Of a stretch of DNA of 64,000 nucleotides, positions 1 through 64,000 are shown piece by piece; the stretch's first letter is position 1; every line of letters begins with the position of its first letter. Made by a program: the position numbers and the translations under genes. A model generated the notes under the pieces. That model was not told the DNA's origin and did no database searches. It saw nothing but the letters and a program-made list of their open reading frames with translations. Source of the stretch: Lactobacillus sp. (GTDB taxonomy: Bacteria > Bacillota > Bacilli > Lactobacillales > Lactobacillaceae); contig JAKDPD010000005.1 of assembly GCA_030455605.1 (NCBI GenBank), positions 1-64,000 on the forward strand, read 5' to 3'.

Positions 1-86
1 TTGTTCTTTAAAAATTTAGAAATAATAATAGATTTTTGGAACAAGTTGATAAAAAGCTCCTCATTGTAGGTGCTTGTTAGTGTTAA

Positions 87-779
87 TTAATCGTCAAGCT
101 TCTCTTTGTTAACAACCTTCAATTGCTTGTCAAAGGTATAAACAACTGGCTCACCGGTCTTCATTTCAAGATCCATAATATCAGCATCAGAAATGTTTTC
201 AATATACTTCGTTAAAGCCCGTAATGAGTTGCCATGCGCAGCAATAATGACGTTCTTGCCTGCTAACAAATCTGGTGCAATATGATCTTCCCAGAATGGC
301 ATAACGCGTTCCAAAGTAACCTTCAAGTTTTCAGCCTTTGGTACGATTTGTGGGTCAAGATCAGCATAACGACGGTCATGTGTTTGACTGAATTCAGAAT
401 CATCAGCAACTGCTGGTGGTAAAACGTCGTATGAACGACGCCAGATATGAACTTGGTCATCACCATACTTTTCAGCAGTGGCTTTCTTGTTCAAACCTTG
501 TAAAGCACCATAATGACGTTCGTTTAATCTCCAGCTCTTAGTTTCTGGAATCCAGAGTTGACCACTTTCCTCTAGTGCAAAGTGTAACGTCTTAATTGCA
601 CGTGTTAACACTGAGGTATAAGCTTGATCAAATTCCAAGCCGTGTTCCTTGAGCAGACGACCTGCCTTCTTAGCCTCTTCAACTCCCTTATCTGAAAGGT
701 TGACATCAACCCAACCGGTAAATTGGTTTGAGAGGTTCCATTCACTTTGTCCGTGACGGATTAATACTAATTTAGCCAT
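87..779 (-). CDS. gpmA: 2,3-bisphosphoglycerate-dependent phosphoglycerate mutase
   Basis: [23 protein letters not shown] motif; start trimmed from the ORF track to the MAKL Met at 779. Confidence 0.95.
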
Positions 780-964
780 GAAATATCTCCTTTGTTTATG
801 CAACACTTCACATACATTTTACACATTAAGAAAAAGAATTCCTAGTCATATTGAACATTTTGTCTGAATTAGTTGGCTTAAGAAAATTAGCCTACAGCCG
901 TAACCATTTTCTGCTAACAAAAAAGCCGCAATCTAAAATCGATTGTGGCTTTTCAGTCAAACGC

Positions 965-2332
965 TTAATAAAAGTTAGCGGCCTTGACCAGCGCATATGG
1001 AAAGAGCTGGTAATAATACTTCCCATGTAATTTAACCCGGCTACCATAGGTTCTCGCAATGGTTTGCCGCCGCAAAATCTGTCTGCCATAACGACGACCA
1101 TTTGCCTTGTAAAGATAGGCATTAGACTTAAGACGTCGCTCATTGCCATCAATATTAGTCGCCACCACATAACGGTTATTACCAATTTGATAGAACTTAC
1201 GTCCCCGTAAAGTTAGGCTATCGTACGCATGAACCTGACTTCCAGCTGACTTAAGGGTCCCTGTATTATGACCATTGGCTTGATAGACATAAGCCGCATG
1301 ACCTAAGCGTCTTAGCTGATCATCAAGATTATAAGCGACGATGTAACGATACCGGCTCACTTGATAGAACTTACGCCCGGCAAACATCCGAGTACCATAG
1401 ACCGTCACTTCGCTACCACTTGCCTTGTGGGTACTGGTAACATGCCCGGCACTATTATAGAGATAAGCCGCATGAACCAATCTTCTCGTATGTCCTTGTG
1501 GTAATGGTGGGAGTGGCTTCTGTGACTGGGAACTTGCTTGTTTATTACTTGAGGTACTCGTCTTAGCATTGGTTGAGGCTTGACTAGAACTACTGCTGTT
1601 GCCAGCATCATTCGTGGTACCTGATTGCTGATTATAATAGTGGACAATCAAGTCAAAAAACTCACCCATGCTGTAATCCCAGCGGTGGAAATAGCCAATG
1701 GGGTCAGTATGGTCAGTCCCGCCTAAAATGTTAGAGACGGCATTATGTGTCCAGATGGTCGCGGTCGATGCATTTTGCGACGTTGCGCGAATCGGCTTTA
1801 AATTGTATTGGTGCAACAATCCGGCAATATAAATCGCATCATTATTAACGGACTTCGCAAACTTGTCACGGGTATTCACTTCAGCTAGCTCAACTTGGAT
1901 GAAGCGGCTATTAGCAACTGGGCCCGCACCCCATACGCCAAGCTTTGGTGACATCAGTTGAATCACTTGTTTGTCATCAACAATCGCATGCACATAGGTT
2001 TCTGATGAAGCCCAATTGTTGTTAAAGTACTGGGCCTCATCCCAAGCGGTCGCATCTGGCGTCGCGGTTTCGTGTATGACAATACCGTTAGGTTGATGAT
2101 TTGACGTCCCATAAGAAAAACTGGAAAAAGGATGGTAAGCCATGCCGCGCTGTTTTAATAACTTTGTCAGTGAGCTGACACCCACATACCGATTTTGTAC
2201 GGCTAAGCTATTAATCGAGGCCGCACCACTAACCTGGCTGTCACCCCATTTGGACCAGCTGAAACCAGCAACGCCAATCACTGCTACCAATGCTAAAATA
2301 ATGGCCACTCGTGTTTGCTTCAATAAAGCCAT
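965..2332 (-). CDS. N-acetylmuramoyl-L-alanine amidase (Amidase_2-like) with N-terminal TM segment and C-terminal SLAP-type repeats
   Basis: NGIVIHETATPD...HAIVDDKQVIQLMSPKLGVWGAG and TDPIGYF amidase motifs; three RRL..AYLY...YGSRV..G.KYYQ repeats. Confidence 0.85.
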   Translation of the reverse strand: MALLKQTRVAIILALVAVIGVAGFSWSKWGDSQVSGAASINSLAVQNRYVGVSSLTKLLKQRGMAYHPFSSFSYGTSNHQPNGIVIHETATPDATAWDEAQYFNNNWASSETYVHAIVDDKQVIQLMSPKLGVWGAGPVANSRFIQVELAEVNTRDKFAKSVNNDAIYIAGLLHQYNLKPIRATSQNASTATIWTHNAVSNILGGTDHTDPIGYFHRWDYSMGEFFDLIVHYYNQQSGTTNDAGNSSSSSQASTNAKTSTSSNKQASSQSQKPLPPLPQGHTRRLVHAAYLYNSAGHVTSTHKASGSEVTVYGTRMFAGRKFYQVSRYRYIVAYNLDDQLRRLGHAAYVYQANGHNTGTLKSAGSQVHAYDSLTLRGRKFYQIGNNRYVVATNIDGNERRLKSNAYLYKANGRRYGRQILRRQTIARTYGSRVKLHGKYYYQLFPYALVKAANFY

Positions 2333-2348
2333 AAACGCCTCTCAATCT

Positions 2349-3662
2349 TTAGAAATTAGTACGCTTGATATACTGGTTTCTACCAACTAGGTAGTAAGCT
2401 TTGCCAGCAAGTGAAACAGTGTCGCCATAAGTTCTAATTGCTAAACCTACTCGGTAAGTTCTTTTACCAACTCGGCGCCTTGCACTGTTATAAAGGTATG
2501 CACGGCGTCTTAAAATACGGCCAGTACCATCAATATTTCCAGCGGCTAAATACTTGTGACCAGCCAGCTCATAATATTTATGACCAAAAATCAGCACATA
2601 TCCATATGTATTAACATAAGAGCCAGCGGCGACATTACCAGCCACCCGTTTACGGTTAAGTCCGTAGAGATAAGCACGATGTACCACTAGCAAGCGGCGA
2701 CTCTTCTTAGTGGTAAAGTAGCGAACGTTAGTATGCTTAGTATGCTTGGGTTTCTTAACTTTTTTAGGTTTCTTGACGACCACTGGCTTAGGAGCCGGTA
2801 CCTTCGGTTTAGCAGGTGTTTTCGGTTTAGCGGGTTGCGATGTCTGTTGCCCACCCGGCGTCGTGCTGACGACAGTATTGTTAACCCAGCCTAGACCTGC
2901 TAGATGCAGACGCTTAGAGCCATCAGGGTAAGAAATCATTTTATCAACGACATACTTTTGACCCTTGACAATGTTGCCACTCACCCAAGTGACATCATGA
3001 TTAGTCGGTGCCCCGTAAGTATGGGCATTTTGACTTGCATAGTAAGTGGTATTAGGCCAGCTAATCGTCGGATCATATTGATTTAACCCGGATTGACTAA
3101 CAAGTTTTCCAATTTTAGTTATATAGTCATGAGCCGTTGCATAAGCTTTTAGGCCCTTTACAGCCGTACTATAAGAATTAGAATTTTCTAAAAATGTCTT
3201 GCTGTAATAGTTAGGGTTATAGCGTAATACTGCTCCGTTGTCATCATAGGAAGCTTCATATGAAGGGTACTTTCGAAAAGCAGCCATGATGTTATACTTT
3301 TTACCATTAACTGTTTCTTCCCCAGTCTTCATTATAATTTGCTCACCCGTCCAGCCATTACCAACTTTAATCCCAAAAAGATTATTAGCTTGCACGGCCA
3401 GACCTGAAGCGCCCCAACCAGACTCCCAAATAGACTGAGAAATCATAACTGAAGGGTAAACACCGTACTTCTTGGCTGCACGTTGTGCCTGCCCAATCGC
3501 AATTTGCAAAAATTGTTGAGGATTAGGAACGAAATCCGCCGAGACTGTTGTCAACTGGGCTGCCTTAAATCCCGTCACCCCAGTGGCTACTGGGCCAGCA
3601 ACGCCTGCAAGCATGGTCGCTACCGCTATCTTATTGATTAGTTTATGTCTCATACTCACCAT
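2349..3662 (-). CDS. Secreted glucosaminidase/muramidase with C-terminal SLAP-type repeats
   Basis: Signal peptide; YGVYPSVMISQSIWESGWGASGLAVQANNLFGIK glucosaminidase core; two SLAP-like repeats. Confidence 0.85.
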   Translation of the reverse strand: MVSMRHKLINKIAVATMLAGVAGPVATGVTGFKAAQLTTVSADFVPNPQQFLQIAIGQAQRAAKKYGVYPSVMISQSIWESGWGASGLAVQANNLFGIKVGNGWTGEQIIMKTGEETVNGKKYNIMAAFRKYPSYEASYDDNGAVLRYNPNYYSKTFLENSNSYSTAVKGLKAYATAHDYITKIGKLVSQSGLNQYDPTISWPNTTYYASQNAHTYGAPTNHDVTWVSGNIVKGQKYVVDKMISYPDGSKRLHLAGLGWVNNTVVSTTPGGQQTSQPAKPKTPAKPKVPAPKPVVVKKPKKVKKPKHTKHTNVRYFTTKKSRRLLVVHRAYLYGLNRKRVAGNVAAGSYVNTYGYVLIFGHKYYELAGHKYLAAGNIDGTGRILRRRAYLYNSARRRVGKRTYRVGLAIRTYGDTVSLAGKAYYLVGRNQYIKRTNF

Positions 3663-3880
3663 TCCCCTCCTCTCATAGATGCTCTTCATTGTACAATGAA
3701 CTAAATTTTAAACAACCGAATTATAATTTCTGTAGTCAAAAAGTAATATTTCAAGCGATATCATGGCTAATAAAATAATTGATGCGCGCAAAAAAGGCGA
3801 CCTTACGGTCGTCTTTTCATTGCAATGAGCCATGCTGTCACATGTTACAACACAGGTGCCATATTTTTAACCCTAACCGA

Positions 3881-4114
3881 CTAATCTGCATGATTACCAA
3901 AAATACCTGTAACGGTTCGTTCAATGTATTCAGCAGCTTTTGGAGTTTGATACAAATCCACCCCTCTTTTGGCAAAGATGTTGGCTTGTGTAATGGCCTT
4001 CATAGCAGCCACGACAACCGGCTCTTCCAAGTTATCTAATGCGGGTAACGACCATGAGCCTTGCTTACCAGCACCATTTAAAAACACCAATCTTAAAGTT
4101 TTAGTTGTTGTCAT
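3881..4114 (-). CDS. DUF2922-like small protein
   Basis: 77 aa, TKTLRLVFLNGAGKQGSWSLP... pattern; paired with a DUF1659-like gene. Confidence 0.7.
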   Translation of the reverse strand: MTTTKTLRLVFLNGAGKQGSWSLPALDNLEEPVVVAAMKAITQANIFAKRGVDLYQTPKAAEYIERTVTGIFGNHAD

Positions 4115-4145
4115 ATTTGTTCCCCCAAAAAAGTAACGAATAGAA

Positions 4146-4367
4146 TTACTCAGCTAATGCTGGCGTCATTGGAATCATTTGGTGCTGTAGCAAGCCAACC
4201 CCGTTGAGTTGGTCTCCCCGCAGGCGAGCTAGGGCTGAACCGACTTCTTGTAGTTGGGCGCTGGTCACATCAAGTTTGACGTTGGCATAAGTTTGCTTTT
4301 TCAAGCCGTCTTTATACTTGTCGTTTGCAAAGGTAAAGACAACTTCTTGGGTCACTAATTGCATCAC
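4146..4367 (-). CDS. DUF1659-like small protein
   Basis: 73 aa, upstream partner of the DUF2922-like ORF. Confidence 0.65.
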   Translation of the reverse strand: MMQLVTQEVVFTFANDKYKDGLKKQTYANVKLDVTSAQLQEVGSALARLRGDQLNGVGLLQHQMIPMTPALAE

Positions 4368-4559
4368 AATGGCTCCTTCACTTAATCCTCGTGGGTGTTT
4401 TCGGGTTTTGGTGTAATTAACTGCGCAGTTAGCTTACATTAATACTAACGATTGAGTGACAGGAAATTAAACAGATTATTTTAATTTATTGACAAAATAT
4501 TTGATACGCAAAATTCTGGTATAATATGGAGCTAGAGCATTATTTGGGAGGTAATTGAT

Positions 4560-5501
4560 ATGAAGAAATCGACTTTAGTCGCCACTGCAACTGTCATCAT
4601 CCTAGCCGTACTTGGCGGTGGTATCTTTTTTGCCAACAGACAAGCTAAACAAGGACGAACCAACACAGCTTACAATAGTGCAATGACCAATGGTAAAACA
4701 GCGGTCGTGCAAAAACATTACGACGCAGCGATGACTGCTTTTAACCAAGCTTATAGCATTAAAGCAACTCCACTGGCTAACACATATGCCAGCCAAGCGG
4801 AACATATGGCGACTGCCACCGCTGATCTTAAACGTGGCGCCTATCAGTTAGCCCTTAGCGCAATTAAGCGCGTCTTAGCACCTGCAAATGGCTACAGCTT
4901 ACTGCGGCAACAAGCACGGACCCTCAAGAGCAGTGTTCTTAGTGCCAAAGACAACTACGAGCATGAAATTAAGCCGTTAATGGAAAATGCCCTAAAAGCT
5001 GAAAATAAGGGGAGCTATCAAGCAGCAGTAGGATATTACCAACAAGTATTAGCCCTACCATATATCACCGGCAGCGCCTACCGGCGTTATCTAGCTGAAG
5101 CTAAACAAGGGTTAAAAGATGCCAAGGCGCAAGCAGATAGTAATGATGCTAGTGATAATTCATCAAGCAGTTCATCAAGCAGTTCATCTAACAGCTCATC
5201 TAACAGCTCAGCAAGTAGTAAAACCAAGAACACCAAGAAACAAAAAATAGCTCGAAATAAACAACCTAAAACGCCTGTTGAAGGCAAAGGTGCCACTACT
5301 GGTGATCAAAAAGTCCAAGGTAAGACCGTTGACAGTACTATGGTTGAAGCCATCCGGAAACAGCTAAATCAATTAGGCTTTTATGCCAACTCTTGGAGCC
5401 CACAAGATATTATTAATCTTTACCGTCAAGCAGCTGCTAACGGCCACACGCAACCGAGCCAAATTACAGCTGAAGATGTCCGTAATTGGCTACAGAAATA
5501 G
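4560..5501 (+). CDS. Membrane-anchored extracytoplasmic protein with TPR-like region and Ser-rich linker
   Basis: N-terminal TM anchor, repeated A/Y-rich helical region, DNSSSSSSSSSSNSSSNSS linker; RBS gggaggtaattgatatg. Confidence 0.7.
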   Translation: MKKSTLVATATVIILAVLGGGIFFANRQAKQGRTNTAYNSAMTNGKTAVVQKHYDAAMTAFNQAYSIKATPLANTYASQAEHMATATADLKRGAYQLALSAIKRVLAPANGYSLLRQQARTLKSSVLSAKDNYEHEIKPLMENALKAENKGSYQAAVGYYQQVLALPYITGSAYRRYLAEAKQGLKDAKAQADSNDASDNSSSSSSSSSSNSSSNSSASSKTKNTKKQKIARNKQPKTPVEGKGATTGDQKVQGKTVDSTMVEAIRKQLNQLGFYANSWSPQDIINLYRQAAANGHTQPSQITAEDVRNWLQK

Positions 5502-5581
5502 CGATTTAGTTGCTTTTCTATGCTAAACTAGGTAAGATATTAGTGACTTTTATCTGAATTTTTATAAAGGAGCGCACTACC

Positions 5582-6001
5582 TTGACTGAAGAAGAAAAAA
5601 ATACGCAAGCTGAAGCTGACGATGATTTACTTAAAGTCGTCATGCCTGAAGCTGATCGCGTCACCATGCCCGAGGAAACTTATCAAGAACAACCTGAGTA
5701 TCTTAAGAACTTCACTAACTTTTATATCTCAGAATTTGATCAGCACGACTTAGAGTTAATGAATCTATTTGATACTGATCACAATATGGTAGATATTAAT
5801 CAATACCTGATTAATAATAAAGTGCTCTCACGCCGTTCACTCATTAAGCACATCTTGCATCGTCACGCCGATAACTTCTTAAGTTTATTGGCTGAAATTG
5901 AAAAAGAAGCTGAAGTCAAGCCTGCTGAAATGACTGATTACGCTGATTGGGAGAAATGGTACGAAAAACGTCGGCAACAAATCCCTGGTTCTTTATCTTA
6001 A
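5582..6001 (+). CDS. Hypothetical protein, TTG start
   Basis: 139-aa ORF with RBS (aaaggagcgc) upstream of TTG; acidic. Confidence 0.65.
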   Translation: MTEEEKNTQAEADDDLLKVVMPEADRVTMPEETYQEQPEYLKNFTNFYISEFDQHDLELMNLFDTDHNMVDINQYLINNKVLSRRSLIKHILHRHADNFLSLLAEIEKEAEVKPAEMTDYADWEKWYEKRRQQIPGSLS

Positions 6002-6099
6002 TGCTTGCCTAACTGACTCAAATGTCGGAAAATAGATTCCATTAAAGAATGTCATTTGACATTCTTTTTTTAATTATTCCAGCTTTGAAGGAGCATATT

Positions 6100-8106
6100 A
6101 TGGATTCAACTAAAAAGCGACTCACCGCTGCTGGGTTTCTAATCACCATTGGGATTGTCTATGGCGATATTGGAACTAGCCCACTCTACGTCATGAAAGC
6201 AATTCTAGCCGAAAATGGCGGCATTGCAAATGCCAGTCGTGAATTGATTATTGGTGCCATTTCATTGATTCTATGGACCGTAACCTTACTAACGACAGTC
6301 AAATACGTGTTAATTGCCTTAAAGGCAACCAACCATGGTGAAGGTGGCATCTTTGCACTTTACGCCTTAGTGCGTAAACGTGCCAAATGGCTCGTCATTC
6401 CCGCCCTAGTTGGCGGTGCTGCGTTGCTAGCAGATGGTACCCTAACGCCTGCCGTTACGGTAACGACTTCAATTGAAGGACTGAAAGGGATGATGTTTGG
6501 CAAACACGTCCTGGTCTCAACTCAGAGTCAGGTATTGGTGATTACCATCGCTATTTTATTACTGCTCTTTGTCATTCAACGCATGGGAACCACCTTAATT
6601 GGACGTGGGTTTGGGCCAATCATGATTCTCTGGTTTGGTTTTTTAGGCATCATTGGGATTATTAATGTGGCTCATGATTGGTCCATCCTAGAAGCAATCA
6701 ATCCTATCTGGGCGGTTCGTATTCTATTTAGTCCAATGAATAAAGTCGGAGTCTTTATTTTGGGATCGGTCTTCCTGGCGACCACGGGGGCAGAAGCTTT
6801 ATATTCTGATGTTGGTCATGTGGGTAAAGCCAACATTATTGGCTCTTGGCCATTTGTCTTTGCCTGTCTCACCCTTAATTATCTGGGCCAAGGCGTGTGG
6901 ATTTTACAGCACACGGGTTTTCAAAACTCTACAGCCGATTTTAATCCCTTCTTCGAAGCAGTGCCGCTACCATTTCGTTTGTTTGCCATTATTTTAGCAA
7001 CCTTTGCGGCGATTATTGCGTCACAAGCTTTAATTACCGGGTCGTTCACCCTCGTCTCCGAAGCCAGTGGGTTAAAGTTCCTCCCGAAAATGAACATCAC
7101 TTACCCTTCTAATGAACATGGTCAGATCTATATTCCAGCTGTGAATAAAATGCTATGTATTGCGACAATTGCCATCGTTTTATTCTTCCGGACTTCGCAA
7201 CATATGGAAGCTGCTTATGGTTTAGCCATTACGGTCACCATGCTGATGACAACGGTACTGTTAACCGAATACTTGGGTAATAAAGGCTTTGCTTGGCCTT
7301 GGCGTGCCCTGTTCCTCATCTTCTTTGGCTTAATTGAGGTCATGTTCTTAATTTCAAGTCTGGTAAAATTCGTTCATGGGGGTTATGTTACCGTCATTAT
7401 TGCTGGACTCATTGGCATTATCATGTATATCTGGTTCTTTGGGAATAAAGTTCGCGACAAACGTGAAGCTAAAGATTTTTATGTCCGCTTAGACGAATAC
7501 ACGACGATGCTGACTGAACTCTCACATGATACAGATTATCCCACTTATGCCACCAATTTAGTCTACATGGCCAAGGTAAAGAATAATGAATTTATCAAGC
7601 GTGAAATTCTCTATTCTATCTTAGATAAGCGCCCCAAGCGAGCTAGTGCTTATTGGTTCGTGACCGTAAATGTCACGAATGAACCTTACACGGCGCGTTA
7701 TGCCATCAACACTTTCGGCACCAAAAATGTGATTAATATTCAGCTCTACTTGGGATTTAAGAAACAGGCCAGCGTGAATATCTACTTACGACAAATTGTC
7801 CACGATTTAATTGCTGACGGGACGATTGAAGCACAACCACAAGCCTATACCACGACGCCAGGGCGTGATGTCGGTGACTTCTCCTTTGTCATTGTGAATG
7901 ATGTTGTCAGTCCCCAAACACAGCTTACAGGCTATGAAAAATGGATTGTCACGGCTCGTGTCTGGCTGCAAAACCTCTCTAGCAATCCAGCCTCATGGTT
8001 TGGGCTCGAGTATGCCGATACTGTGATTGAACGCGTACCACTGATTTTAGGGGCACCTAATCCTTCTTATATCAGAAGAATTAAGCCGACCACTCACAAA
8101 GCTTAA
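6100..8106 (+). CDS. kup: KUP-family potassium uptake protein
   Basis: GIVYGDIGTSPLYV motif, 12-TM pattern; start trimmed to MDSTKKRL with RBS gaaggagc. Confidence 0.95.
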   Translation: MDSTKKRLTAAGFLITIGIVYGDIGTSPLYVMKAILAENGGIANASRELIIGAISLILWTVTLLTTVKYVLIALKATNHGEGGIFALYALVRKRAKWLVIPALVGGAALLADGTLTPAVTVTTSIEGLKGMMFGKHVLVSTQSQVLVITIAILLLLFVIQRMGTTLIGRGFGPIMILWFGFLGIIGIINVAHDWSILEAINPIWAVRILFSPMNKVGVFILGSVFLATTGAEALYSDVGHVGKANIIGSWPFVFACLTLNYLGQGVWILQHTGFQNSTADFNPFFEAVPLPFRLFAIILATFAAIIASQALITGSFTLVSEASGLKFLPKMNITYPSNEHGQIYIPAVNKMLCIATIAIVLFFRTSQHMEAAYGLAITVTMLMTTVLLTEYLGNKGFAWPWRALFLIFFGLIEVMFLISSLVKFVHGGYVTVIIAGLIGIIMYIWFFGNKVRDKREAKDFYVRLDEYTTMLTELSHDTDYPTYATNLVYMAKVKNNEFIKREILYSILDKRPKRASAYWFVTVNVTNEPYTARYAINTFGTKNVINIQLYLGFKKQASVNIYLRQIVHDLIADGTIEAQPQAYTTTPGRDVGDFSFVIVNDVVSPQTQLTGYEKWIVTARVWLQNLSSNPASWFGLEYADTVIERVPLILGAPNPSYIRRIKPTTHKA

Positions 8107-8112
8107 CCATTC

Positions 8113-8147
8113 AAAAAAGTCACGACAACTAAGTTATCGTGACTTTT
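8113..8147. terminator. Rho-independent terminator hairpin between convergent kup and pepO
   Basis: aaaaaagtcacga ... tcgtgacttttt inverted repeat. Confidence 0.75.
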
Positions 8148-8161
8148 TGATTAGCTCATCA

Positions 8162-10114
8162 TTACCAGATATGCACCCGCTCTTCTGGTGCCAAATACAT
8201 CCCATCACCTGGTTTAACATCAAAGGTGATGTAGAACTCATCTTGTGATTGTGATTGCACGTTAGCCCGTTCTGGACCGGGTGCATGAACATCAACCGCA
8301 ACTTGTGTCTTAATTGATTCCGTTAATTGCTTGTTGGCCCATACCCGGGCAAAGTTTTCAAACAATTCATGTAAATCATTGCCTTCATCTTTGGCTGCTT
8401 GGACAGCGGCCGTTAAGCCACCTTGATCAGCAATATTTTCAGAAACAATTTGCTTCCCGTTTAATTTAACGGGACCATATTGAATCCCATCAAATAGTGT
8501 AATTTCGGCTTCAGTCCGCTTCTTAAATTCAGCAAAATCAGCCTTCTTCCACCAATCAACCATGTTCCCAAATTCATCGAATTTAGCCCCATTATTGTCA
8601 AACGCATGCGAAACTTCATGCGCAATGACGGTACCGATCCCACCAAAGTTAGCAGCCCGGCTCTGCTTCAAGTCATAGAATGGGGCCTGTAAAATGGCAG
8701 CTGGGAACGTTAAATCGTTACGTTGCGGATCATAACAAGCATTAACGAGGTTTCCTGGCATGAGCCAAACTGTGCGATCAACTGGCCGGTGAAGTTTTTC
8801 CAGCTCATAGGCTTGAGTAGTGACAGCGGCAGCACGTACATTGCTGTAAAGCGTTCCACCGGCGCTGGCTGGAGTAACCTGCAAGCGGTCATAAATCGCT
8901 TCAATCTTATCTGGATAACCCACCTTTAAGATTAACGCCTGCAATTTCACAATAGCTTTTGCCTTAGTGGCTTCAGATAACCAGCTATTATTTTGCAAAC
9001 GTTGTTCATAAACTACCAGCATCTTATGAATCATGTCAAGCACATCTTTTTTAGCCTGATTGCCAAAGTAGGTCTGGCCGTAGTAAACCCCAACCACATC
9101 GCTAAATTCACTATTAGCAAAGTAGTAAGACTGCTTCTCGCCAGAAGTGAGCTCTGGTTGACCAGACAAGGCCTGACTAAATGGAAAGGCAGCTTCACGG
9201 AAAGCTTGAGACAAACTAGCAGCAGCGCCATTAATGAACTTAACTAAGAGCCAGCCTTTGAGTTCAGCAAAGTTATCAACATTAAGGAGGTCATTAACTT
9301 CATCCAAAAATCTCGGATCGGTATTAATGATTCGTTCTGGCGTTTCACCTAAAATTGCTGGTGCTACCTGTGCCATGTCAAACTGATCAAATTTGGCCGC
9401 AAATGCCGCAAAGGACATTGGGTTGTACATTGCTGGATAATCAGCCCATTCCTCAGCTGACTTAACCAACCCCGCAATCCGCTTATCAAAAGCAATCGCA
9501 GCAGTGGCATAGCTTGCAGCGGCTTCAGCATCTACCCCAGCCATCGTGAGCAACTTTACGGATTGTTTTTCTAAGACGGCCAACAATTTAGCCGCACCAT
9601 CCGTTTGGTAAGTTGTGATGTCTGGTAAGAACGTGCTTGGTCCACCAAAGAAGGTCACGTTCACTTTGGTATTTTTCATATCAGCATCAACTGAGAATGA
9701 AAATGGCAAGCTAAAGGCATTTTTAGCAAGATCTGCTGCCTTGGCATTGAACGCAGCAAAATCCTTTAAGCTGGTCAATTGTGCGAGATCCGCTTGAATC
9801 GGATCTGCCCCTTCGCGGTTCCGCTTATCAAAATCACGTGCCAATTGATATAAAGCGACCGCTTTATCAAAATTAGGCACCTGAGGTAAGTCTTTAGTAC
9901 CAGCAGCAAACGCTGCAAAATCAGCCATTAAGGCCTTTTCGACATTTAAATCAATGCCATCAAAGGAGCTCGTCCGAGAACGGTCGGAAGGAATCACCGC
10001 TTGGTTAATCCAATCGGCATTAACTGCCAAATATAAATTATCTTGTGGTCGGACACCAGTTTTAGCTTCAAGAATATCACCAGCACCGCCACGAATCTGC
10101 TTAGGTTTTGTCAT
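8162..10114 (-). CDS. pepO: M13-family metallopeptidase (endopeptidase O)
   Basis: VIAHEVSHAFDNNGAKFD zinc motif; ENIADQGGL. Confidence 0.95.
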   Translation of the reverse strand: MTKPKQIRGGAGDILEAKTGVRPQDNLYLAVNADWINQAVIPSDRSRTSSFDGIDLNVEKALMADFAAFAAGTKDLPQVPNFDKAVALYQLARDFDKRNREGADPIQADLAQLTSLKDFAAFNAKAADLAKNAFSLPFSFSVDADMKNTKVNVTFFGGPSTFLPDITTYQTDGAAKLLAVLEKQSVKLLTMAGVDAEAAASYATAAIAFDKRIAGLVKSAEEWADYPAMYNPMSFAAFAAKFDQFDMAQVAPAILGETPERIINTDPRFLDEVNDLLNVDNFAELKGWLLVKFINGAAASLSQAFREAAFPFSQALSGQPELTSGEKQSYYFANSEFSDVVGVYYGQTYFGNQAKKDVLDMIHKMLVVYEQRLQNNSWLSEATKAKAIVKLQALILKVGYPDKIEAIYDRLQVTPASAGGTLYSNVRAAAVTTQAYELEKLHRPVDRTVWLMPGNLVNACYDPQRNDLTFPAAILQAPFYDLKQSRAANFGGIGTVIAHEVSHAFDNNGAKFDEFGNMVDWWKKADFAEFKKRTEAEITLFDGIQYGPVKLNGKQIVSENIADQGGLTAAVQAAKDEGNDLHELFENFARVWANKQLTESIKTQVAVDVHAPGPERANVQSQSQDEFYITFDVKPGDGMYLAPEERVHIW

Positions 10115-10193
10115 TAAACAAGCCCCTTCTATTTATAAAATTAAAAATTATCAAGTTGATTATAACATTTTAATGAAAAGCATGCCAAACCCG

Positions 10194-11411
10194 TTACTTA
10201 AACCAGGTAAGGCGCCTGCGACAGAAATGATACAGGGGCAATAATAAAATAATCATGAGGAAAATAGCCATAGCGGCGACAATGAACAAGGCCAAATAAC
10301 CCTGTCGATCAATCACGACACCACCAACGACTGGTCCTAAAGCACGCCCAATCGAGGAAGCGACCAAACTCATCCCCTGATACTTACCTTTGTTGGCTAA
10401 CGGCGTTAGCTCATTCACAAAGGCCGGAATGGCCGGAAATGCCGTAGCTTCTCCAGCCGTTAAAATGACCATTGATAGCACAAAATGGGAGAAATCTTTA
10501 GCAAACATTAACGTGACAAAGGATAAGGAAAACATCACAAGTCCAAAGATAATTTGCCAAAACAAGTGCCGAAACAAATGCGGATAACGCGCCAATAAGA
10601 TTTGTACTAACACAATAATCCCCGCATTAATGGTCCACAACAAACTATACCGATGAAACGGAATTCCCAGCGAGACCATATAAACTGATAAATTAGACTC
10701 CCAATTCATATACATGAGCCAAGTGACTGCTAACGCCGTAAACAACCCGAAAATCATCGCTAAATTAATTTTGGGCATGACCACTTGCAGATGCTGCTGG
10801 CCTTGACGGACGGCTGCCTGACGACGCCGATGGAACTGGCTAATCGGGCGATAATGCCAAATTGCATTCACAAACGCGATTAAATACAAACTCGCTGCTA
10901 AAATAAAGAGCCAGGTAATGGAAAAATCATACAGGTAGCCGACCCCGATGGTACCAATGACCACACCTAAATTTTGGGCAAAATAAAGAATATTAAACAC
11001 ATAGCGGCTGCTATAACGTTTTAAGCTCGTGCCAATGGCATTAATGAGCGTCCCATTCCAGCCGCTTAATAAGCCTGTAATAATCATCCAGCCCCAATAA
11101 GCCGGCCAACCATGAAAAGCGGCTAACAAATATAGGGTCAAGGTGCTAAGACCAATGCCAATCACAATCAAAGGATACGGATTGAATCGATCAAAACATT
11201 TACCAGCGAGCAGCGAGGTCACGATAGAAGCAATACAATTAGATGCTAAGACTAGCCCAACCATGGTCAAGCTTACATGTAATTGCTTATTCAGATAAAC
11301 TGAGGTGAGTGGCCAAATAAAACTCGAACCAATCCATGTCACGAGTTCACCTAAAATAAGCCACCTTAAGCTAATTTCCTTAATTGTCCCTGATTTTGCC
11401 TGGATTCTCAT
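10194..11411 (-). CDS. MFS transporter
   Basis: 12-TM protein with LLAGKCFDRFN motif; start trimmed to MRIQAKSG with RBS caggagtgtacatg. Confidence 0.85.
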   Translation of the reverse strand: MRIQAKSGTIKEISLRWLILGELVTWIGSSFIWPLTSVYLNKQLHVSLTMVGLVLASNCIASIVTSLLAGKCFDRFNPYPLIVIGIGLSTLTLYLLAAFHGWPAYWGWMIITGLLSGWNGTLINAIGTSLKRYSSRYVFNILYFAQNLGVVIGTIGVGYLYDFSITWLFILAASLYLIAFVNAIWHYRPISQFHRRRQAAVRQGQQHLQVVMPKINLAMIFGLFTALAVTWLMYMNWESNLSVYMVSLGIPFHRYSLLWTINAGIIVLVQILLARYPHLFRHLFWQIIFGLVMFSLSFVTLMFAKDFSHFVLSMVILTAGEATAFPAIPAFVNELTPLANKGKYQGMSLVASSIGRALGPVVGGVVIDRQGYLALFIVAAMAIFLMIILLLPLYHFCRRRLTWFK

Positions 11412-11467
11412 GTACACTCCTGTTCTGACCGTCATTCCAGCTAGTGTAACAAAAATTAACCATAAAG

Positions 11468-11498
11468 AAAAGGATGTGCTTTGGCACATCCTTTTTTT
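11468..11498. terminator. Rho-independent terminator downstream of nrdG
   Basis: aaaaggatgtgctttggcacatccttttttt hairpin. Confidence 0.7.
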
Positions 11499-11512
11499 AA
11501 TTACGGCGATTA

Positions 11513-12229
11513 TTATCTGACTAACTTATGCCAAATGACGACTTTCCCGGCCTTTAGTGACTGCTGGACATCAACAATTCGCTGATTGCTAGACCCCCTG
11601 AATTGTAAGGTGAGGTCTTTCTTTCCTTCAAGAAAGCGCCCGTCCACTAAAATATCAATTAGCTTGAGCATTTCTAACTTATCAGGCGTCTCCTGCAGGA
11701 GTTCCTCCCAGCTATAGCCAGACCAAGACCAAATATCCTTTTTGTGGCCAAACTCACGACGGACCCGCTTGATTAACTTCAAGCAAACCCAGGTATTTAG
11801 AAATGGTTCGCCGCCTAGTAGCGTCAATCCTTGCACATAATCATGCGACATGTCCGCAATAATGTGATCTTCTAACTCTTGCGTATATGGTCGCCCATAG
11901 TTGAAGTTCTGCGCCGCTAAATTGTAGCATCCCGGACAATCGAACAAACACCCTGAAACATAGAGCGAACAACGGACGCCTTCCCCATCAACGAAGTTGA
12001 ACGGCTTATAGTCCGCAATCTTGTGGAGCGAATAATCCTTTGAATCCCACTCTTTAGATTTGGGATTTTTAGGTAGCCGCTTAGGCGCAGTCTCATTAGT
12101 TGGCTTCTTAGCCACTTGGGGTTTATATTCATCAGGATTGACAAAAATTGATTCGCCATCCACGCTAATTTTAATCAGGTTGCCACGAACATCTGGTCCT
12201 TCCTGTGAATTTTTATCCCTACTTGGCAT
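11513..12229 (-). CDS. nrdG: Anaerobic ribonucleoside-triphosphate reductase activating protein
   Basis: YKPFNFVDGEGVRCSLYVSGCLFDCPGCYN radical-SAM motif, TLLGGEPFLN; overlaps nrdD. Confidence 0.93.
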   Translation of the reverse strand: MPSRDKNSQEGPDVRGNLIKISVDGESIFVNPDEYKPQVAKKPTNETAPKRLPKNPKSKEWDSKDYSLHKIADYKPFNFVDGEGVRCSLYVSGCLFDCPGCYNLAAQNFNYGRPYTQELEDHIIADMSHDYVQGLTLLGGEPFLNTWVCLKLIKRVRREFGHKKDIWSWSGYSWEELLQETPDKLEMLKLIDILVDGRFLEGKKDLTLQFRGSSNQRIVDVQQSLKAGKVVIWHKLVR

Positions 12230-14420
12230 TTTTAGCAATTTCCTTTTCTGCCGCTGCTTCAGCAAAACCACGACTCATATGCTTTACCCGGTGCACAATT
12301 TCTTCATGACGACCATGAACCATTGGCCGGCGTAACGGATTCCCTAAATAGCCACAAGTCCGCTTGACACAATCACAAGTCTGCGGATCATGGTTACCAC
12401 AAACGGGACACTGAAAGCCCTTAGCAGTCGCTTTAAACTCACCAGCAAAACCACACTTGTAGCATTTATCAATCGGCGTATTGGTTCCCAAATACCCAAT
12501 CTTGTCATAGCCATAGTCCCAAACGGCTTCAAGCGCTGCCGGATTTTGTTTTAAATTCGGGTATTCACAGTAGTGGATAAAACCACCAGCAGCATAATAT
12601 GGATAATCCTTTTCAAAGTCGAGCTTTTCAAATGGCGTCGGGTGCTTACGAACATCGTAATGGAAAGAGTTCGTGTAGTAATCCTTATCCGTAATATCTT
12701 TCACCTGACCAAAGCGCGCTTTATCTAACCGGCAAAAACGGTCCGTCAAACTCTCACTTGGGGTAGAGTACACACTGTAATGCCAATGATCCGCATCTTC
12801 CCGCTCCCACTTGGCACATAAGTCATGCATTCGTTTCACAATTTCCACTGTAAAATCATGTGCCTCTTGATTATGTTCCCAATTCGGACCATAGAAGATG
12901 CTGCCAACTTCATACAAGCCAATGTAGCCGAGAGAAATCGTGGCACGACCATTCTTAAAGAGATCATTCACAGTACCATCTTCGGCTAAACGTTTACCAA
13001 AGGCCCCGTATTGATACAAAATCGGTGCATTAATTGGCTTAGCTTCTGCAGCCCGACGACCTTTAAACGCTAAGGCTTCATGGCAAGTTTGCATTAAGTC
13101 ATTAAAAATTTCCCAGAAAAGTTGTTTATCGCCATGACTTTCCATCGCAACCCGAGGTAAATTAGCCGTTACCACCCCTAAGTTCATCCGCCCTGAATTG
13201 ACTTCCTTACCTTGCGCATCTTTCCAGCCTTGTAAGAAAGACCGACAACCCATCGGACACTTAAAGGATCCAGTAATCTTTTTCAACGTATCATAGCTCA
13301 AAACGTCAGGATACATCCGCTTCGTAGAACACTCAACAGCCAACTTTTTAATATCATAGTTAGGTTCACCAAGGTGTAAATTAAGCCCTGACTTCAAAGT
13401 GAAAATCAATTTCGGGAAAATCGCGGTCCGATGTTCCTTGCCTAACCCAGCAATCCGAATCTTTAAGATATCTTTTTGAATCTCACGTTCAATCCAAGAA
13501 GTCCCTAAGCCGAACCCAACTGAAGTAAATGGGGTTTGGCCTTGGGTTGAGAACATGGTATTAACTTCGTACTCCAAGCTTTGCATCGCATCATAAATAT
13601 CTTTCTTGGCGCGACTAATAGCAAACTGCTTAGCTTGTTCTGGATCAGCAACAAGCGGCTTAATGTCAGCTAAATGCTTGTCATAACTCTTCTGGGCAAA
13701 TGGTGCTAGCACTTCATCTGCCCGATCAAACGAACACCCACCATATTGACTAGATGCGACATTCGCAATAATTTGAGCCACCTGACTCGTCGCCACATTA
13801 ATCGAATTAGGGCTCGTCATCATGGCATTCCCAATCTTAAAACCATGCGTCAGCATTTCCTTAAAATCAATCAAGCAGCAGTTGGTCATTGGTGATAACG
13901 GGGTGTAGTCTAAATCGTGCCAATGAATATCGCCGCGCAAATGCGCCTTAGCTAGATGCAATGGCATCATGGTTAGTCCGACCGTTTTACCAACGGTCCC
14001 AGCGGTTAAGTCCCGCTTGGTACTAAAAACATCCGAGTCTTTATTGGCATTTTCATTCAAAATGGTCGGATCGCCTGATACCATCCGCGCTAAACGTGCC
14101 CGAGTATCCGTCTGCTCACCCCAATCCGCTTCATCATGTTGGCGATACTGGGTATAAGCCTTAGCTTGTGATAAATAACCCAGTTCATTTAAACTTGCCT
14201 TAAAGGCAGCAGCTACGGTCGCCGCAGTTGCGACTGGTGTCGTCAGTTTTCCCAAAAGGTGCGTAATGATTGCTGGGGCTTCATCAACTAAATCAAGGGA
14301 CTCCAAGACAAGCTGCAACTTAAAAACCTCAAATGGGTAACGCGTACCATCCCGTTTAATAAATGTCTTCGGAGCGGGGACCGCTGCAATACTTTCGCGC
14401 AAAACTTCTGGTTTTAACAT
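12219..14420 (-). CDS. nrdD: Anaerobic ribonucleoside-triphosphate reductase
   Basis: ATP-cone N-terminus; CYKCGF..CPVCG Cys4 site; RTCGYLGNP glycyl-radical motif. Confidence 0.95.
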   Translation of the reverse strand: MLKPEVLRESIAAVPAPKTFIKRDGTRYPFEVFKLQLVLESLDLVDEAPAIITHLLGKLTTPVATAATVAAAFKASLNELGYLSQAKAYTQYRQHDEADWGEQTDTRARLARMVSGDPTILNENANKDSDVFSTKRDLTAGTVGKTVGLTMMPLHLAKAHLRGDIHWHDLDYTPLSPMTNCCLIDFKEMLTHGFKIGNAMMTSPNSINVATSQVAQIIANVASSQYGGCSFDRADEVLAPFAQKSYDKHLADIKPLVADPEQAKQFAISRAKKDIYDAMQSLEYEVNTMFSTQGQTPFTSVGFGLGTSWIEREIQKDILKIRIAGLGKEHRTAIFPKLIFTLKSGLNLHLGEPNYDIKKLAVECSTKRMYPDVLSYDTLKKITGSFKCPMGCRSFLQGWKDAQGKEVNSGRMNLGVVTANLPRVAMESHGDKQLFWEIFNDLMQTCHEALAFKGRRAAEAKPINAPILYQYGAFGKRLAEDGTVNDLFKNGRATISLGYIGLYEVGSIFYGPNWEHNQEAHDFTVEIVKRMHDLCAKWEREDADHWHYSVYSTPSESLTDRFCRLDKARFGQVKDITDKDYYTNSFHYDVRKHPTPFEKLDFEKDYPYYAAGGFIHYCEYPNLKQNPAALEAVWDYGYDKIGYLGTNTPIDKCYKCGFAGEFKATAKGFQCPVCGNHDPQTCDCVKRTCGYLGNPLRRPMVHGRHEEIVHRVKHMSRGFAEAAAEKEIAKNAK

Positions 14421-14632
14421 GATAACTGCTTCCTTTCTAACTTGAGTAAATTCTACCATGAATACTAGATATTGTATTCTATGTAAGGCAAGAACACATA
14501 TATTGTGCTTCAGCACCCAGCTTACAGCGCCTAGCTATTGCCGAGATTTTAGGTCTTAAAAAATTTTTTCAAAAAAAGACAACTTATCAAAATAAGTTGT
14601 CTTCTTTGGTTCATCTCGCTAAAAAGCAGTCG

Positions 14633-15925
14633 TTAATCTTCTTTTGAGGCCACTTTTTTGGCTTTAGCTTCAAAATATTGGCCTTTATTAACTTGATAAT
14701 AAGTCTGGTAGCGTTTGAAGTAATTATGGAACATATACTTCATCAGTAACCAACGCTTAAAGGTCTGATCTTGGTCATAAAAGACCGTTGTGCCATAACG
14801 ACCCACACGCAATAAGTGTAGAGCCTCACGTTTGGTTTCATTATCATAAGCATACTTTTCAAAGATTTTTTTCGGGACACCTAGCCACAATTTATGACCA
14901 GTCTTCAAATTATTGGCGTAGACAGTTTCCGCTTGACGCAGTTCCCCAGTAACATAGTCATCTACGAACCATTTGGCCAAATTATAGCCATTCAGCGTCA
15001 CATAGAAACTTGAGCGGCCCTGACGCAAATTAATCTCAAAGAACTTGTATTGGCCATCGCGCGCATCATATTTGATATCGAAGTTCGCCATCCCCGTATA
15101 ATGGAGCTTCTCCAGAAAGGCCTGAACCGTCTCATAAAGGCTCTGATCATAAGCAGGTATGATTGCCATATAGTTACCGATAGATTGTGGTGTTGGGTCC
15201 TCTAAGAGCGGATGACCCAAGCACATCATCTTTACTTGATGATTTTGATCCACATATGCATTCAGCACCCGCATATTAGAGTCATCCCCAGGGATGAAAT
15301 CTTGTAAAATCAAGTCCTCAGTATAACCATGATGGTAAATCTTGCCAACAATATCAGCCAGCTCTGCCTCATCATGAATCGTAAATGCCTTTTTCCGACC
15401 TTCAAATTGGCACTTCAGCCATGAAACCGGATCTTCCGGCTTCAATTCAACTGGATACTGGAAATCAAAGTTTAAATAGGCATCCGCTTGATAATCGGCC
15501 ATAGTAATTATCTTTGTCTTCGGATATGGGAGACCATACTCGGCAGCAATCTGATAAAAGCCTTCTTTGGAAATCAGCTTTTCGAGCAAATCATAGTCAA
15601 TATAAGGAACCACAAAAGTCTTTTGTAGTTCTGCCTTATGCTTAGCTAATAATTCTGCGTAGCCATCGCCACAGGCAATTAAAATTACCGGCTCTTCATG
15701 ATTCTCATATTGTTTGATCTGCTCACGCATGACCGTCATAAATTCAGGATCAGCACTAAAACCGTGATGTAATTCGACATCCACAATTTTTGAGTACCGG
15801 GTTGCGGCTAATTGCGCATCAGCTAGGGCCTTAACCTTAATACCATACAATTCATGAAATGAACGTGCCATCCCGTATACATTAATGTCGCTGCCAAGTA
15901 AAATTGGCGTAAATTTAACTGTCAT
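14633..15925 (-). CDS. ATP-grasp carboxylate-amine ligase, probable peptidoglycan D-aspartate ligase (Asl-like)
   Basis: PILLGSDINVYGMARSFHELYGIK, QDFIPGDDSNMRVLNAYVD, FFEINLRQGRSSFYVT; immediately downstream of asnB. Confidence 0.7.
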   Translation of the reverse strand: MTVKFTPILLGSDINVYGMARSFHELYGIKVKALADAQLAATRYSKIVDVELHHGFSADPEFMTVMREQIKQYENHEEPVILIACGDGYAELLAKHKAELQKTFVVPYIDYDLLEKLISKEGFYQIAAEYGLPYPKTKIITMADYQADAYLNFDFQYPVELKPEDPVSWLKCQFEGRKKAFTIHDEAELADIVGKIYHHGYTEDLILQDFIPGDDSNMRVLNAYVDQNHQVKMMCLGHPLLEDPTPQSIGNYMAIIPAYDQSLYETVQAFLEKLHYTGMANFDIKYDARDGQYKFFEINLRQGRSSFYVTLNGYNLAKWFVDDYVTGELRQAETVYANNLKTGHKLWLGVPKKIFEKYAYDNETKREALHLLRVGRYGTTVFYDQDQTFKRWLLMKYMFHNYFKRYQTYYQVNKGQYFEAKAKKVASKED

Positions 15926-15948
15926 CTTAAGTGATTTACTCTCCCTTA

Positions 15949-17898
15949 TTAGATTAACTTACCTTGAGCCATCAATTCTGCTACCTCAGGTTGCACGTGT
16001 TCATACTTTTTGAGCGTCCCGGCCCAATCTACGAAATATAGTTGGTACCAAACTAAGAAAGTATAAATAGTCCAAACCTGCCGCCGATGACTGCCATCAC
16101 CATGGTAGTTATCATCCAGCAATGCCAAAATTGCGGGTTGATCAAAAATCTCTTTCACAAAACTGGCATTAAAGAGGGCGCGAACTTGTTGGTAGAACTT
16201 GGGCTCTTGTAGCCACTGCTTAATCGGAGTTGGGAAACCAAGCTTAGGCCGCTTAGCCCATTCAGCTGGTAGTACCCGCTCTGAAGCCTTGCGTAACGCA
16301 TACTTGGTATCATGTTCATTAACGAGATAATCCGTCGGGATGGAATTTGCGAGTTCCGCAATCTTCCGGTCTAAGTAAGGGACACGCAATTCCAACGAAT
16401 GCGCCATCGAGATTTTATCGGCTTTTTGTTCAATATCGTTAAGCATAAAGTGATGCAAATCAATATATTGCATCTGCTTAACGTGATCACAATCCTGTAC
16501 TTTTGCAAAATCAGTTTGGTAGAGCTGATTGACGGTTAAATCATTTTGAAAATCAGTTTTTAAAATTTGATTGGCATCCCGGCTCGTAAAAATGGTCGGA
16601 TAATCCATATCATAAATAACCGATTGCCCGACATAAAAATCAGCCGGTTTAGCTAAATTAGTATAAAGGTGCACTTTGCCCGGAAAACTCGGTAATTTTT
16701 TAATCACCCGAGCCAGTTTCAATTGTTTGCTTGGTGACAAACGCTGTAATTTAGCCGTTAAGCGCTTAATAGCTGAGTGATGCGTATGCATGCCATAATT
16801 CACATAGCCGGCAAATAACTCATCTGCTCCTTCACCTGATAACGCCACCGTAACGTGCTTGCGCGCTAATTTACAGAGGTACCACAAAGGGATAATCGAA
16901 GGATTCGCATCCGGTTCATCCATATGATATTGCATTTCGGGAAAATCATGCATGGCTTCCTCAGCATGCACCTGATCGCCATAAAAGCGCCAGCCCTTGA
17001 TATCAGCCAAGGCTTTTGCTTTGGAAGCTTCGTTATAAGTCGCATCGTCAAAGCTAATTGAAAAGACATCATCCGGATTCAAAATGCTAGTAATATAGCT
17101 AGAATCAATTCCTTCCGACAAGAAAGAACCCACCGGTACATCGGCATTGTGATAAAGCTTCACGGTCTCTTCTAAATCGGCGTTAATCTTATCAAGTGTT
17201 TCCTGAAAACTCAAACTATTCTTTTTGTATGTCGCATCCCAATATTGATGAGTCTTAAAATCACCTTGATGATATTCGAACCAGTGACCGGCAGGGAAGC
17301 GATAAACACCCTTAAAGAAAGTTTCAGACAAATCATTATATTGATTCATGAGGTAAGGCTTGACGGCCTCACGGTTTAATTCTTTATGAAAACCAGGAAA
17401 TTCCAAAAAGCTCTTTAATTCTGATCCTACCAATAAATGACCATTCTCGGTGCTGTAGTACATCGGTTTAATCCCGAAGAAATCACGGGCTCCCACCAAA
17501 GTTTGGCGGTCATCATCCCAAATTAGGAAAGCAAACATCCCACGAATTTTCTTGAGTAGCGTATCCATCCCCCATTCTTCATAACCATGAAGGAGCACTT
17601 CAGTATCAGAATTGGTGGTAAAAACGTGGCCAGCTTTAATTAAGTCAGCGCGTAGCGGTTTAAAGTTATAAATCTCACCGTTAAAGATAATGGCCTTGCT
17701 GCGATCTTCATTGTAGATAGGTTGGCTACCACCTCGTAAATCAATAATCGATAAGCGACGAAATCCTAAGGCAACCTTATCATTCGTGTAATAACCATCA
17801 GAGTTTGGCCCACGATGGCGAATAGTTGCCATCATTTTGCCGATAGTAGCTTGCTTATCGTTAATCTCAGGGTCATAAAAAGCGACGATTCCACACAT
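15949..17898 (-). CDS. asnB: Glutamine-hydrolysing asparagine synthase family protein
   Basis: MCGIVAFYDPEIN N-terminal Cys amidotransferase; GSFLSEGIDSSYIT; ALSGEGADELFAGY. Confidence 0.92.
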   Translation of the reverse strand: MCGIVAFYDPEINDKQATIGKMMATIRHRGPNSDGYYTNDKVALGFRRLSIIDLRGGSQPIYNEDRSKAIIFNGEIYNFKPLRADLIKAGHVFTTNSDTEVLLHGYEEWGMDTLLKKIRGMFAFLIWDDDRQTLVGARDFFGIKPMYYSTENGHLLVGSELKSFLEFPGFHKELNREAVKPYLMNQYNDLSETFFKGVYRFPAGHWFEYHQGDFKTHQYWDATYKKNSLSFQETLDKINADLEETVKLYHNADVPVGSFLSEGIDSSYITSILNPDDVFSISFDDATYNEASKAKALADIKGWRFYGDQVHAEEAMHDFPEMQYHMDEPDANPSIIPLWYLCKLARKHVTVALSGEGADELFAGYVNYGMHTHHSAIKRLTAKLQRLSPSKQLKLARVIKKLPSFPGKVHLYTNLAKPADFYVGQSVIYDMDYPTIFTSRDANQILKTDFQNDLTVNQLYQTDFAKVQDCDHVKQMQYIDLHHFMLNDIEQKADKISMAHSLELRVPYLDRKIAELANSIPTDYLVNEHDTKYALRKASERVLPAEWAKRPKLGFPTPIKQWLQEPKFYQQVRALFNASFVKEIFDQPAILALLDDNYHGDGSHRRQVWTIYTFLVWYQLYFVDWAGTLKKYEHVQPEVAELMAQGKLI

Positions 17899-17981
17899 AG
17901 CGTAAACTTCTTTCCGTGTCCATACATTTCAATTACACAACTTATCCATTATAGGCTATTGATGTTCAATCACCATAAACT

Positions 17982-19388
17982 TTACGGATTTTTAATGAAA
18001 TAGACCCGTTTCGGACTCGCAGCCCCGTAACCAAAAACTTGAATCTGACCACGTGCTAAATCGACATTAACGACGTAACCAGCAGCCTCATTAGGCTGAT
18101 CCATCTTGCGATTCAAGGCCTTATTGTACTGGGTCGTTAGCGAATAGCCTGGTCCCATTAAAGCTGAGCAATTGAACAGAATATATTGTATCCCGTTGAT
18201 TCGAAATTGATCTTCACGGTGCCGATGCCCACAGAAATAGGCAATCACATGGGCATTTTCAATCTGAGTAAAGTCAAAATCATTTGAGAGTCGAAATTCT
18301 GGTGGTACACCGCTCCCAGAATACATCCGGCCCCGCTCACGCTGGTTAAAGGCAACCAGCAATTCATGCAATGAGCGACCATTGTACTTCAGCGCATTGC
18401 CACCTTTGCGGTTAATCGGATTACCATGACTCATTAAAATAATTTGCTTACCAGCTGATTGTTCTAGAATTTCAATTAATTCTTCAACTTGGTCTTCCCG
18501 GACCGCCAAAGTGAGTTTAGCATCATAAATCTTCTGCCGCTGGCTGTTCACCACATACGGCACATCACTAGTATTGAGGCTAATAATCCGTAAATCATCG
18601 AAGTCAAAATAGCAGACCCCATGCTGACGAGAAACATACTGAACCTTGGGTTGATCATACATTGCTGGCCACATAATATGCTCAAATTCATTTTCCGGGA
18701 ATGAGGCACTCAAATCATGGTGTTCATCAAACTTATCATTTTCATCGTGATTGCCCTTAAGCATTAAGAATGGCACCTGCTCACTCTTAAAAGCACGCGC
18801 AATTTTATGGAGCTCATTCTCACCAATGAGGCCAGCATCAGAACCGTCAATCCAATCGCCAAGATGCGCCTTGAGATCAAGCAAATCCAAATCATCTAAG
18901 TAGGAAAATTCACGCACATGCGTCAACCCATTCCAACCATAAAAATCACTCGCATTTTTATCCTTAAAATGGGTATCGGAAATAATCCCAATATTAATGG
19001 CATTATGACCCCGACGCGTGTGGGCCTTCACATTATTGGCAAAGTTATCTAAATATTGTTCCGCTAAATAGCGACGACCAGTAGCCTTATTTTTAAACGC
19101 ACGAAAACGCCCCAAATCACTATTAAACTTGCGCACATACTCTGGTGCTAGGCGCTGCGTACTTTCAGGACTGAGTGCCTGATGCAAAACACCTTTATCA
19201 TCTTGATAAACAGTCAGCACATAATCCCCACCATTAGGCGTACCATCGGCCGCATCAACATGATAATCACCAATCGTAGTATATTGCTGCATTGGATCAA
19301 TTAGGACACTTTGCTTAGCAATACCAGCGCGGTGACGAGCACCGACTACTCTGTCAAAGACACCATGTGCATACTTAAAAATCCCCAT
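17982..19388 (-). CDS. Metallophosphoesterase
   Basis: IGIISDTHFKD, HLGDWIDGSD, LKGNHDEND, ILMSHGNP motifs. Confidence 0.85.
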   Translation of the reverse strand: MGIFKYAHGVFDRVVGARHRAGIAKQSVLIDPMQQYTTIGDYHVDAADGTPNGGDYVLTVYQDDKGVLHQALSPESTQRLAPEYVRKFNSDLGRFRAFKNKATGRRYLAEQYLDNFANNVKAHTRRGHNAINIGIISDTHFKDKNASDFYGWNGLTHVREFSYLDDLDLLDLKAHLGDWIDGSDAGLIGENELHKIARAFKSEQVPFLMLKGNHDENDKFDEHHDLSASFPENEFEHIMWPAMYDQPKVQYVSRQHGVCYFDFDDLRIISLNTSDVPYVVNSQRQKIYDAKLTLAVREDQVEELIEILEQSAGKQIILMSHGNPINRKGGNALKYNGRSLHELLVAFNQRERGRMYSGSGVPPEFRLSNDFDFTQIENAHVIAYFCGHRHREDQFRINGIQYILFNCSALMGPGYSLTTQYNKALNRKMDQPNEAAGYVVNVDLARGQIQVFGYGAASPKRVYFIKNP

Positions 19389-19409
19389 TTTTTGCCCCAG
19401 ATAATCAAA

Positions 19410-19895
19410 TTAAGCGTTGTGTGTTAAGGCGTAGCTAGCTAATCCAATCGATAAAAGCGCATCTTTAGACAAGACTGCCTTCAAGTCACTCAAGTCGATG
19501 GCGGCTACGGCACCGATAACTTTCAAACCATAAGTGACTAAGTGATAATCAACCTCTGGATTGTAGCGACCATCTTCATAAGGATTCTCATGATTGTAAG
19601 TTAAGTTCAACTGGTTCTGATCAACATAGCCATCAACGTGATTGGTTAAAATGCGGTCATGTAAATCACTTAACTTATCCGTCAGCGCCAACAAAGTTAA
19701 CTTGTGGTCGCTCTCAGTCTTATCGTACTGTTCTTGTGTCATCTCAAAATAGCTGGCAATTGGTGCATTCAATACCCCAAGCCCATCAATGATTTTGTAA
19801 ATCATTTCTGCGTCAAAGGGTTCTTCGCCATCTAAAAATGCTGTTTGTGCGGCAGCCAAGTTATCTGCCACCATCATTGTCTGTAACTTTTCCAT
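19410..19895 (-). CDS. Hypothetical protein upstream of the metallophosphoesterase
   Basis: 161-aa ORF with RBS ggaggtcc; family not recognised. Confidence 0.6.
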   Translation of the reverse strand: MEKLQTMMVADNLAAAQTAFLDGEEPFDAEMIYKIIDGLGVLNAPIASYFEMTQEQYDKTESDHKLTLLALTDKLSDLHDRILTNHVDGYVDQNQLNLTYNHENPYEDGRYNPEVDYHLVTYGLKVIGAVAAIDLSDLKAVLSKDALLSIGLASYALTHNA

Positions 19896-20024
19896 TTTGG
19901 ACCTCCTGAAAATTCATCTATCATTATAGCAAAAAAGCGACAATTCTGATTTTTTATCCCATAAATTTGCTTTTCTTAATTCTTTTGAAACAAAAAGAGA
20001 AGTAGTCTCCTACTTCTCTTTCAC

Positions 20025-20837
20025 TTACACGAGTCGGGCCCGAATCCAACCGGATAGCCAATCGACTAAGACGACCATGACAATGATTCCGAGTAAGATA
20101 ATGCCAACCCGATCCCATTGCCGGTATTGCAAGGCAATAATCAACGGATAACCAATCCCACCAGCCCCAACTAATCCTAAAATGGAAGCCGATCTTAACG
20201 AAACATCAAAGCGGTAAAGCGTATTAGAAATGAGTGCGGGTAATAAATTCGGTAACGTAGCAAACATCATGATGTGCCACTTAGAACCACCAGTAGCCGT
20301 AACCGCTTCATTGGCCCCTTCTTCTAAGTTCTCAATTGCTTCAGAGAACAGCTTTGCGAGCATCCCGACGGAGTGAAAACCTAAAGCAAGCACCCCAGCA
20401 GCTGAACCGGGGCCAACTGCTTTAATAAACATCAGTGCTAGCACAATCTCGGGAAAGGAACGAATAACGGCAAGCACAATCTTACCTAATCGAGCTGACC
20501 ACCAACGTTTATATTTAGTATGAGCTGACCAGAAAGCGAACGGGACAGAAATAATCGCTGAGATAAAGGTTCCTAAGAAGGCAATACACATCGTCTCCCA
20601 TAATTCAGACACCAAATCTTCCCCATCACCGGTATAAACATAATGCCAATCGGGATGAAAAATTCCTTTAAAGATGGCACCTGCAATCTGACCGGCACTT
20701 GCTTTAATCCCACCGAAATCCATATCCGTAAAGGACCAAGCAATGAGGGCAATCGCAGCAATGGCAATTAGCCAATGCCAGCAAACTTTGAGTTTATTAG
20801 TGGTTTGCGGGACTAATTTTTGATAACTTGTTTCCAT
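20025..20837 (-). CDS. phnE: Phosphonate-type ABC transporter permease
   Basis: EAVTATGGSKWHIMMFATLPNLLPALISNTLYRFDVSLRSASILGLVGAGGIG. Confidence 0.88.
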   Translation of the reverse strand: METSYQKLVPQTTNKLKVCWHWLIAIAAIALIAWSFTDMDFGGIKASAGQIAGAIFKGIFHPDWHYVYTGDGEDLVSELWETMCIAFLGTFISAIISVPFAFWSAHTKYKRWWSARLGKIVLAVIRSFPEIVLALMFIKAVGPGSAAGVLALGFHSVGMLAKLFSEAIENLEEGANEAVTATGGSKWHIMMFATLPNLLPALISNTLYRFDVSLRSASILGLVGAGGIGYPLIIALQYRQWDRVGIILLGIIVMVVLVDWLSGWIRARLV

Positions 20838-21637
20838 TACCGCATCAACGCCTCCCGTGACTTCGACGAAATATAGTCAATTAGCACGACGACTACAATG
20901 ATGATAATAATAATGGTACCCGTTCGCGCATAGTCAAAGACTTGCAACGTTTGCTGCAGGTAAAGACCAATCCCACCAGCACCAATATAACCCAGCACAG
21001 TTGAAGCCCGCACATTAATTTCAAACGCATAGAGCACATAAGAAATAAAGTAGGTCATAACTTGTGGCAAAATTGCCACTTGAATAATTTGCCATTTATT
21101 CGCACCTACTGCGGTTAAGGCCTCAATCGGACCAGGATCAATGGTTTCAATTGCTTCATAGAAGAGTTTAACCACCACCCCAAAGGTAAAGACGGATAGT
21201 GCTAACACCCCGGCAACTGGACCAATGCCGACAATAGCGACAAAGATAGCACCTAAGAGTAAGTCCGGAATCGTCCGAATGATATTCATCACAAAACGCA
21301 AGACCGCCGTGACTAAGCGATTTTTAATAACATTACGCGCAATGAGTAACGAATACACAAACGCGACAATCGAGCCAAAGAAAGTACCCAAGATTGCAAT
21401 TTTAATGGTCTGAATGACCAACGGAATGACAGTGCCAGAATAACTCCAGTCAGGCTTGGCCATTGCGACAAAAATTTCAGTAAAGTTACCGAAGTTGGCA
21501 AACAGTGCTGGGAGTGACGTATTAGTTACCTGAGTTGAAACAACTAACCCACCTATGAGCACCACGAGCCATAGAAGATTCATGACCCTAAGCTTTTTAC
21601 GCGGTAGCGTCAACAAATCCGTTGCGGGTTTGGTCAT
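20837..21637 (-). CDS. phnE: Phosphonate-type ABC transporter permease (second PhnE)
   Basis: [21 protein letters not shown]...[14 protein letters not shown]; overlaps neighbouring genes. Confidence 0.88.
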
Positions 21638-22416
21638 GATTGCGCCACCCCCTTACCAACACCGCCATTATAGATGTCATTAAAGACCGCTTCAGGCGTA
21701 TCACTCATCTGCCCATCATAAACGATTTCTCCGGCACGAACGCCAACCACTCGTTGGCCAAATTCACGTGCCAAAGCTACTGAGTGTAAATTGGCAACAA
21801 CCGTCATGCCATACTTCTCATTCAACATTTTTAAATCATTCATGACCTTACGTGAGGTTTGTGGATCAAGTGATGCAGTCGGTTCATCGGCTAGAATCAG
21901 TTGCGGATTCTGGGCCAGAACACGTGCAATCGAAACCCGCTGTTGTTGTCCACCAGACAATTCATCAGCCCGGCTATAAACCTTATCTGCTAAACCAACT
22001 TGTTGCAAAGCTTCATAAGCGGTCTGCTTATCTGCTTTAGAAAACAGATTGAACGTTGTTTTCCAAGTTGGGTAATAAGCAATGCGGCCCGTCAGCACGT
22101 TACGTAGCACACTAGAGCGCTTGACAAGATTAAAATTTTGAAAAATCATGCCAATATTGCACCGCAATAAACGTAAGGCTTTACCGCGAGCTGAGGTAAT
22201 TGACTCACCTGCAATTAGAATTTCACCTGAGGTGATATCTTGCAGACGGTTAATGGATCTTAAGAGCGTCGATTTACCCGCACCAGATAGCCCCACGATG
22301 ACGACAAACTCACCCTGAGCAATCTTAAGATTGATATTTTTGAGTCCAACAGTGCCATCAGGATAAACTTTTGAAACCTTGGTACATTCAATCATTGGCT
22401 TAGTTGTAGCTGCCAT
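21634..22416 (-). CDS. phnC: Phosphonate-type ABC transporter ATP-binding protein
   Basis: [10 protein letters not shown] Walker [15 protein letters not shown] signature, [11 protein letters not shown]. Confidence 0.92.
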
Positions 22417-22450
22417 TCTGAAACTTACTCCCTTAACTTAACGACCTAAT

Positions 22451-23380
22451 TTACTTGGTTTTAGCGGACTGAACCATCTTGTCGTAACGACGGACAATGT
22501 TGAAGTCACTATCTTTAGCGTGTACATAGCCTTCATGGCTGTAAACGCTTTCGATAACCCGCTTACCAGTTTTAGACTTACCAATGGCAATAAAGGCTTT
22601 AGCTAACTTATTGCGGAATTTGGTTGACATGTCAGACCGAACGGAAATCGTGTCATTTGGAATTGGCTTGGTAAAGTAAATTGGTACAACTAACTTCATG
22701 ATATTTGGTTTATCTGCCTTGACAATGTTACGTGCACCTTCAAAAACGAAGGCAGCATCTGTATCACCATTCAGAACATTCAAAACCGCTTGATCATGAC
22801 CAGTAACTGTGACTAATTTAGCGTCTTTTACCACGTCAAGGCCCTTTTGCTTCAATTCAGCTACTGGGAAGACATACCCGGCTGAAGAAGTTGGGTTTTG
22901 AACAGAAATGCTCTTCCCCTTTAAATCCTTCCAAGACTTAATCTTAGATGATTTCTTAACAATAATTTCAGCACGGTACGAACGAACTAATTGCTTAGTC
23001 ATTTCACCACCTGGTTGCTTAATACCATAGCGTTCAGCTTGTAACAAGACATCAGCCGCATTTTGCTTATGAGCTAATACGTAACCATCTGGTGGTAGAA
23101 AACCAACGTCAACCTTCTTCGACTTCATCGCTTCAACCACAGTATTATAGTCAGTTGACATAGTCACTTGAACTGGAATCCCTAAGCGACTTGATAACAT
23201 CTTAGCAAGCGGCTTAGCACGCGATTCCAACTTATTAGCAGCTAGACTCGGTACAAACTGTACGACTAATTTCTTTGGCGTATAGCTCTTGCTATTACTA
23301 CTGCTCTTACCACAAGCAGTTAAAGCCAAAGTGACCACTAAAGCCGCAGTTGTTACGAGCAACTTCTTGAACTTCTTCAT
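22451..23380 (-). CDS. phnD: Phosphonate/phosphite-type ABC substrate-binding lipoprotein
   Basis: Lipobox LALTACGK; VQNPTSSAGYVFPVAELKQKG; start trimmed to MKKFKKLL with RBS gaggaggacagag. Confidence 0.9.
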   Translation of the reverse strand: MKKFKKLLVTTAALVVTLALTACGKSSSNSKSYTPKKLVVQFVPSLAANKLESRAKPLAKMLSSRLGIPVQVTMSTDYNTVVEAMKSKKVDVGFLPPDGYVLAHKQNAADVLLQAERYGIKQPGGEMTKQLVRSYRAEIIVKKSSKIKSWKDLKGKSISVQNPTSSAGYVFPVAELKQKGLDVVKDAKLVTVTGHDQAVLNVLNGDTDAAFVFEGARNIVKADKPNIMKLVVPIYFTKPIPNDTISVRSDMSTKFRNKLAKAFIAIGKSKTGKRVIESVYSHEGYVHAKDSDFNIVRRYDKMVQSAKTK

Positions 23381-23460
23381 CTCTGTCCTCCTCAAACACA
23401 ATCCAGCAATTATCTTCTGGCATAAAAAAGACTTAATAAAATCACTTGTCAGTAATTCCA

Positions 23461-23568
23461 TTAAGTCAAATTTATATACCAAATTAAAGCAAAAACAAAG
23501 ATACCAGTCCCTACGCTAAAAGTAGCAACCATGAATGCAGTCACATTATCATATACTCGCTCCTGCAT
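23461..23568 (-). CDS. Small single-TM membrane protein (35 aa), not in the ORF track
   Basis: Minus-strand GAGGGAGGGTACTAGG-ATG then MQERVYDNVTAFMVATFSVGTGIFVFALIWYINLT-stop; good RBS, hydrophobic core, upstream of phnD. Confidence 0.55.
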   Translation of the reverse strand: MQERVYDNVTAFMVATFSVGTGIFVFALIWYINLT

Positions 23569-23695
23569 CCTAGTACCCTCCCTCGTCCAGCACTGTTATC
23601 ACAACAATAATACCAGAAATAAGGGACAGTTTAAAGTAAATCTTACTAAAAGACGGATAACCGCTTAAAAGCAGTAATTTTGGTCAAGACCAAAG

Positions 23696-24175
23696 TTAAC
23701 GGGACTTAAGTGGCTGATTTTGTAAATCAGTACGGATAATCAACACATCTGCGAGAGCATGCTGATTGGCATACGAAGTCACTGAGCCCATTAACATCCG
23801 TTCAACGACGTTAAGACCCGTTGCCCCCATCACAATCAAATGATTGTGATGGTCTTTAATGAAATCGTACGCAATGACCCGTTTAGGACTGCCATAACGA
23901 ATATGATAAGCGACATCACTCACTTTAAATTCAGCTAATGCCCGTGCTTTGAGACTCTTTAAGTAATCTTCTGAGTCCTGGGTTAATTGATAAATGGCAT
24001 CCCCTGATACTAATGTATCCTGCATCTCACCCATAAATTGTCTCGTATCAATGACATTCAAAAGATCAATATGAGCGCCATCAGCAGCTGCCATCTGACA
24101 TGCTTTATCAAAAGCGAGTTCAGCCGCATCTGAACCATCAACGGGAACTAAAATGTTATTTTTCTGATCTGCCAT
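23696..24175 (-). CDS. Universal stress protein (UspA family)
   Basis: NILVPVDGSDAAELAFDKA; LIVMGATGLNVVERMLMGSVTSYANQHA. Confidence 0.92.
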   Translation of the reverse strand: MADQKNNILVPVDGSDAAELAFDKACQMAAADGAHIDLLNVIDTRQFMGEMQDTLVSGDAIYQLTQDSEDYLKSLKARALAEFKVSDVAYHIRYGSPKRVIAYDFIKDHHNHLIVMGATGLNVVERMLMGSVTSYANQHALADVLIIRTDLQNQPLKSR

Positions 24176-24335
24176 GGTATTCACGCTTCCTAATTTTGAC
24201 ACTTATGTTAATCGACCATAAGGTCGCTTCTATGATACTTATATTTTAGCATAAGCCGACATCATGTTAATTGTTTCCAGCGTGAAATCCTGTTAAAATG
24301 TTGTTTACGCATTACATAGGAAAGCAGGTAATCAG

Positions 24336-25139
24336 GTGCCTAAAAAACTCACGCATCAACTCATTGGCGTTACCAGTGGCCGCAATTTTCGCGAGCTTGG
24401 TGGTTATCGAACCTTATCTGGCAAAACCATTAAATACCATAAACTCATTAGAACCGGTAACTGGTCAAACTTATCACCGGCTGGTCAAACTTACTTACAT
24501 CAATATGGTGTCAAAACCATCATCGATTTTCGCTCACAAGTCGAAGTTACTAAGGGACCTGATCGTGTTCCTGAGGACACGCGTTATCATTACGCTCCCG
24601 TCTTTAGCACCGATTTAACCAATGCTTCTAAGGGCATGAATGATTTAAACGTGTCAGCACATGACGATGGTCGCTTTGGCTTTAAGAACATGATTTCGGC
24701 TTACGAAGATATGATTCAAAGTAGCTCCGCCCAAAAGGCTTATCGGACTTTCTTCGACCTGCTCTTAGCTAATACCGCTGCAAACGAAGCGGTCGCGTTC
24801 CACTGCACCGCAGGTAAGGATCGGACTGGCTTTGCGGCCTTGCTCGCTTTAACCGCGCTGGGTGTGCCACTCACCACCATTAAAACGGACTATTTACTCA
24901 CTAATATCACGACCCAAGATTTTGTCAGCGGGATGCTGAACAAGGCCAGCCAGCATGGTGCCAATCACAACGTGTTACAAGCTATCCGTGATATTCAAAG
25001 CGTGCGCCCAGAATATTTGGACCACAGCTTGAAGCTCATTAATCATGACTATAACGGGTTAAATGCTTATCTGCACCAAGTGATGCACCTTTCAAGTGCC
25101 GATATCATGGAATTACGTCATATTTATCTCACTGCTTAA
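24336..25139 (+). CDS. Tyrosine-protein phosphatase
   Basis: RNFRELGGYRT; AFHCTAGKDRTGFAA active-site loop. Confidence 0.92.
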   Translation: MPKKLTHQLIGVTSGRNFRELGGYRTLSGKTIKYHKLIRTGNWSNLSPAGQTYLHQYGVKTIIDFRSQVEVTKGPDRVPEDTRYHYAPVFSTDLTNASKGMNDLNVSAHDDGRFGFKNMISAYEDMIQSSSAQKAYRTFFDLLLANTAANEAVAFHCTAGKDRTGFAALLALTALGVPLTTIKTDYLLTNITTQDFVSGMLNKASQHGANHNVLQAIRDIQSVRPEYLDHSLKLINHDYNGLNAYLHQVMHLSSADIMELRHIYLTA

Positions 25140-25166
25140 CCAATGGTTAAGCAGTTTTTTTGATAC

Positions 25167-25643
25167 CTAGAGTGAACTATGCTGGGTTAAAAAAGCGCCA
25201 ATTGCCGCTGGATCTTTGAGATTCAAAAAAGTTCGCAAGCTGTTCACTGGCGTCTGCACCAAAAAAGCCATCACCTCAGCTAACAATTGTGCTTGACCAT
25301 CAGGTTTAGTATCTAGCAGGACAAATAAAAAGCTCACTTCTAGCGCCTCACTGGGATTAACCAAGTGATGAAAAACCACTGGGTTCTTCAGTGCTACGGG
25401 TACAATCAACTGACTTGTCACAAACTGTCCTTCGGTATGCGGGAGTGCAATATTAGGGAGCTCTGCGCCTAATTGGTCAGTTTTGAGTCCCGTCGGGAAA
25501 TGTTGTTCACGGTGCAAAACTTGACTAAGAAAATCGCCTTTCACTGCACCCAAGTCGAGCAGCTGGTGGTAAATTTCGGACAGCAAATCGATTTGATTAG
25601 TCTGCTCACTGACGAAGATAGCATCCGCGCTAATATGTGTCAT
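25167..25643 (-). CDS. Orphan PTS fructose/galactitol-type EIIA
   Basis: REQHFPTGLKTDQLGAELPNIALPHTEG around the phospho-His; no EIIB/EIIC next to it. Confidence 0.8.
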   Translation of the reverse strand: MTHISADAIFVSEQTNQIDLLSEIYHQLLDLGAVKGDFLSQVLHREQHFPTGLKTDQLGAELPNIALPHTEGQFVTSQLIVPVALKNPVVFHHLVNPSEALEVSFLFVLLDTKPDGQAQLLAEVMAFLVQTPVNSLRTFLNLKDPAAIGAFLTQHSSL

Positions 25644-25777
25644 AAAATAATATCTCCTTTATAACCACAATTTAAGCGCTTTAATGATATTTTTCAAGTT
25701 AAGGTCTTAAAAAACGGCCCTAGTGATGATAAAGTTAACTAAGTGGAATTATCACATTATTTGAATGAGGTATTATT

Positions 25778-26254
25778 ATGACAGCAAAAAAGACCCTTTA
25801 TTTTGGGGCTGGCTGGTTTAGTGACAAGCAAAACCAAGCCTATGCCGCTGCAATGAAGGCACTAAAAGCAAATCCTAGCGTTGACATCGAAAACAGTTAT
25901 GTCCCGCTGGCACACCAATATAAGGGCATCAGAGTCGATGAACACCCTGAATACTTGCATGACCGCGAATGGGCAACTGCCACTTATCAAGGCGACTTAG
26001 TTGGGATTCGTTCCTCTGATTTCGTCTTAGGAGTTTACTTACCAGATGAAGAAGACGCTGGTTTGTGTATGGAAATGGGCTACGCACAGGGCCAGGGCAA
26101 ATACATTATGCTGGTCATTCCCGATGAGGATTACGGCAAGCCTATCAACCTGATGAGCTGGGGGGTAGCTGATAATGTCATTAAGATGAGCGAATTAGCC
26201 AGCTACAACTTTAATCAACCTGGTTTCAATTTCTACGACGGTGCTGTTTATTAA
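25778..26254 (+). CDS. Nucleoside 2-deoxyribosyltransferase
   Basis: TLYFGAGWFSDKQNQAYAAA; GLCMEMGYAQGQGKYIMLVIPDEDYG. Confidence 0.9.
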   Translation: MTAKKTLYFGAGWFSDKQNQAYAAAMKALKANPSVDIENSYVPLAHQYKGIRVDEHPEYLHDREWATATYQGDLVGIRSSDFVLGVYLPDEEDAGLCMEMGYAQGQGKYIMLVIPDEDYGKPINLMSWGVADNVIKMSELASYNFNQPGFNFYDGAVY

Positions 26255-26290
26255 AACGACCGGCTAAAAAATATTATTTATGGAGGAATC

Positions 26291-28668
26291 ATGAAATTTA
26301 ATAAGCTGTATCGTACAGTCTTATTGGCTAGTTTAGCCATTAGCCCACTAGTTTTAAGCCAGCAACCCGTTCATGCGGATCAAACAGCACAATCCGCTAA
26401 TCAGCAAGCTTCCAGTACCAACTCAAGTACCAATACGACTACTAGTACCTCAAGTGCCACCAGTAGCACGTCTACACCTAGCAGCAGTTCCACTGCCACG
26501 AGTGCAAGTCATGCAAGCAGCAAGCAAAGTAGCACAAGTACGGTAGCAAGTACGCCTAATAGCGCAAGCAGCAGCTCTTCAAGCAGCAAACCAGCTCCAG
26601 CACCCAAGCCAAGCAACAGCCAGGCTGACTGGAAGAAGTTACCAAATCGTTTAAGTAAAGCCGCTGTCAGACGCCTCGTTAGAGCTTGCGGCATTAAATA
26701 TCGGAAACTATCAAAAAACCAACTGGCAGCACTGCGCAAAATTAATCTACACAGTAAGCGGCCCCGTTCTGGGAGACGTTTAACTTATAAGAACATGGCT
26801 GACATTGCCACTGCATTAATCAATGGTAATAAACGCTACCGGATTCCTTATTTCAAGGCTAACAAGATTGAGAACTTGAATAGTGCATATACGGTTGATG
26901 CGCAAGATGCACCAAACGGACCAAAATCCAAGTTGGATATTTGGGATTCATGGGCTGTTCAAAATCCCAAAGATGGCACTGTCACTAATTGGAATGGTTA
27001 TCAATTAGTCATTGCCATGATGGGTAAAGCTGATCCAGGTGCCAACTCAAACCACCTTTATCTGATGTACAACAAGTATGGAGATAAAAACTACCAAGAC
27101 TGGAAAGTCGCTGGTTCGATTTTTGGTTATAATGCCAGCTCAGCCTTACAGCAATGGTCTGGATCAACGACTGTCAACAGTGATCACAGTCTTCAGCTCT
27201 ATTACACCAAAGTCCTCGATACACCTGAAGCACACTAGAAACAGAGTTTAGCTTCAGCAACCATCAATTTAAAGCTGGACGCCGATGGCTTACCATTCTT
27301 ACCAGAGAATGCCATTAGCAACGACCGGGTTATTTTTGAAGGAGACGGTTTCCACTATCAGACGTTTGCACAATATCTTTCCGCTAAAGCTTCCTATCCC
27401 AATAATAGCAATAGCGACTTGTCTGCATTGAGAGATCCACACCTGTTTACAGATACTGATAATCAACACTACCTAGTCTTCGAAGGAAACACCGGAGAGG
27501 GCGACGGCAATATTGAGGGGATTAATCAGCTCTTTGACTTCAATAATTATGGTGGCAGTAAACGATACAATTTAAGGACTTTGCTGAAGATTCTTAAAAA
27601 TAAGGACCAAATTGACCGGGCGACTTGGTCTAATTAACGCTTGGTTTAATTGGGCTTAATAATGATGAAAAAGTACCAACCGTCAATAACATCTTTAATC
27701 CCTTAGTCACAGCAAATATGTCCACTGAGGAAATTGAGCGTCCTAACTTAGTACATATGAATGGCAAGTACTATTTGTTTACCGCTTCACGGCTTTGGCG
27801 CAGCAGTAACACAGATGCCACGAAGCGCGCTAATCAAAAAGTTGGTGATAGCGTGATGATGCTAGGTTATGTTTCTAAGCATTTAACTTACGGCTATCGC
27901 CCACTCAATCATTCTGGGATTGTCTTAGCTGCAAGTTTGCCAAGCAACTGGCGGACTGCAACCTATTCTTACTATGCACTGCCTGTTCAAGGCAAATCAG
28001 GTTCAAATAAACTTTTAGTCACTTCCTACATGTCAAACCGATTCCAAACCGCTGGACCTGGCATGAGTGCTTCACCAGCACCAACAATGCTGATTCAATT
28101 GAACAATAACGATACGACCAAGGTCTATCAACTCGCTGCCAACCAAAATGTTTGGCATGGCACCGCTAATGACTTTTCACGTCGCTTAATTTCAGCTACT
28201 CGTTCCGGTGCTTACTTTACCCGCAATTCAGTGTCAACTTACCGTTTCATTACCGTCACTTCTAACCAAGTGACGCATTACTTACTGGGCAAAAAGTTAG
28301 TCAAACGTGTTAAGGGACGTAAATACCTCGTCAAAGCTACTTACACGACTAATGCCGGTACAACGACTTATCTATCACTCTACAATGCTAAAACAGGTAA
28401 GCACGTTGGTTATATCAACTTGATTAACAGCTGCGCAGCCTCAGCCTTTGGTAAGGCCCATCGCTATGGCCGCAAAGTAACGATTAGATCTAATCGTTAC
28501 GCGATTTACCGGAACTTAAACGTTACCCCTAAGCCATTAAAAGTTGGGCGTGGTCGTTACTTCGCTAAGTACTACTACAAACATCTAAATGGTGGAATCT
28601 ACTACTCTTTATACAATTTAAAGACCAAAGCTTGGGTCGGCTATATCAATAGAAAAGCAACCAAGTAA
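26291..28668 (+). pseudogene. GH68 fructansucrase (levansucrase/inulosucrase) pseudogene, one in-frame stop and one frameshift
   Basis: Signal peptide and Ser/Thr-rich region, then DIWDSWAVQN, QQWSGSTTV, LRDPHLF and EIERPNLVHMNGKYYLFTASR in three ORF pieces; TAG at 27236-27238; frame change near 27635. Confidence 0.88.
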
Positions 28669-28679
28669 CGCACTAAAAC

Positions 28680-28718
28680 AAAAACAACTTGCGTGTTCAT
28701 CACACAAGTTGTTTTTTT
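28680..28718 (+). terminator. Rho-independent terminator after GH68 pseudogene
   Basis: aaaaacaacttgcgtgttcatcacacaagttgttttttt. Confidence 0.7.
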
Positions 28719-28806
28719 ATGCCCTTTTAAAACTGGGTAATTCTTGGCACCGGCAATGAAGGTACGTTAAACTAGAAATAATTTAGCAGAAAGTAGGAAA
28801 AGTTAT

Positions 28807-29880
28807 ATGATTAAGCCACTTGCATTACAGCCACATGATCAAGTTGCCGTAGTCAGCCTTAGCGCGGGCACCTTAGGGGAAACTTTTGCAGCCCACCAGC
28901 TGCAATTAGGAATTGCACGCTTAAAAGCCATGGGACTGCAACCACGTTTCATGCCCAACGCTTTACGTGGCCGGGCCTATCTTAAGGATCATCCAGAAGC
29001 GCGCGCTGCCGACTTAAAAGCCGCATTCCTCGATCCAGCAATCAAAGGTATCATTTGTGCGATTGGCGGAGATGATACTTATCGTATTATCCCCTTTCTG
29101 CTCGATGATCCTACCTTCACGCAAGCCGTGCAACAACATCCGAAAATTTTTACCGGTTTTTCCGATACCACTATTGACCATCTAATGTTCTATCAATTAG
29201 GGATGACGAGTTTTTATGGTCCCAATTTTTTAAATGATTTGGCTGAACTCGGCACTAGCATGTTGCCTTACACTGCTGAGCATTTTCAACAATTCTTCAA
29301 AAATTCATCGACCACTGCCCTGACCTCTAGCCCGATTTGGTATGAAGAAAGAACGGACTTTTCTCCCAGTCAACTGGGTATCCCGCGGCCATCACATCTA
29401 GAAACACACGGCTATCTTGCCTTGCGGGGGCAAGGACGGATTACAGGCACGCTACTTGGCGGCTGTCTTGACAGTTTACATGATTTAATCTATCCGGTGC
29501 GTTATCAAGATGAACCCGTAATTGCCCAAAAATATCAACTTTTCCCACAAGATTGGAACAATAAGATCCTCTTTATTGAAACTTCAGAAGAACAAATAAG
29601 TCCGGCGACTTACCACACTTATTTAAAACATCTTGGCGAACATGGTGTATTCAAGCAGGTCAAGGCCATTCTCGTCGGCAAACCACAAAATGAAAAGTAC
29701 TTTGATACTTACCAACACGTTTTACGTGAGCTGACACAGCCTTACCAAACGCCAATTTTATACAATTTAAACTTCGGTCATGCCTATCCTCGCGGTGTCT
29801 TACCATACGGCTTACAAACAACCATTGATTTTGACCGCTACTGCGTGACAGTAAATGAACCCTTCTTTGCCGATAACTAA
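28807..29880 (+). CDS. S66-family peptidase (LD-carboxypeptidase/MccF-like)
   Basis: AIGGDDTYRIIPFL, FTGFSDTTIDHLMFY, FIETSEE, NFGHAYPRGVLPYG. Confidence 0.88.
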   Translation: MIKPLALQPHDQVAVVSLSAGTLGETFAAHQLQLGIARLKAMGLQPRFMPNALRGRAYLKDHPEARAADLKAAFLDPAIKGIICAIGGDDTYRIIPFLLDDPTFTQAVQQHPKIFTGFSDTTIDHLMFYQLGMTSFYGPNFLNDLAELGTSMLPYTAEHFQQFFKNSSTTALTSSPIWYEERTDFSPSQLGIPRPSHLETHGYLALRGQGRITGTLLGGCLDSLHDLIYPVRYQDEPVIAQKYQLFPQDWNNKILFIETSEEQISPATYHTYLKHLGEHGVFKQVKAILVGKPQNEKYFDTYQHVLRELTQPYQTPILYNLNFGHAYPRGVLPYGLQTTIDFDRYCVTVNEPFFADN

Positions 29881-29942
29881 TTAAGGCTTAACAAAAAAAC
29901 ACTAGGAAAATACCTAGTGATTTTTTTAGTTTTTTGATTCAT
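29871..29942 (+). repeat. Copy 1 of ~73-bp direct repeat containing a rho-independent terminator
   Basis: cgataactaattaaggcttaacaaaaaaacactaggaaaatacctagtgattttttt...; second copy at 36859-36932. Confidence 0.9.
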
Positions 29943-30018
29943 CTAAAAAAGACAGGGCAATATTAAATAATGAAAAAAGGCACTACCAAACTGGTACCCG
30001 CCTTTTCCATATCTAAAA

Positions 30019-31434
30019 TCACCAAAAACCAATGAGTTTAGTCCAGGCTAATCCACCACCAAGCCAAAGAACATTGAACATCAGCCCGAATACTGCACTT
30101 AATTTCCACCAGTCTTTAGAACTAACGTACCCAGTTGTTGATAACATTGCAGCGGGACCTGCAGAATAAGGGGTAGTTGAACAGAAGAGGGACCCAGCAA
30201 AACCTAGCATTAATCCGGCCATTAGTTTAGGAACACCTGCCCCTAATGCAATTGATAAGAAGCCAGCCAAGAGAGCTGAAATTTGGGTAGTAATACTTGG
30301 AAATAGGTAATGTAAATAAAAGTAAACTAAGAATAGTACAACCAGTACCCAAACCCAGTTAATCCCGGTTAACATGGCACCTAACGTTTTTGAAAACCAC
30401 GGAAAGAAACCCAAGGTCGTTAATTTAGCTGACATCAGCATAATAATCGATAGCCAAATTAACAAACTCCATGCACCCTTTTGTGCCATTAGGTCTTTGA
30501 CACTAATTACACCTGTCAATAGCAAAATTGAAACAGCAATAAAACCAACCATAATAGCGTCAATCCCAAATTTAGCGCCAACCAACCATAGCATTAAAGC
30601 TAAGACGAAGACACCGGCCATGATTTTTTCCGCTACGGACATTGAACCCATTTCATTCAATTTATTAGTTGCCCATGCGTGCGCATGGGGTGTTGCTTTA
30701 ACCTCTGGTGGATACAGTTTGAATAAAACGTATGGCGCTAACAGTAGCGAAATTGCTCCAGGAACAATCGCTGCTAAGAACCATTGTAGCCAAGAAATCG
30801 TGACTCCTTGAGCATTTGCAATTCCAAGTGCGACCATGTTACCTGCCAAACCAGTTAAAAACATAGTAGATGTTATAATGTTGACTTGATATTCGTTAAA
30901 AACTAAAAATGAACCGAGTTGCCGTTGTGTCCCCTTTTTAGGATCGGACCCCATTTCTTTGGAGAGTGAATCAATAATTGGAAACATGATACCGTTAACT
31001 CGCGCAATGTTACTGGGAATAGCAATTGCCATTAAAGTCTCGACAATGGAAAGTGAGTAGGCTAAGCCTAATGTTTTTCGACCAAAGTTACGGACAAACA
31101 GGTATGCGATGCGCTTACCAAGGCCCGAATTAATAAAACCTGCAGACATGAACAGACACATTGCAACCAACCAAACAGTGGTATTTCCGAAAGCAGTGGT
31201 CACTTCTTGTGTGTTAAAAATCTTGAGTACCATACCCAACGTAACAGCAATTAATGTAGTTGCTGGCATCGGTAATGGCTTCGTAATACACGCTACGATT
31301 GTTGCAACAAAAATGGCGAACAGATACCAAGCATCAGCCGTAATCGCAACTGGTCGAATTGGCGTTGCCAACCAAATCACTAGTCCTAAGACTAGTGGGG
31401 CAATCAATCCCTTATAATTAACTTTTGCTAACAT
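30019..31434 (-). CDS. DASS/SLC13-family anion (di/tricarboxylate) transporter
   Basis: ~12 TM, LPMPATTLIAVTLGMVL, SNIARVNGIMFPIIDSLSKEMGSDP, TQISALLAGFL, TTPYSAGPAAML. Confidence 0.85.
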   Translation of the reverse strand: MLAKVNYKGLIAPLVLGLVIWLATPIRPVAITADAWYLFAIFVATIVACITKPLPMPATTLIAVTLGMVLKIFNTQEVTTAFGNTTVWLVAMCLFMSAGFINSGLGKRIAYLFVRNFGRKTLGLAYSLSIVETLMAIAIPSNIARVNGIMFPIIDSLSKEMGSDPKKGTQRQLGSFLVFNEYQVNIITSTMFLTGLAGNMVALGIANAQGVTISWLQWFLAAIVPGAISLLLAPYVLFKLYPPEVKATPHAHAWATNKLNEMGSMSVAEKIMAGVFVLALMLWLVGAKFGIDAIMVGFIAVSILLLTGVISVKDLMAQKGAWSLLIWLSIIMLMSAKLTTLGFFPWFSKTLGAMLTGINWVWVLVVLFLVYFYLHYLFPSITTQISALLAGFLSIALGAGVPKLMAGLMLGFAGSLFCSTTPYSAGPAAMLSTTGYVSSKDWWKLSAVFGLMFNVLWLGGGLAWTKLIGFW

Positions 31435-31446
31435 ATATGTTTCCTC

Positions 31447-33231
31447 CTATGATTTAATTTGTGCTAGCGCATTTTTAACAGCGTTACGATACCCTTTACT
31501 AGTTGCCGAAGCCCCCGAAATAATATCAACATCATAACTATTTTCCCGAATCATGGCTTCTCGCAACTGCGGAATGGCTTGTCCACCAATACTTGGTGTT
31601 TCAGCTGCTTGCAAAGTTTCAATATTGGTGATGTGTTGATCATCAACTGTAACTCGAACCGCAATTGGCAAATCTCCCATGCCTTGATTAGCAATACCGA
31701 TATACTGATTAGAAGCAGTTTTAAAAGTTGGTGTATCCTTGGTCGCATCGCTATGTAATTCTTCACTCGTTCGGGAGGGAGCAGTAATTGCATCTAACGC
31801 TATGGTCGCATTCTTCTTAGGTTTAGCGGCATTTAAGCCAGCTAGCCGACCCGAAACGAGTAAATCGGCAACGGAACTACCACCGATGTATTTCGTCGCA
31901 AACGGATCACCAAGTTCGCCCGCTTCGTAAAGGTGTGGAATAACATTACCCTCTAAATCTAAGACCTCACACTGACCATTGCGGCGAGCACCTCCGTGGG
32001 TGTGTAAAATATTGTGACGAATGGGAATGGCATAATAGGGTCCGTCAGCGAATTCACGCATCGTCGCTGTGGGGCGATCAGCGATATAATCTCGACCTCG
32101 AATCACGAAAAAGTTAAAGTCATCAACGGCTTGAATTAATCGTGGCGCTTTAATTTTTTCAGCAAGTGCGCTCAAGGTAGGCGCTTGAATGGCATGAGCT
32201 ATAACTTGTTTTATCTGGTCCTTTTTTGGTGACGTATCACGTTGGAGCTGGTCATATTCGGCTTGATCCATTACAATATGCGGATGATTTTGATTTGGTA
32301 ACATGACATAATCACCATGATTATATTGGTAGCCATGTCGATCCTCACATTGTTCATTAAGATAGCGGGTACCATCGTCACCGGCAATAAATACGCTACC
32401 AGTAAATAAAGATTTCCACTGAATCATGTAGGCAAATTGTTCGTGCGCGTGACCTTCATGCAGTGAAAATGCATGAGAATCAAAATTGGACATGTGCCAA
32501 AGTCTGGCACCAGCTTCTATGGCCAAATCAATCCCTTTCCCTTGGTTGTACAGCGTACCAATCGGTGCAAGTGAACCACGTCCAAGGTAAGTTTGGATCA
32601 TTTCAGGATTGTTTTCATAACCTCCCAAACTCATGATGACACCGTTCTTGGCAGCAATATTTCTCAATTTCCCCTTGTGTTGAATCTGAACGCCCAAAAT
32701 TGTATTAGTAACGGAATCTTGAATTAAATGTTGCGCCGGTGAGTTGTACCAAACATCGATTTTATCTAATTGATCATAAACGCCTTGACGTAATAGTTTC
32801 CAGAAACTACCATCATACAGAGTAGTCATACTTTGGTGAATCATGCCGTTGGCGTTATTGAATTCGTAATATTCACTCCGCTTGTGCATACCGGAAGGGT
32901 GGGTTTCCAATCCAAAGTCCTTTTTCGCATATTGGGGCAACTGCGTGATTTCATGAATGAAACTATTAAGTGTATCCTCATCGTGGTCAAAAGGAGAAAA
33001 GCTTTGTAGGTAATAATCCTTAGCTTTATCGAAATCGACAGCAGTGGCAAAGGCTCCAGCGGCAAAACGTGTATTGCCGCCTTCACTGCCTTCAGGCGCG
33101 GCATCAATCAGTAAAATGCGGTTGTCCCGCTTAGCGGCGTAACGTGCGGCAGTGGCTCCTGCACCACCGAAACCAATCACGATGACATCGTACTTGGCAT
33201 CCCAAACTAGTGTATTTGAATAATTCATCAT
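31447..33231 (-). CDS. FAD-dependent fumarate-reductase-superfamily flavoprotein with C-terminal FMN_bind domain
   Basis: DVIVIGFGGAGATAA Rossmann; HTHGGARRNGQCEV; C-terminal DIISGASATSKGYRNAV flavinylation-like motif. Confidence 0.88.
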   Translation of the reverse strand: MMNYSNTLVWDAKYDVIVIGFGGAGATAARYAAKRDNRILLIDAAPEGSEGGNTRFAAGAFATAVDFDKAKDYYLQSFSPFDHDEDTLNSFIHEITQLPQYAKKDFGLETHPSGMHKRSEYYEFNNANGMIHQSMTTLYDGSFWKLLRQGVYDQLDKIDVWYNSPAQHLIQDSVTNTILGVQIQHKGKLRNIAAKNGVIMSLGGYENNPEMIQTYLGRGSLAPIGTLYNQGKGIDLAIEAGARLWHMSNFDSHAFSLHEGHAHEQFAYMIQWKSLFTGSVFIAGDDGTRYLNEQCEDRHGYQYNHGDYVMLPNQNHPHIVMDQAEYDQLQRDTSPKKDQIKQVIAHAIQAPTLSALAEKIKAPRLIQAVDDFNFFVIRGRDYIADRPTATMREFADGPYYAIPIRHNILHTHGGARRNGQCEVLDLEGNVIPHLYEAGELGDPFATKYIGGSSVADLLVSGRLAGLNAAKPKKNATIALDAITAPSRTSEELHSDATKDTPTFKTASNQYIGIANQGMGDLPIAVRVTVDDQHITNIETLQAAETPSIGGQAIPQLREAMIRENSYDVDIISGASATSKGYRNAVKNALAQIKS

Positions 33232-33422
33232 TAAGACTCCTTTTAGTGAACTTCTTAATTTGTAATATAAGCTTTTGAAAAATTGGATTCAATTTTATTT
33301 ATCATGTGAATGGTGGATTGTTATCCTTCTCATATTGCTGATATAACAAGGATCATTACATTTATGAAGCTAGAAGCTTATAATCTAATAAAATGGACTT
33401 ATTTAAAAAAATTATAAGTTAA

Positions 33423-34337
33423 TTGAGGGTGGAAAAATTGAATGAACGTGATTTAACCTATTTTTGTAAATTAATTGAGTTAGGTTCCTATACCAAAACG
33501 GCCAACTTTTTTGAAGTTACGCAACCAACAATTTCAGCCGCGGTCAAACGGTTATCACAACAATATAATGATCCGCTGATTATTCAAAAAAATCGAAAAA
33601 GTCAGTTGTTTCTGACCACAGCTGGTATGATTCTGTATGACAAAGGGCTCAAACTAATCAACGACTTAAAAAGTCTTAACTATGACGTTGGTCACGCTAA
33701 TGATAAAAAAATCCGTATCGCCTTTTCGGGAATTGCAGGAGGATTTTATATGCCGGACATCGTCCTAGCCTTTTATCAAGCCGGTATCGCATCAATGCTT
33801 GACCCAACATTTATTCGCTCATCTTCGGCTTTAAAAGATTTATCTGCTGGTAAGGTGGACGTGGCAATTTATTCGTGGAACGTCCCCTTCAATGACCCCA
33901 AGTACTATTTGCGGACGCTCGAAGTAACGGATTTTGTCATTATTTGTCGAGCGGATACACCACTCGCAAAAATGGATAATATTACGGTGGATCAATTACG
34001 CCATCTTGACTTTATTGCTCGTGATCGCGAATACCTTACAACGGAAGCCTTGCTAGAAACCTGTCATAAAGAAGATTTTTCTCCCAATATCATTTATAAA
34101 GCTAATACGTTAGAACTGATGATTAACTTAGTTCAACGTGGTATGGGAGTAGCTTTGATTCTTGAGAACCGTATCAGGGACATCGCTGGAATCGCTATTA
34201 TTCATATCCGTCCCTCACAACGGATGTACTCTTATTCACAAATTGCGATGCGTAAAAGTTTCATTCCGAATAAATACCAACGTAAGGGGATTGAAATTTT
34301 ACGTAACTTTAAAGCTGGTCAATCTTGGTATGAATAA
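33423..34337 (+). CDS. LysR-family transcriptional regulator, divergent from the flavoprotein operon
   Basis: LTYFCKLIELGSYTKTANFFEVTQPTISAAVKRL HTH; non-ATG start likely. Confidence 0.88.
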   Translation: MRVEKLNERDLTYFCKLIELGSYTKTANFFEVTQPTISAAVKRLSQQYNDPLIIQKNRKSQLFLTTAGMILYDKGLKLINDLKSLNYDVGHANDKKIRIAFSGIAGGFYMPDIVLAFYQAGIASMLDPTFIRSSSALKDLSAGKVDVAIYSWNVPFNDPKYYLRTLEVTDFVIICRADTPLAKMDNITVDQLRHLDFIARDREYLTTEALLETCHKEDFSPNIIYKANTLELMINLVQRGMGVALILENRIRDIAGIAIIHIRPSQRMYSYSQIAMRKSFIPNKYQRKGIEILRNFKAGQSWYE

Positions 34338-34599
34338 GAAATACGCAACGTATTGCGATATTATAATTACACACAAAATAGGCCTCTCAAATTTGATTTT
34401 GAGAGGCTTATTTTTATTGATGTTCTTGCAAATTATGATTAATTATTTTGCGTGTTGAAGGTAAAACAATCATATCCACCCTGCCACCTTTCAAGCCATA
34501 CTTGGCAACAACTTCTAAGATCAACACTAACGAGATGACCACTGTACTGATTCTTAAAACCTTCTTGAAATTCAAATACCCCCGTTGAACTTTTCAGAC

Positions 34600-34632
34600 A
34601 AAAAATGGATAAGTTAGAAACTAACTTATCCA
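34600..34632 (-). terminator. Rho-independent terminator (12-bp perfect stem) for the 34667-35275 gene
   Basis: tggataagttag-aaa-ctaacttatcca, followed on the minus strand by a T tract. Confidence 0.85.
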
Positions 34633-34666
34633 TCGCAACCCTCAAATCGAATTGAACGGCTCAATA

Positions 34667-35275
34667 TCAATTAACACGGGACACTTTAACTTTTCTGTGG
34701 ATAAAGCTAATAACTGCCACCAGTGTTAACAAGACAAAGCTAACATAAAACAACACATTCTGACGAAAAACAGCCATGCTCGAAACATGACAAAAGATCA
34801 ACAAAATGGCAACTAGGTTGAGCCGATGAACTACCATGACCCGCCGATGTGGCAAAACACCAGCTAATTTACGGTTAAGCTGACGAATCCAAGCCACATG
34901 TGCTTTAAGATCACCATTTAAGAATAGCATTGAGAAAAGACCAATGACCACGAGCAAAACAAGCCCGAAAAACCCAACCATCGTTGTAAAATTCACTTCT
35001 TGTGTCAACTTGAAGCTCTTATGTAAAATTGCCAAAACGACAGTGCCAATCCCCATCGCCATATGTCCACGATAAATGACTGTCATGCCAAGCCAACGAG
35101 AAACCCAATTAGGTCTGCTAGCAAGAAAAAGGGCATTTAACATAAAACTATACGCTAAAATCCCTAAAACTACGGGCATTACTTGATAAGCACTCGCCTG
35201 AATTGAAGGGTAAACCGCAACGATTAAAAAAAGCGCTGGGACGAGACTTAAGAGTGATAAACCAAATTTTTTCAT
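34667..35275 (-). CDS. Ferric-reductase-like/heme-b-type membrane protein
   Basis: Six predicted TMs with GHMAMGIGTVVLAILHKSF and HRLNLVAILLIFCHVSSM His pairs. Confidence 0.65.
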   Translation of the reverse strand: MKKFGLSLLSLVPALFLIVAVYPSIQASAYQVMPVVLGILAYSFMLNALFLASRPNWVSRWLGMTVIYRGHMAMGIGTVVLAILHKSFKLTQEVNFTTMVGFFGLVLLVVIGLFSMLFLNGDLKAHVAWIRQLNRKLAGVLPHRRVMVVHRLNLVAILLIFCHVSSMAVFRQNVLFYVSFVLLTLVAVISFIHRKVKVSRVN

Positions 35276-35442
35276 ATTGCAACCTGTGCCTTTCGCTTAA
35301 TAGTGACTAGCTTGCTAAAGTCAGCGCTAATTAGGAATAGTGTAACGTGAGTGAATCAGAATCAAAAGTCTAAAAAAGCCCAATTTATCCAAAAAGCCAG
35401 AAGCTTTATTGCGAAAATGTCCCTAAAAAACTTCATATTGCT

Positions 35443-35548
35443 ACGGTTGCCCATTGACAATGGCTAAACCATCATCCAATCCCATGGTTACAGTATCTGT
35501 GTAAAAAACACAGTGTGGTGAAATCAAGACGTTAGACATTGCCTGTAG
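35443..35548 (-). pseudogene. 3' remnant of a D-2-hydroxyacid (lactate) dehydrogenase
   Basis: Minus strand reads LQAMSNVLISPHCVFYTDTVTMGLDDGLAIVNGQP-stop, resembling the C-terminal NVLITPHIAFYTDTAV.NM segment of D-LDH/D-HicDH. Confidence 0.65.
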
Positions 35549-35820
35549 GAATAAGCAGACATACACGCACTAGTGACGGTTACTTTATCAACAAATTGTC
35601 ACAGATAGCGATTTAAAGTCTGACTCAAAACGGATATGTTGACGATAACTTGGGCGTTATGAATAATCGCCAGTAATCTACGACGATTACAGATAATCGC
35701 CGAATTAGTTATCAATTCGGCTAAGTATGGGGCCTTTATTAATCTGAAGCTATGCTATAATATTGTTTATTATCCTTGTCCATGACTAAGTTCGTTTTAA
35801 TGACTATCCAGGAGGTACCC

Positions 35821-36312
35821 ATGACCCTAGAACCCGATGATATCCGTTTCCATTTAACTTCTTCTCAGTAATTTGATGTTCGAGCCTCAATGCTTTTATT
35901 ACACCATAATCAATTGCTGGTTTATCGTGGTTGCGATTATCGAAAGACAACTTTTATCGTACCAGGTGGGGCCATCAAGTTTAATGAAACAGGGCAAGAA
36001 GCTGCGGTGCGCGAGACGCTGGAAGAAGTCGGCATTCGCATTGCAAATCCGGAATTCGCTGGTTTTATCGAAGCCTTCTGGACCAATGATCATAAGTCCT
36101 TTCATCAAATCACGATGGTTTTCAGGCACGAGGTCACCCTTGCTGAAAGTAAGCAATTAATAGACCTTCATGAAGAAAACTTAGATTTACCAGCTGACAC
36201 CAAGCTGATTTGGCGTCCTATTACGCAACTTGAAGACCAGATTCAACCCCGCCATCTGCTCAGCTTGACTAAATTGGGTAGTAGCCCCAAACATGAAATT
36301 GATCGCCGCTAA
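35821..36312 (+). pseudogene. Nudix hydrolase with in-frame TAA near the N-terminus
   Basis: AGGAGGT RBS and MTLEPDDIRFHLTSSQ-TAA-FDVRASMLLLHHNQLLVY...GGAIKFNETGQEAAVRETLEEVGI in one frame; TAA at 35869-35871. Confidence 0.8.
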
Positions 36313-36366
36313 GCAGACACACTTTCCAAATGTCACCCTATCGTATCTATTTGAAATGCTTTTTTA

Positions 36367-36828
36367 ATGTTACCCATTCCAATCAATGCGACCATCAGTC
36401 TTATTCCGTATACCCAAACCGATGAAGCAGCTTTTTCATGGTATCAAAATTTGAGAATACAATGGCTAGTGAGCCGCTTAAAACGTCCGTATACGCGACA
36501 AGAAGTCAATGAAATGTATCACTATCAAAATTGTCATGGCGCACTTTATTATATTAGTGATAACGGTGTTTTGGCCGGAGACGTCTGGCTAGGTCGCGAA
36601 GACTTTTCCATTGTCATTGCCCCCGACCATCAACAAAAGGGCATCGGCACCACCGTTGTGACCTATTTCTTGAAGCGGCTTGAACAAGCAGGAGCAAAGG
36701 AGATGCGCGTGGCCGAAGTTTATAATTATAATGCAGGTTCTAATAGACTCTTTCAATCTTTAGGTTTCAAGCGTGTCAAACAAGCGACGCATAATACTTA
36801 CTATTATCCATTTTATTCACCTAAATGA
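36367..36828 (+). CDS. GNAT-family N-acetyltransferase
   Basis: IAPDHQQKGIGTTVVTYFLKRLEQAGAKEMRVAEVYNYNAGSNRLFQSLGFKR. Confidence 0.8.
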   Translation: MLPIPINATISLIPYTQTDEAAFSWYQNLRIQWLVSRLKRPYTRQEVNEMYHYQNCHGALYYISDNGVLAGDVWLGREDFSIVIAPDHQQKGIGTTVVTYFLKRLEQAGAKEMRVAEVYNYNAGSNRLFQSLGFKRVKQATHNTYYYPFYSPK

Positions 36829-36858
36829 GTATTACCCAAAAGCAAGAAATGATAATGG

Positions 36859-36932
36859 CGATAACTAATTACGGCTTAACAAAAAAGGACCACTAGGAAA
36901 ATACCTAGTGATCTTTTTATTTTTTTGATTCA
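36859..36932 (+). repeat. Copy 2 of ~73-bp direct repeat containing a rho-independent terminator
   Basis: cgataactaattacggcttaacaaaaaaggaccactaggaaaatacctagtgatcttttt... Confidence 0.9.
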
Positions 36933-36991
36933 CCGAAAGTGGCTACGAAAGATTGACCAAGTCATTCCCATAAAGGCTTAAGAGGAGTCAC

Positions 36992-37595
36992 TTACTGGGT
37001 CAACTGTCCGTTCTCAAGCCGGTAAGTTTGCGTGAAAGGAATCTCTTCAAGCTGATCATGAGAAGCAATAATAATAGCTTTCTGAGTAGCGGCTAGCTGT
37101 TTTATATAATTTAATTAGCGAAGACCTTTAACGACGCCTTATCGAGCCCTCGAGTAGGTTCATCCAACAAGATTAAATCCTGATGCCCCATAAATGCTTG
37201 AATAATACCCACTTTCTGCCGCATCCCCAGTGAATATTTTTTAATTCTAGTCCGGTCGTTATAATCCAAATCAAAATCTGAAAACAGTTGCTTAAAATAA
37301 GCCCGATCAAGATGATGACGTAACTTAGCCAGATACTCAATATTATCTCGGGCACTTTGATATTCAAAAAACTGTGGATTTTCAATCAAGGCCCCAACAT
37401 ATGTTTCAGGGTTCAAAATGACTTTACCCTGGCTGAAAGGCACCGCACCGATGATAACTTTCAAAAGCGTAGATTTACCAGAGCCATTGGCGCCAACTAA
37501 ATGAATGATTTCGCCAGAATTGACCTGCAATGACAAATTATCAAGTACACGCTTTTTACCAAAATGACAATTTAAATGTTCAATCTTTAATTTCA
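36992..37595 (-). pseudogene. ABC transporter ATP-binding protein disrupted by a 5-bp tandem duplication
   Basis: MKLKIEHLNCHFGKKRV, VGANGSGKST, LILLDEPTRGLDKASLKVFAN then stop; removing one TAATT at 37107-37116 restores YIKQLAATQKAIIIASHDQLEEIPFTQTYRLENGQLTQ-stop. Confidence 0.85.
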
Positions 37596-37606
37596 TTTTT
37601 CTCCTC

Positions 37607-37726
37607 ATGGGTGGCTTAAAAAGTAACGGTACAACAAACTTAGTCATCTGGCTGCTTTTATTCGGCTTCTGTTATCGGCTACTCTTAGCGCGGGGATCAC
37701 AGCAATATGAAGGAGTTGGTGCCTGA
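37607..37726 (+). pseudogene. C-terminal remnant of an ABC-2-type permease
   Basis: Plus strand reads MGGLKSNGTTNLVIWLLLFGFCYRLLLARGSQQYEGVGA-stop, TGATG overlap with the next permease. Confidence 0.65.
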
Positions 37727-38499
37727 TGAAGTGGCGCATTTGGAAGTCCATTTGGACACAAAGTTTAGAATCATTTTCAATTTATAAGACCGCCAGTTTT
37801 CTGACGTTACTCTTGGCGGCGGTCTTCTTCTTTATCGAAATCTTAGCCGGTTATGTTTATTTCAGTCCGGCGACCCAAATCGGTGGCTGGCACCGCAATG
37901 ATTACCTCTTGCTGATTACCACGACCTCAATCATTACCTATATCTATAATATCTTCTTTATCAATGGACATGAGGAGCTGAGTGAGAAGATTCTGGAAGG
38001 GGAGCTGGATTATCTATTTGTCCGGCCAACCTCGTCATATTGGCTGGCAATCACGAGCACGCTCGACATCCCGAGCATTATCAGCTTAGTCATTGCCATC
38101 TGTGCCCAGCTTTGGTTTATCCAGTCTTATGCTTTGAACTGGCTCACGCTGGGCTGGTACTTGCTAAACATTCTGATTGGCGTCTGCTTTCTCTTTGTGA
38201 CGAATCAAATTATGGTCTCCATCAGCTTTTGGTTTGACGGCTTTTCCGCACTTGGGGGTCTCATGGAAGATCTCCTTGATTTAGGAACGCGCCCGCGGCA
38301 GGTCTTTCCGCGCATCATTCAGCTGCTTTTTAGCTTCGTATTACCGATTTTGCTGATCACTAACCTGCCCACAGCCGTGCTCATGAACGGCTTTAAGCTA
38401 TTTGAAGTGCTCTACTTTGCGGTCTTTACGGGCGGCCTGTATCTCATTTCCCGCCTCGTTTGGTCACACGGACTGCGACACTACGCCTCAGCCAATTAA
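37726..38499 (+). CDS. ABC-2-type transporter permease (orphan)
   Basis: 6-TM protein, ILEGELDYLFVRPTSSYWLAI, FGFWF-like SISFWFDGFSAL, IFPxxIQ-like FPRIIQLLFSFVLPILLITNLP; overlaps truncated partner. Confidence 0.75.
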   Translation: MKWRIWKSIWTQSLESFSIYKTASFLTLLLAAVFFFIEILAGYVYFSPATQIGGWHRNDYLLLITTTSIITYIYNIFFINGHEELSEKILEGELDYLFVRPTSSYWLAITSTLDIPSIISLVIAICAQLWFIQSYALNWLTLGWYLLNILIGVCFLFVTNQIMVSISFWFDGFSALGGLMEDLLDLGTRPRQVFPRIIQLLFSFVLPILLITNLPTAVLMNGFKLFEVLYFAVFTGGLYLISRLVWSHGLRHYASAN

Positions 38500-38524
38500 A
38501 CCACCTGTCCGTTAAAAACGGTTC

Positions 38525-39043
38525 CTAATCACGCTGCAAGTGTGATAGGAATCGCTTTTTTGCTTTGCTGGTTTTAAGCACCAGTAGCTGGCAAGAAGCT
38601 CGTTTATTCGTAACCACTAACCGTTCAATCCCAGCATTATCATAGGCCCAAACAGTCTTTAAGAAGGCCCAATAGTCTTGGTCAAAGTGTTCTGAAAAGC
38701 CGGCTGGCATTTCTGGCCGCGACCGGCGGCTGCGTTTAAAACGCAACGAACGCTTAATGACGCGGTAAACCGCCTTACTTCTGCTGACTTTTAACCAGAT
38801 GATTAAATCGGCCTGGACTACCCGTTGCTTAAGTGAACCTTTATAATTGCCTTCAATAATCCAATCAGGCTGACGCATAAATTGTTGTTGCTGCGCTAGA
38901 AACCATTCCTGCGCTGCGTCTGAGTAGTCTGTCGTGTGCCATAACGTGTCGAGCTGTAACAAGGGTAGCTGCGTTTGGGCTTGCACTTTCCGAGCAAGGG
39001 TTGATTTCCCACTACCGGGATTCCCAATAATAATGATTTTCAT
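38525..39043 (-). CDS. P-loop NTPase (FlaR/topology-modulation-like)
   Basis: IIIIGNPGSGKSTLARKVQ; IIEGNYKGSL; LIWLKVSRSKAVYRVIKR. Confidence 0.85.
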   Translation of the reverse strand: MKIIIIGNPGSGKSTLARKVQAQTQLPLLQLDTLWHTTDYSDAAQEWFLAQQQQFMRQPDWIIEGNYKGSLKQRVVQADLIIWLKVSRSKAVYRVIKRSLRFKRSRRSRPEMPAGFSEHFDQDYWAFLKTVWAYDNAGIERLVVTNKRASCQLLVLKTSKAKKRFLSHLQRD

Positions 39044-39142
39044 GACATCACCTTTCTAAGATCAACTTAGTGCTTTAGCCGCATGGCACTAAAAAGCAAG
39101 CATCCATCGTCTGAACACTTGCTCTTTAAGCCATTTAACGAA

Positions 39143-40300
39143 CTATTTAGCTTGATAACGTGAAACCCCATCTAAATAAGTTTCGGCCAAGGTTAAATCA
39201 GGGTTTAGCACCAAGAAGTCGGCGGCCTTATCTGGTTTAATCGAACCGCATTGCGCCAGCCGATTAATGCTCTTAGCCGGCACATAGGACGCCATCATAA
39301 TCGCATCTTCCGCGCGCACAATTTCCCAGTCAACGAGGTGCTTCACCGCATCTTTCAATAATAAGACCGAACCGGCTAAATTATCACCCTGTTTCAGCCG
39401 CGCCATACCGTCTTTCACATAAACCGGTAGCTCACCTAGGATATAATCTCCATCTGGCATCATCCCTGCTTCCATACAGTCAGTAATCAGACAGATATGT
39501 TCGCAGCCTTTGGCCTGAATTAACGCCCGGATAGCTGATTGGGACACATGATGACCATCACAAATCAATTCATCCGTGACCAAGCGGGCGGCAAAAGCCG
39601 CATTGGTAATCGTGGGTTCATGGTGCGATAACGGTGGCATCCCATTATAAGTATGGGTAAACATCGTAGCACCAGCCTCAACGCCCGCCATGGCTTGATC
39701 ATAGCTCGCACTGGAGTGTCCTAATGAAACCACGACACCCATGTTAGCAACAGCCCGAATGAAGTCAGCTGAACCGGCGCGTTCTGGTGCCAGCGAAATT
39801 TTCCGTAATAAGCCATGACTCGCATCCAACCAGCGCTTAAATTGTGCTAAATCTGGATCAGTCATATATTTACGATTTTCAGCCCCTGCATGCTCCGGCG
39901 TAAAGAAGGGACCTTCAAAGTGAATCCCCTGAATTTTCGCCCCGGATTCACTACCTTGGTGGGCCGCAATCAGTTCACAGACCTGCGTTAAGGCTTCACG
40001 TTCAGCAGTAATGGTCGTTGGCAGCCAAGAAGTGACCCCAGCTTGTAATAGACCTTGAGAAATGCGGTCAATCCCGGTCCAATTCAGCTTCATCACATCC
40101 TCGGCTAACAAGCCATGAATATGCGTATCCACCAGTCCCGGTGCAATCCATTTTCCCGAATAATCGATAATCTTACCTGTTGGGCGGGCCTGCTCAGGCA
40201 AATAGCGACCAAAATGACCGTCGCTCGTTATCTCCAGAAAACCGCCCTGTTCGGTTTGATTCTCTAAGAAAAATTTATCGGCATGCAGATAATATGTCAT
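39143..40300 (-). CDS. nagA: N-acetylglucosamine-6-phosphate deacetylase
   Basis: APGLVDTHIHG; GIHFEGPFFTPEHAGAENRKY; SLGHSSASYDQAMAGVEAGATMFTHTYNGM; LITDCMEAGM. Confidence 0.93.
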   Translation of the reverse strand: MTYYLHADKFFLENQTEQGGFLEITSDGHFGRYLPEQARPTGKIIDYSGKWIAPGLVDTHIHGLLAEDVMKLNWTGIDRISQGLLQAGVTSWLPTTITAEREALTQVCELIAAHQGSESGAKIQGIHFEGPFFTPEHAGAENRKYMTDPDLAQFKRWLDASHGLLRKISLAPERAGSADFIRAVANMGVVVSLGHSSASYDQAMAGVEAGATMFTHTYNGMPPLSHHEPTITNAAFAARLVTDELICDGHHVSQSAIRALIQAKGCEHICLITDCMEAGMMPDGDYILGELPVYVKDGMARLKQGDNLAGSVLLLKDAVKHLVDWEIVRAEDAIMMASYVPAKSINRLAQCGSIKPDKAADFLVLNPDLTLAETYLDGVSRYQAK

Positions 40301-40448
40301 TGGTACCAGTCTACTTTCTATTTTGCGGACTTTTGATCCAGTTTCAGCCCCTTTTCTTAAAAAAAGACTGAATGCTTGTCAGATACTTATATCTTAGTTT
40401 AGTTTTTCGTTATAATAAAGGAAAGATGACGATTAGGAAGAAAGAATT

Positions 40449-43400
40449 ATGACACAAGAGACGCAAATGGGTAAACACCAACTTGGTTCACTGACAGGAG
40501 CCAACAAATGTAAACATTATTATGAATTGCATTACCGCACGGGCGAAGTCGCACGGCTCTATATCCTAGCTGATGGCATTTTTCGCTATTATTTAGATCC
40601 AACGGGACAATTTCCAGCGGAAACAACCACTACTGACCCATTAATGGCAGATACCGACTTATTTGAAGCGTCGCAAGCCAAAGCCACCAGTGAAGCCTTA
40701 ATCATCAAGTCCGGTCATTATCAGCTCATTTTTCAGCAAAAAACGGCGTTACTGTCAATTTTCGATGAACAACTGCACCGGACGCGTTTTGCCCAAGCTA
40801 GTCCCTTAGAACTAGGGGCCGGCCAAAGTTGTGAATTCATTAAACAAGCGCCTAATGAATTTTACTATGGTGCCGGTTTTCAAAACGGTCATTTCAGTCA
40901 TAAGGGCCAAAAGGTCATCATTAAACGCGACCGCCTAACTGGTGAAGACGGCGTGATTACCCAAGTGCCATTCTTCTGGTCGAATGCCGGTTTTGCTGAA
41001 CTGCGACGCACCAACGCACCTGGTTGTTATGACTTTGGTAAAACCAATCCAGCCGTCAGTGCCTTGATGCACCAAAGTGCTAGTTTCGATAATTATTACT
41101 TGTTAGCCGACTCCCCTCAAGCCTTGCTCGGCAAATATTATCACCTAACTGGCAAACCATGTCGCCTGCCTACGTCCTGCTTACAACTGGGGCACATCGG
41201 TAATTTCTTAACGACCTTATGGCGACCGGCGCTGGCCAAAGAACGTCAAGCCGATTTGTTCGAAGACGGACATTACTATTTGCGCACGAGCAATCCTAAC
41301 CAAGCCGCTGGCAAAGCTTCACTCAACGGTGAGGAAACGTTTCAGTTCTCCGCACGCGCCATGATTGATCGTTATCTGCGCCACGGTTTTCCCCTAGGTT
41401 GGCTCATTCCCAACTATGGGCAAGCTCCAGTTGACCCGCAAAGCCTAGCGACCTTAACCGATTATGCTGAAACTCACGAATTAGGTCTTGGCTTATGGTC
41501 AGCTGCTAGCCCGCAAGCATTGGCAGCTGGCATTCACTTTGTACTGACCAGTTCACCAACTTCAGCCACCGTAAAACAAATTAACAGCACCCTCGCTGCC
41601 AATCAAATTTCCGCGCGGCAGTTTATGCTCAGTGATCAAGGCTTTGTCGGCAATCAAAATCAGCTAGTCCTGCTGGTTAATGCGGCCGGCGGTGACTGGC
41701 ACAATATTCCCGTTCAAGTTGCTGGTATCCTAGGTTCTGGTTTATCGGGACAACCCCTCGTCGGTATGGCGGTCGATGGCGGTGCAGGCGGTGGTAACGC
41801 CCAAATGGCGATTCGGGATTTTGAATGGAAAGCGCTCAGCCCCATTCTCTGTTTTATCAATGACCAAGGTCGTTATAGTAAGACACCGTTTGCCTACAAC
41901 GCTAAAATGACTGAAATTAATCGCGCTTATCTGGCTTTACGTACCAAGTTAGGGGCCTATCTGTACACGTTAATGCATGCCACTCAAGCTGGTCAACCAG
42001 TGATGCGGCCAATATTTTGGGAATTTCCACATGAACAGCTTAATTACACGACTCAAGTTGGGGCGGAATATTTATTAGGACCTAATTTGCTCGTTGCCCC
42101 TATCTACAGCGGGCGTGAAGATGCAAACGGTCACTCTAAAAAAGACAAATTGTACTTACCGGATCATCGTACCCTGTGGATTGATCTCTTCACGGGGGAA
42201 CCACTCGTTGGTGGCCGGGTCTACAACAACCGTTCTTACCCATTGTGGCATCTCCCCGTCTTCGTCCGTGGCGGTGCAATCTTTGATTTAGGGGAACGAC
42301 AATACGTCATCTATCCTCAAGGTCAGAGTCATTATGACAGCTATGAAGATGATGATCGTCGTGCCCACCATTATGCTAGCGCCCATCTGAGCAGCAGTTT
42401 AGATGACAGCACCTTAACCGTTAAAATCACACCCACGACTGGCAGTTATCCCGGAATGGTTACCCAAGCTGGCACCACTTTAAACCTGTTAACCGACCAT
42501 TATCCTGATGGTATACAACTTAAAATTAATGATCGCATTATTAAGCTCCAAGAGTATGGGACGGTCGAAACCTTCGCCCATGCCAAAGAAGGTTTCTTCT
42601 ACAATACGCACTACAGCTGGCTACCAGAATTCGACGGTTACCAACCACCACGCCAGCAAGCCCTACAAATTAAACTAACCCCTCGGGATATCACACAGAC
42701 AACACTCGAATTAACTATTCGGAACTTTAACTATGGTGGCAACCGAATTGCTCATGCGATTACCGATGCTTTACTGCGTTCGCCAAAGCAGCCGACGATT
42801 CTAGGAGAGAAAACAAGCGCTCACTCAATTACAGTGTCTTGGCCAGCCATCACCAATGAAGTCCAGATTGAAGTAAATGGTATTCTACACGTTGGACTTC
42901 AGGGGAATCATTTTACTTTCCATGAACTCGCACCACATACCCGTTATCTCTTCCGTTTACGGTATCTTGCGGGCAATAAAGTTTCGGAATGGTCCGACCC
43001 ATTCGGTGCGGTCACCAAACCACGACAGCTGGATTATGCCATGCGGCATCTGCAAGTTGACAGCAATTTACCAAGTGCCCCCGACCATCCTTTAGCCTAT
43101 CTGACCGACTTAAAGCTCGCCAGTGAATGGCAAACTGCCACTGGCGTTAGCGAGACAGCACCATTGGTCCTAACTTTTACCTTTGAACAAGTCGAAGAAC
43201 TCAGCCGGATTGTCTTTGTTCCACGGGCAATTGACAGTACTGGCGATCCACTTAGCGTTCAACTTGCAAGCTCGCCAGATGGCACCCATTTCACACCTTA
43301 TGGCGACCGTATTACATGGAAAGCCGATAATAAGAATAAGGTGATTGGCCTACGTGATGTCACTGCTAAAGCCATTCGGCTCACCGTCTTTAAAGCCGTA

Positions 43401-43451
43401 GGGAACTGCGTCTCTGGACAAGAATTGATGATTTTCAAAGCACAACATTAA
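40449..43451 (+). CDS. GH31-family protein with FN3 and F5/8C-like C-terminal domains; catalytic Asp residues apparently missing
   Basis: GH31 architecture (ELGAGQSCEF..FYYGAGFQNG, GWLIPNYGQ, SGLSGQPLVGMAVDGGAGGG, IRDFEWKALSPI, MRPIFWEFP, YLLGPNLLVAPIY). Confidence 0.8.
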   Translation: MTQETQMGKHQLGSLTGANKCKHYYELHYRTGEVARLYILADGIFRYYLDPTGQFPAETTTTDPLMADTDLFEASQAKATSEALIIKSGHYQLIFQQKTALLSIFDEQLHRTRFAQASPLELGAGQSCEFIKQAPNEFYYGAGFQNGHFSHKGQKVIIKRDRLTGEDGVITQVPFFWSNAGFAELRRTNAPGCYDFGKTNPAVSALMHQSASFDNYYLLADSPQALLGKYYHLTGKPCRLPTSCLQLGHIGNFLTTLWRPALAKERQADLFEDGHYYLRTSNPNQAAGKASLNGEETFQFSARAMIDRYLRHGFPLGWLIPNYGQAPVDPQSLATLTDYAETHELGLGLWSAASPQALAAGIHFVLTSSPTSATVKQINSTLAANQISARQFMLSDQGFVGNQNQLVLLVNAAGGDWHNIPVQVAGILGSGLSGQPLVGMAVDGGAGGGNAQMAIRDFEWKALSPILCFINDQGRYSKTPFAYNAKMTEINRAYLALRTKLGAYLYTLMHATQAGQPVMRPIFWEFPHEQLNYTTQVGAEYLLGPNLLVAPIYSGREDANGHSKKDKLYLPDHRTLWIDLFTGEPLVGGRVYNNRSYPLWHLPVFVRGGAIFDLGERQYVIYPQGQSHYDSYEDDDRRAHHYASAHLSSSLDDSTLTVKITPTTGSYPGMVTQAGTTLNLLTDHYPDGIQLKINDRIIKLQEYGTVETFAHAKEGFFYNTHYSWLPEFDGYQPPRQQALQIKLTPRDITQTTLELTIRNFNYGGNRIAHAITDALLRSPKQPTILGEKTSAHSITVSWPAITNEVQIEVNGILHVGLQGNHFTFHELAPHTRYLFRLRYLAGNKVSEWSDPFGAVTKPRQLDYAMRHLQVDSNLPSAPDHPLAYLTDLKLASEWQTATGVSETAPLVLTFTFEQVEELSRIVFVPRAIDSTGDPLSVQLASSPDGTHFTPYGDRITWKADNKNKVIGLRDVTAKAIRLTVFKAVGNCVSGQELMIFKAQH

Positions 43452-43457
43452 TCTGAT

Positions 43458-43496
43458 CAAAAAAGCACGTGCATTTAAGATGCACGTGCTTTTTTG
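43458..43496. terminator. Bidirectional rho-independent terminator
   Basis: aaaaaagcacgtgcatttaagatgcacgtgctttttt. Confidence 0.85.
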
Positions 43497-43501
43497 ATGA
43501 T

Positions 43502-44323
43502 TTAATGACCTAATTGCTGATCTAACCATTCTAAACTTAACTTGAACCAATGTGATGCATGCGGGTTATTCTGCCAAGCACGGCCCTCAGTGACGAGCTC
43601 TGGCCGCGCTAAAGAAAAGCCGTGACCACCATGAGCAAAGAGATGCGCCTCACATGATACCTGTTTAGCCTGCAAGGCAGCTAAATATTCCAGAGAATTG
43701 GTAATCAGAACAATTGGATCGTCCCACGCCTGGAATAAAAACGTCACTGGATGTTTAGGGGTAACCCCCTTAGCAGTATCAAGTAGTTCTACCTCAGCTG
43801 GATATTTGCCCTTTTGATCTTCAGGAATGATAAAACCAACCTTTTCAATATTAATCAGTGGGTAGCCCAAAATAGTCGCATTGGGACGTACCTGATCGCT
43901 CACATAACCAAAACGCTTAGCTAATTTAGGCATATTAGCCAGAATATTAGCCGCTGACACCACATGACCACCAGCTGAAAAACCTGCCGTCACAATCTGT
44001 TGCGGATCAAGTTGATAGGCTGACGCATGTTGTCTAAAATACCTCACCGTTGTCAGCAAATCCAAGGCAGCGTCGGGATAAATATTTCCCGGATCTTGCA
44101 CCAGATTATAATCCATCACAGCCGCATTATAGCCATGGCTGAGATAGGCCAAGGCGACTGGTTCACCTTCACGCTGTGCCAAGTGGTTAAAACTACCGCC
44201 CGGAACGACAATAATCAAAGGACGCTGCGGCGTGACTAAATTGGGATTGACTTCAGCACAATAAGTCCGCAGGCGAAAGGCACGGCCATTAAAATTAGTT
44301 AACGTTAACTCTTCACTTTTCAT
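43502..44323 (-). CDS. Alpha/beta hydrolase (acetylxylan-esterase/BD-FAE-like)
   Basis: IIVVPGGSFNHLAQREGEPVALAYLSHGYN; TAGFSAGGHVVSA; HGGHGFSLA. Confidence 0.85.
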   Translation of the reverse strand: MKSEELTLTNFNGRAFRLRTYCAEVNPNLVTPQRPLIIVVPGGSFNHLAQREGEPVALAYLSHGYNAAVMDYNLVQDPGNIYPDAALDLLTTVRYFRQHASAYQLDPQQIVTAGFSAGGHVVSAANILANMPKLAKRFGYVSDQVRPNATILGYPLINIEKVGFIIPEDQKGKYPAEVELLDTAKGVTPKHPVTFLFQAWDDPIVLITNSLEYLAALQAKQVSCEAHLFAHGGHGFSLARPELVTEGRAWQNNPHASHWFKLSLEWLDQQLGH

Positions 44324-45080
44324 TCTTCACCTCAGTTTTCGTGATACCCTCAACCAACAGTATAGTCGTAAGTGGCACTGTCAATAATACGCCAATTAGT
44401 GAATACATGATAATCAAGGCTTCATTCACAAATAGCTTTTCATTCAAAACTTGGCCAATACTATAATTGAGCCGGAAATACCAGAGAAATAAACTTAAAA
44501 AGCTCCCAAACATCCCAAATAAAATGGTATTCAGTGCCGTGCCAATCACATCGGTCCCAATCCGGTTACCGCTACGCTTCAAAGCGACCGCTGAGATACC
44601 AGGTTGTGCCCGCTTTAAGGCTAATAAGCCAGATGACATGGCAACCGCGGCCTCGGCAATCGCCCCCAGTGACGAGAACATCGCGACTGCTACAGCAATC
44701 ATCGGATAACTGAGTCCTGGCATCTGAGACAGCCCGACTAACACTTCACCGGCTTCTGGACCGAGTCCAGCAGCCTGCGCAAAGTACTGTACCACTAAGA
44801 TTAACAAACTTACTGTCACTGAAACGATTAAGGCGGCCACAAAGGAATTTTTAGCAACTCGCCCATTATGGGTCCCTAGGAAAATAATAGTGACTAATTT
44901 CAATGGAATAAAAATCAAAATCAATAATTCAATGTTAATTCCCCATGAAATTAATAATGCCACCAAAATCAGTAGCAACGTATTAATCAAGACACTGAAG
45001 AAACTACGAATCCCGGTTTCACCACCGACGATGGTCATCAAGATTGCCAAGACCACAATTAGTGCTGCTAAAGTACTCAC
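44313..45080 (-). CDS. YibE/F-family membrane protein
   Basis: Multi-TM, NSFVAALIVSVTVSLL, GAIAEAAVAMSSGLLAL; adjacent second YibE/F gene. Confidence 0.8.
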   Translation of the reverse strand: MSTLAALIVVLAILMTIVGGETGIRSFFSVLINTLLLILVALLISWGINIELLILIFIPLKLVTIIFLGTHNGRVAKNSFVAALIVSVTVSLLILVVQYFAQAAGLGPEAGEVLVGLSQMPGLSYPMIAVAVAMFSSLGAIAEAAVAMSSGLLALKRAQPGISAVALKRSGNRIGTDVIGTALNTILFGMFGSFLSLFLWYFRLNYSIGQVLNEKLFVNEALIIMYSLIGVLLTVPLTTILLVEGITKTEVKNEK

Positions 45081-46222
45081 ACTAAGTCACCCCGCTTTCT
45101 TGCTCGCAAAAACCACAGACTACAGCCCGTCGCAAAAATAACGGTCAAGACAATCCCAATAGCCGCAATCACACTTTGCGTTGCACCGAGCGACAAGGTA
45201 AAACCAAAGGCAGCGCTGAGCGTATTATTATCTCGCAAATATAGAATCGTTTCTGGCAAAGCCCCTGAAATAAAAATTAAGACGAGCACGTTAATCAGTG
45301 GCCCCATAATTTCCTGTCCCATCGCGCGGCCACTTTTAATCAAAGTTAGTGGTGTGATGTCAGGCGTCGTTTTAACCAGTTCATGAAGACTCGATACAAT
45401 ATCGGTGGCTTCATCCATCACGGCACCCAAGATACCCAAGAGTGCTTGTGCCATAAAAATACCACGGGGATCTTGCGTTGCATAGTCGCCAGTTTCATAC
45501 CGCATCTCAGTCTCACCTGTCAGTTTCATCATAGCATAACAAATGCCAAAACTAATAAACACCCCCAGAAGTGTCGCCACCCAAGTGACTAGCATCTTCT
45601 GATTGACACCTTGCACAATCGCCAGACTGACAAATGAGAAAATGATATTAGCACTGGCAAAGAAGAGAAACATCGAGGTCCCATTGAGCTTAACGTCCGC
45701 TAAGATGACCCCATAAAAAATCACCCAGCTCAAAACCAACGAACAAATTAAGGGAATCGCCTTTTTCCCAGTAACCGACACCATTAGCGCTAAAGTCAGG
45801 GTAAGCATTAAGACCAATACCCAGTCCCGTTTGGGATTCACAATAGCCGGCTGGTTCTTCTTAATATCGACGAAAATCCGCTGACGCGGACGATACTTCT
45901 GACTAACCAGTTGCGATGGATAATAAACATTGCTCGTCACATATTTTTTGCCACGCTGGGGACCAGACAGAATCGTGAGGTGGAGTATTTGTCGCCTCGT
46001 CTGGTCAACATTGCCATAAACATCCTTATCGCGCTGCACAAAGGTATCCTTAATCTGATGATCAGTAATTAAAGCCACCGAATCACGTTGATAAATGTGC
46101 GTCGCAAAATACGTGGCTAACGTCAAACCACTACCAACCAATAATATGATTATCGCTATCAGATACTTTTTTTTCATTGCTCTCCTCAAACTATTATGGT
46201 CACTGCTGTTAGCGTAAAACAA
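45077..46222 (-). CDS. YibE/F-family membrane protein
   Basis: GILGAVMDEATDIVSSLHELVKTTPDITPLTLIKSGRAMGQEIMGPLINVLVLIFISGALPE. Confidence 0.87.
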   Translation of the reverse strand: MFYANSSDHNSLRRAMKKKYLIAIIILLVGSGLTLATYFATHIYQRDSVALITDHQIKDTFVQRDKDVYGNVDQTRRQILHLTILSGPQRGKKYVTSNVYYPSQLVSQKYRPRQRIFVDIKKNQPAIVNPKRDWVLVLMLTLTLALMVSVTGKKAIPLICSLVLSWVIFYGVILADVKLNGTSMFLFFASANIIFSFVSLAIVQGVNQKMLVTWVATLLGVFISFGICYAMMKLTGETEMRYETGDYATQDPRGIFMAQALLGILGAVMDEATDIVSSLHELVKTTPDITPLTLIKSGRAMGQEIMGPLINVLVLIFISGALPETILYLRDNNTLSAAFGFTLSLGATQSVIAAIGIVLTVIFATGCSLWFLRARKRGDLV

Positions 46223-46255
46223 AAGACGGCCTAATGCTAACCGTCTTCTGAAATT

Positions 46256-46939
46256 TTAAATATTTATAAACCTTTGCCACCAATGCTTGGTCTTCGGCAA
46301 CTGCATATCTGCCAGCGTCCGTCCCATATTTGGATGGCGCTGGCTATTTTCTTGAGCTTTTGCGAGCATCTCAGCATGAACTTCTTGATCCGACTTATGC
46401 ATATCGGCCGCTATTTCAGCCCGTTTCGTGGCCGTACTCTCAGCATGAGCTGACTCAGGTTTAAGCAGCTCTGACATATCCGGTAGCGTATTAGTTTTAG
46501 CTACCAACGGTTGTAAAGCCAGTAATTGCTTATTCTGTGCTTCAAGCTTAGCCATTTTGGCTTCCAGCCGTGCCATTTCAGCTGTTTGGCCCGCTAAAGT
46601 CGTTTTGAGTGCTGTTAAGAGCGTCAGCATTTGATTATCAGCTACTAACGGCGACTGACTAGCTTGAACTGGTTTCTCAGTGATAGAAAAAATTTGGCGC
46701 GCGGCTTCTTCTAAAGTTAACGATTGATTTTGCGTTAACGCGCGCATCGCCTGTAAATCCGCAATATCGGTCTTGCGATATAAACGTGACTTCTGCTTCG
46801 TACGTGCATAGTAATGCGGATTCATCGTTACTTTTTCAACAATCAAAGAATGGCGTCTTAAAGTTCCACTACTTAGCTTTAATTGTTTCGCTACCGTAGC
46901 AGCGGCAACCAATGTTTCAAATTCTTTCTTTCCACTCAT
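46256..46939 (-). CDS. MerR-like HTH protein with coiled-coil region
   Basis: VAKQLKLSSGTLRRHSLIVEKV...SRLYRKTDIADLQAM HTH; Leu/Glu-rich coiled coil. Confidence 0.65.
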   Translation of the reverse strand: MSGKKEFETLVAAATVAKQLKLSSGTLRRHSLIVEKVTMNPHYYARTKQKSRLYRKTDIADLQAMRALTQNQSLTLEEAARQIFSITEKPVQASQSPLVADNQMLTLLTALKTTLAGQTAEMARLEAKMAKLEAQNKQLLALQPLVAKTNTLPDMSELLKPESAHAESTATKRAEIAADMHKSDQEVHAEMLAKAQENSQRHPNMGRTLADMQLPKTKHWWQRFINI

Positions 46940-46948
46940 GACATTCCT

Positions 46949-48037
46949 CTAGTCGTGCTTATGCAATAAAGTGGCCTTGTGGTCAAACCGAGCTTGTCCA
47001 TACGCTAATAATTTGGTAATTAAATCAGAATAACTGATACCAGCTGCTTCAAACAGCTTAGGGTACATGCTAATATTCGTGAAACCAGGTAATGCATTCA
47101 GCTCGTTAAAGATTACCTTATGATCGCTCGTCCGCAGCATGGAATCAATCCGCGACAAACCGCTACACTCAGTGACTTGATAAACTTTTAAGGCTTGCTC
47201 CCGGACTGTTTCAACCACGCTTGCAGGTAAATCTGCAGGAATCTGCAGGGTTGTCGTCGAATCACCCGCATACTTATTGTCATAAGAATACCAAGTGCCC
47301 TTCTGATTGATAATCTGACCAACACCAGAAACTTGTGGGTCATCATTGCCTAACACGGCCGTTTCGACTTCAGTCCCATCGATGGCCTCTTCGACCAGCA
47401 CCTTATCGTCAAACTTAAATGCCTCCGCAAGTGCTGGTGCATAATCGACGGCTTGCTGAACATGGCTGATACCAACCGATGAGCCTTGATTAGAGGGTTT
47501 AACAAATAAATCGCTGGTTCCTAACTGAGCACTCACTTGCGCATAATCTAATTTGGCATTACCAGCATCATTGTATTCAGGCCGTTTAATGGCAACCCAC
47601 TTAGAAACTGGGACGCCAACTCGGGATGCCAAAATCTTGGTCATTTCCTTGTCCATGGTTACTGCCGCAGCAAGCACGTCATCGCCAACAAATGGTTTGT
47701 TTAATAACCGGAACAAGCCTTGCAAGACCCCATCTTCGCCCAAATTACCATGAACAATTGGGAAGAAAATATCGATTTCTGGGCGACCAGCGAGCTCCGT
47801 TAGATTAGCTAAATTAGCAACTTTTTTAGGATTCTCAACTTGATAAGTTGGATCCTGCAGCACCTTAAAAGAATCGGCTTCACTGGCGATATAGCCTTCG
47901 TTCGTAATCCAAATTGGATGAACTTCAAATTTATCTTTATCAATGGCATCATAAATATTGCCACCGGAGACGATGGAAACTTCATATTCAGAAGAATTAC
48001 CACCAAAAATTAACCCTACACGCGTTTTCTTTGTCAT
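46949..48037 (-). CDS. ddl: D-alanine--D-alanine ligase
   Basis: VGLIFGGNSSEYEVSIVSG; FVKPSNQGSSVGISHV; NELNALPGFTNISMYPKL. Confidence 0.95.
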   Translation of the reverse strand: MTKKTRVGLIFGGNSSEYEVSIVSGGNIYDAIDKDKFEVHPIWITNEGYIASEADSFKVLQDPTYQVENPKKVANLANLTELAGRPEIDIFFPIVHGNLGEDGVLQGLFRLLNKPFVGDDVLAAAVTMDKEMTKILASRVGVPVSKWVAIKRPEYNDAGNAKLDYAQVSAQLGTSDLFVKPSNQGSSVGISHVQQAVDYAPALAEAFKFDDKVLVEEAIDGTEVETAVLGNDDPQVSGVGQIINQKGTWYSYDNKYAGDSTTTLQIPADLPASVVETVREQALKVYQVTECSGLSRIDSMLRTSDHKVIFNELNALPGFTNISMYPKLFEAAGISYSDLITKLLAYGQARFDHKATLLHKHD

Positions 48038-48192
48038 CTTTATTACCTCTAATACTTCACTATCAAAACTTCATTATACGCATTTAGAGGTCAGTATTGA
48101 ATAACTCAGGCCCAAATCATACGAATTTTAATCTTTTTTGGAAGCTAGCAAAAAACCAGTTGAGTCACTCAACTGGTCCTAGCCAGCCAGCA

Positions 48193-49026
48193 TCACTTAG
48201 GTGACGTCGCTTGCCATGGGATTGCCGCTATAATATAGAGCACAACCCCTACAATGACATAATCTAGAAAGGTAGAACTGGCGAGTTCGAGCAAATAACC
48301 GATACCCGTCAGGTTCAATGTCTGGGTCGTCACAAAAATCGGTAAAATAGCCAAAAAGCCGAACAATAGGATCATCCAAAAGCCTGCCCACATCACACCC
48401 CCAGTCACTTCATGGATAAGTTGGCGCCATCCTAACCGGCCACGCAAATCCTGAATTAATGACACCAGCATAATCATCGTAATCACGACGATGACCACGT
48501 TGATAATAAGTAGGACGTTGACTAAATTCGCACCTAGTACTGCCAAGCTCAAGTTAAATGCCGTGGTAACGTTAGCTAAAACCAAGTCTGACTGCTTCTT
48601 GAGACCATCACGAATATCTTGGGCATCAGACGCAGAATCATCATCAATATTCTGCTTAATGGCACCATAAATATGGTGCGCTAGTTCAGTACTGTTGGTG
48701 CGAAATAAGTGTACGCCCAAAGTATAGTCCACAATATAATCGGCAATTGGCAATGCCTCACGACTGGTCAGCAAATTAGCATTCGCCTCTGAATTAGCCC
48801 CCACCAAAGTGGCAAGCTGATTAAAGTGCAAATCAACCTCTTTGACGACAATCGCTTGATTGTTACTTTGCCGCATCTGTCCCTTCATAAAGCTGGGATT
48901 CAAAAAAGTAACGGTGATCATTACCAGTGATATTCCTAAGAAAATCACAAAAGCGAGCAAGCGTTTATATTGTTTTCCTTGCTCCTCAGTGATTCGTTGC
49001 AAACTTGCCCTCGTAACTTCGGCCAT
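48193..49026 (-). CDS. Hypothetical multi-TM membrane protein
   Basis: N-terminal TM, large extracytoplasmic loop, C-terminal TMs; next to TetR gene. Confidence 0.65.
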   Translation of the reverse strand: MAEVTRASLQRITEEQGKQYKRLLAFVIFLGISLVMITVTFLNPSFMKGQMRQSNNQAIVVKEVDLHFNQLATLVGANSEANANLLTSREALPIADYIVDYTLGVHLFRTNSTELAHHIYGAIKQNIDDDSASDAQDIRDGLKKQSDLVLANVTTAFNLSLAVLGANLVNVLLIINVVIVVITMIMLVSLIQDLRGRLGWRQLIHEVTGGVMWAGFWMILLFGFLAILPIFVTTQTLNLTGIGYLLELASSTFLDYVIVGVVLYIIAAIPWQATSPK

Positions 49027-49738
49027 TCATTTTTACACTTTCATTTACTGCATCATGCGCTTCGTCAAATGCCGTATCAATAGCCGCAAAAACAACATTT
49101 ACATCAAGTTTCGTAATAATCGCATGACCAGCGGTCATCGCCCGCTTAATCTCCATTGCCGGACTTTTGACAAAACTAAACATCAAACTTCTTGCAGCCG
49201 CTTCGGCAATTGCTTCTGCATCCATTGGTATCCGCGAACGATCATAGTAAAGCCTGCCAACCCCAGCAGTGATAAAAGAAATGCCTAATCGCAGCTGTTC
49301 TGCATTCACTTTACTACAATCAAATACATGTCGATCATAAATCCATGTTTCTAGCATCGTTCCCCAAGTATCAAGGATCTGGTTATTTCTAAACGCTTCT
49401 GCGATTAGGCGGTTTAAGCTATTATCCGTCATTCCTAAAGTCACAATCAAGTAAATGTATGCCTTAGTTAATGCATATGGATTGCTACGATCTTCTCCGC
49501 TTCCCCCAGCGGCCATTTCGACGTAGCGACTCAAGGTCGTTAACAACTGATAGGCAATCTCACTCACCAAATTTGCTTTATGCGGATAGTAAGATTGTAA
49601 AAGTGACTTAGAGATTTTCGACTCTTCAGCAATTCTTTGTAAACTCACATCGTCTAATCCATACTGCCGGATTAAATTAAATGTGTTAGAAAGAATTTCT
49701 CTCCTTCGCTTCATATTTTTACGTCTTGCCATTCTCAT
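48986..49738 (-). CDS. TetR-family regulator
   Basis: RRREILSNTFNLIRQYGLDDVSLQRIAEESKISKSLLQSYYPHKANL HTH. Confidence 0.8.
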   Translation of the reverse strand: MRMARRKNMKRRREILSNTFNLIRQYGLDDVSLQRIAEESKISKSLLQSYYPHKANLVSEIAYQLLTTLSRYVEMAAGGSGEDRSNPYALTKAYIYLIVTLGMTDNSLNRLIAEAFRNNQILDTWGTMLETWIYDRHVFDCSKVNAEQLRLGISFITAGVGRLYYDRSRIPMDAEAIAEAAARSLMFSFVKSPAMEIKRAMTAGHAIITKLDVNVVFAAIDTAFDEAHDAVNESVKMNGRSYEGKFATNH

Positions 49739-49869
49739 TCCCCCCGAATTGATAAAATTACCCCTTAATTATACAAGATTGGTAATCTAAAACATACTGC
49801 TTAATGGCGGTTGCTAAAAAAATAACTCCCTCTGGTTGAGGGAGTTACTTTTGAATTGGAAAATTTGCT

Positions 49870-50853
49870 TTAAATCAAACGATTTTGTTCATCAAAAATC
49901 TTATGGATCGACCGGTCATTATAAACATAATCAATGCCCCGAGCCAATAACTGGTCAACCGAAATGCGGACCATCCGATCTGGATAATGACTGTGACGAA
50001 TCGTGTCTGTCACCACAATTTGCTCAATTGGTAAACCGTTTAGACGATCAACGGCATTTTGAGAAAGTAAGGCATGGGTCACGGCAACGTACACCTTAGT
50101 TGCACCCGCAGCCATAACAGACTTCGTTGAAGAGGCAATGCGCGAGCCAGTATCAACCAAGTCATCCACAATAATACATTTCTTGCCCTTAACGTCACCA
50201 ATCATATCATGCACTTGATCGTCATAACGCATCCCGCGCTGATCCACAATCGCAATTGGCGCATTGAAGTACTGCCCAAAATCACGGGCTAACTTGGCAC
50301 CAGCATGGTCTGGGGAAACCACTACCACATCATCATCTTTAGTAGCAATCCCATTATCCAAAAAGTATTGTGCCAGCAGTGGCTGAGCATGTAAATGGTC
50401 AACCGGAATATTATAAAAGCCCTGAATTTGTGAAGCATGTAAATCAATCGTGAGCAGACGATCAATCCCCGTTAATTGTAATAAGTTAGCAATTAACTTA
50501 GCAGTAATCGGTTCACGCGAGCGTGTCTTCGTATCAGAACGAGAATAAGCAAGATAAGGAATGACACAACTCACCGAATGGGCCGAAGCGCGGTGTAACG
50601 CATCGAGCACAATTTCTAATTCCATAAAGCTCTGGTTCACCGGATCTTGAATTGTCTGGATAACGAAGACATCACATCCTCGAACAGTTTCACCAATATT
50701 CACTTGAATTTCGCCATCACTAAAGTGATGAACCGCCGTTGAAATCAAAGGCTCATGTAAAATACCAGCAATTTTATCATTCAAGGCTGGATTGCCACCT
50801 AAGCCAATCAATTTCATGGGATGCAATAACTTATGGAGCTCTTCCTTATTCAT
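49870..50853 (-). CDS. prs: Ribose-phosphate pyrophosphokinase
   Basis: DGEIQVNIGETVRGCDVFVIQ; IVSPDHAGA-like VVSPDHAGAKLARDFG; IIVDDLVDTGSRIASS. Confidence 0.95.
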   Translation of the reverse strand: MNKEELHKLLHPMKLIGLGGNPALNDKIAGILHEPLISTAVHHFSDGEIQVNIGETVRGCDVFVIQTIQDPVNQSFMELEIVLDALHRASAHSVSCVIPYLAYSRSDTKTRSREPITAKLIANLLQLTGIDRLLTIDLHASQIQGFYNIPVDHLHAQPLLAQYFLDNGIATKDDDVVVVSPDHAGAKLARDFGQYFNAPIAIVDQRGMRYDDQVHDMIGDVKGKKCIIVDDLVDTGSRIASSTKSVMAAGATKVYVAVTHALLSQNAVDRLNGLPIEQIVVTDTIRHSHYPDRMVRISVDQLLARGIDYVYNDRSIHKIFDEQNRLI

Positions 50854-50927
50854 AACTGTCCTCTTCTTTTAAAAACGCCTACAGCTGTATTATACCTAAA
50901 AAGTATGACGAGTTGATATCAAGTGTG

Positions 50928-51584
50928 TTATTTACAAAAGCTTTTAATTAAGTCGAGCAACTTAAGACTTCTATCTGCATATGAGGTATGTGATTGCCGC
51001 GGCATAATAATTAATCGGCCGCGCTGAATGAGCTGGCTGTACCAGCGCACATGCTCAACCTTCACCCAATCATTCTCCCCCACCACACATAGTGTCGGGA
51101 CGCTAACGCGGCGTAGTTCAGCTGGCGACATGAAACTTTCAGTCAACTCTACCCGAGAATCACGATCCAAACGGAAAATACGCTGGAAACCTTCAGTCAT
51201 ATAATGATACGGTTGAATTCCCGCACCATTCACGAAAACGCCGGCAACCATCAACTTTTTAAATAAGGTTGGTGCTTGACTTGCAAGCATTAAAGCGACT
51301 AACCCGCCAGCATCATAACCGAAACAATAGCAGCCTTCCAGATGTAAATGTCTGATGAAACTGGCAACATCTTGTACCTCAATTTGATAATGTTTAGCCC
51401 GGTCGCCGCCGCTTAACCCATGTCCCCGCATGTCTAAAATATAGACCGTATAATACAGCGATAGCGGAGCTGCAATTTTATCATACATACCGCCATCAGA
51501 ATGATGTCCATGTAACAAAAGTAGCGGGGTACCCGTTCCTAATTTATGGTAATACAGCGACACCCCATTTACTGTTTCCTTCAT
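50928..51584 (-). CDS. Alpha/beta hydrolase
   Basis: PLLLLHGHHSDGGMYDKIA; CYCFGYDAGGLVALMLA; QSHTSYADRS. Confidence 0.85.
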   Translation of the reverse strand: MKETVNGVSLYYHKLGTGTPLLLLHGHHSDGGMYDKIAAPLSLYYTVYILDMRGHGLSGGDRAKHYQIEVQDVASFIRHLHLEGCYCFGYDAGGLVALMLASQAPTLFKKLMVAGVFVNGAGIQPYHYMTEGFQRIFRLDRDSRVELTESFMSPAELRRVSVPTLCVVGENDWVKVEHVRWYSQLIQRGRLIIMPRQSHTSYADRSLKLLDLIKSFCK

Positions 51585-52408
51585 TTGCGTTCCTCACTAA
51601 AGCGTGATGTTTGCGCCATTTTTTTGCGTAACAGCCGCCGTTGAGCAGCTTCCTGACGTTTCTCGAGCAAGCTACTAATAATCCGTTGCCAGACGCGATA
51701 GTTACCGCGAAAATTATCTTTGACCTTTTTAAAATTATGCTGGTGAATGATACTATCTGGGCGCTGCCAATAATGATAATACGGTTTTTGCGTATAATAA
51801 ACACCATTAGTAACTGTGACGTAATTGACATTAAAGATTTGATCTTCTAATAAAGAAATATCGCGATCAAAAGTCAGATGATGTCGCTTCACAACTGCGG
51901 TTTTATAAGCCTTGTTCCAGCAGTATCCCTTCATCGAGGAGCCAAAGACATTAGTTAATTTCAAGTACGACGCAGCTGTCGTAATTTCGCCATTTTCAAA
52001 ATGACCAACTTCTTTTTCTTCTTTATTGGGATAGCTAAGCCAATAACCGCAGGAGACCAAATCCACATCAGGATGCTCTTTAAAAGCCCGTAAAAAGAAT
52101 GCGGTATAACCTTCACTGACCCAATCATCCCCATCAAGGAAAGTGAAATAAGGTGTATCCAAGTATTGCATGCCCACGTTACGAGCATCAGATGGCCCAC
52201 CATTCTTCTTTTGAATTAATTGAAAATAAGGAAACCGTGACTGATAGCTTTTAGCGATTTCCACTGAAGCATCCGTTGAACCATCATCGACGACAATCAA
52301 TTTAAAGTTAGTTTCTTCTTGTTTCATTAGCGCTTCAAAAGCACGTCCTAAATAGGCCGCAGTATTATAAACTGGCATGATAATTGTCAATAACGGCTTC
52401 TTTAACAT
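51581..52408 (-). CDS. GT2-family glycosyltransferase
   Basis: LTIIMPVYNTAAYLGRAFEAL; VVDDGSTDAS; FLDGDDWVSEGY. Confidence 0.92.
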   Translation of the reverse strand: MLKKPLLTIIMPVYNTAAYLGRAFEALMKQEETNFKLIVVDDGSTDASVEIAKSYQSRFPYFQLIQKKNGGPSDARNVGMQYLDTPYFTFLDGDDWVSEGYTAFFLRAFKEHPDVDLVSCGYWLSYPNKEEKEVGHFENGEITTAASYLKLTNVFGSSMKGYCWNKAYKTAVVKRHHLTFDRDISLLEDQIFNVNYVTVTNGVYYTQKPYYHYWQRPDSIIHQHNFKKVKDNFRGNYRVWQRIISSLLEKRQEAAQRRLLRKKMAQTSRFSEERK

Positions 52409-52562
52409 AACTACCCCCCATTAATCTCTTATTATACCATTAAATAATCAGACCCCAACGTTCCCGCCAGTTAACCCTTTAACAGAGTTTAAGAATTAGC
52501 TAAAGCTAGCCATGCTGAATTCTTTCCTAGTATAATGGACTTAATGCAAGGAGGATTTAATC

Positions 52563-53495
52563 ATGAAAAAATTAATCACACTCGGAAGTTTGCTATTAGG
52601 CTTACTCGCACTTAGTTTTGCACCCGTTAAGGCGGACACGGATAATACGCCAGTCGTGACCTTAGGCCGCTCGCTCACAACCCAGCAGCAAAAAGGGACG
52701 GTTGCAACCCTAACGCAGCACCTTGATGGCGACAGTTATAATACCATTACCGTGACCGGCGACGATTTAGTGAAATACCTCAACCCATCAGGTAGTACTT
52801 TTACGAGTAACTCAGGGGTTTGGTCGAGTGCCATGATTCAAAAGACTGCTACTAGCAGCGGGATTAATGTCCAAATTTTGACTTACCAAGGTAATCAAAA
52901 CATTACCACGATTACTGCCAATCAATACAAGAATGCAGCCTTAACGGCAGGTATTAGCGATGCCAACATCTATATCACCAGTGCCACACCAATTGATGGC
53001 TCCGGCGCATTAGCGGGCATTTATAAAGCTTACGCTAAAGACGGCAACGCCTTAAACCAAAAGCAGGTCAACGCAGCTCAAAATGAAATGGGCACCTTGA
53101 GTCAAATTACTCAGGCGAACCAAGACAAAAAAGGTTATAGTGATACCCAACTAAATAATGCCGTTGCTGGGGCCAAAGCTGAGATGGCTAAAGCAGGTAG
53201 TCAAGTATCACGTGACCAGATTACGACTATCGTTAACAACCAAATTAATCAAAATAAATTAACCCAGGTCATCACCAACAACCAAAAAGAACAGATTATC
53301 AACCTCCTAATTCAAATTCGTAATTCTGGTGCTTTGAAAAATCATAACTTTAAGACCCAAGCGCAAAATCTAACGAAACAAATTCAATCCGGTGCTAAAA
53401 ATTTATTCAACCGGTTGAACACGACCGAAAATCGTAACTTTATCCAAAAAACTTGGGATGCTATCGTTAACTTCTTTACGCAACTATTTAAATAA
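52563..53495 (+). CDS. DUF1002-family secreted protein
   Basis: Signal peptide; TLGRSLTTQQQKGTVATL, YITSATPIDGSGALAGIYKAY. Confidence 0.8.
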   Translation: MKKLITLGSLLLGLLALSFAPVKADTDNTPVVTLGRSLTTQQQKGTVATLTQHLDGDSYNTITVTGDDLVKYLNPSGSTFTSNSGVWSSAMIQKTATSSGINVQILTYQGNQNITTITANQYKNAALTAGISDANIYITSATPIDGSGALAGIYKAYAKDGNALNQKQVNAAQNEMGTLSQITQANQDKKGYSDTQLNNAVAGAKAEMAKAGSQVSRDQITTIVNNQINQNKLTQVITNNQKEQIINLLIQIRNSGALKNHNFKTQAQNLTKQIQSGAKNLFNRLNTTENRNFIQKTWDAIVNFFTQLFK

Positions 53496-53518
53496 CCAGC
53501 CTTAAGCCAAAAAACAGT

Positions 53519-54277
53519 CTAAGGCTGTTTTTTTGGCATCCGATCCATAACGCCATTTAATTTATGATCCACATATTCATTGCCGCGATTGTTAGCATGC
53601 CCTTTGGTCCACTCAAATTTAGTGTATGGAAATTGGACTAGCAAACGATCAAGTTCTTGCCACTGGGCGACATTTGCTAGTGGCCCATTGCTACGTTTCC
53701 AGCCTCGCTTTTTCCAACCAGCTAGCCACTTTAACTTAATGGCATTCAAAACGTATTTCGAATCCAGCACAAAGGTTAATTCTTGCTGCGCTAGTCCGAG
53801 TGCGAGTAATTTTTTCAGCGCTTCAATCAACGCTGTCTGCTCCATCTTGTTGTTGCTAGCACCGTACTCACCACCAGCACCAGACACTTGCCGCTGGTTC
53901 CACTCAATTAGATAGGCCCACGCCGCCTTATCCGTTGGTCGAACATGACCACCACGGTAATTGCCAGTATTACGCGTACCGCCATCAGTATAAATCGTCA
54001 CTGCAGACTCCGGCTTAGCGCTATGCTTGCTGACAGCTGGCGCTGGTGTGACCGCGGCTTGTTTAATTTTCGCAATCGCAGCTTGTAAGCTCATTTCCCC
54101 CGGTGCCAAAACAGCGGCTTGCGTTTCAGCATTCCAATTCAAATAATGTGTGGCATCACTAATCTGGGTAAAACTCTTGTACTCTGCCCCAGAATAGCCA
54201 GATACTTGCACTTTCGCTTCGGGCCAAGTGCGATAAATACCAGGTTGACGTCCTTTTTTTACAACATAAAATTTCAT
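53519..54277 (-). CDS. rnhA: Ribonuclease HI with N-terminal hybrid-binding domain
   Basis: KFYVVKKGRQPGIYRTWPEAKVQVSGYSGAEYKSF; VTIYTDGGTRNTGN; KGHANNRGNEYVD. Confidence 0.93.
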   Translation of the reverse strand: MKFYVVKKGRQPGIYRTWPEAKVQVSGYSGAEYKSFTQISDATHYLNWNAETQAAVLAPGEMSLQAAIAKIKQAAVTPAPAVSKHSAKPESAVTIYTDGGTRNTGNYRGGHVRPTDKAAWAYLIEWNQRQVSGAGGEYGASNNKMEQTALIEALKKLLALGLAQQELTFVLDSKYVLNAIKLKWLAGWKKRGWKRSNGPLANVAQWQELDRLLVQFPYTKFEWTKGHANNRGNEYVDHKLNGVMDRMPKKQP

Positions 54278-54332
54278 GGTATCCTCTTTGCTATCTCATT
54301 CAAGTAAAATGGTAAAATGTGTTTTATAGTCC

Positions 54333-55286
54333 ATGTTAGTAGTAGAAAGGTGGCGTGACCAAGTGTTTTTTAACTCTAAAAAATATCGGATTGAAGCAGA
54401 AAAGAATCGAAAACAAAACCTTACCCGTGAGCCTTCCATGTTTAACATGATTAGTCTAGGGCTGTTAGCTAGTTTCGCGCCAACACGCCAGTTACTAAAA
54501 CTCTTCCCGCTAAAGCTCGACGATCAATCCCAAACACAGCGGCCATTGCCAGCTGACCAAATCCCAGTCATCTACTTTCACGGTTTTCGTGGCGGAGATT
54601 ATACCACTAACGTGATGGTCCATCAGGCTTTAGTCGACCAACAGAAATCAGATTACCTGAAGGTCACCATTGATTTACTGGGGCATTGCCAATTAACTGG
54701 CTGCTGGACCAACGACCATCACCCCATTGTCCAGGTGGTTTTTCGGCATCGAATTGCCGGTATTTATGCGACTGACTATTACTTAAGTCGCCTCTTACCA
54801 GTACTAAAGCGGCAATATGGGTTTGACCACTACGACGGAGTAGCCCACTCAATTGCTTGTCCGGCACTAATTCGCACGGAAATGCGCGCCGCCAGCAAAC
54901 GCCAATTTCCGCATTTGCATCGCTGTGCCATGATTGCTGGGCCCTTTAATGGCGTTACTTACTTAGGTGATATTCCCAACGTGAATGCCTTAACTGATAA
55001 AGGCCGCCCCAGCGCCATGAATTTGCACTACCTCTATCTCCTGTTACGACGCAAACGATTTAATCCAGAGATTGCCGTGCTGAATATCTACGGCAACGTC
55101 CTCGACAACACCAATACCGACAGCTTTATTTCGGTTGTCTCTGCTAAAAGCATTCGCTACATCCTAGCCCCTTATTCGCACTCCTATCATGAGGTCGAAA
55201 TCCGTGGTGCTGCGGCCGAACATAGCTGGATGCACGACAACCCGTTTGTCATTGATATTATTGATCAATTTTTAGGGCTTAAATAA
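54333..55286 (+). CDS. DUF915-type alpha/beta hydrolase; a GTG at 54363 may be the real start
   Basis: PVIYFHGFRGGDYTTNVMVHQ; better RBS (gaaaggtgg) spacing for GTG. Confidence 0.8.
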   Translation: MLVVERWRDQVFFNSKKYRIEAEKNRKQNLTREPSMFNMISLGLLASFAPTRQLLKLFPLKLDDQSQTQRPLPADQIPVIYFHGFRGGDYTTNVMVHQALVDQQKSDYLKVTIDLLGHCQLTGCWTNDHHPIVQVVFRHRIAGIYATDYYLSRLLPVLKRQYGFDHYDGVAHSIACPALIRTEMRAASKRQFPHLHRCAMIAGPFNGVTYLGDIPNVNALTDKGRPSAMNLHYLYLLLRRKRFNPEIAVLNIYGNVLDNTNTDSFISVVSAKSIRYILAPYSHSYHEVEIRGAAAEHSWMHDNPFVIDIIDQFLGLK

Positions 55287-55311
55287 GCCTTAGTTAATTG
55301 GAGTAAGCCAT

Positions 55312-56769
55312 ATGATTTTGATTAAAAACCTGCTCTGGATTATCGGCCTTAGCAACGCCTTCTTATCCTGTTATATTGTCTTCCACCGCCGACGTTCCGT
55401 AGCCACCACCTGGGCTTGGTTAATTGTCTTGCTGATTTTTCCAGTATTAGGCCTAATTATTTATTCTTTCCTGGGACGTGGCATTTCACAAGAAAATCTT
55501 TTTGCCATCAACAAGCAGCACCATATCGGGCTCCGTAATGTCCAAAAGATGATTACCAAAGCGCCACGGACCAGTAATCCTCGCGACACAAGTCAAGCAG
55601 CCAACGTTCTGATTCGGCTATTAAACCATCGCCATGACTCGCCATTAACCAAGAATAACCAAGTTGAGCTAGTCACAGATGCCAAGGTGTTTTTCAGCAA
55701 ATTAATTGCTGATCTGACACTCGCACAAGCAACCATCAACATTGAATTTTATAGTTTTTATAATGACACAATTGGTAACCAGATTTTACATTTATTGATT
55801 CAAAAGGCTCAGGCAGGGGTTAAAGTTCATTTACTTTACGATGCTTGGGGATCACTTGGGGCTAGTCAGAGCTGGTTTGATCAGCTCAGACAAGTGGGTG
55901 GCAAGGTGTTGCCTTTTGTCACCTCGCGTAATGCCATTACCCGTTACCGCATCAACTACCATTTGCATCGTAAAATTGTTGTCATCGATGGTCGCACTTC
56001 TTGGACTGGCGGCTTCAACATTGGGGACCAATATTTAGGTCAAAAGAAAAAGTTTGGTTATTGGCGTGACACACAAGTCCGGCTACAAGGATCGGCTTCC
56101 CTTTTATTGCAAGAACGCTTCGTGATGGATTGGAACGCTTCAATTCATCACCCCAGCGAAATCATTACCTTTGACACACAATTATTTCCTGATTTGGATG
56201 AAAATGACTTGCCCACTAACGCCATCGCCACGCAAGTGGTCTTTGATGGACCGGACCGAGACGATTCGGACATGCGCAATGGCATGATTCGCCTCATGCT
56301 CTTAGCACGTAAACGGCTGTATATCCAAACCCCTTATCTCATCCCAGACAGCGCGCTCTTTGCCGCTTGGGAAATTATCGCCAAGTCGGGAATTGATGTA
56401 CGCATTATGATTCCTTGTAAGCCAGATCATCCGTTTATTTACCGTGCCACCCAATGGTATGCCAATGAGCTAACAAAATCCGGAATCAAAATCTACACCT
56501 ATAATCGCGGTTTTCTCCATGCAAAAACCATACTCGTCGATGATAAATATGCAACCGTCGGCTCAGTAAATCAGGATTATCGCTCTTACCACTTAAATTT
56601 TGAAGATAATGTTATCTTCTATGATCGTGACTTTAATCAAAAAATGGCTGAGACATTTGAACATGATCTCACCCACTCGACCTTGCTCACTAGCAGTGAT
56701 TTTGAACACCAAAATCGCTGGCTCAAAACCTTGCAGGCCTTTTCTCGGATGCTTTCCCCAATTTTATAA
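55312..56769 (+). CDS. cls: Cardiolipin synthase (two HKD motifs)
   Basis: HLHRKIVVIDGRTSWTGGFNIGD and FLHAKTILVDDKYATVGSVNQDYRS. Confidence 0.94.
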   Translation: MILIKNLLWIIGLSNAFLSCYIVFHRRRSVATTWAWLIVLLIFPVLGLIIYSFLGRGISQENLFAINKQHHIGLRNVQKMITKAPRTSNPRDTSQAANVLIRLLNHRHDSPLTKNNQVELVTDAKVFFSKLIADLTLAQATINIEFYSFYNDTIGNQILHLLIQKAQAGVKVHLLYDAWGSLGASQSWFDQLRQVGGKVLPFVTSRNAITRYRINYHLHRKIVVIDGRTSWTGGFNIGDQYLGQKKKFGYWRDTQVRLQGSASLLLQERFVMDWNASIHHPSEIITFDTQLFPDLDENDLPTNAIATQVVFDGPDRDDSDMRNGMIRLMLLARKRLYIQTPYLIPDSALFAAWEIIAKSGIDVRIMIPCKPDHPFIYRATQWYANELTKSGIKIYTYNRGFLHAKTILVDDKYATVGSVNQDYRSYHLNFEDNVIFYDRDFNQKMAETFEHDLTHSTLLTSSDFEHQNRWLKTLQAFSRMLSPIL

Positions 56770-56774
56770 GCAAA

Positions 56775-57299
56775 TTAAGCCGATTGAACCTCAATGCCAA
56801 CATCACCAAGATGCGCTTTTAATGCCCGAATCACGTCTGCTAAATCGCCACTGAAACGCAGGAGATATTGTCGTTCACGCTCAGATTTAAAAACACAAAT
56901 AACCGATGCCCGCCGGCGATTGGTAACATTGACGATTGTCACTTGGCGAATCTGTTTAATCGGAATTGTGCGCTTAAAATAGCCCGAGACGACTAGCCGT
57001 GTCTTGGTAATGCCAGAAAAACCGTCGACAATCGAAATTACCATGAATAGAGCCACAAAAATGGCCAAGCCTGAATCGCCAACTGTCAGATAATTACCAG
57101 AAAAGCCAATCCAAACAAACACCACGGCCCAAACAATTGACGAATAACGATAACGCGCTGCATAAGCGAGACTTGCCTGCCAATACCAACTATAAGTGGC
57201 ATACGCGGCCATTAAAATCACGATTAAAAGATTGAAACTATTTGCAATGGTCATTTTATTCACCCCTAAATGTCTTACTGCTTCTATTATATCAGACAA
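56775..57299 (-). CDS. Hypothetical membrane protein with PH-like domain
   Basis: N-terminal TMs then beta-rich IPIKQIRQVTIVNVTNRRRASVICVF. Confidence 0.6.
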   Translation of the reverse strand: MSDIIEAVRHLGVNKMTIANSFNLLIVILMAAYATYSWYWQASLAYAARYRYSSIVWAVVFVWIGFSGNYLTVGDSGLAIFVALFMVISIVDGFSGITKTRLVVSGYFKRTIPIKQIRQVTIVNVTNRRRASVICVFKSERERQYLLRFSGDLADVIRALKAHLGDVGIEVQSA

Positions 57300-57346
57300 G
57301 TAGCTTATAATTTAATCAGTCGTTTTATTTAGGAGGCAACATCGCA

Positions 57347-58048
57347 ATGACTAATTCTCAAATAACAGCCCTTAAAGCTGCTATGGTGGCAGCTCATCAC
57401 ATTGTTTTTTTAACTGGTGCAGGCGTTTCAACTCACTCTGGCATCCCTGATTACCGCTCAAAAAGTGGTATTTACAATGGTATCAGTGAACCACCGGAAA
57501 CCATCTTAAGCCCTGACACCTTGAACCACCGGCCACAATTTTTCTATGACTTCGTCATGCACAACATGTATTTTCCCGAAGCACAGCCTAATCTGATTCA
57601 CCGAAAAATTGCAACTTGGTGCCGAGCTAAAGGTACGCTAATCACACAGAATATTGATATCCTCGATACTAAATCCGCTAATCCGCACGTGATCGAATTT
57701 CACGGTAACTTATATCGGCTTTATTGCAGTAATTGCCACCAAAAAGTTAGTTTTAAAACCTATCAGCAAGGCTGGCGGCATGAAAGCTGTGGCGGTATTC
57801 TACGTCCTGGTATCGTGCTCTATAATGAAGGCATTGATTCAACTGTCCTAGAGCAATCAGTCGCTGCCATGCAGCAAAGTGATTTAGTCATCATTTGTGG
57901 CACTAGCTTCGTGGTCTATCCCTTTGCGCAGCTACTAGCATATCGGCAACCTGGCGCTAGCGTCTGGGCGATTAATAAAACGGCCATTGCAGCGACTGGG
58001 GTTCATAGTTTAATTGGCGACGCACTAGATGTCTTCAAAGAACTCTAG
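57347..58048 (+). CDS. SIR2-family NAD-dependent deacylase
   Basis: FLTGAGVSTHSGIPDYRS; TQNID; VIEFHGNLYRLYCSNC. Confidence 0.92.
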   Translation: MTNSQITALKAAMVAAHHIVFLTGAGVSTHSGIPDYRSKSGIYNGISEPPETILSPDTLNHRPQFFYDFVMHNMYFPEAQPNLIHRKIATWCRAKGTLITQNIDILDTKSANPHVIEFHGNLYRLYCSNCHQKVSFKTYQQGWRHESCGGILRPGIVLYNEGIDSTVLEQSVAAMQQSDLVIICGTSFVVYPFAQLLAYRQPGASVWAINKTAIAATGVHSLIGDALDVFKEL

Positions 58049-58076
58049 TGCCTAATTACTTTGGAAAAGGAATAGC

Positions 58077-58838
58077 ATGTTTATTTTAAAACTTTATGCG
58101 CCATTTTTTAGTTTACAGAATTGGGGCAATGTCCTCACCAGCGGAAAAGATTGGCTAATCATCTTGACACTTATTCTGATGGAATGCTTATTAAGTGTTG
58201 ACAATGCCGTAGTATTAGCTGCGCAAACCCAAGTCTTGCCCAGCAAGAGCTACCAACGCAAGTCCTTAATTTATGGCTTATGGGGCGCTTACCTATTTCG
58301 CTTTATCGTCATCGGCATTGGTACTTATCTCATTAATTTTTGGGAAATTAAATTGGCAGGTAGTGCCTATCTATTTTATCTGGCTGTTAAATTTTTCTGG
58401 GATGAGCGTCATCCAAAAACTGCCAGTAAACAGCCACCTAAAACGATATCTTCTAAGAAGCACCACGGCTTATCCCTCTTTTGGCGCACCGTCATTGGGA
58501 TTGAAGCCATGGACATTGTCTTCTCAATCGACTCGGTACTGGCAGCCTTAGCCATCTCTGATAATCCGGTAGTCGTCCTTATTGGCGGTATGATTGGGAT
58601 TATCTGTATGCGGGGAGTCGCCGAGCTGATCATTAAATTAATGGTCATTATTCCCGAGTTACAAGCAATGGCCTATATTTTAATTGGCGTGATTGCCTTG
58701 AAGTTGGTAGTATCACTGCCACCACTGAATTACGAATTACCCAATAGCCTATTTGCATTTTTCGTCCTGGCTATTTTTCTACTAACCATCGGCTTTCACT
58801 TTTTGCGGCGCCACCGCGATAGCCACCATCGTTTTTAA
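58077..58838 (+). CDS. TerC-family integral membrane protein
   Basis: LECLLSVDNAVVLA-like MECLLSVDNAVVLAAQ; EAMDIVFSIDSVLAALAISD. Confidence 0.92.
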   Translation: MFILKLYAPFFSLQNWGNVLTSGKDWLIILTLILMECLLSVDNAVVLAAQTQVLPSKSYQRKSLIYGLWGAYLFRFIVIGIGTYLINFWEIKLAGSAYLFYLAVKFFWDERHPKTASKQPPKTISSKKHHGLSLFWRTVIGIEAMDIVFSIDSVLAALAISDNPVVVLIGGMIGIICMRGVAELIIKLMVIIPELQAMAYILIGVIALKLVVSLPPLNYELPNSLFAFFVLAIFLLTIGFHFLRRHRDSHHRF

Positions 58839-58912
58839 TTAATCTTGACACTAAGGCTTGACAAATCGCTAAGAATCATTTAATCTAAATTTCAGTTAAA
58901 TATTTTTTCCAA

Positions 58913-59085
58913 TGCAATAGAGGTTGCGACCTGCACTAGATGGATTAGAGTTCACAAAGACTTTGACGATTCATCTAAGGCACGTTGCCGAAACAACCTA
59001 ACTTTTTGTGAGGTCAGGTTGTTGGGCTACAAGAGCACATCTTGTAGACTGTCCTGGTCTGTCCCCAGGGAGCGCTATATGATCT
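58913..59085 (+). promoter_or_regulatory. Lysine riboswitch (L-box) aptamer
   Basis: atagaggttgcgacct, ggcacgttgccgaaacaacc, ggttgttgggctacaagagcacatcttgtagactgtc match L-box core elements; terminator follows. Confidence 0.8.
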
Positions 59086-59120
59086 GGTATCAATTTTTGG
59101 TATCGTTATTGATGATAACG

Positions 59121-59149
59121 CCTCGTTGTATGAAACAACGGGGTTTTTT
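59121..59149 (+). terminator. Rho-independent terminator of the riboswitch expression platform
   Basis: cctcgttgtatgaaacaacggggtttttt. Confidence 0.85.
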
Positions 59150-59202
59150 AATACGCTTTTTATTGTGTTGGCTTTATTTAAAACCATGGGAGGTTTTTCA
59201 AA

Positions 59203-60831
59203 ATGAAGTCAAGACTTACTGCTTGTTTAACAAATTTGTTAGTTCTGTGCAGTTTATTGCTCGGATTCGGGCAATTTCAGTCCGTGCAAGCAGCTAAACA
59301 TGAACCAACGTTAAAAATCGGAATGGAGGCTAACTACCCACCGTACAATTGGACGCAAACGACGGCTACACATGGTGCAGCACCCATCGATGGCTCTAAA
59401 CAATTTGCTAACGGCTACGATGTCCAAATTGCCAAAATTATCGGGCGTCATTTGCATCGCCGGGTCGTGGTTGAGAAAACTCAGTGGGATGGGCTACTAC
59501 CAGCCTTAACTTCCGGCAAAATTGATTTAATTATTGCTGGAATGTCACCTACGTCTGATCGTCGTAAAGTCATCAACTTCTCGCAACCATACCGGAAAAG
59601 TACTTTTGTTATTATCGTCAACAAGGCCAGCAAGTTTGCAACCGCAAAAGGCCTAAACGATTTCATCGAGGCGCGTTTAACCGCGCAGCAAGGAACGCTA
59701 CACTATGATTTAATCAAGCAACTACGTGGTGCTAAGCGCGAAAACGCCATGACTGATTTCTCTGCCATGCGGCAAAGTTTACAGTCTGGTACCATCGATG
59801 GTTACGTAGCCGAAGACATCGAATACGAGAGCTACCATCGCGTTAATAAAAATATTGTCGCTATTAACCTAAGCCGGATGAAGGGCTTTAAGGTCGCAGA
59901 AAGTGATGCCATTACCTCAATCGGGGTAAAGAAGCGCAATACTACACTGCTGCGTCAGGTAAACCGTATCTTAGCTACCGTTTCAGCTGCTAAACGTGTG
60001 GCTCTCATGAACGCCGCCGTAAGACAACAGCCTCGGGCCGGCGACTCACAAACCACGCAAGAAAAGCATGAGAACCTGTTCGTCAAAATTATGAGACAAT
60101 ATGGCGGCATGATTTTAAGCGGGGTTGGGATGACCTTACTACTTGCCCTCGTTGGGACGATTGTTGGTTTCGTTATTGGATTACTCGTTGGCATTGTGCG
60201 CACAATCCCCACGCCAACAACTCGCGGCAAGCGTATTTTATTAAGAATCGTCAAGTGGCTCTTATCCGTTTATGTTGAAATCTTCCGGGGAACACCAATG
60301 ATGGTCCAAGCTGCCGTAATCTATTATGGCATTGCTCAATTGTGGCATATCAATCTCAACCGGACTGTCGCTGCACTTTTAATTGTTTCAATTAATACTG
60401 GTGCATATTTGGCAGAAGTCATTCGTGGTGGGATTACTGCCACTCCTCAAGGACAATTCGAAGCTGCCAGTGCTCTCGGGATGTCGCATAGCCAAAAAAT
60501 GTGGCACATTATTTTACCGCAAGCGATTCGCAACTGTTTGCCTTCAATTACCAACGAATTTATCGTCAATATCAAGGACACTTCGGTCTTAAGTATCATC
60601 TCTGTCTCTGAATTATTTTTTGTCGGTACGACCGTTGCTAGTCAGACCTTTGAATTTTTCCCAACTTACTTCATTATTTCGGTCATTTATCTCATTCTTA
60701 CCTTTAGTATCACGCGGATCTTTAACCTAATCGAGCGTAGACTAGCAGGTCCTAAGAATTATGATTTGATGGGAAATCAGTTACAAGTTGGACTTATGGA
60801 AAGCGAGATTCAGCACGATGACAACAACTAA
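59203..60831 (+). CDS. Amino-acid ABC transporter, fused substrate-binding and permease protein (predicted lysine/basic amino acid)
   Basis: [14 protein letters not shown]...; [53 protein letters not shown]; riboswitch upstream. Confidence 0.9.
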
Positions 60832-61561
60832 GCCAATTTTAAGTTTACAGCACTTACAAAAGCAATTTGGCCAACACCAAGTCCTGGAAGATATTTCATT
60901 TGATATCCAGCAAGGTGAAATTATGACGATTATCGGCCCTTCAGGTGGCGGTAAATCGACCACGTTACGCTGTATTAACTTGTTAGAAAAACCCACTGCT
61001 GGAAAAATTTGCTTCCATGGCGAGAACATCCTAGATCCGGGCTACCAGCTTAACCGCTATCGGGCAAAAGTGGGGATGGTTTTTCAGCAATTCAACCTCT
61101 TCATTAATAAAAATGTTCTAGAAAACTGTATGATTGGGCCAGAATTAGTGCTCAAGAAATCTCCAGAAGAAGCGAAGGCCACTGCCCTCGGCAACCTAAA
61201 GCTAGTTGGAATGTCACCCTATATTGATGCCAAACCCAATCAATTATCTGGTGGTCAGCAGCAGCGGGTAGCTATTGCCCGGGCAATCTCAATGAATCCC
61301 GAGTTGCTCCTATTCGATGAACCAACGAGTGCCCTTGATCCAGAAATGGTCAATGAAGTGCTAACTGTGATGAAGAAACTTGCAGCTACCGGGCTTACCA
61401 TGATTATCGTTACTCATGAGCTCGCCTTTGCAAAAGAAGTCTCCGATCAAATTGCCTTTATCTCCGGTGGGGTCGTAGCTGAAGCGGGAACACCAGCAGT
61501 TATGCTAGAGCACCCCAAGCTCGAAGCAACTCAAAAGTTCTTACGTCACTTTAACGCCTAA
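60818..61561 (+). CDS. Amino-acid ABC transporter ATP-binding protein
   Basis: [55 protein letters not shown]. Confidence 0.94.
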
Positions 61562-61568
61562 CCAGCAA

Positions 61569-61600
61569 AAATAAGTAGGGAAATCCCCTACTTATTTTTT
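61569..61600 (+). terminator. Rho-independent terminator after ABC operon
   Basis: aaaataagtaggggaaatcccctacttatttttt-type hairpin. Confidence 0.8.
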
Positions 61601-61615
61601 TATGGCAGTTTTATT

Positions 61616-61736
61616 ATTGGTCTATCAATATTGGTCTATATCTTTTGTCACTGTTTTCCTTATTGTTAGTGCTTGCATTGCATTATTACAGAATTGGTAT
61701 GTGCTTTATAATCTAATTGGTATATAATTACCAATT
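61616..61736 (+). promoter_or_regulatory. Cluster of ATTGGT(C/A)TAT half-sites ending in the palindrome AATTGGTA-TATAAT-TACCAATT upstream of PTS genes
   Basis: Half-sites at 61616, 61630 and 61692; full palindrome 61715-61736. Confidence 0.6.
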
Positions 61737-61758
61737 GAACCAGACAGGAGGAAACAGG

Positions 61759-62652
61759 ATGCCAAATCTACTATTAATCAGTCATGGCGACTACGCAGCA
61801 GCAACCCTCGCCAGCTGCCAGATGATTGTTAGCCCACTACCAGATGTAAAGGCCATCGCTTTTAAACAAACGATGAACCAGAATGACTTGCTTAGCGAAA
61901 TTGAACGTGTGGCTACTAGTTTTAGTAGCTTGCCAACCATTATCGTTGACTTTAAGGGTGGCACCCCAGCCAACACTGCCCTGCGGTTTCAGGCTAACCA
62001 TCCTAGCGTTGCCATTTATACTGGCTTATCTTTTTCCTTGCTCTTAAGTGTTGCCACGGGAACAGCTCCTGAGCAGGCTTATCGGGAGGTAGCTGCAAGT
62101 AGCGGACTATTAACCACTAAGACTGCAGCTAAAACAACCGTGGCGCCACAGCCAACTAAAATAGCTCCTAAAGGTGGAAGCTTCAATGTCCGCATTGATG
62201 AGCGTCTAATTCATGGCCAAGTGGCCACGATGTGGACTAACCGCCTACAATTAACTCGGCTCATGGTGGTAGACAATCAAGTGGTTAAGAGTAGCATCCA
62301 AAAGACGGCACTCAAAACCGCTTGTCCGGCAAACGTTCATTTGAGCATATTAACCAGCAAAGGTGCTGCCAAGCGTACCAAAAGCCATCAGTATGATGGA
62401 CAACGCGTCTTGTTACTGGTTAAGGGGCCGGCTATCTTGAAAGAACTAGCCGACTTGCAAGTCACACTATCTGCAATTAATGTCGGTAACATGTGGACTA
62501 AACCAGGCTCAAAGCAAGTTGCAAAGAGTGTGGCTGTGACACCGCATGATATCGCTGACTTTGAAGCACTCGCCCAGCACGGCTTAAAGCTGTATCATCA
62601 AATGGTTCCAGCTGAATCAGCAGTTGACTTTATGCCACTGTTAAAAGCTTAG
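61759..62652 (+). CDS. Mannose-family PTS EIIAB (fused)
   Basis: LLLISHGDYAAATLASCQMI EIIA; VRIDERLIHGQVATMW EIIB; RBS aggaggaaacagg. Confidence 0.9.
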   Translation: MPNLLLISHGDYAAATLASCQMIVSPLPDVKAIAFKQTMNQNDLLSEIERVATSFSSLPTIIVDFKGGTPANTALRFQANHPSVAIYTGLSFSLLLSVATGTAPEQAYREVAASSGLLTTKTAAKTTVAPQPTKIAPKGGSFNVRIDERLIHGQVATMWTNRLQLTRLMVVDNQVVKSSIQKTALKTACPANVHLSILTSKGAAKRTKSHQYDGQRVLLLVKGPAILKELADLQVTLSAINVGNMWTKPGSKQVAKSVAVTPHDIADFEALAQHGLKLYHQMVPAESAVDFMPLLKA

Positions 62653-62670
62653 AAATAGAGGATTAATCAG

Positions 62671-63459
62671 ATGACTACTTGGTGGCAAATTATTTTATTA
62701 TCGGCACTCGCTTTTTGGATGATTATTGATCAGCTAACTGTTTGCTGGATTAGTAATCCGCTCTGCATTGGGATGATTAGTGGCCTCATTATGGGCAATC
62801 TCCAAACTGGCCTAATTGTCGGTGCAGCCTTACAACTAATGGTGCTAGGTGTTAGTACCTATGGTGGCGCCAGTATGCCCAACTTTTTAACGGGCGCCAT
62901 TATTGGCACGGTTTATGCCATAGGAGCCAATAAAGGTACGCAATTTGCGATTGGCTTAGCAGTGCCAGCTGGCCTCTTGATGGTCCAGCTCGATGTCTTA
63001 GCACGGTTTACGAATACGATTTTCCAAAAGCGAATTGATCGCTTTATCACCCAAAACAAGCCTCAGGCAACCGGGCGCAATGCTTACCTAGGTTTATTTA
63101 CCTGGGGCATCTCACGGTCCCTTCCCGTGTTTGTCCTCCTAATTGTCGTTAATCGGATTATCAAAAATGTGCTCGCCACCGTCCCAACTTGGCTAACCAA
63201 TGGGTTAAAAGTGTCTGGTGGCATTTTACCCGTCGTCGGGATTGCTATTTTATTGCGTTACTTGCCGACTAAGAAATATTTTTCCTACTTGCTAATCGGC
63301 TTCATTGCCGCGGCTTATCTCAAGCTACCAATGCTGGGAGTAGCCCTCTTGGGTCTAGCATTAGCATTATTAAACTATCAGCGTAAGCAAGCGCAAAGCC
63401 AAACCAGTAACAGTCATAACACTGAATACGAAAATGAGGCCGGTGAATATGAAAACTAA
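62671..63459 (+). CDS. Mannose-family PTS EIIC
   Basis: GLIMGNLQTGLIVGAALQLMVLGVSTYGGASMPNFLTGAIIGT. Confidence 0.9.
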   Translation: MTTWWQIILLSALAFWMIIDQLTVCWISNPLCIGMISGLIMGNLQTGLIVGAALQLMVLGVSTYGGASMPNFLTGAIIGTVYAIGANKGTQFAIGLAVPAGLLMVQLDVLARFTNTIFQKRIDRFITQNKPQATGRNAYLGLFTWGISRSLPVFVLLIVVNRIIKNVLATVPTWLTNGLKVSGGILPVVGIAILLRYLPTKKYFSYLLIGFIAAAYLKLPMLGVALLGLALALLNYQRKQAQSQTSNSHNTEYENEAGEYEN

Positions 63460-64000
63460 TGAAAATACGCCTTTAACGAAACATGATCTCTTCCGAGCTA
63501 ACTGGCGTTGGCTCTGGACCAGCCAATTATCTTGGAATTACGAAAAAATGATGGCACCGGGTTATTTCTACACGGTCCTACCATTTCTACGACGATTTTA
63601 CCCACAAGATGATGAACTGGTTGAAATGATGCAAATGCACAACCAATTCTTTAACACGAATGCCTTCACTGGTCCCTTCATCATTGGGATGGATTTAGCG
63701 ATTGAAAATCGTAAAGGCTATGCCGCTAAAGATACGGTAGCCGGAATCAAAACTGGACTAATGGGACCGCTAGCCAGTGTCGGCGACACGATTTTCGGGG
63801 TCATTATTCCAACAATCTTTGGCTCAATTGGGGCTTATATGGGACTCAAAGGAAGTCCGATTGGCGCTATTCTTTGGCTGATGGTGAACTTAATTATCTT
63901 CGTTTTGCGGTTTGCTATTTTACCATTAGGCTTTTATCAAGGTCAAAAATTACTAGAATCAGCGGAAGGGAAGTTAAACCTCGTCACTGATTCAGCTATT
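63449..64000 (+). CDS. Mannose-family PTS EIID, truncated by window end
   Basis: Plus strand from ATG 63449: MKTNENTPLTKHDLFRANWRWLWTSQLSWNYEKMMAPGYFYTVLPFLRRFY...GLMGPLASVGDTIF; overlaps the EIIC end. Confidence 0.88.
   Translation, partial: MKTNENTPLTKHDLFRANWRWLWTSQLSWNYEKMMAPGYFYTVLPFLRRFYPQDDELVEMMQMHNQFFNTNAFTGPFIIGMDLAIENRKGYAAKDTVAGIKTGLMGPLASVGDTIFGVIIPTIFGSIGAYMGLKGSPIGAILWLMVNLIIFVLRFAILPLGFYQGQKLLESAEGKLNLVTDSAI

Follow-up and report, generated by a model that had tools for sequence, protein, structure and literature searches.

Organization of the ψ-GH31 locus

The window, a stretch of 64,000 nucleotides from a contig of Lactobacillus sp. (JAKDPD010000005.1), contains an intact gene for a large protein of the glycosidase family GH31, which we refer to as psi-GH31, next to a divergently oriented nagA gene:

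39143..40300, minus strand: nagA, encoding N-acetylglucosamine-6-phosphate deacetylase (TIGR00221, 276.6 bits against a cut-off of 225.65), a divergent neighbor kept in the genus
40301..40448, no strand assigned: nagA/psi-GH31 divergent intergenic region, with a –10 element (TATAAT, 40411-40416) and a ribosome-binding site (40434-40440)
40449..43451, plus strand: psi-GH31, ATG start, intact frame of 1000 aa, with profile, phmmer, and HHalign matches
42759..43448, plus strand: C-terminal FN3 (~aa 771-860) and F5/8C discoidin/CBM32-like (aa 877-984) domains of psi-GH31, from Pfam and conservation among orthologues

The ribosome-binding site of psi-GH31 (TAGGAAG) is rated good, and both promoter and ribosome-binding site are conserved among orthologues. 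Pfam recognizes the GH31 C-terminal domain (PF21365, 1.6e-18) and the GH31 TIM barrel (PF01055, 1.1e-10), the latter covering only profile positions 200-328, i.e., the second half; the two matches together assign the protein to the GH31 family. DUF5110 (PF17137) and F5/8C are recognized as well. The FN3- and F5/8C-like C-terminal regions described in the initial annotation, which was made from the sequence alone, were thus recovered, F5/8C by Pfam in psi-GH31 and in every orthologue scanned, and FN3 in orthologues. An AlphaFold model of psi-GH31 built from three sequences reached a pLDDT of 31 and a pTM of 0.24 and was discarded.

The best solved relative is the GH31 α-N-acetylgalactosaminidase of E. 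faecalis (6m76, 7f7q, 7f7r), matched by phmmer with 487-488 bits, followed by the next structure at 97 bits. The nearest characterized relatives are therefore α-GalNAcases, as expected for GH31 subfamily 18. The name GH31_18 is in use for α-N-acetylgalactosaminidases, including a member from Hoskinsella mucinilytica (PMC13096917). The E. faecalis GH31_18 enzyme (PDB 6m76, 6m77, 7f7q, 7f7r) and psi-GH31 share the domain order of barrel, C-terminal GH31 domain, DUF5110-like domain, and FN3. Known GH31_18 members are active enzymes that are secreted or anchored to the wall, whereas no signal peptide is visible in psi-GH31 by sequence, a reading that is not based on a dedicated predictor. Given this absence of a visible signal peptide, psi-GH31 is most likely located in the cytoplasm.

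Loss of the catalytic strand, acid/base residue, and pocket loops

Three positions within the barrel differ from catalytically intact relatives:

41409..41420, plus strand: place where the NDGYGAG pocket loop is missing; the loop is present in 20/20 intact relatives and 0/66 orthologues
41535..41570, plus strand: GH31 nucleophile-strand position (LKTDVAWVG in intact relatives), reading HFVLTSSPTSAT, with S368 at the Asp position and the flanking loops deleted
41670..41699, plus strand: GH31 acid/base motif position (WTGDETGGEW in intact relatives), reading LLVNAAGGDW (aa 408-417)

The initial annotation had reported a full-length GH31 protein apparently lacking both catalytic aspartates and had aligned FVLTSSPTSAT (aa 364-374, 41538-41570) and LLVNAAGGDW to the catalytic strands. 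Both placements were reproduced in a MAFFT alignment with intact relatives and independently by HHalign: LTSSPT sits at the expected ALKTDVAW, and VNAAGG at the expected WTGDETGG. In the window protein, the column of the nucleophile, an Asp at the end of strand β4, contains Ser or is unalignable, and the column of the WTGD aspartate contains Ala (MAFFT) or Asn (phmmer). For the window species the observation is therefore correct, and it understates what is found across the genus. The simple S/N substitutions assumed at that time do not describe the change, as three stretches are deleted in addition: about 6 residues after PN (the NDGYGAG loop), 16-17 before the nucleophile strand, and 7-9 after it. 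The phmmer alignment to the E. faecalis enzyme breaks at residues 354-387, which is the nucleophile region, and an HHalign comparison of the orthologue profile with the intact-relative profile (E 2e-204) has top confidence nearly throughout, collapsing only at about aa 350-385. We considered misalignment of the catalytic strand; it is rejected on the basis of the three alignment methods (phmmer, MAFFT, HHalign) and the lack of any conserved acid nearby.

We then compared 66 aligned orthologues with an intact set of only 20 sequences. The nucleophile is absent in all 66 orthologues, LKTDVAWVG being replaced by variable sequence, and no conserved D/E was found across them in the nucleophile strand or nearby. 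Likewise, none of the 66 has the NDGYGAG loop or the roughly 16 residues preceding the nucleophile strand. The acid/base Asp, found in all 20 intact relatives, is kept in 37 orthologues and absent in 29, so that the claimed loss of both aspartates holds for the window species and, for the acid/base residue, not for every orthologue. Mapped on the tree, its state changes 8 times, and several lineages, the window's included, lack it. Positions invariant in intact relatives were lost preferentially from the barrel region (62/137, against 14/83 elsewhere; Fisher p 1.8e-5). Because the strand is replaced, the loops are deleted, the acid/base residue is lost in several lineages, and the losses are concentrated in the barrel, the residues for the retaining GH31 mechanism are absent. 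Loss of this chemistry in Lactobacillus psi-GH31 is well supported by these comparisons, and we predict that the protein does not hydrolyze α-GalNAc; low-level or altered chemistry is possible on sequence grounds. At the active site, psi-GH31 thus differs from GH31_18 enzymes in having neither nucleophile strand nor pocket loops; in the window species, the acid/base Asp is gone as well.

Other parts of the protein are well conserved. R456, D457, D443, and K461 of the barrel are retained in orthologues, and the barrel segment VDGxxGGGNAQxxxRDFEWK, partly specific to the clade, is among the most conserved positions. Two of the retained residues, D457 and D443, are found in intact relatives as well and are therefore not new catalytic residues. 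Conservation of the FN3 and N-terminal domains among orthologues is equal to or higher than that of the barrel, and the same applies to F5/8C. Intact relatives show the inverse pattern, with the barrel as by far the best conserved part.

Psi-GH31 is conserved and under selection throughout Lactobacillus

A survey of 75 Lactobacillus genomes, 60 of them near-complete, revealed an orthologue of about 1000 aa with an intact frame in 60/60 near-complete genomes, which excludes a one-off loss in a single species. The full-length orthologues share 44-94% identity with the window protein; relatives of the window genome are Lactobacillus sp. UBA5804 (94%) and L. corticis (64%). Outside Lactobacillus, we searched 401 genomes from the family and 398 from the order; apart from proteins of the long secreted type, strong matches were limited to two shorter proteins of a single genus, g28. 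In 13/60 near-complete genomes, and also in the window's own genome, psi-GH31 is the sole match to the GH31 barrel.

In phylogenies calculated with the catalytic columns removed, Lactobacillus psi-GH31 forms one clade with a support of 100 (LG+G4 and LG+C20). Its sister under both models is the cytoplasmic-type GH31 of g28, which has intact motifs. The common deletions were excluded from the tree and agree with a single clade.

Whole-gene dN/dS of psi-GH31 is 0.02-0.11 (15 close pairs), compared with 0.014-0.10 for nagA from the same genomes (14 measurable pairs). Such values argue for a protein under selection and against decay. For the nucleophile region alone, ω is ∼1 in the window pair. 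By its pattern of substitutions, psi-GH31 is conserved by selection and not decaying; constraint has relaxed at the former catalytic strand. It combines lost catalytic residues with an intact gene and purifying selection, as is characteristic of a pseudoenzyme. The proposal of a candidate pseudoenzyme is therefore supported and extends to the whole genus, and the argument that a long intact frame speaks against simple decay gains weight from the near-complete genomes and the dN/dS values.

Genomic context and a putative operator

A divergent nagA gene lies within 2.2 kb of psi-GH31 in 60/66 loci, with a distance from start to start of usually 94-192 nt, and remains there where other flanking genes are rearranged. 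In the available sequence of the other six loci nagA was not found; one of these has just 264 bases upstream.

The shared intergenic region contains an operator-like inverted repeat, TGGTN4ACCA, in 40/50 cases (expected 0.045; loci considered: window, L005-L062, L090, L091, and L096), which also precedes gntR in g28 and L096. We take this motif to be reminiscent of the known NagR/DasR operator, and the window genome encodes a YvoA/NagR-like regulator (2e-35). The operator is altered or missing in the window species as well as in its close relatives. The window counterpart, TTGGTACCAG at 40300-40309, resembles the repeat with a shorter spacing; since only this shortened form is seen there, regulation through the operator is uncertain in the window species. 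There is overlap between the operator and the nagA side of this region, and nagA may be the only gene under its control. A genome-wide search for the pattern gave 1-5 sites per genome, which was no better than a reversed control in several genomes, and we therefore do not claim a wider regulon.

A GntR-AgaS-NagA context is found in g28 and in one Lactobacillus clade. In g28 the gene order is nagA, AgaS, GntR, followed by the divergent GH31 gene. In L096 and similar loci of the Lactobacillus clade, the dead GH31 lies opposite GntR-AgaS-NagA, behind which come mannose-family PTS genes, and the best match of the L096 PTS IIC is AgaW, an N-acetylgalactosamine transporter. AgaS and GntR are missing from the locus in most species. 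The adjacency to nagA and the operator-like site tie psi-GH31, as far as gene context can, to amino-sugar metabolism. The link to the divergent nagA gene suggested earlier is supported by conserved adjacency, the operator-like site, and the GntR-AgaS-NagA context of deeper relatives.

Some additional features of these loci were recorded. L096:11027-15709 is arranged as GntR-AgaS-NagA, then mannose-family PTS IIB and IIC, an aga-type operon. In the window, an lp_1002-like esterase (215.6 bits, below the cut-off of 300) and two YibE/F membrane proteins are encoded at 43502-46222 (minus strand); these genes stay downstream of GH31 in many relatives, including g28. An ABC-transporter ATPase ORF of 178 aa at 37111-37647 (minus strand) ends soon past the Walker B/D-loop region and is possibly truncated. 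It is adjoined by a divergent gene for a 257-aa membrane protein.

Possible functions of psi-GH31

We propose that psi-GH31 is a cytoplasmic pseudo-GalNAcase present throughout the genus, whose role in amino-sugar metabolism is not catalysis but binding, sensing, or scaffolding, a reading to which we assign a probability of roughly one half. Its ancestor would have been a cytoplasmic GH31 enzyme resembling α-N-acetylgalactosaminidases that worked within an amino-sugar locus of the GntR-AgaS-NagA kind. The lineage leading to Lactobacillus would then have lost the nucleophile strand together with two pocket loops and a large part of the active-site pocket, most simply on one occasion in the common ancestor; loss of the acid/base Asp would have followed, several times over. 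Strong purifying selection has kept the remaining multidomain scaffold in every species, and glycoside hydrolysis by the GH31 mechanism would no longer be carried out. Psi-GH31 would then most likely act as a cytoplasmic non-catalytic binding protein of the amino-sugar regulon, sensing or scaffolding either amino-sugar ligands or the NagA/AgaS/NagR machinery. The catalytic residues are lost, the clade has a single origin, the gene is under selection, and it is linked to nagA across a common intergenic region. A retained non-catalytic function is implied by two of these lines, selection and synteny, and we infer a protein that binds some ligand or partner and has a regulatory or scaffolding role. 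A more far-reaching and quite tentative version is that psi-GH31 senses amino sugars or glycoconjugates and controls NagA/AgaS flux or a NagR-type regulator in all Lactobacillus, which would amount to the conversion of an enzyme into a metabolic sensor.

The main rival to such an amino-sugar sensing or scaffolding role is that the dead barrel serves as scaffold only, and that the N-terminal β-sandwich, FN3, and lectin-like F5/8C domains carry a selected function unrelated to nagA. They could, for instance, bind a glycan of the cell wall or a storage glycan, either inside the cytoplasm or at the surface, which the protein would reach through lysis or leaderless export. The high conservation of the FN3 and N-terminal domains relative to the barrel, the inverse of intact relatives, and the presence of F5/8C in all orthologues scanned speak for this explanation, and nagA is not nearby at some loci. 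We nevertheless consider this explanation somewhat unlikely in view of the highly conserved, partly clade-specific VDGxxGGGNAQxxxRDFEWK positions within the barrel, a nagA linkage that outlasts rearranged flanks, and the lack of a visible signal peptide.

That psi-GH31 retains enzymatic activity through catalytic machinery that has moved or changed, such as one for an inverting or transferase reaction via other residues, is improbable, and the divergent catalytic mechanism offered as an option in the initial annotation is disfavored. The Asp at the acid/base position in more than half of the orthologues and the conserved barrel residues R456, D457, D443, and K461 would suit it, but the nucleophile strand has no conserved carboxylate, the acid/base Asp is gone in many lineages including the window's, many pocket positions are lost, and D457 and D443 are shared with intact relatives. 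Least probable by a wide distance is ordinary decay, a pseudogene in progress after GalNAc use was lost. The missing AgaS and GntR genes and the freely evolving nucleophile region in some pairs, such as the window pair, would fit decay, but intact frames of about 1000 aa, low dN/dS, and a conserved promoter and ribosome-binding site do not; for the genus as a whole, the pseudogene reading is refuted by the dN/dS values and intact frames.

If psi-GH31 is a non-catalytic protein, it joins other glycosidase-family pseudoenzymes. Chitinase-like GH18 lectins are an example, in which selection has preserved the fold although the catalytic residues are gone. They share the kept fold and lost catalysis with psi-GH31 and belong to a different family. 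In the literature searched, we found no description of a GH31 pseudoenzyme, nor anything relevant under the locus tags; the key GH31_18 structure and subfamily papers lay outside this search, and prior notice is possible.

A survey of 1020 genomes reported two glycosidase families as ubiquitous in Lactobacillus, GH31 among them, and interpreted GH31 as α-glucosidase-type (PMC11790720). Our comparisons point to the GH31 member found everywhere being catalytically dead. A protein related to a mucin-sugar-cleaving enzyme and counted as α-glucosidase in surveys then probably has another, non-cleaving task, and annotations and predictions of sugar use that depend on it are likely to be in error. 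Psi-GH31 is a core gene under strong selection, and the genus that carries it matters to both food and medicine.

Intact relatives of psi-GH31

Since an intact sister enzyme and an ancestral-type locus survive, the transition from an enzyme to a pseudoenzyme is open to direct experiment. The g28 GH31 (L090, L091) resembles psi-GH31 in its full-length homology including F5/8C, its lack of a visible signal peptide, and its divergent orientation to amino-sugar genes (GntR-AgaS-NagA). Unlike psi-GH31, it has kept LKTDVAWVG and (T/S)GDQ, and AgaS and GntR are still in the locus. Some Lactobacillus species also encode EfNag31A-like paralogues (L072-L085; open frames of ~915-1990 aa), which belong to the same family branch as psi-GH31 with ~30% identity but have intact catalytic motifs and are found in some species only. 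In L074 and L075, each genome has two neighboring intact EfNag31A-like GH31 paralogues in addition to the dead one.
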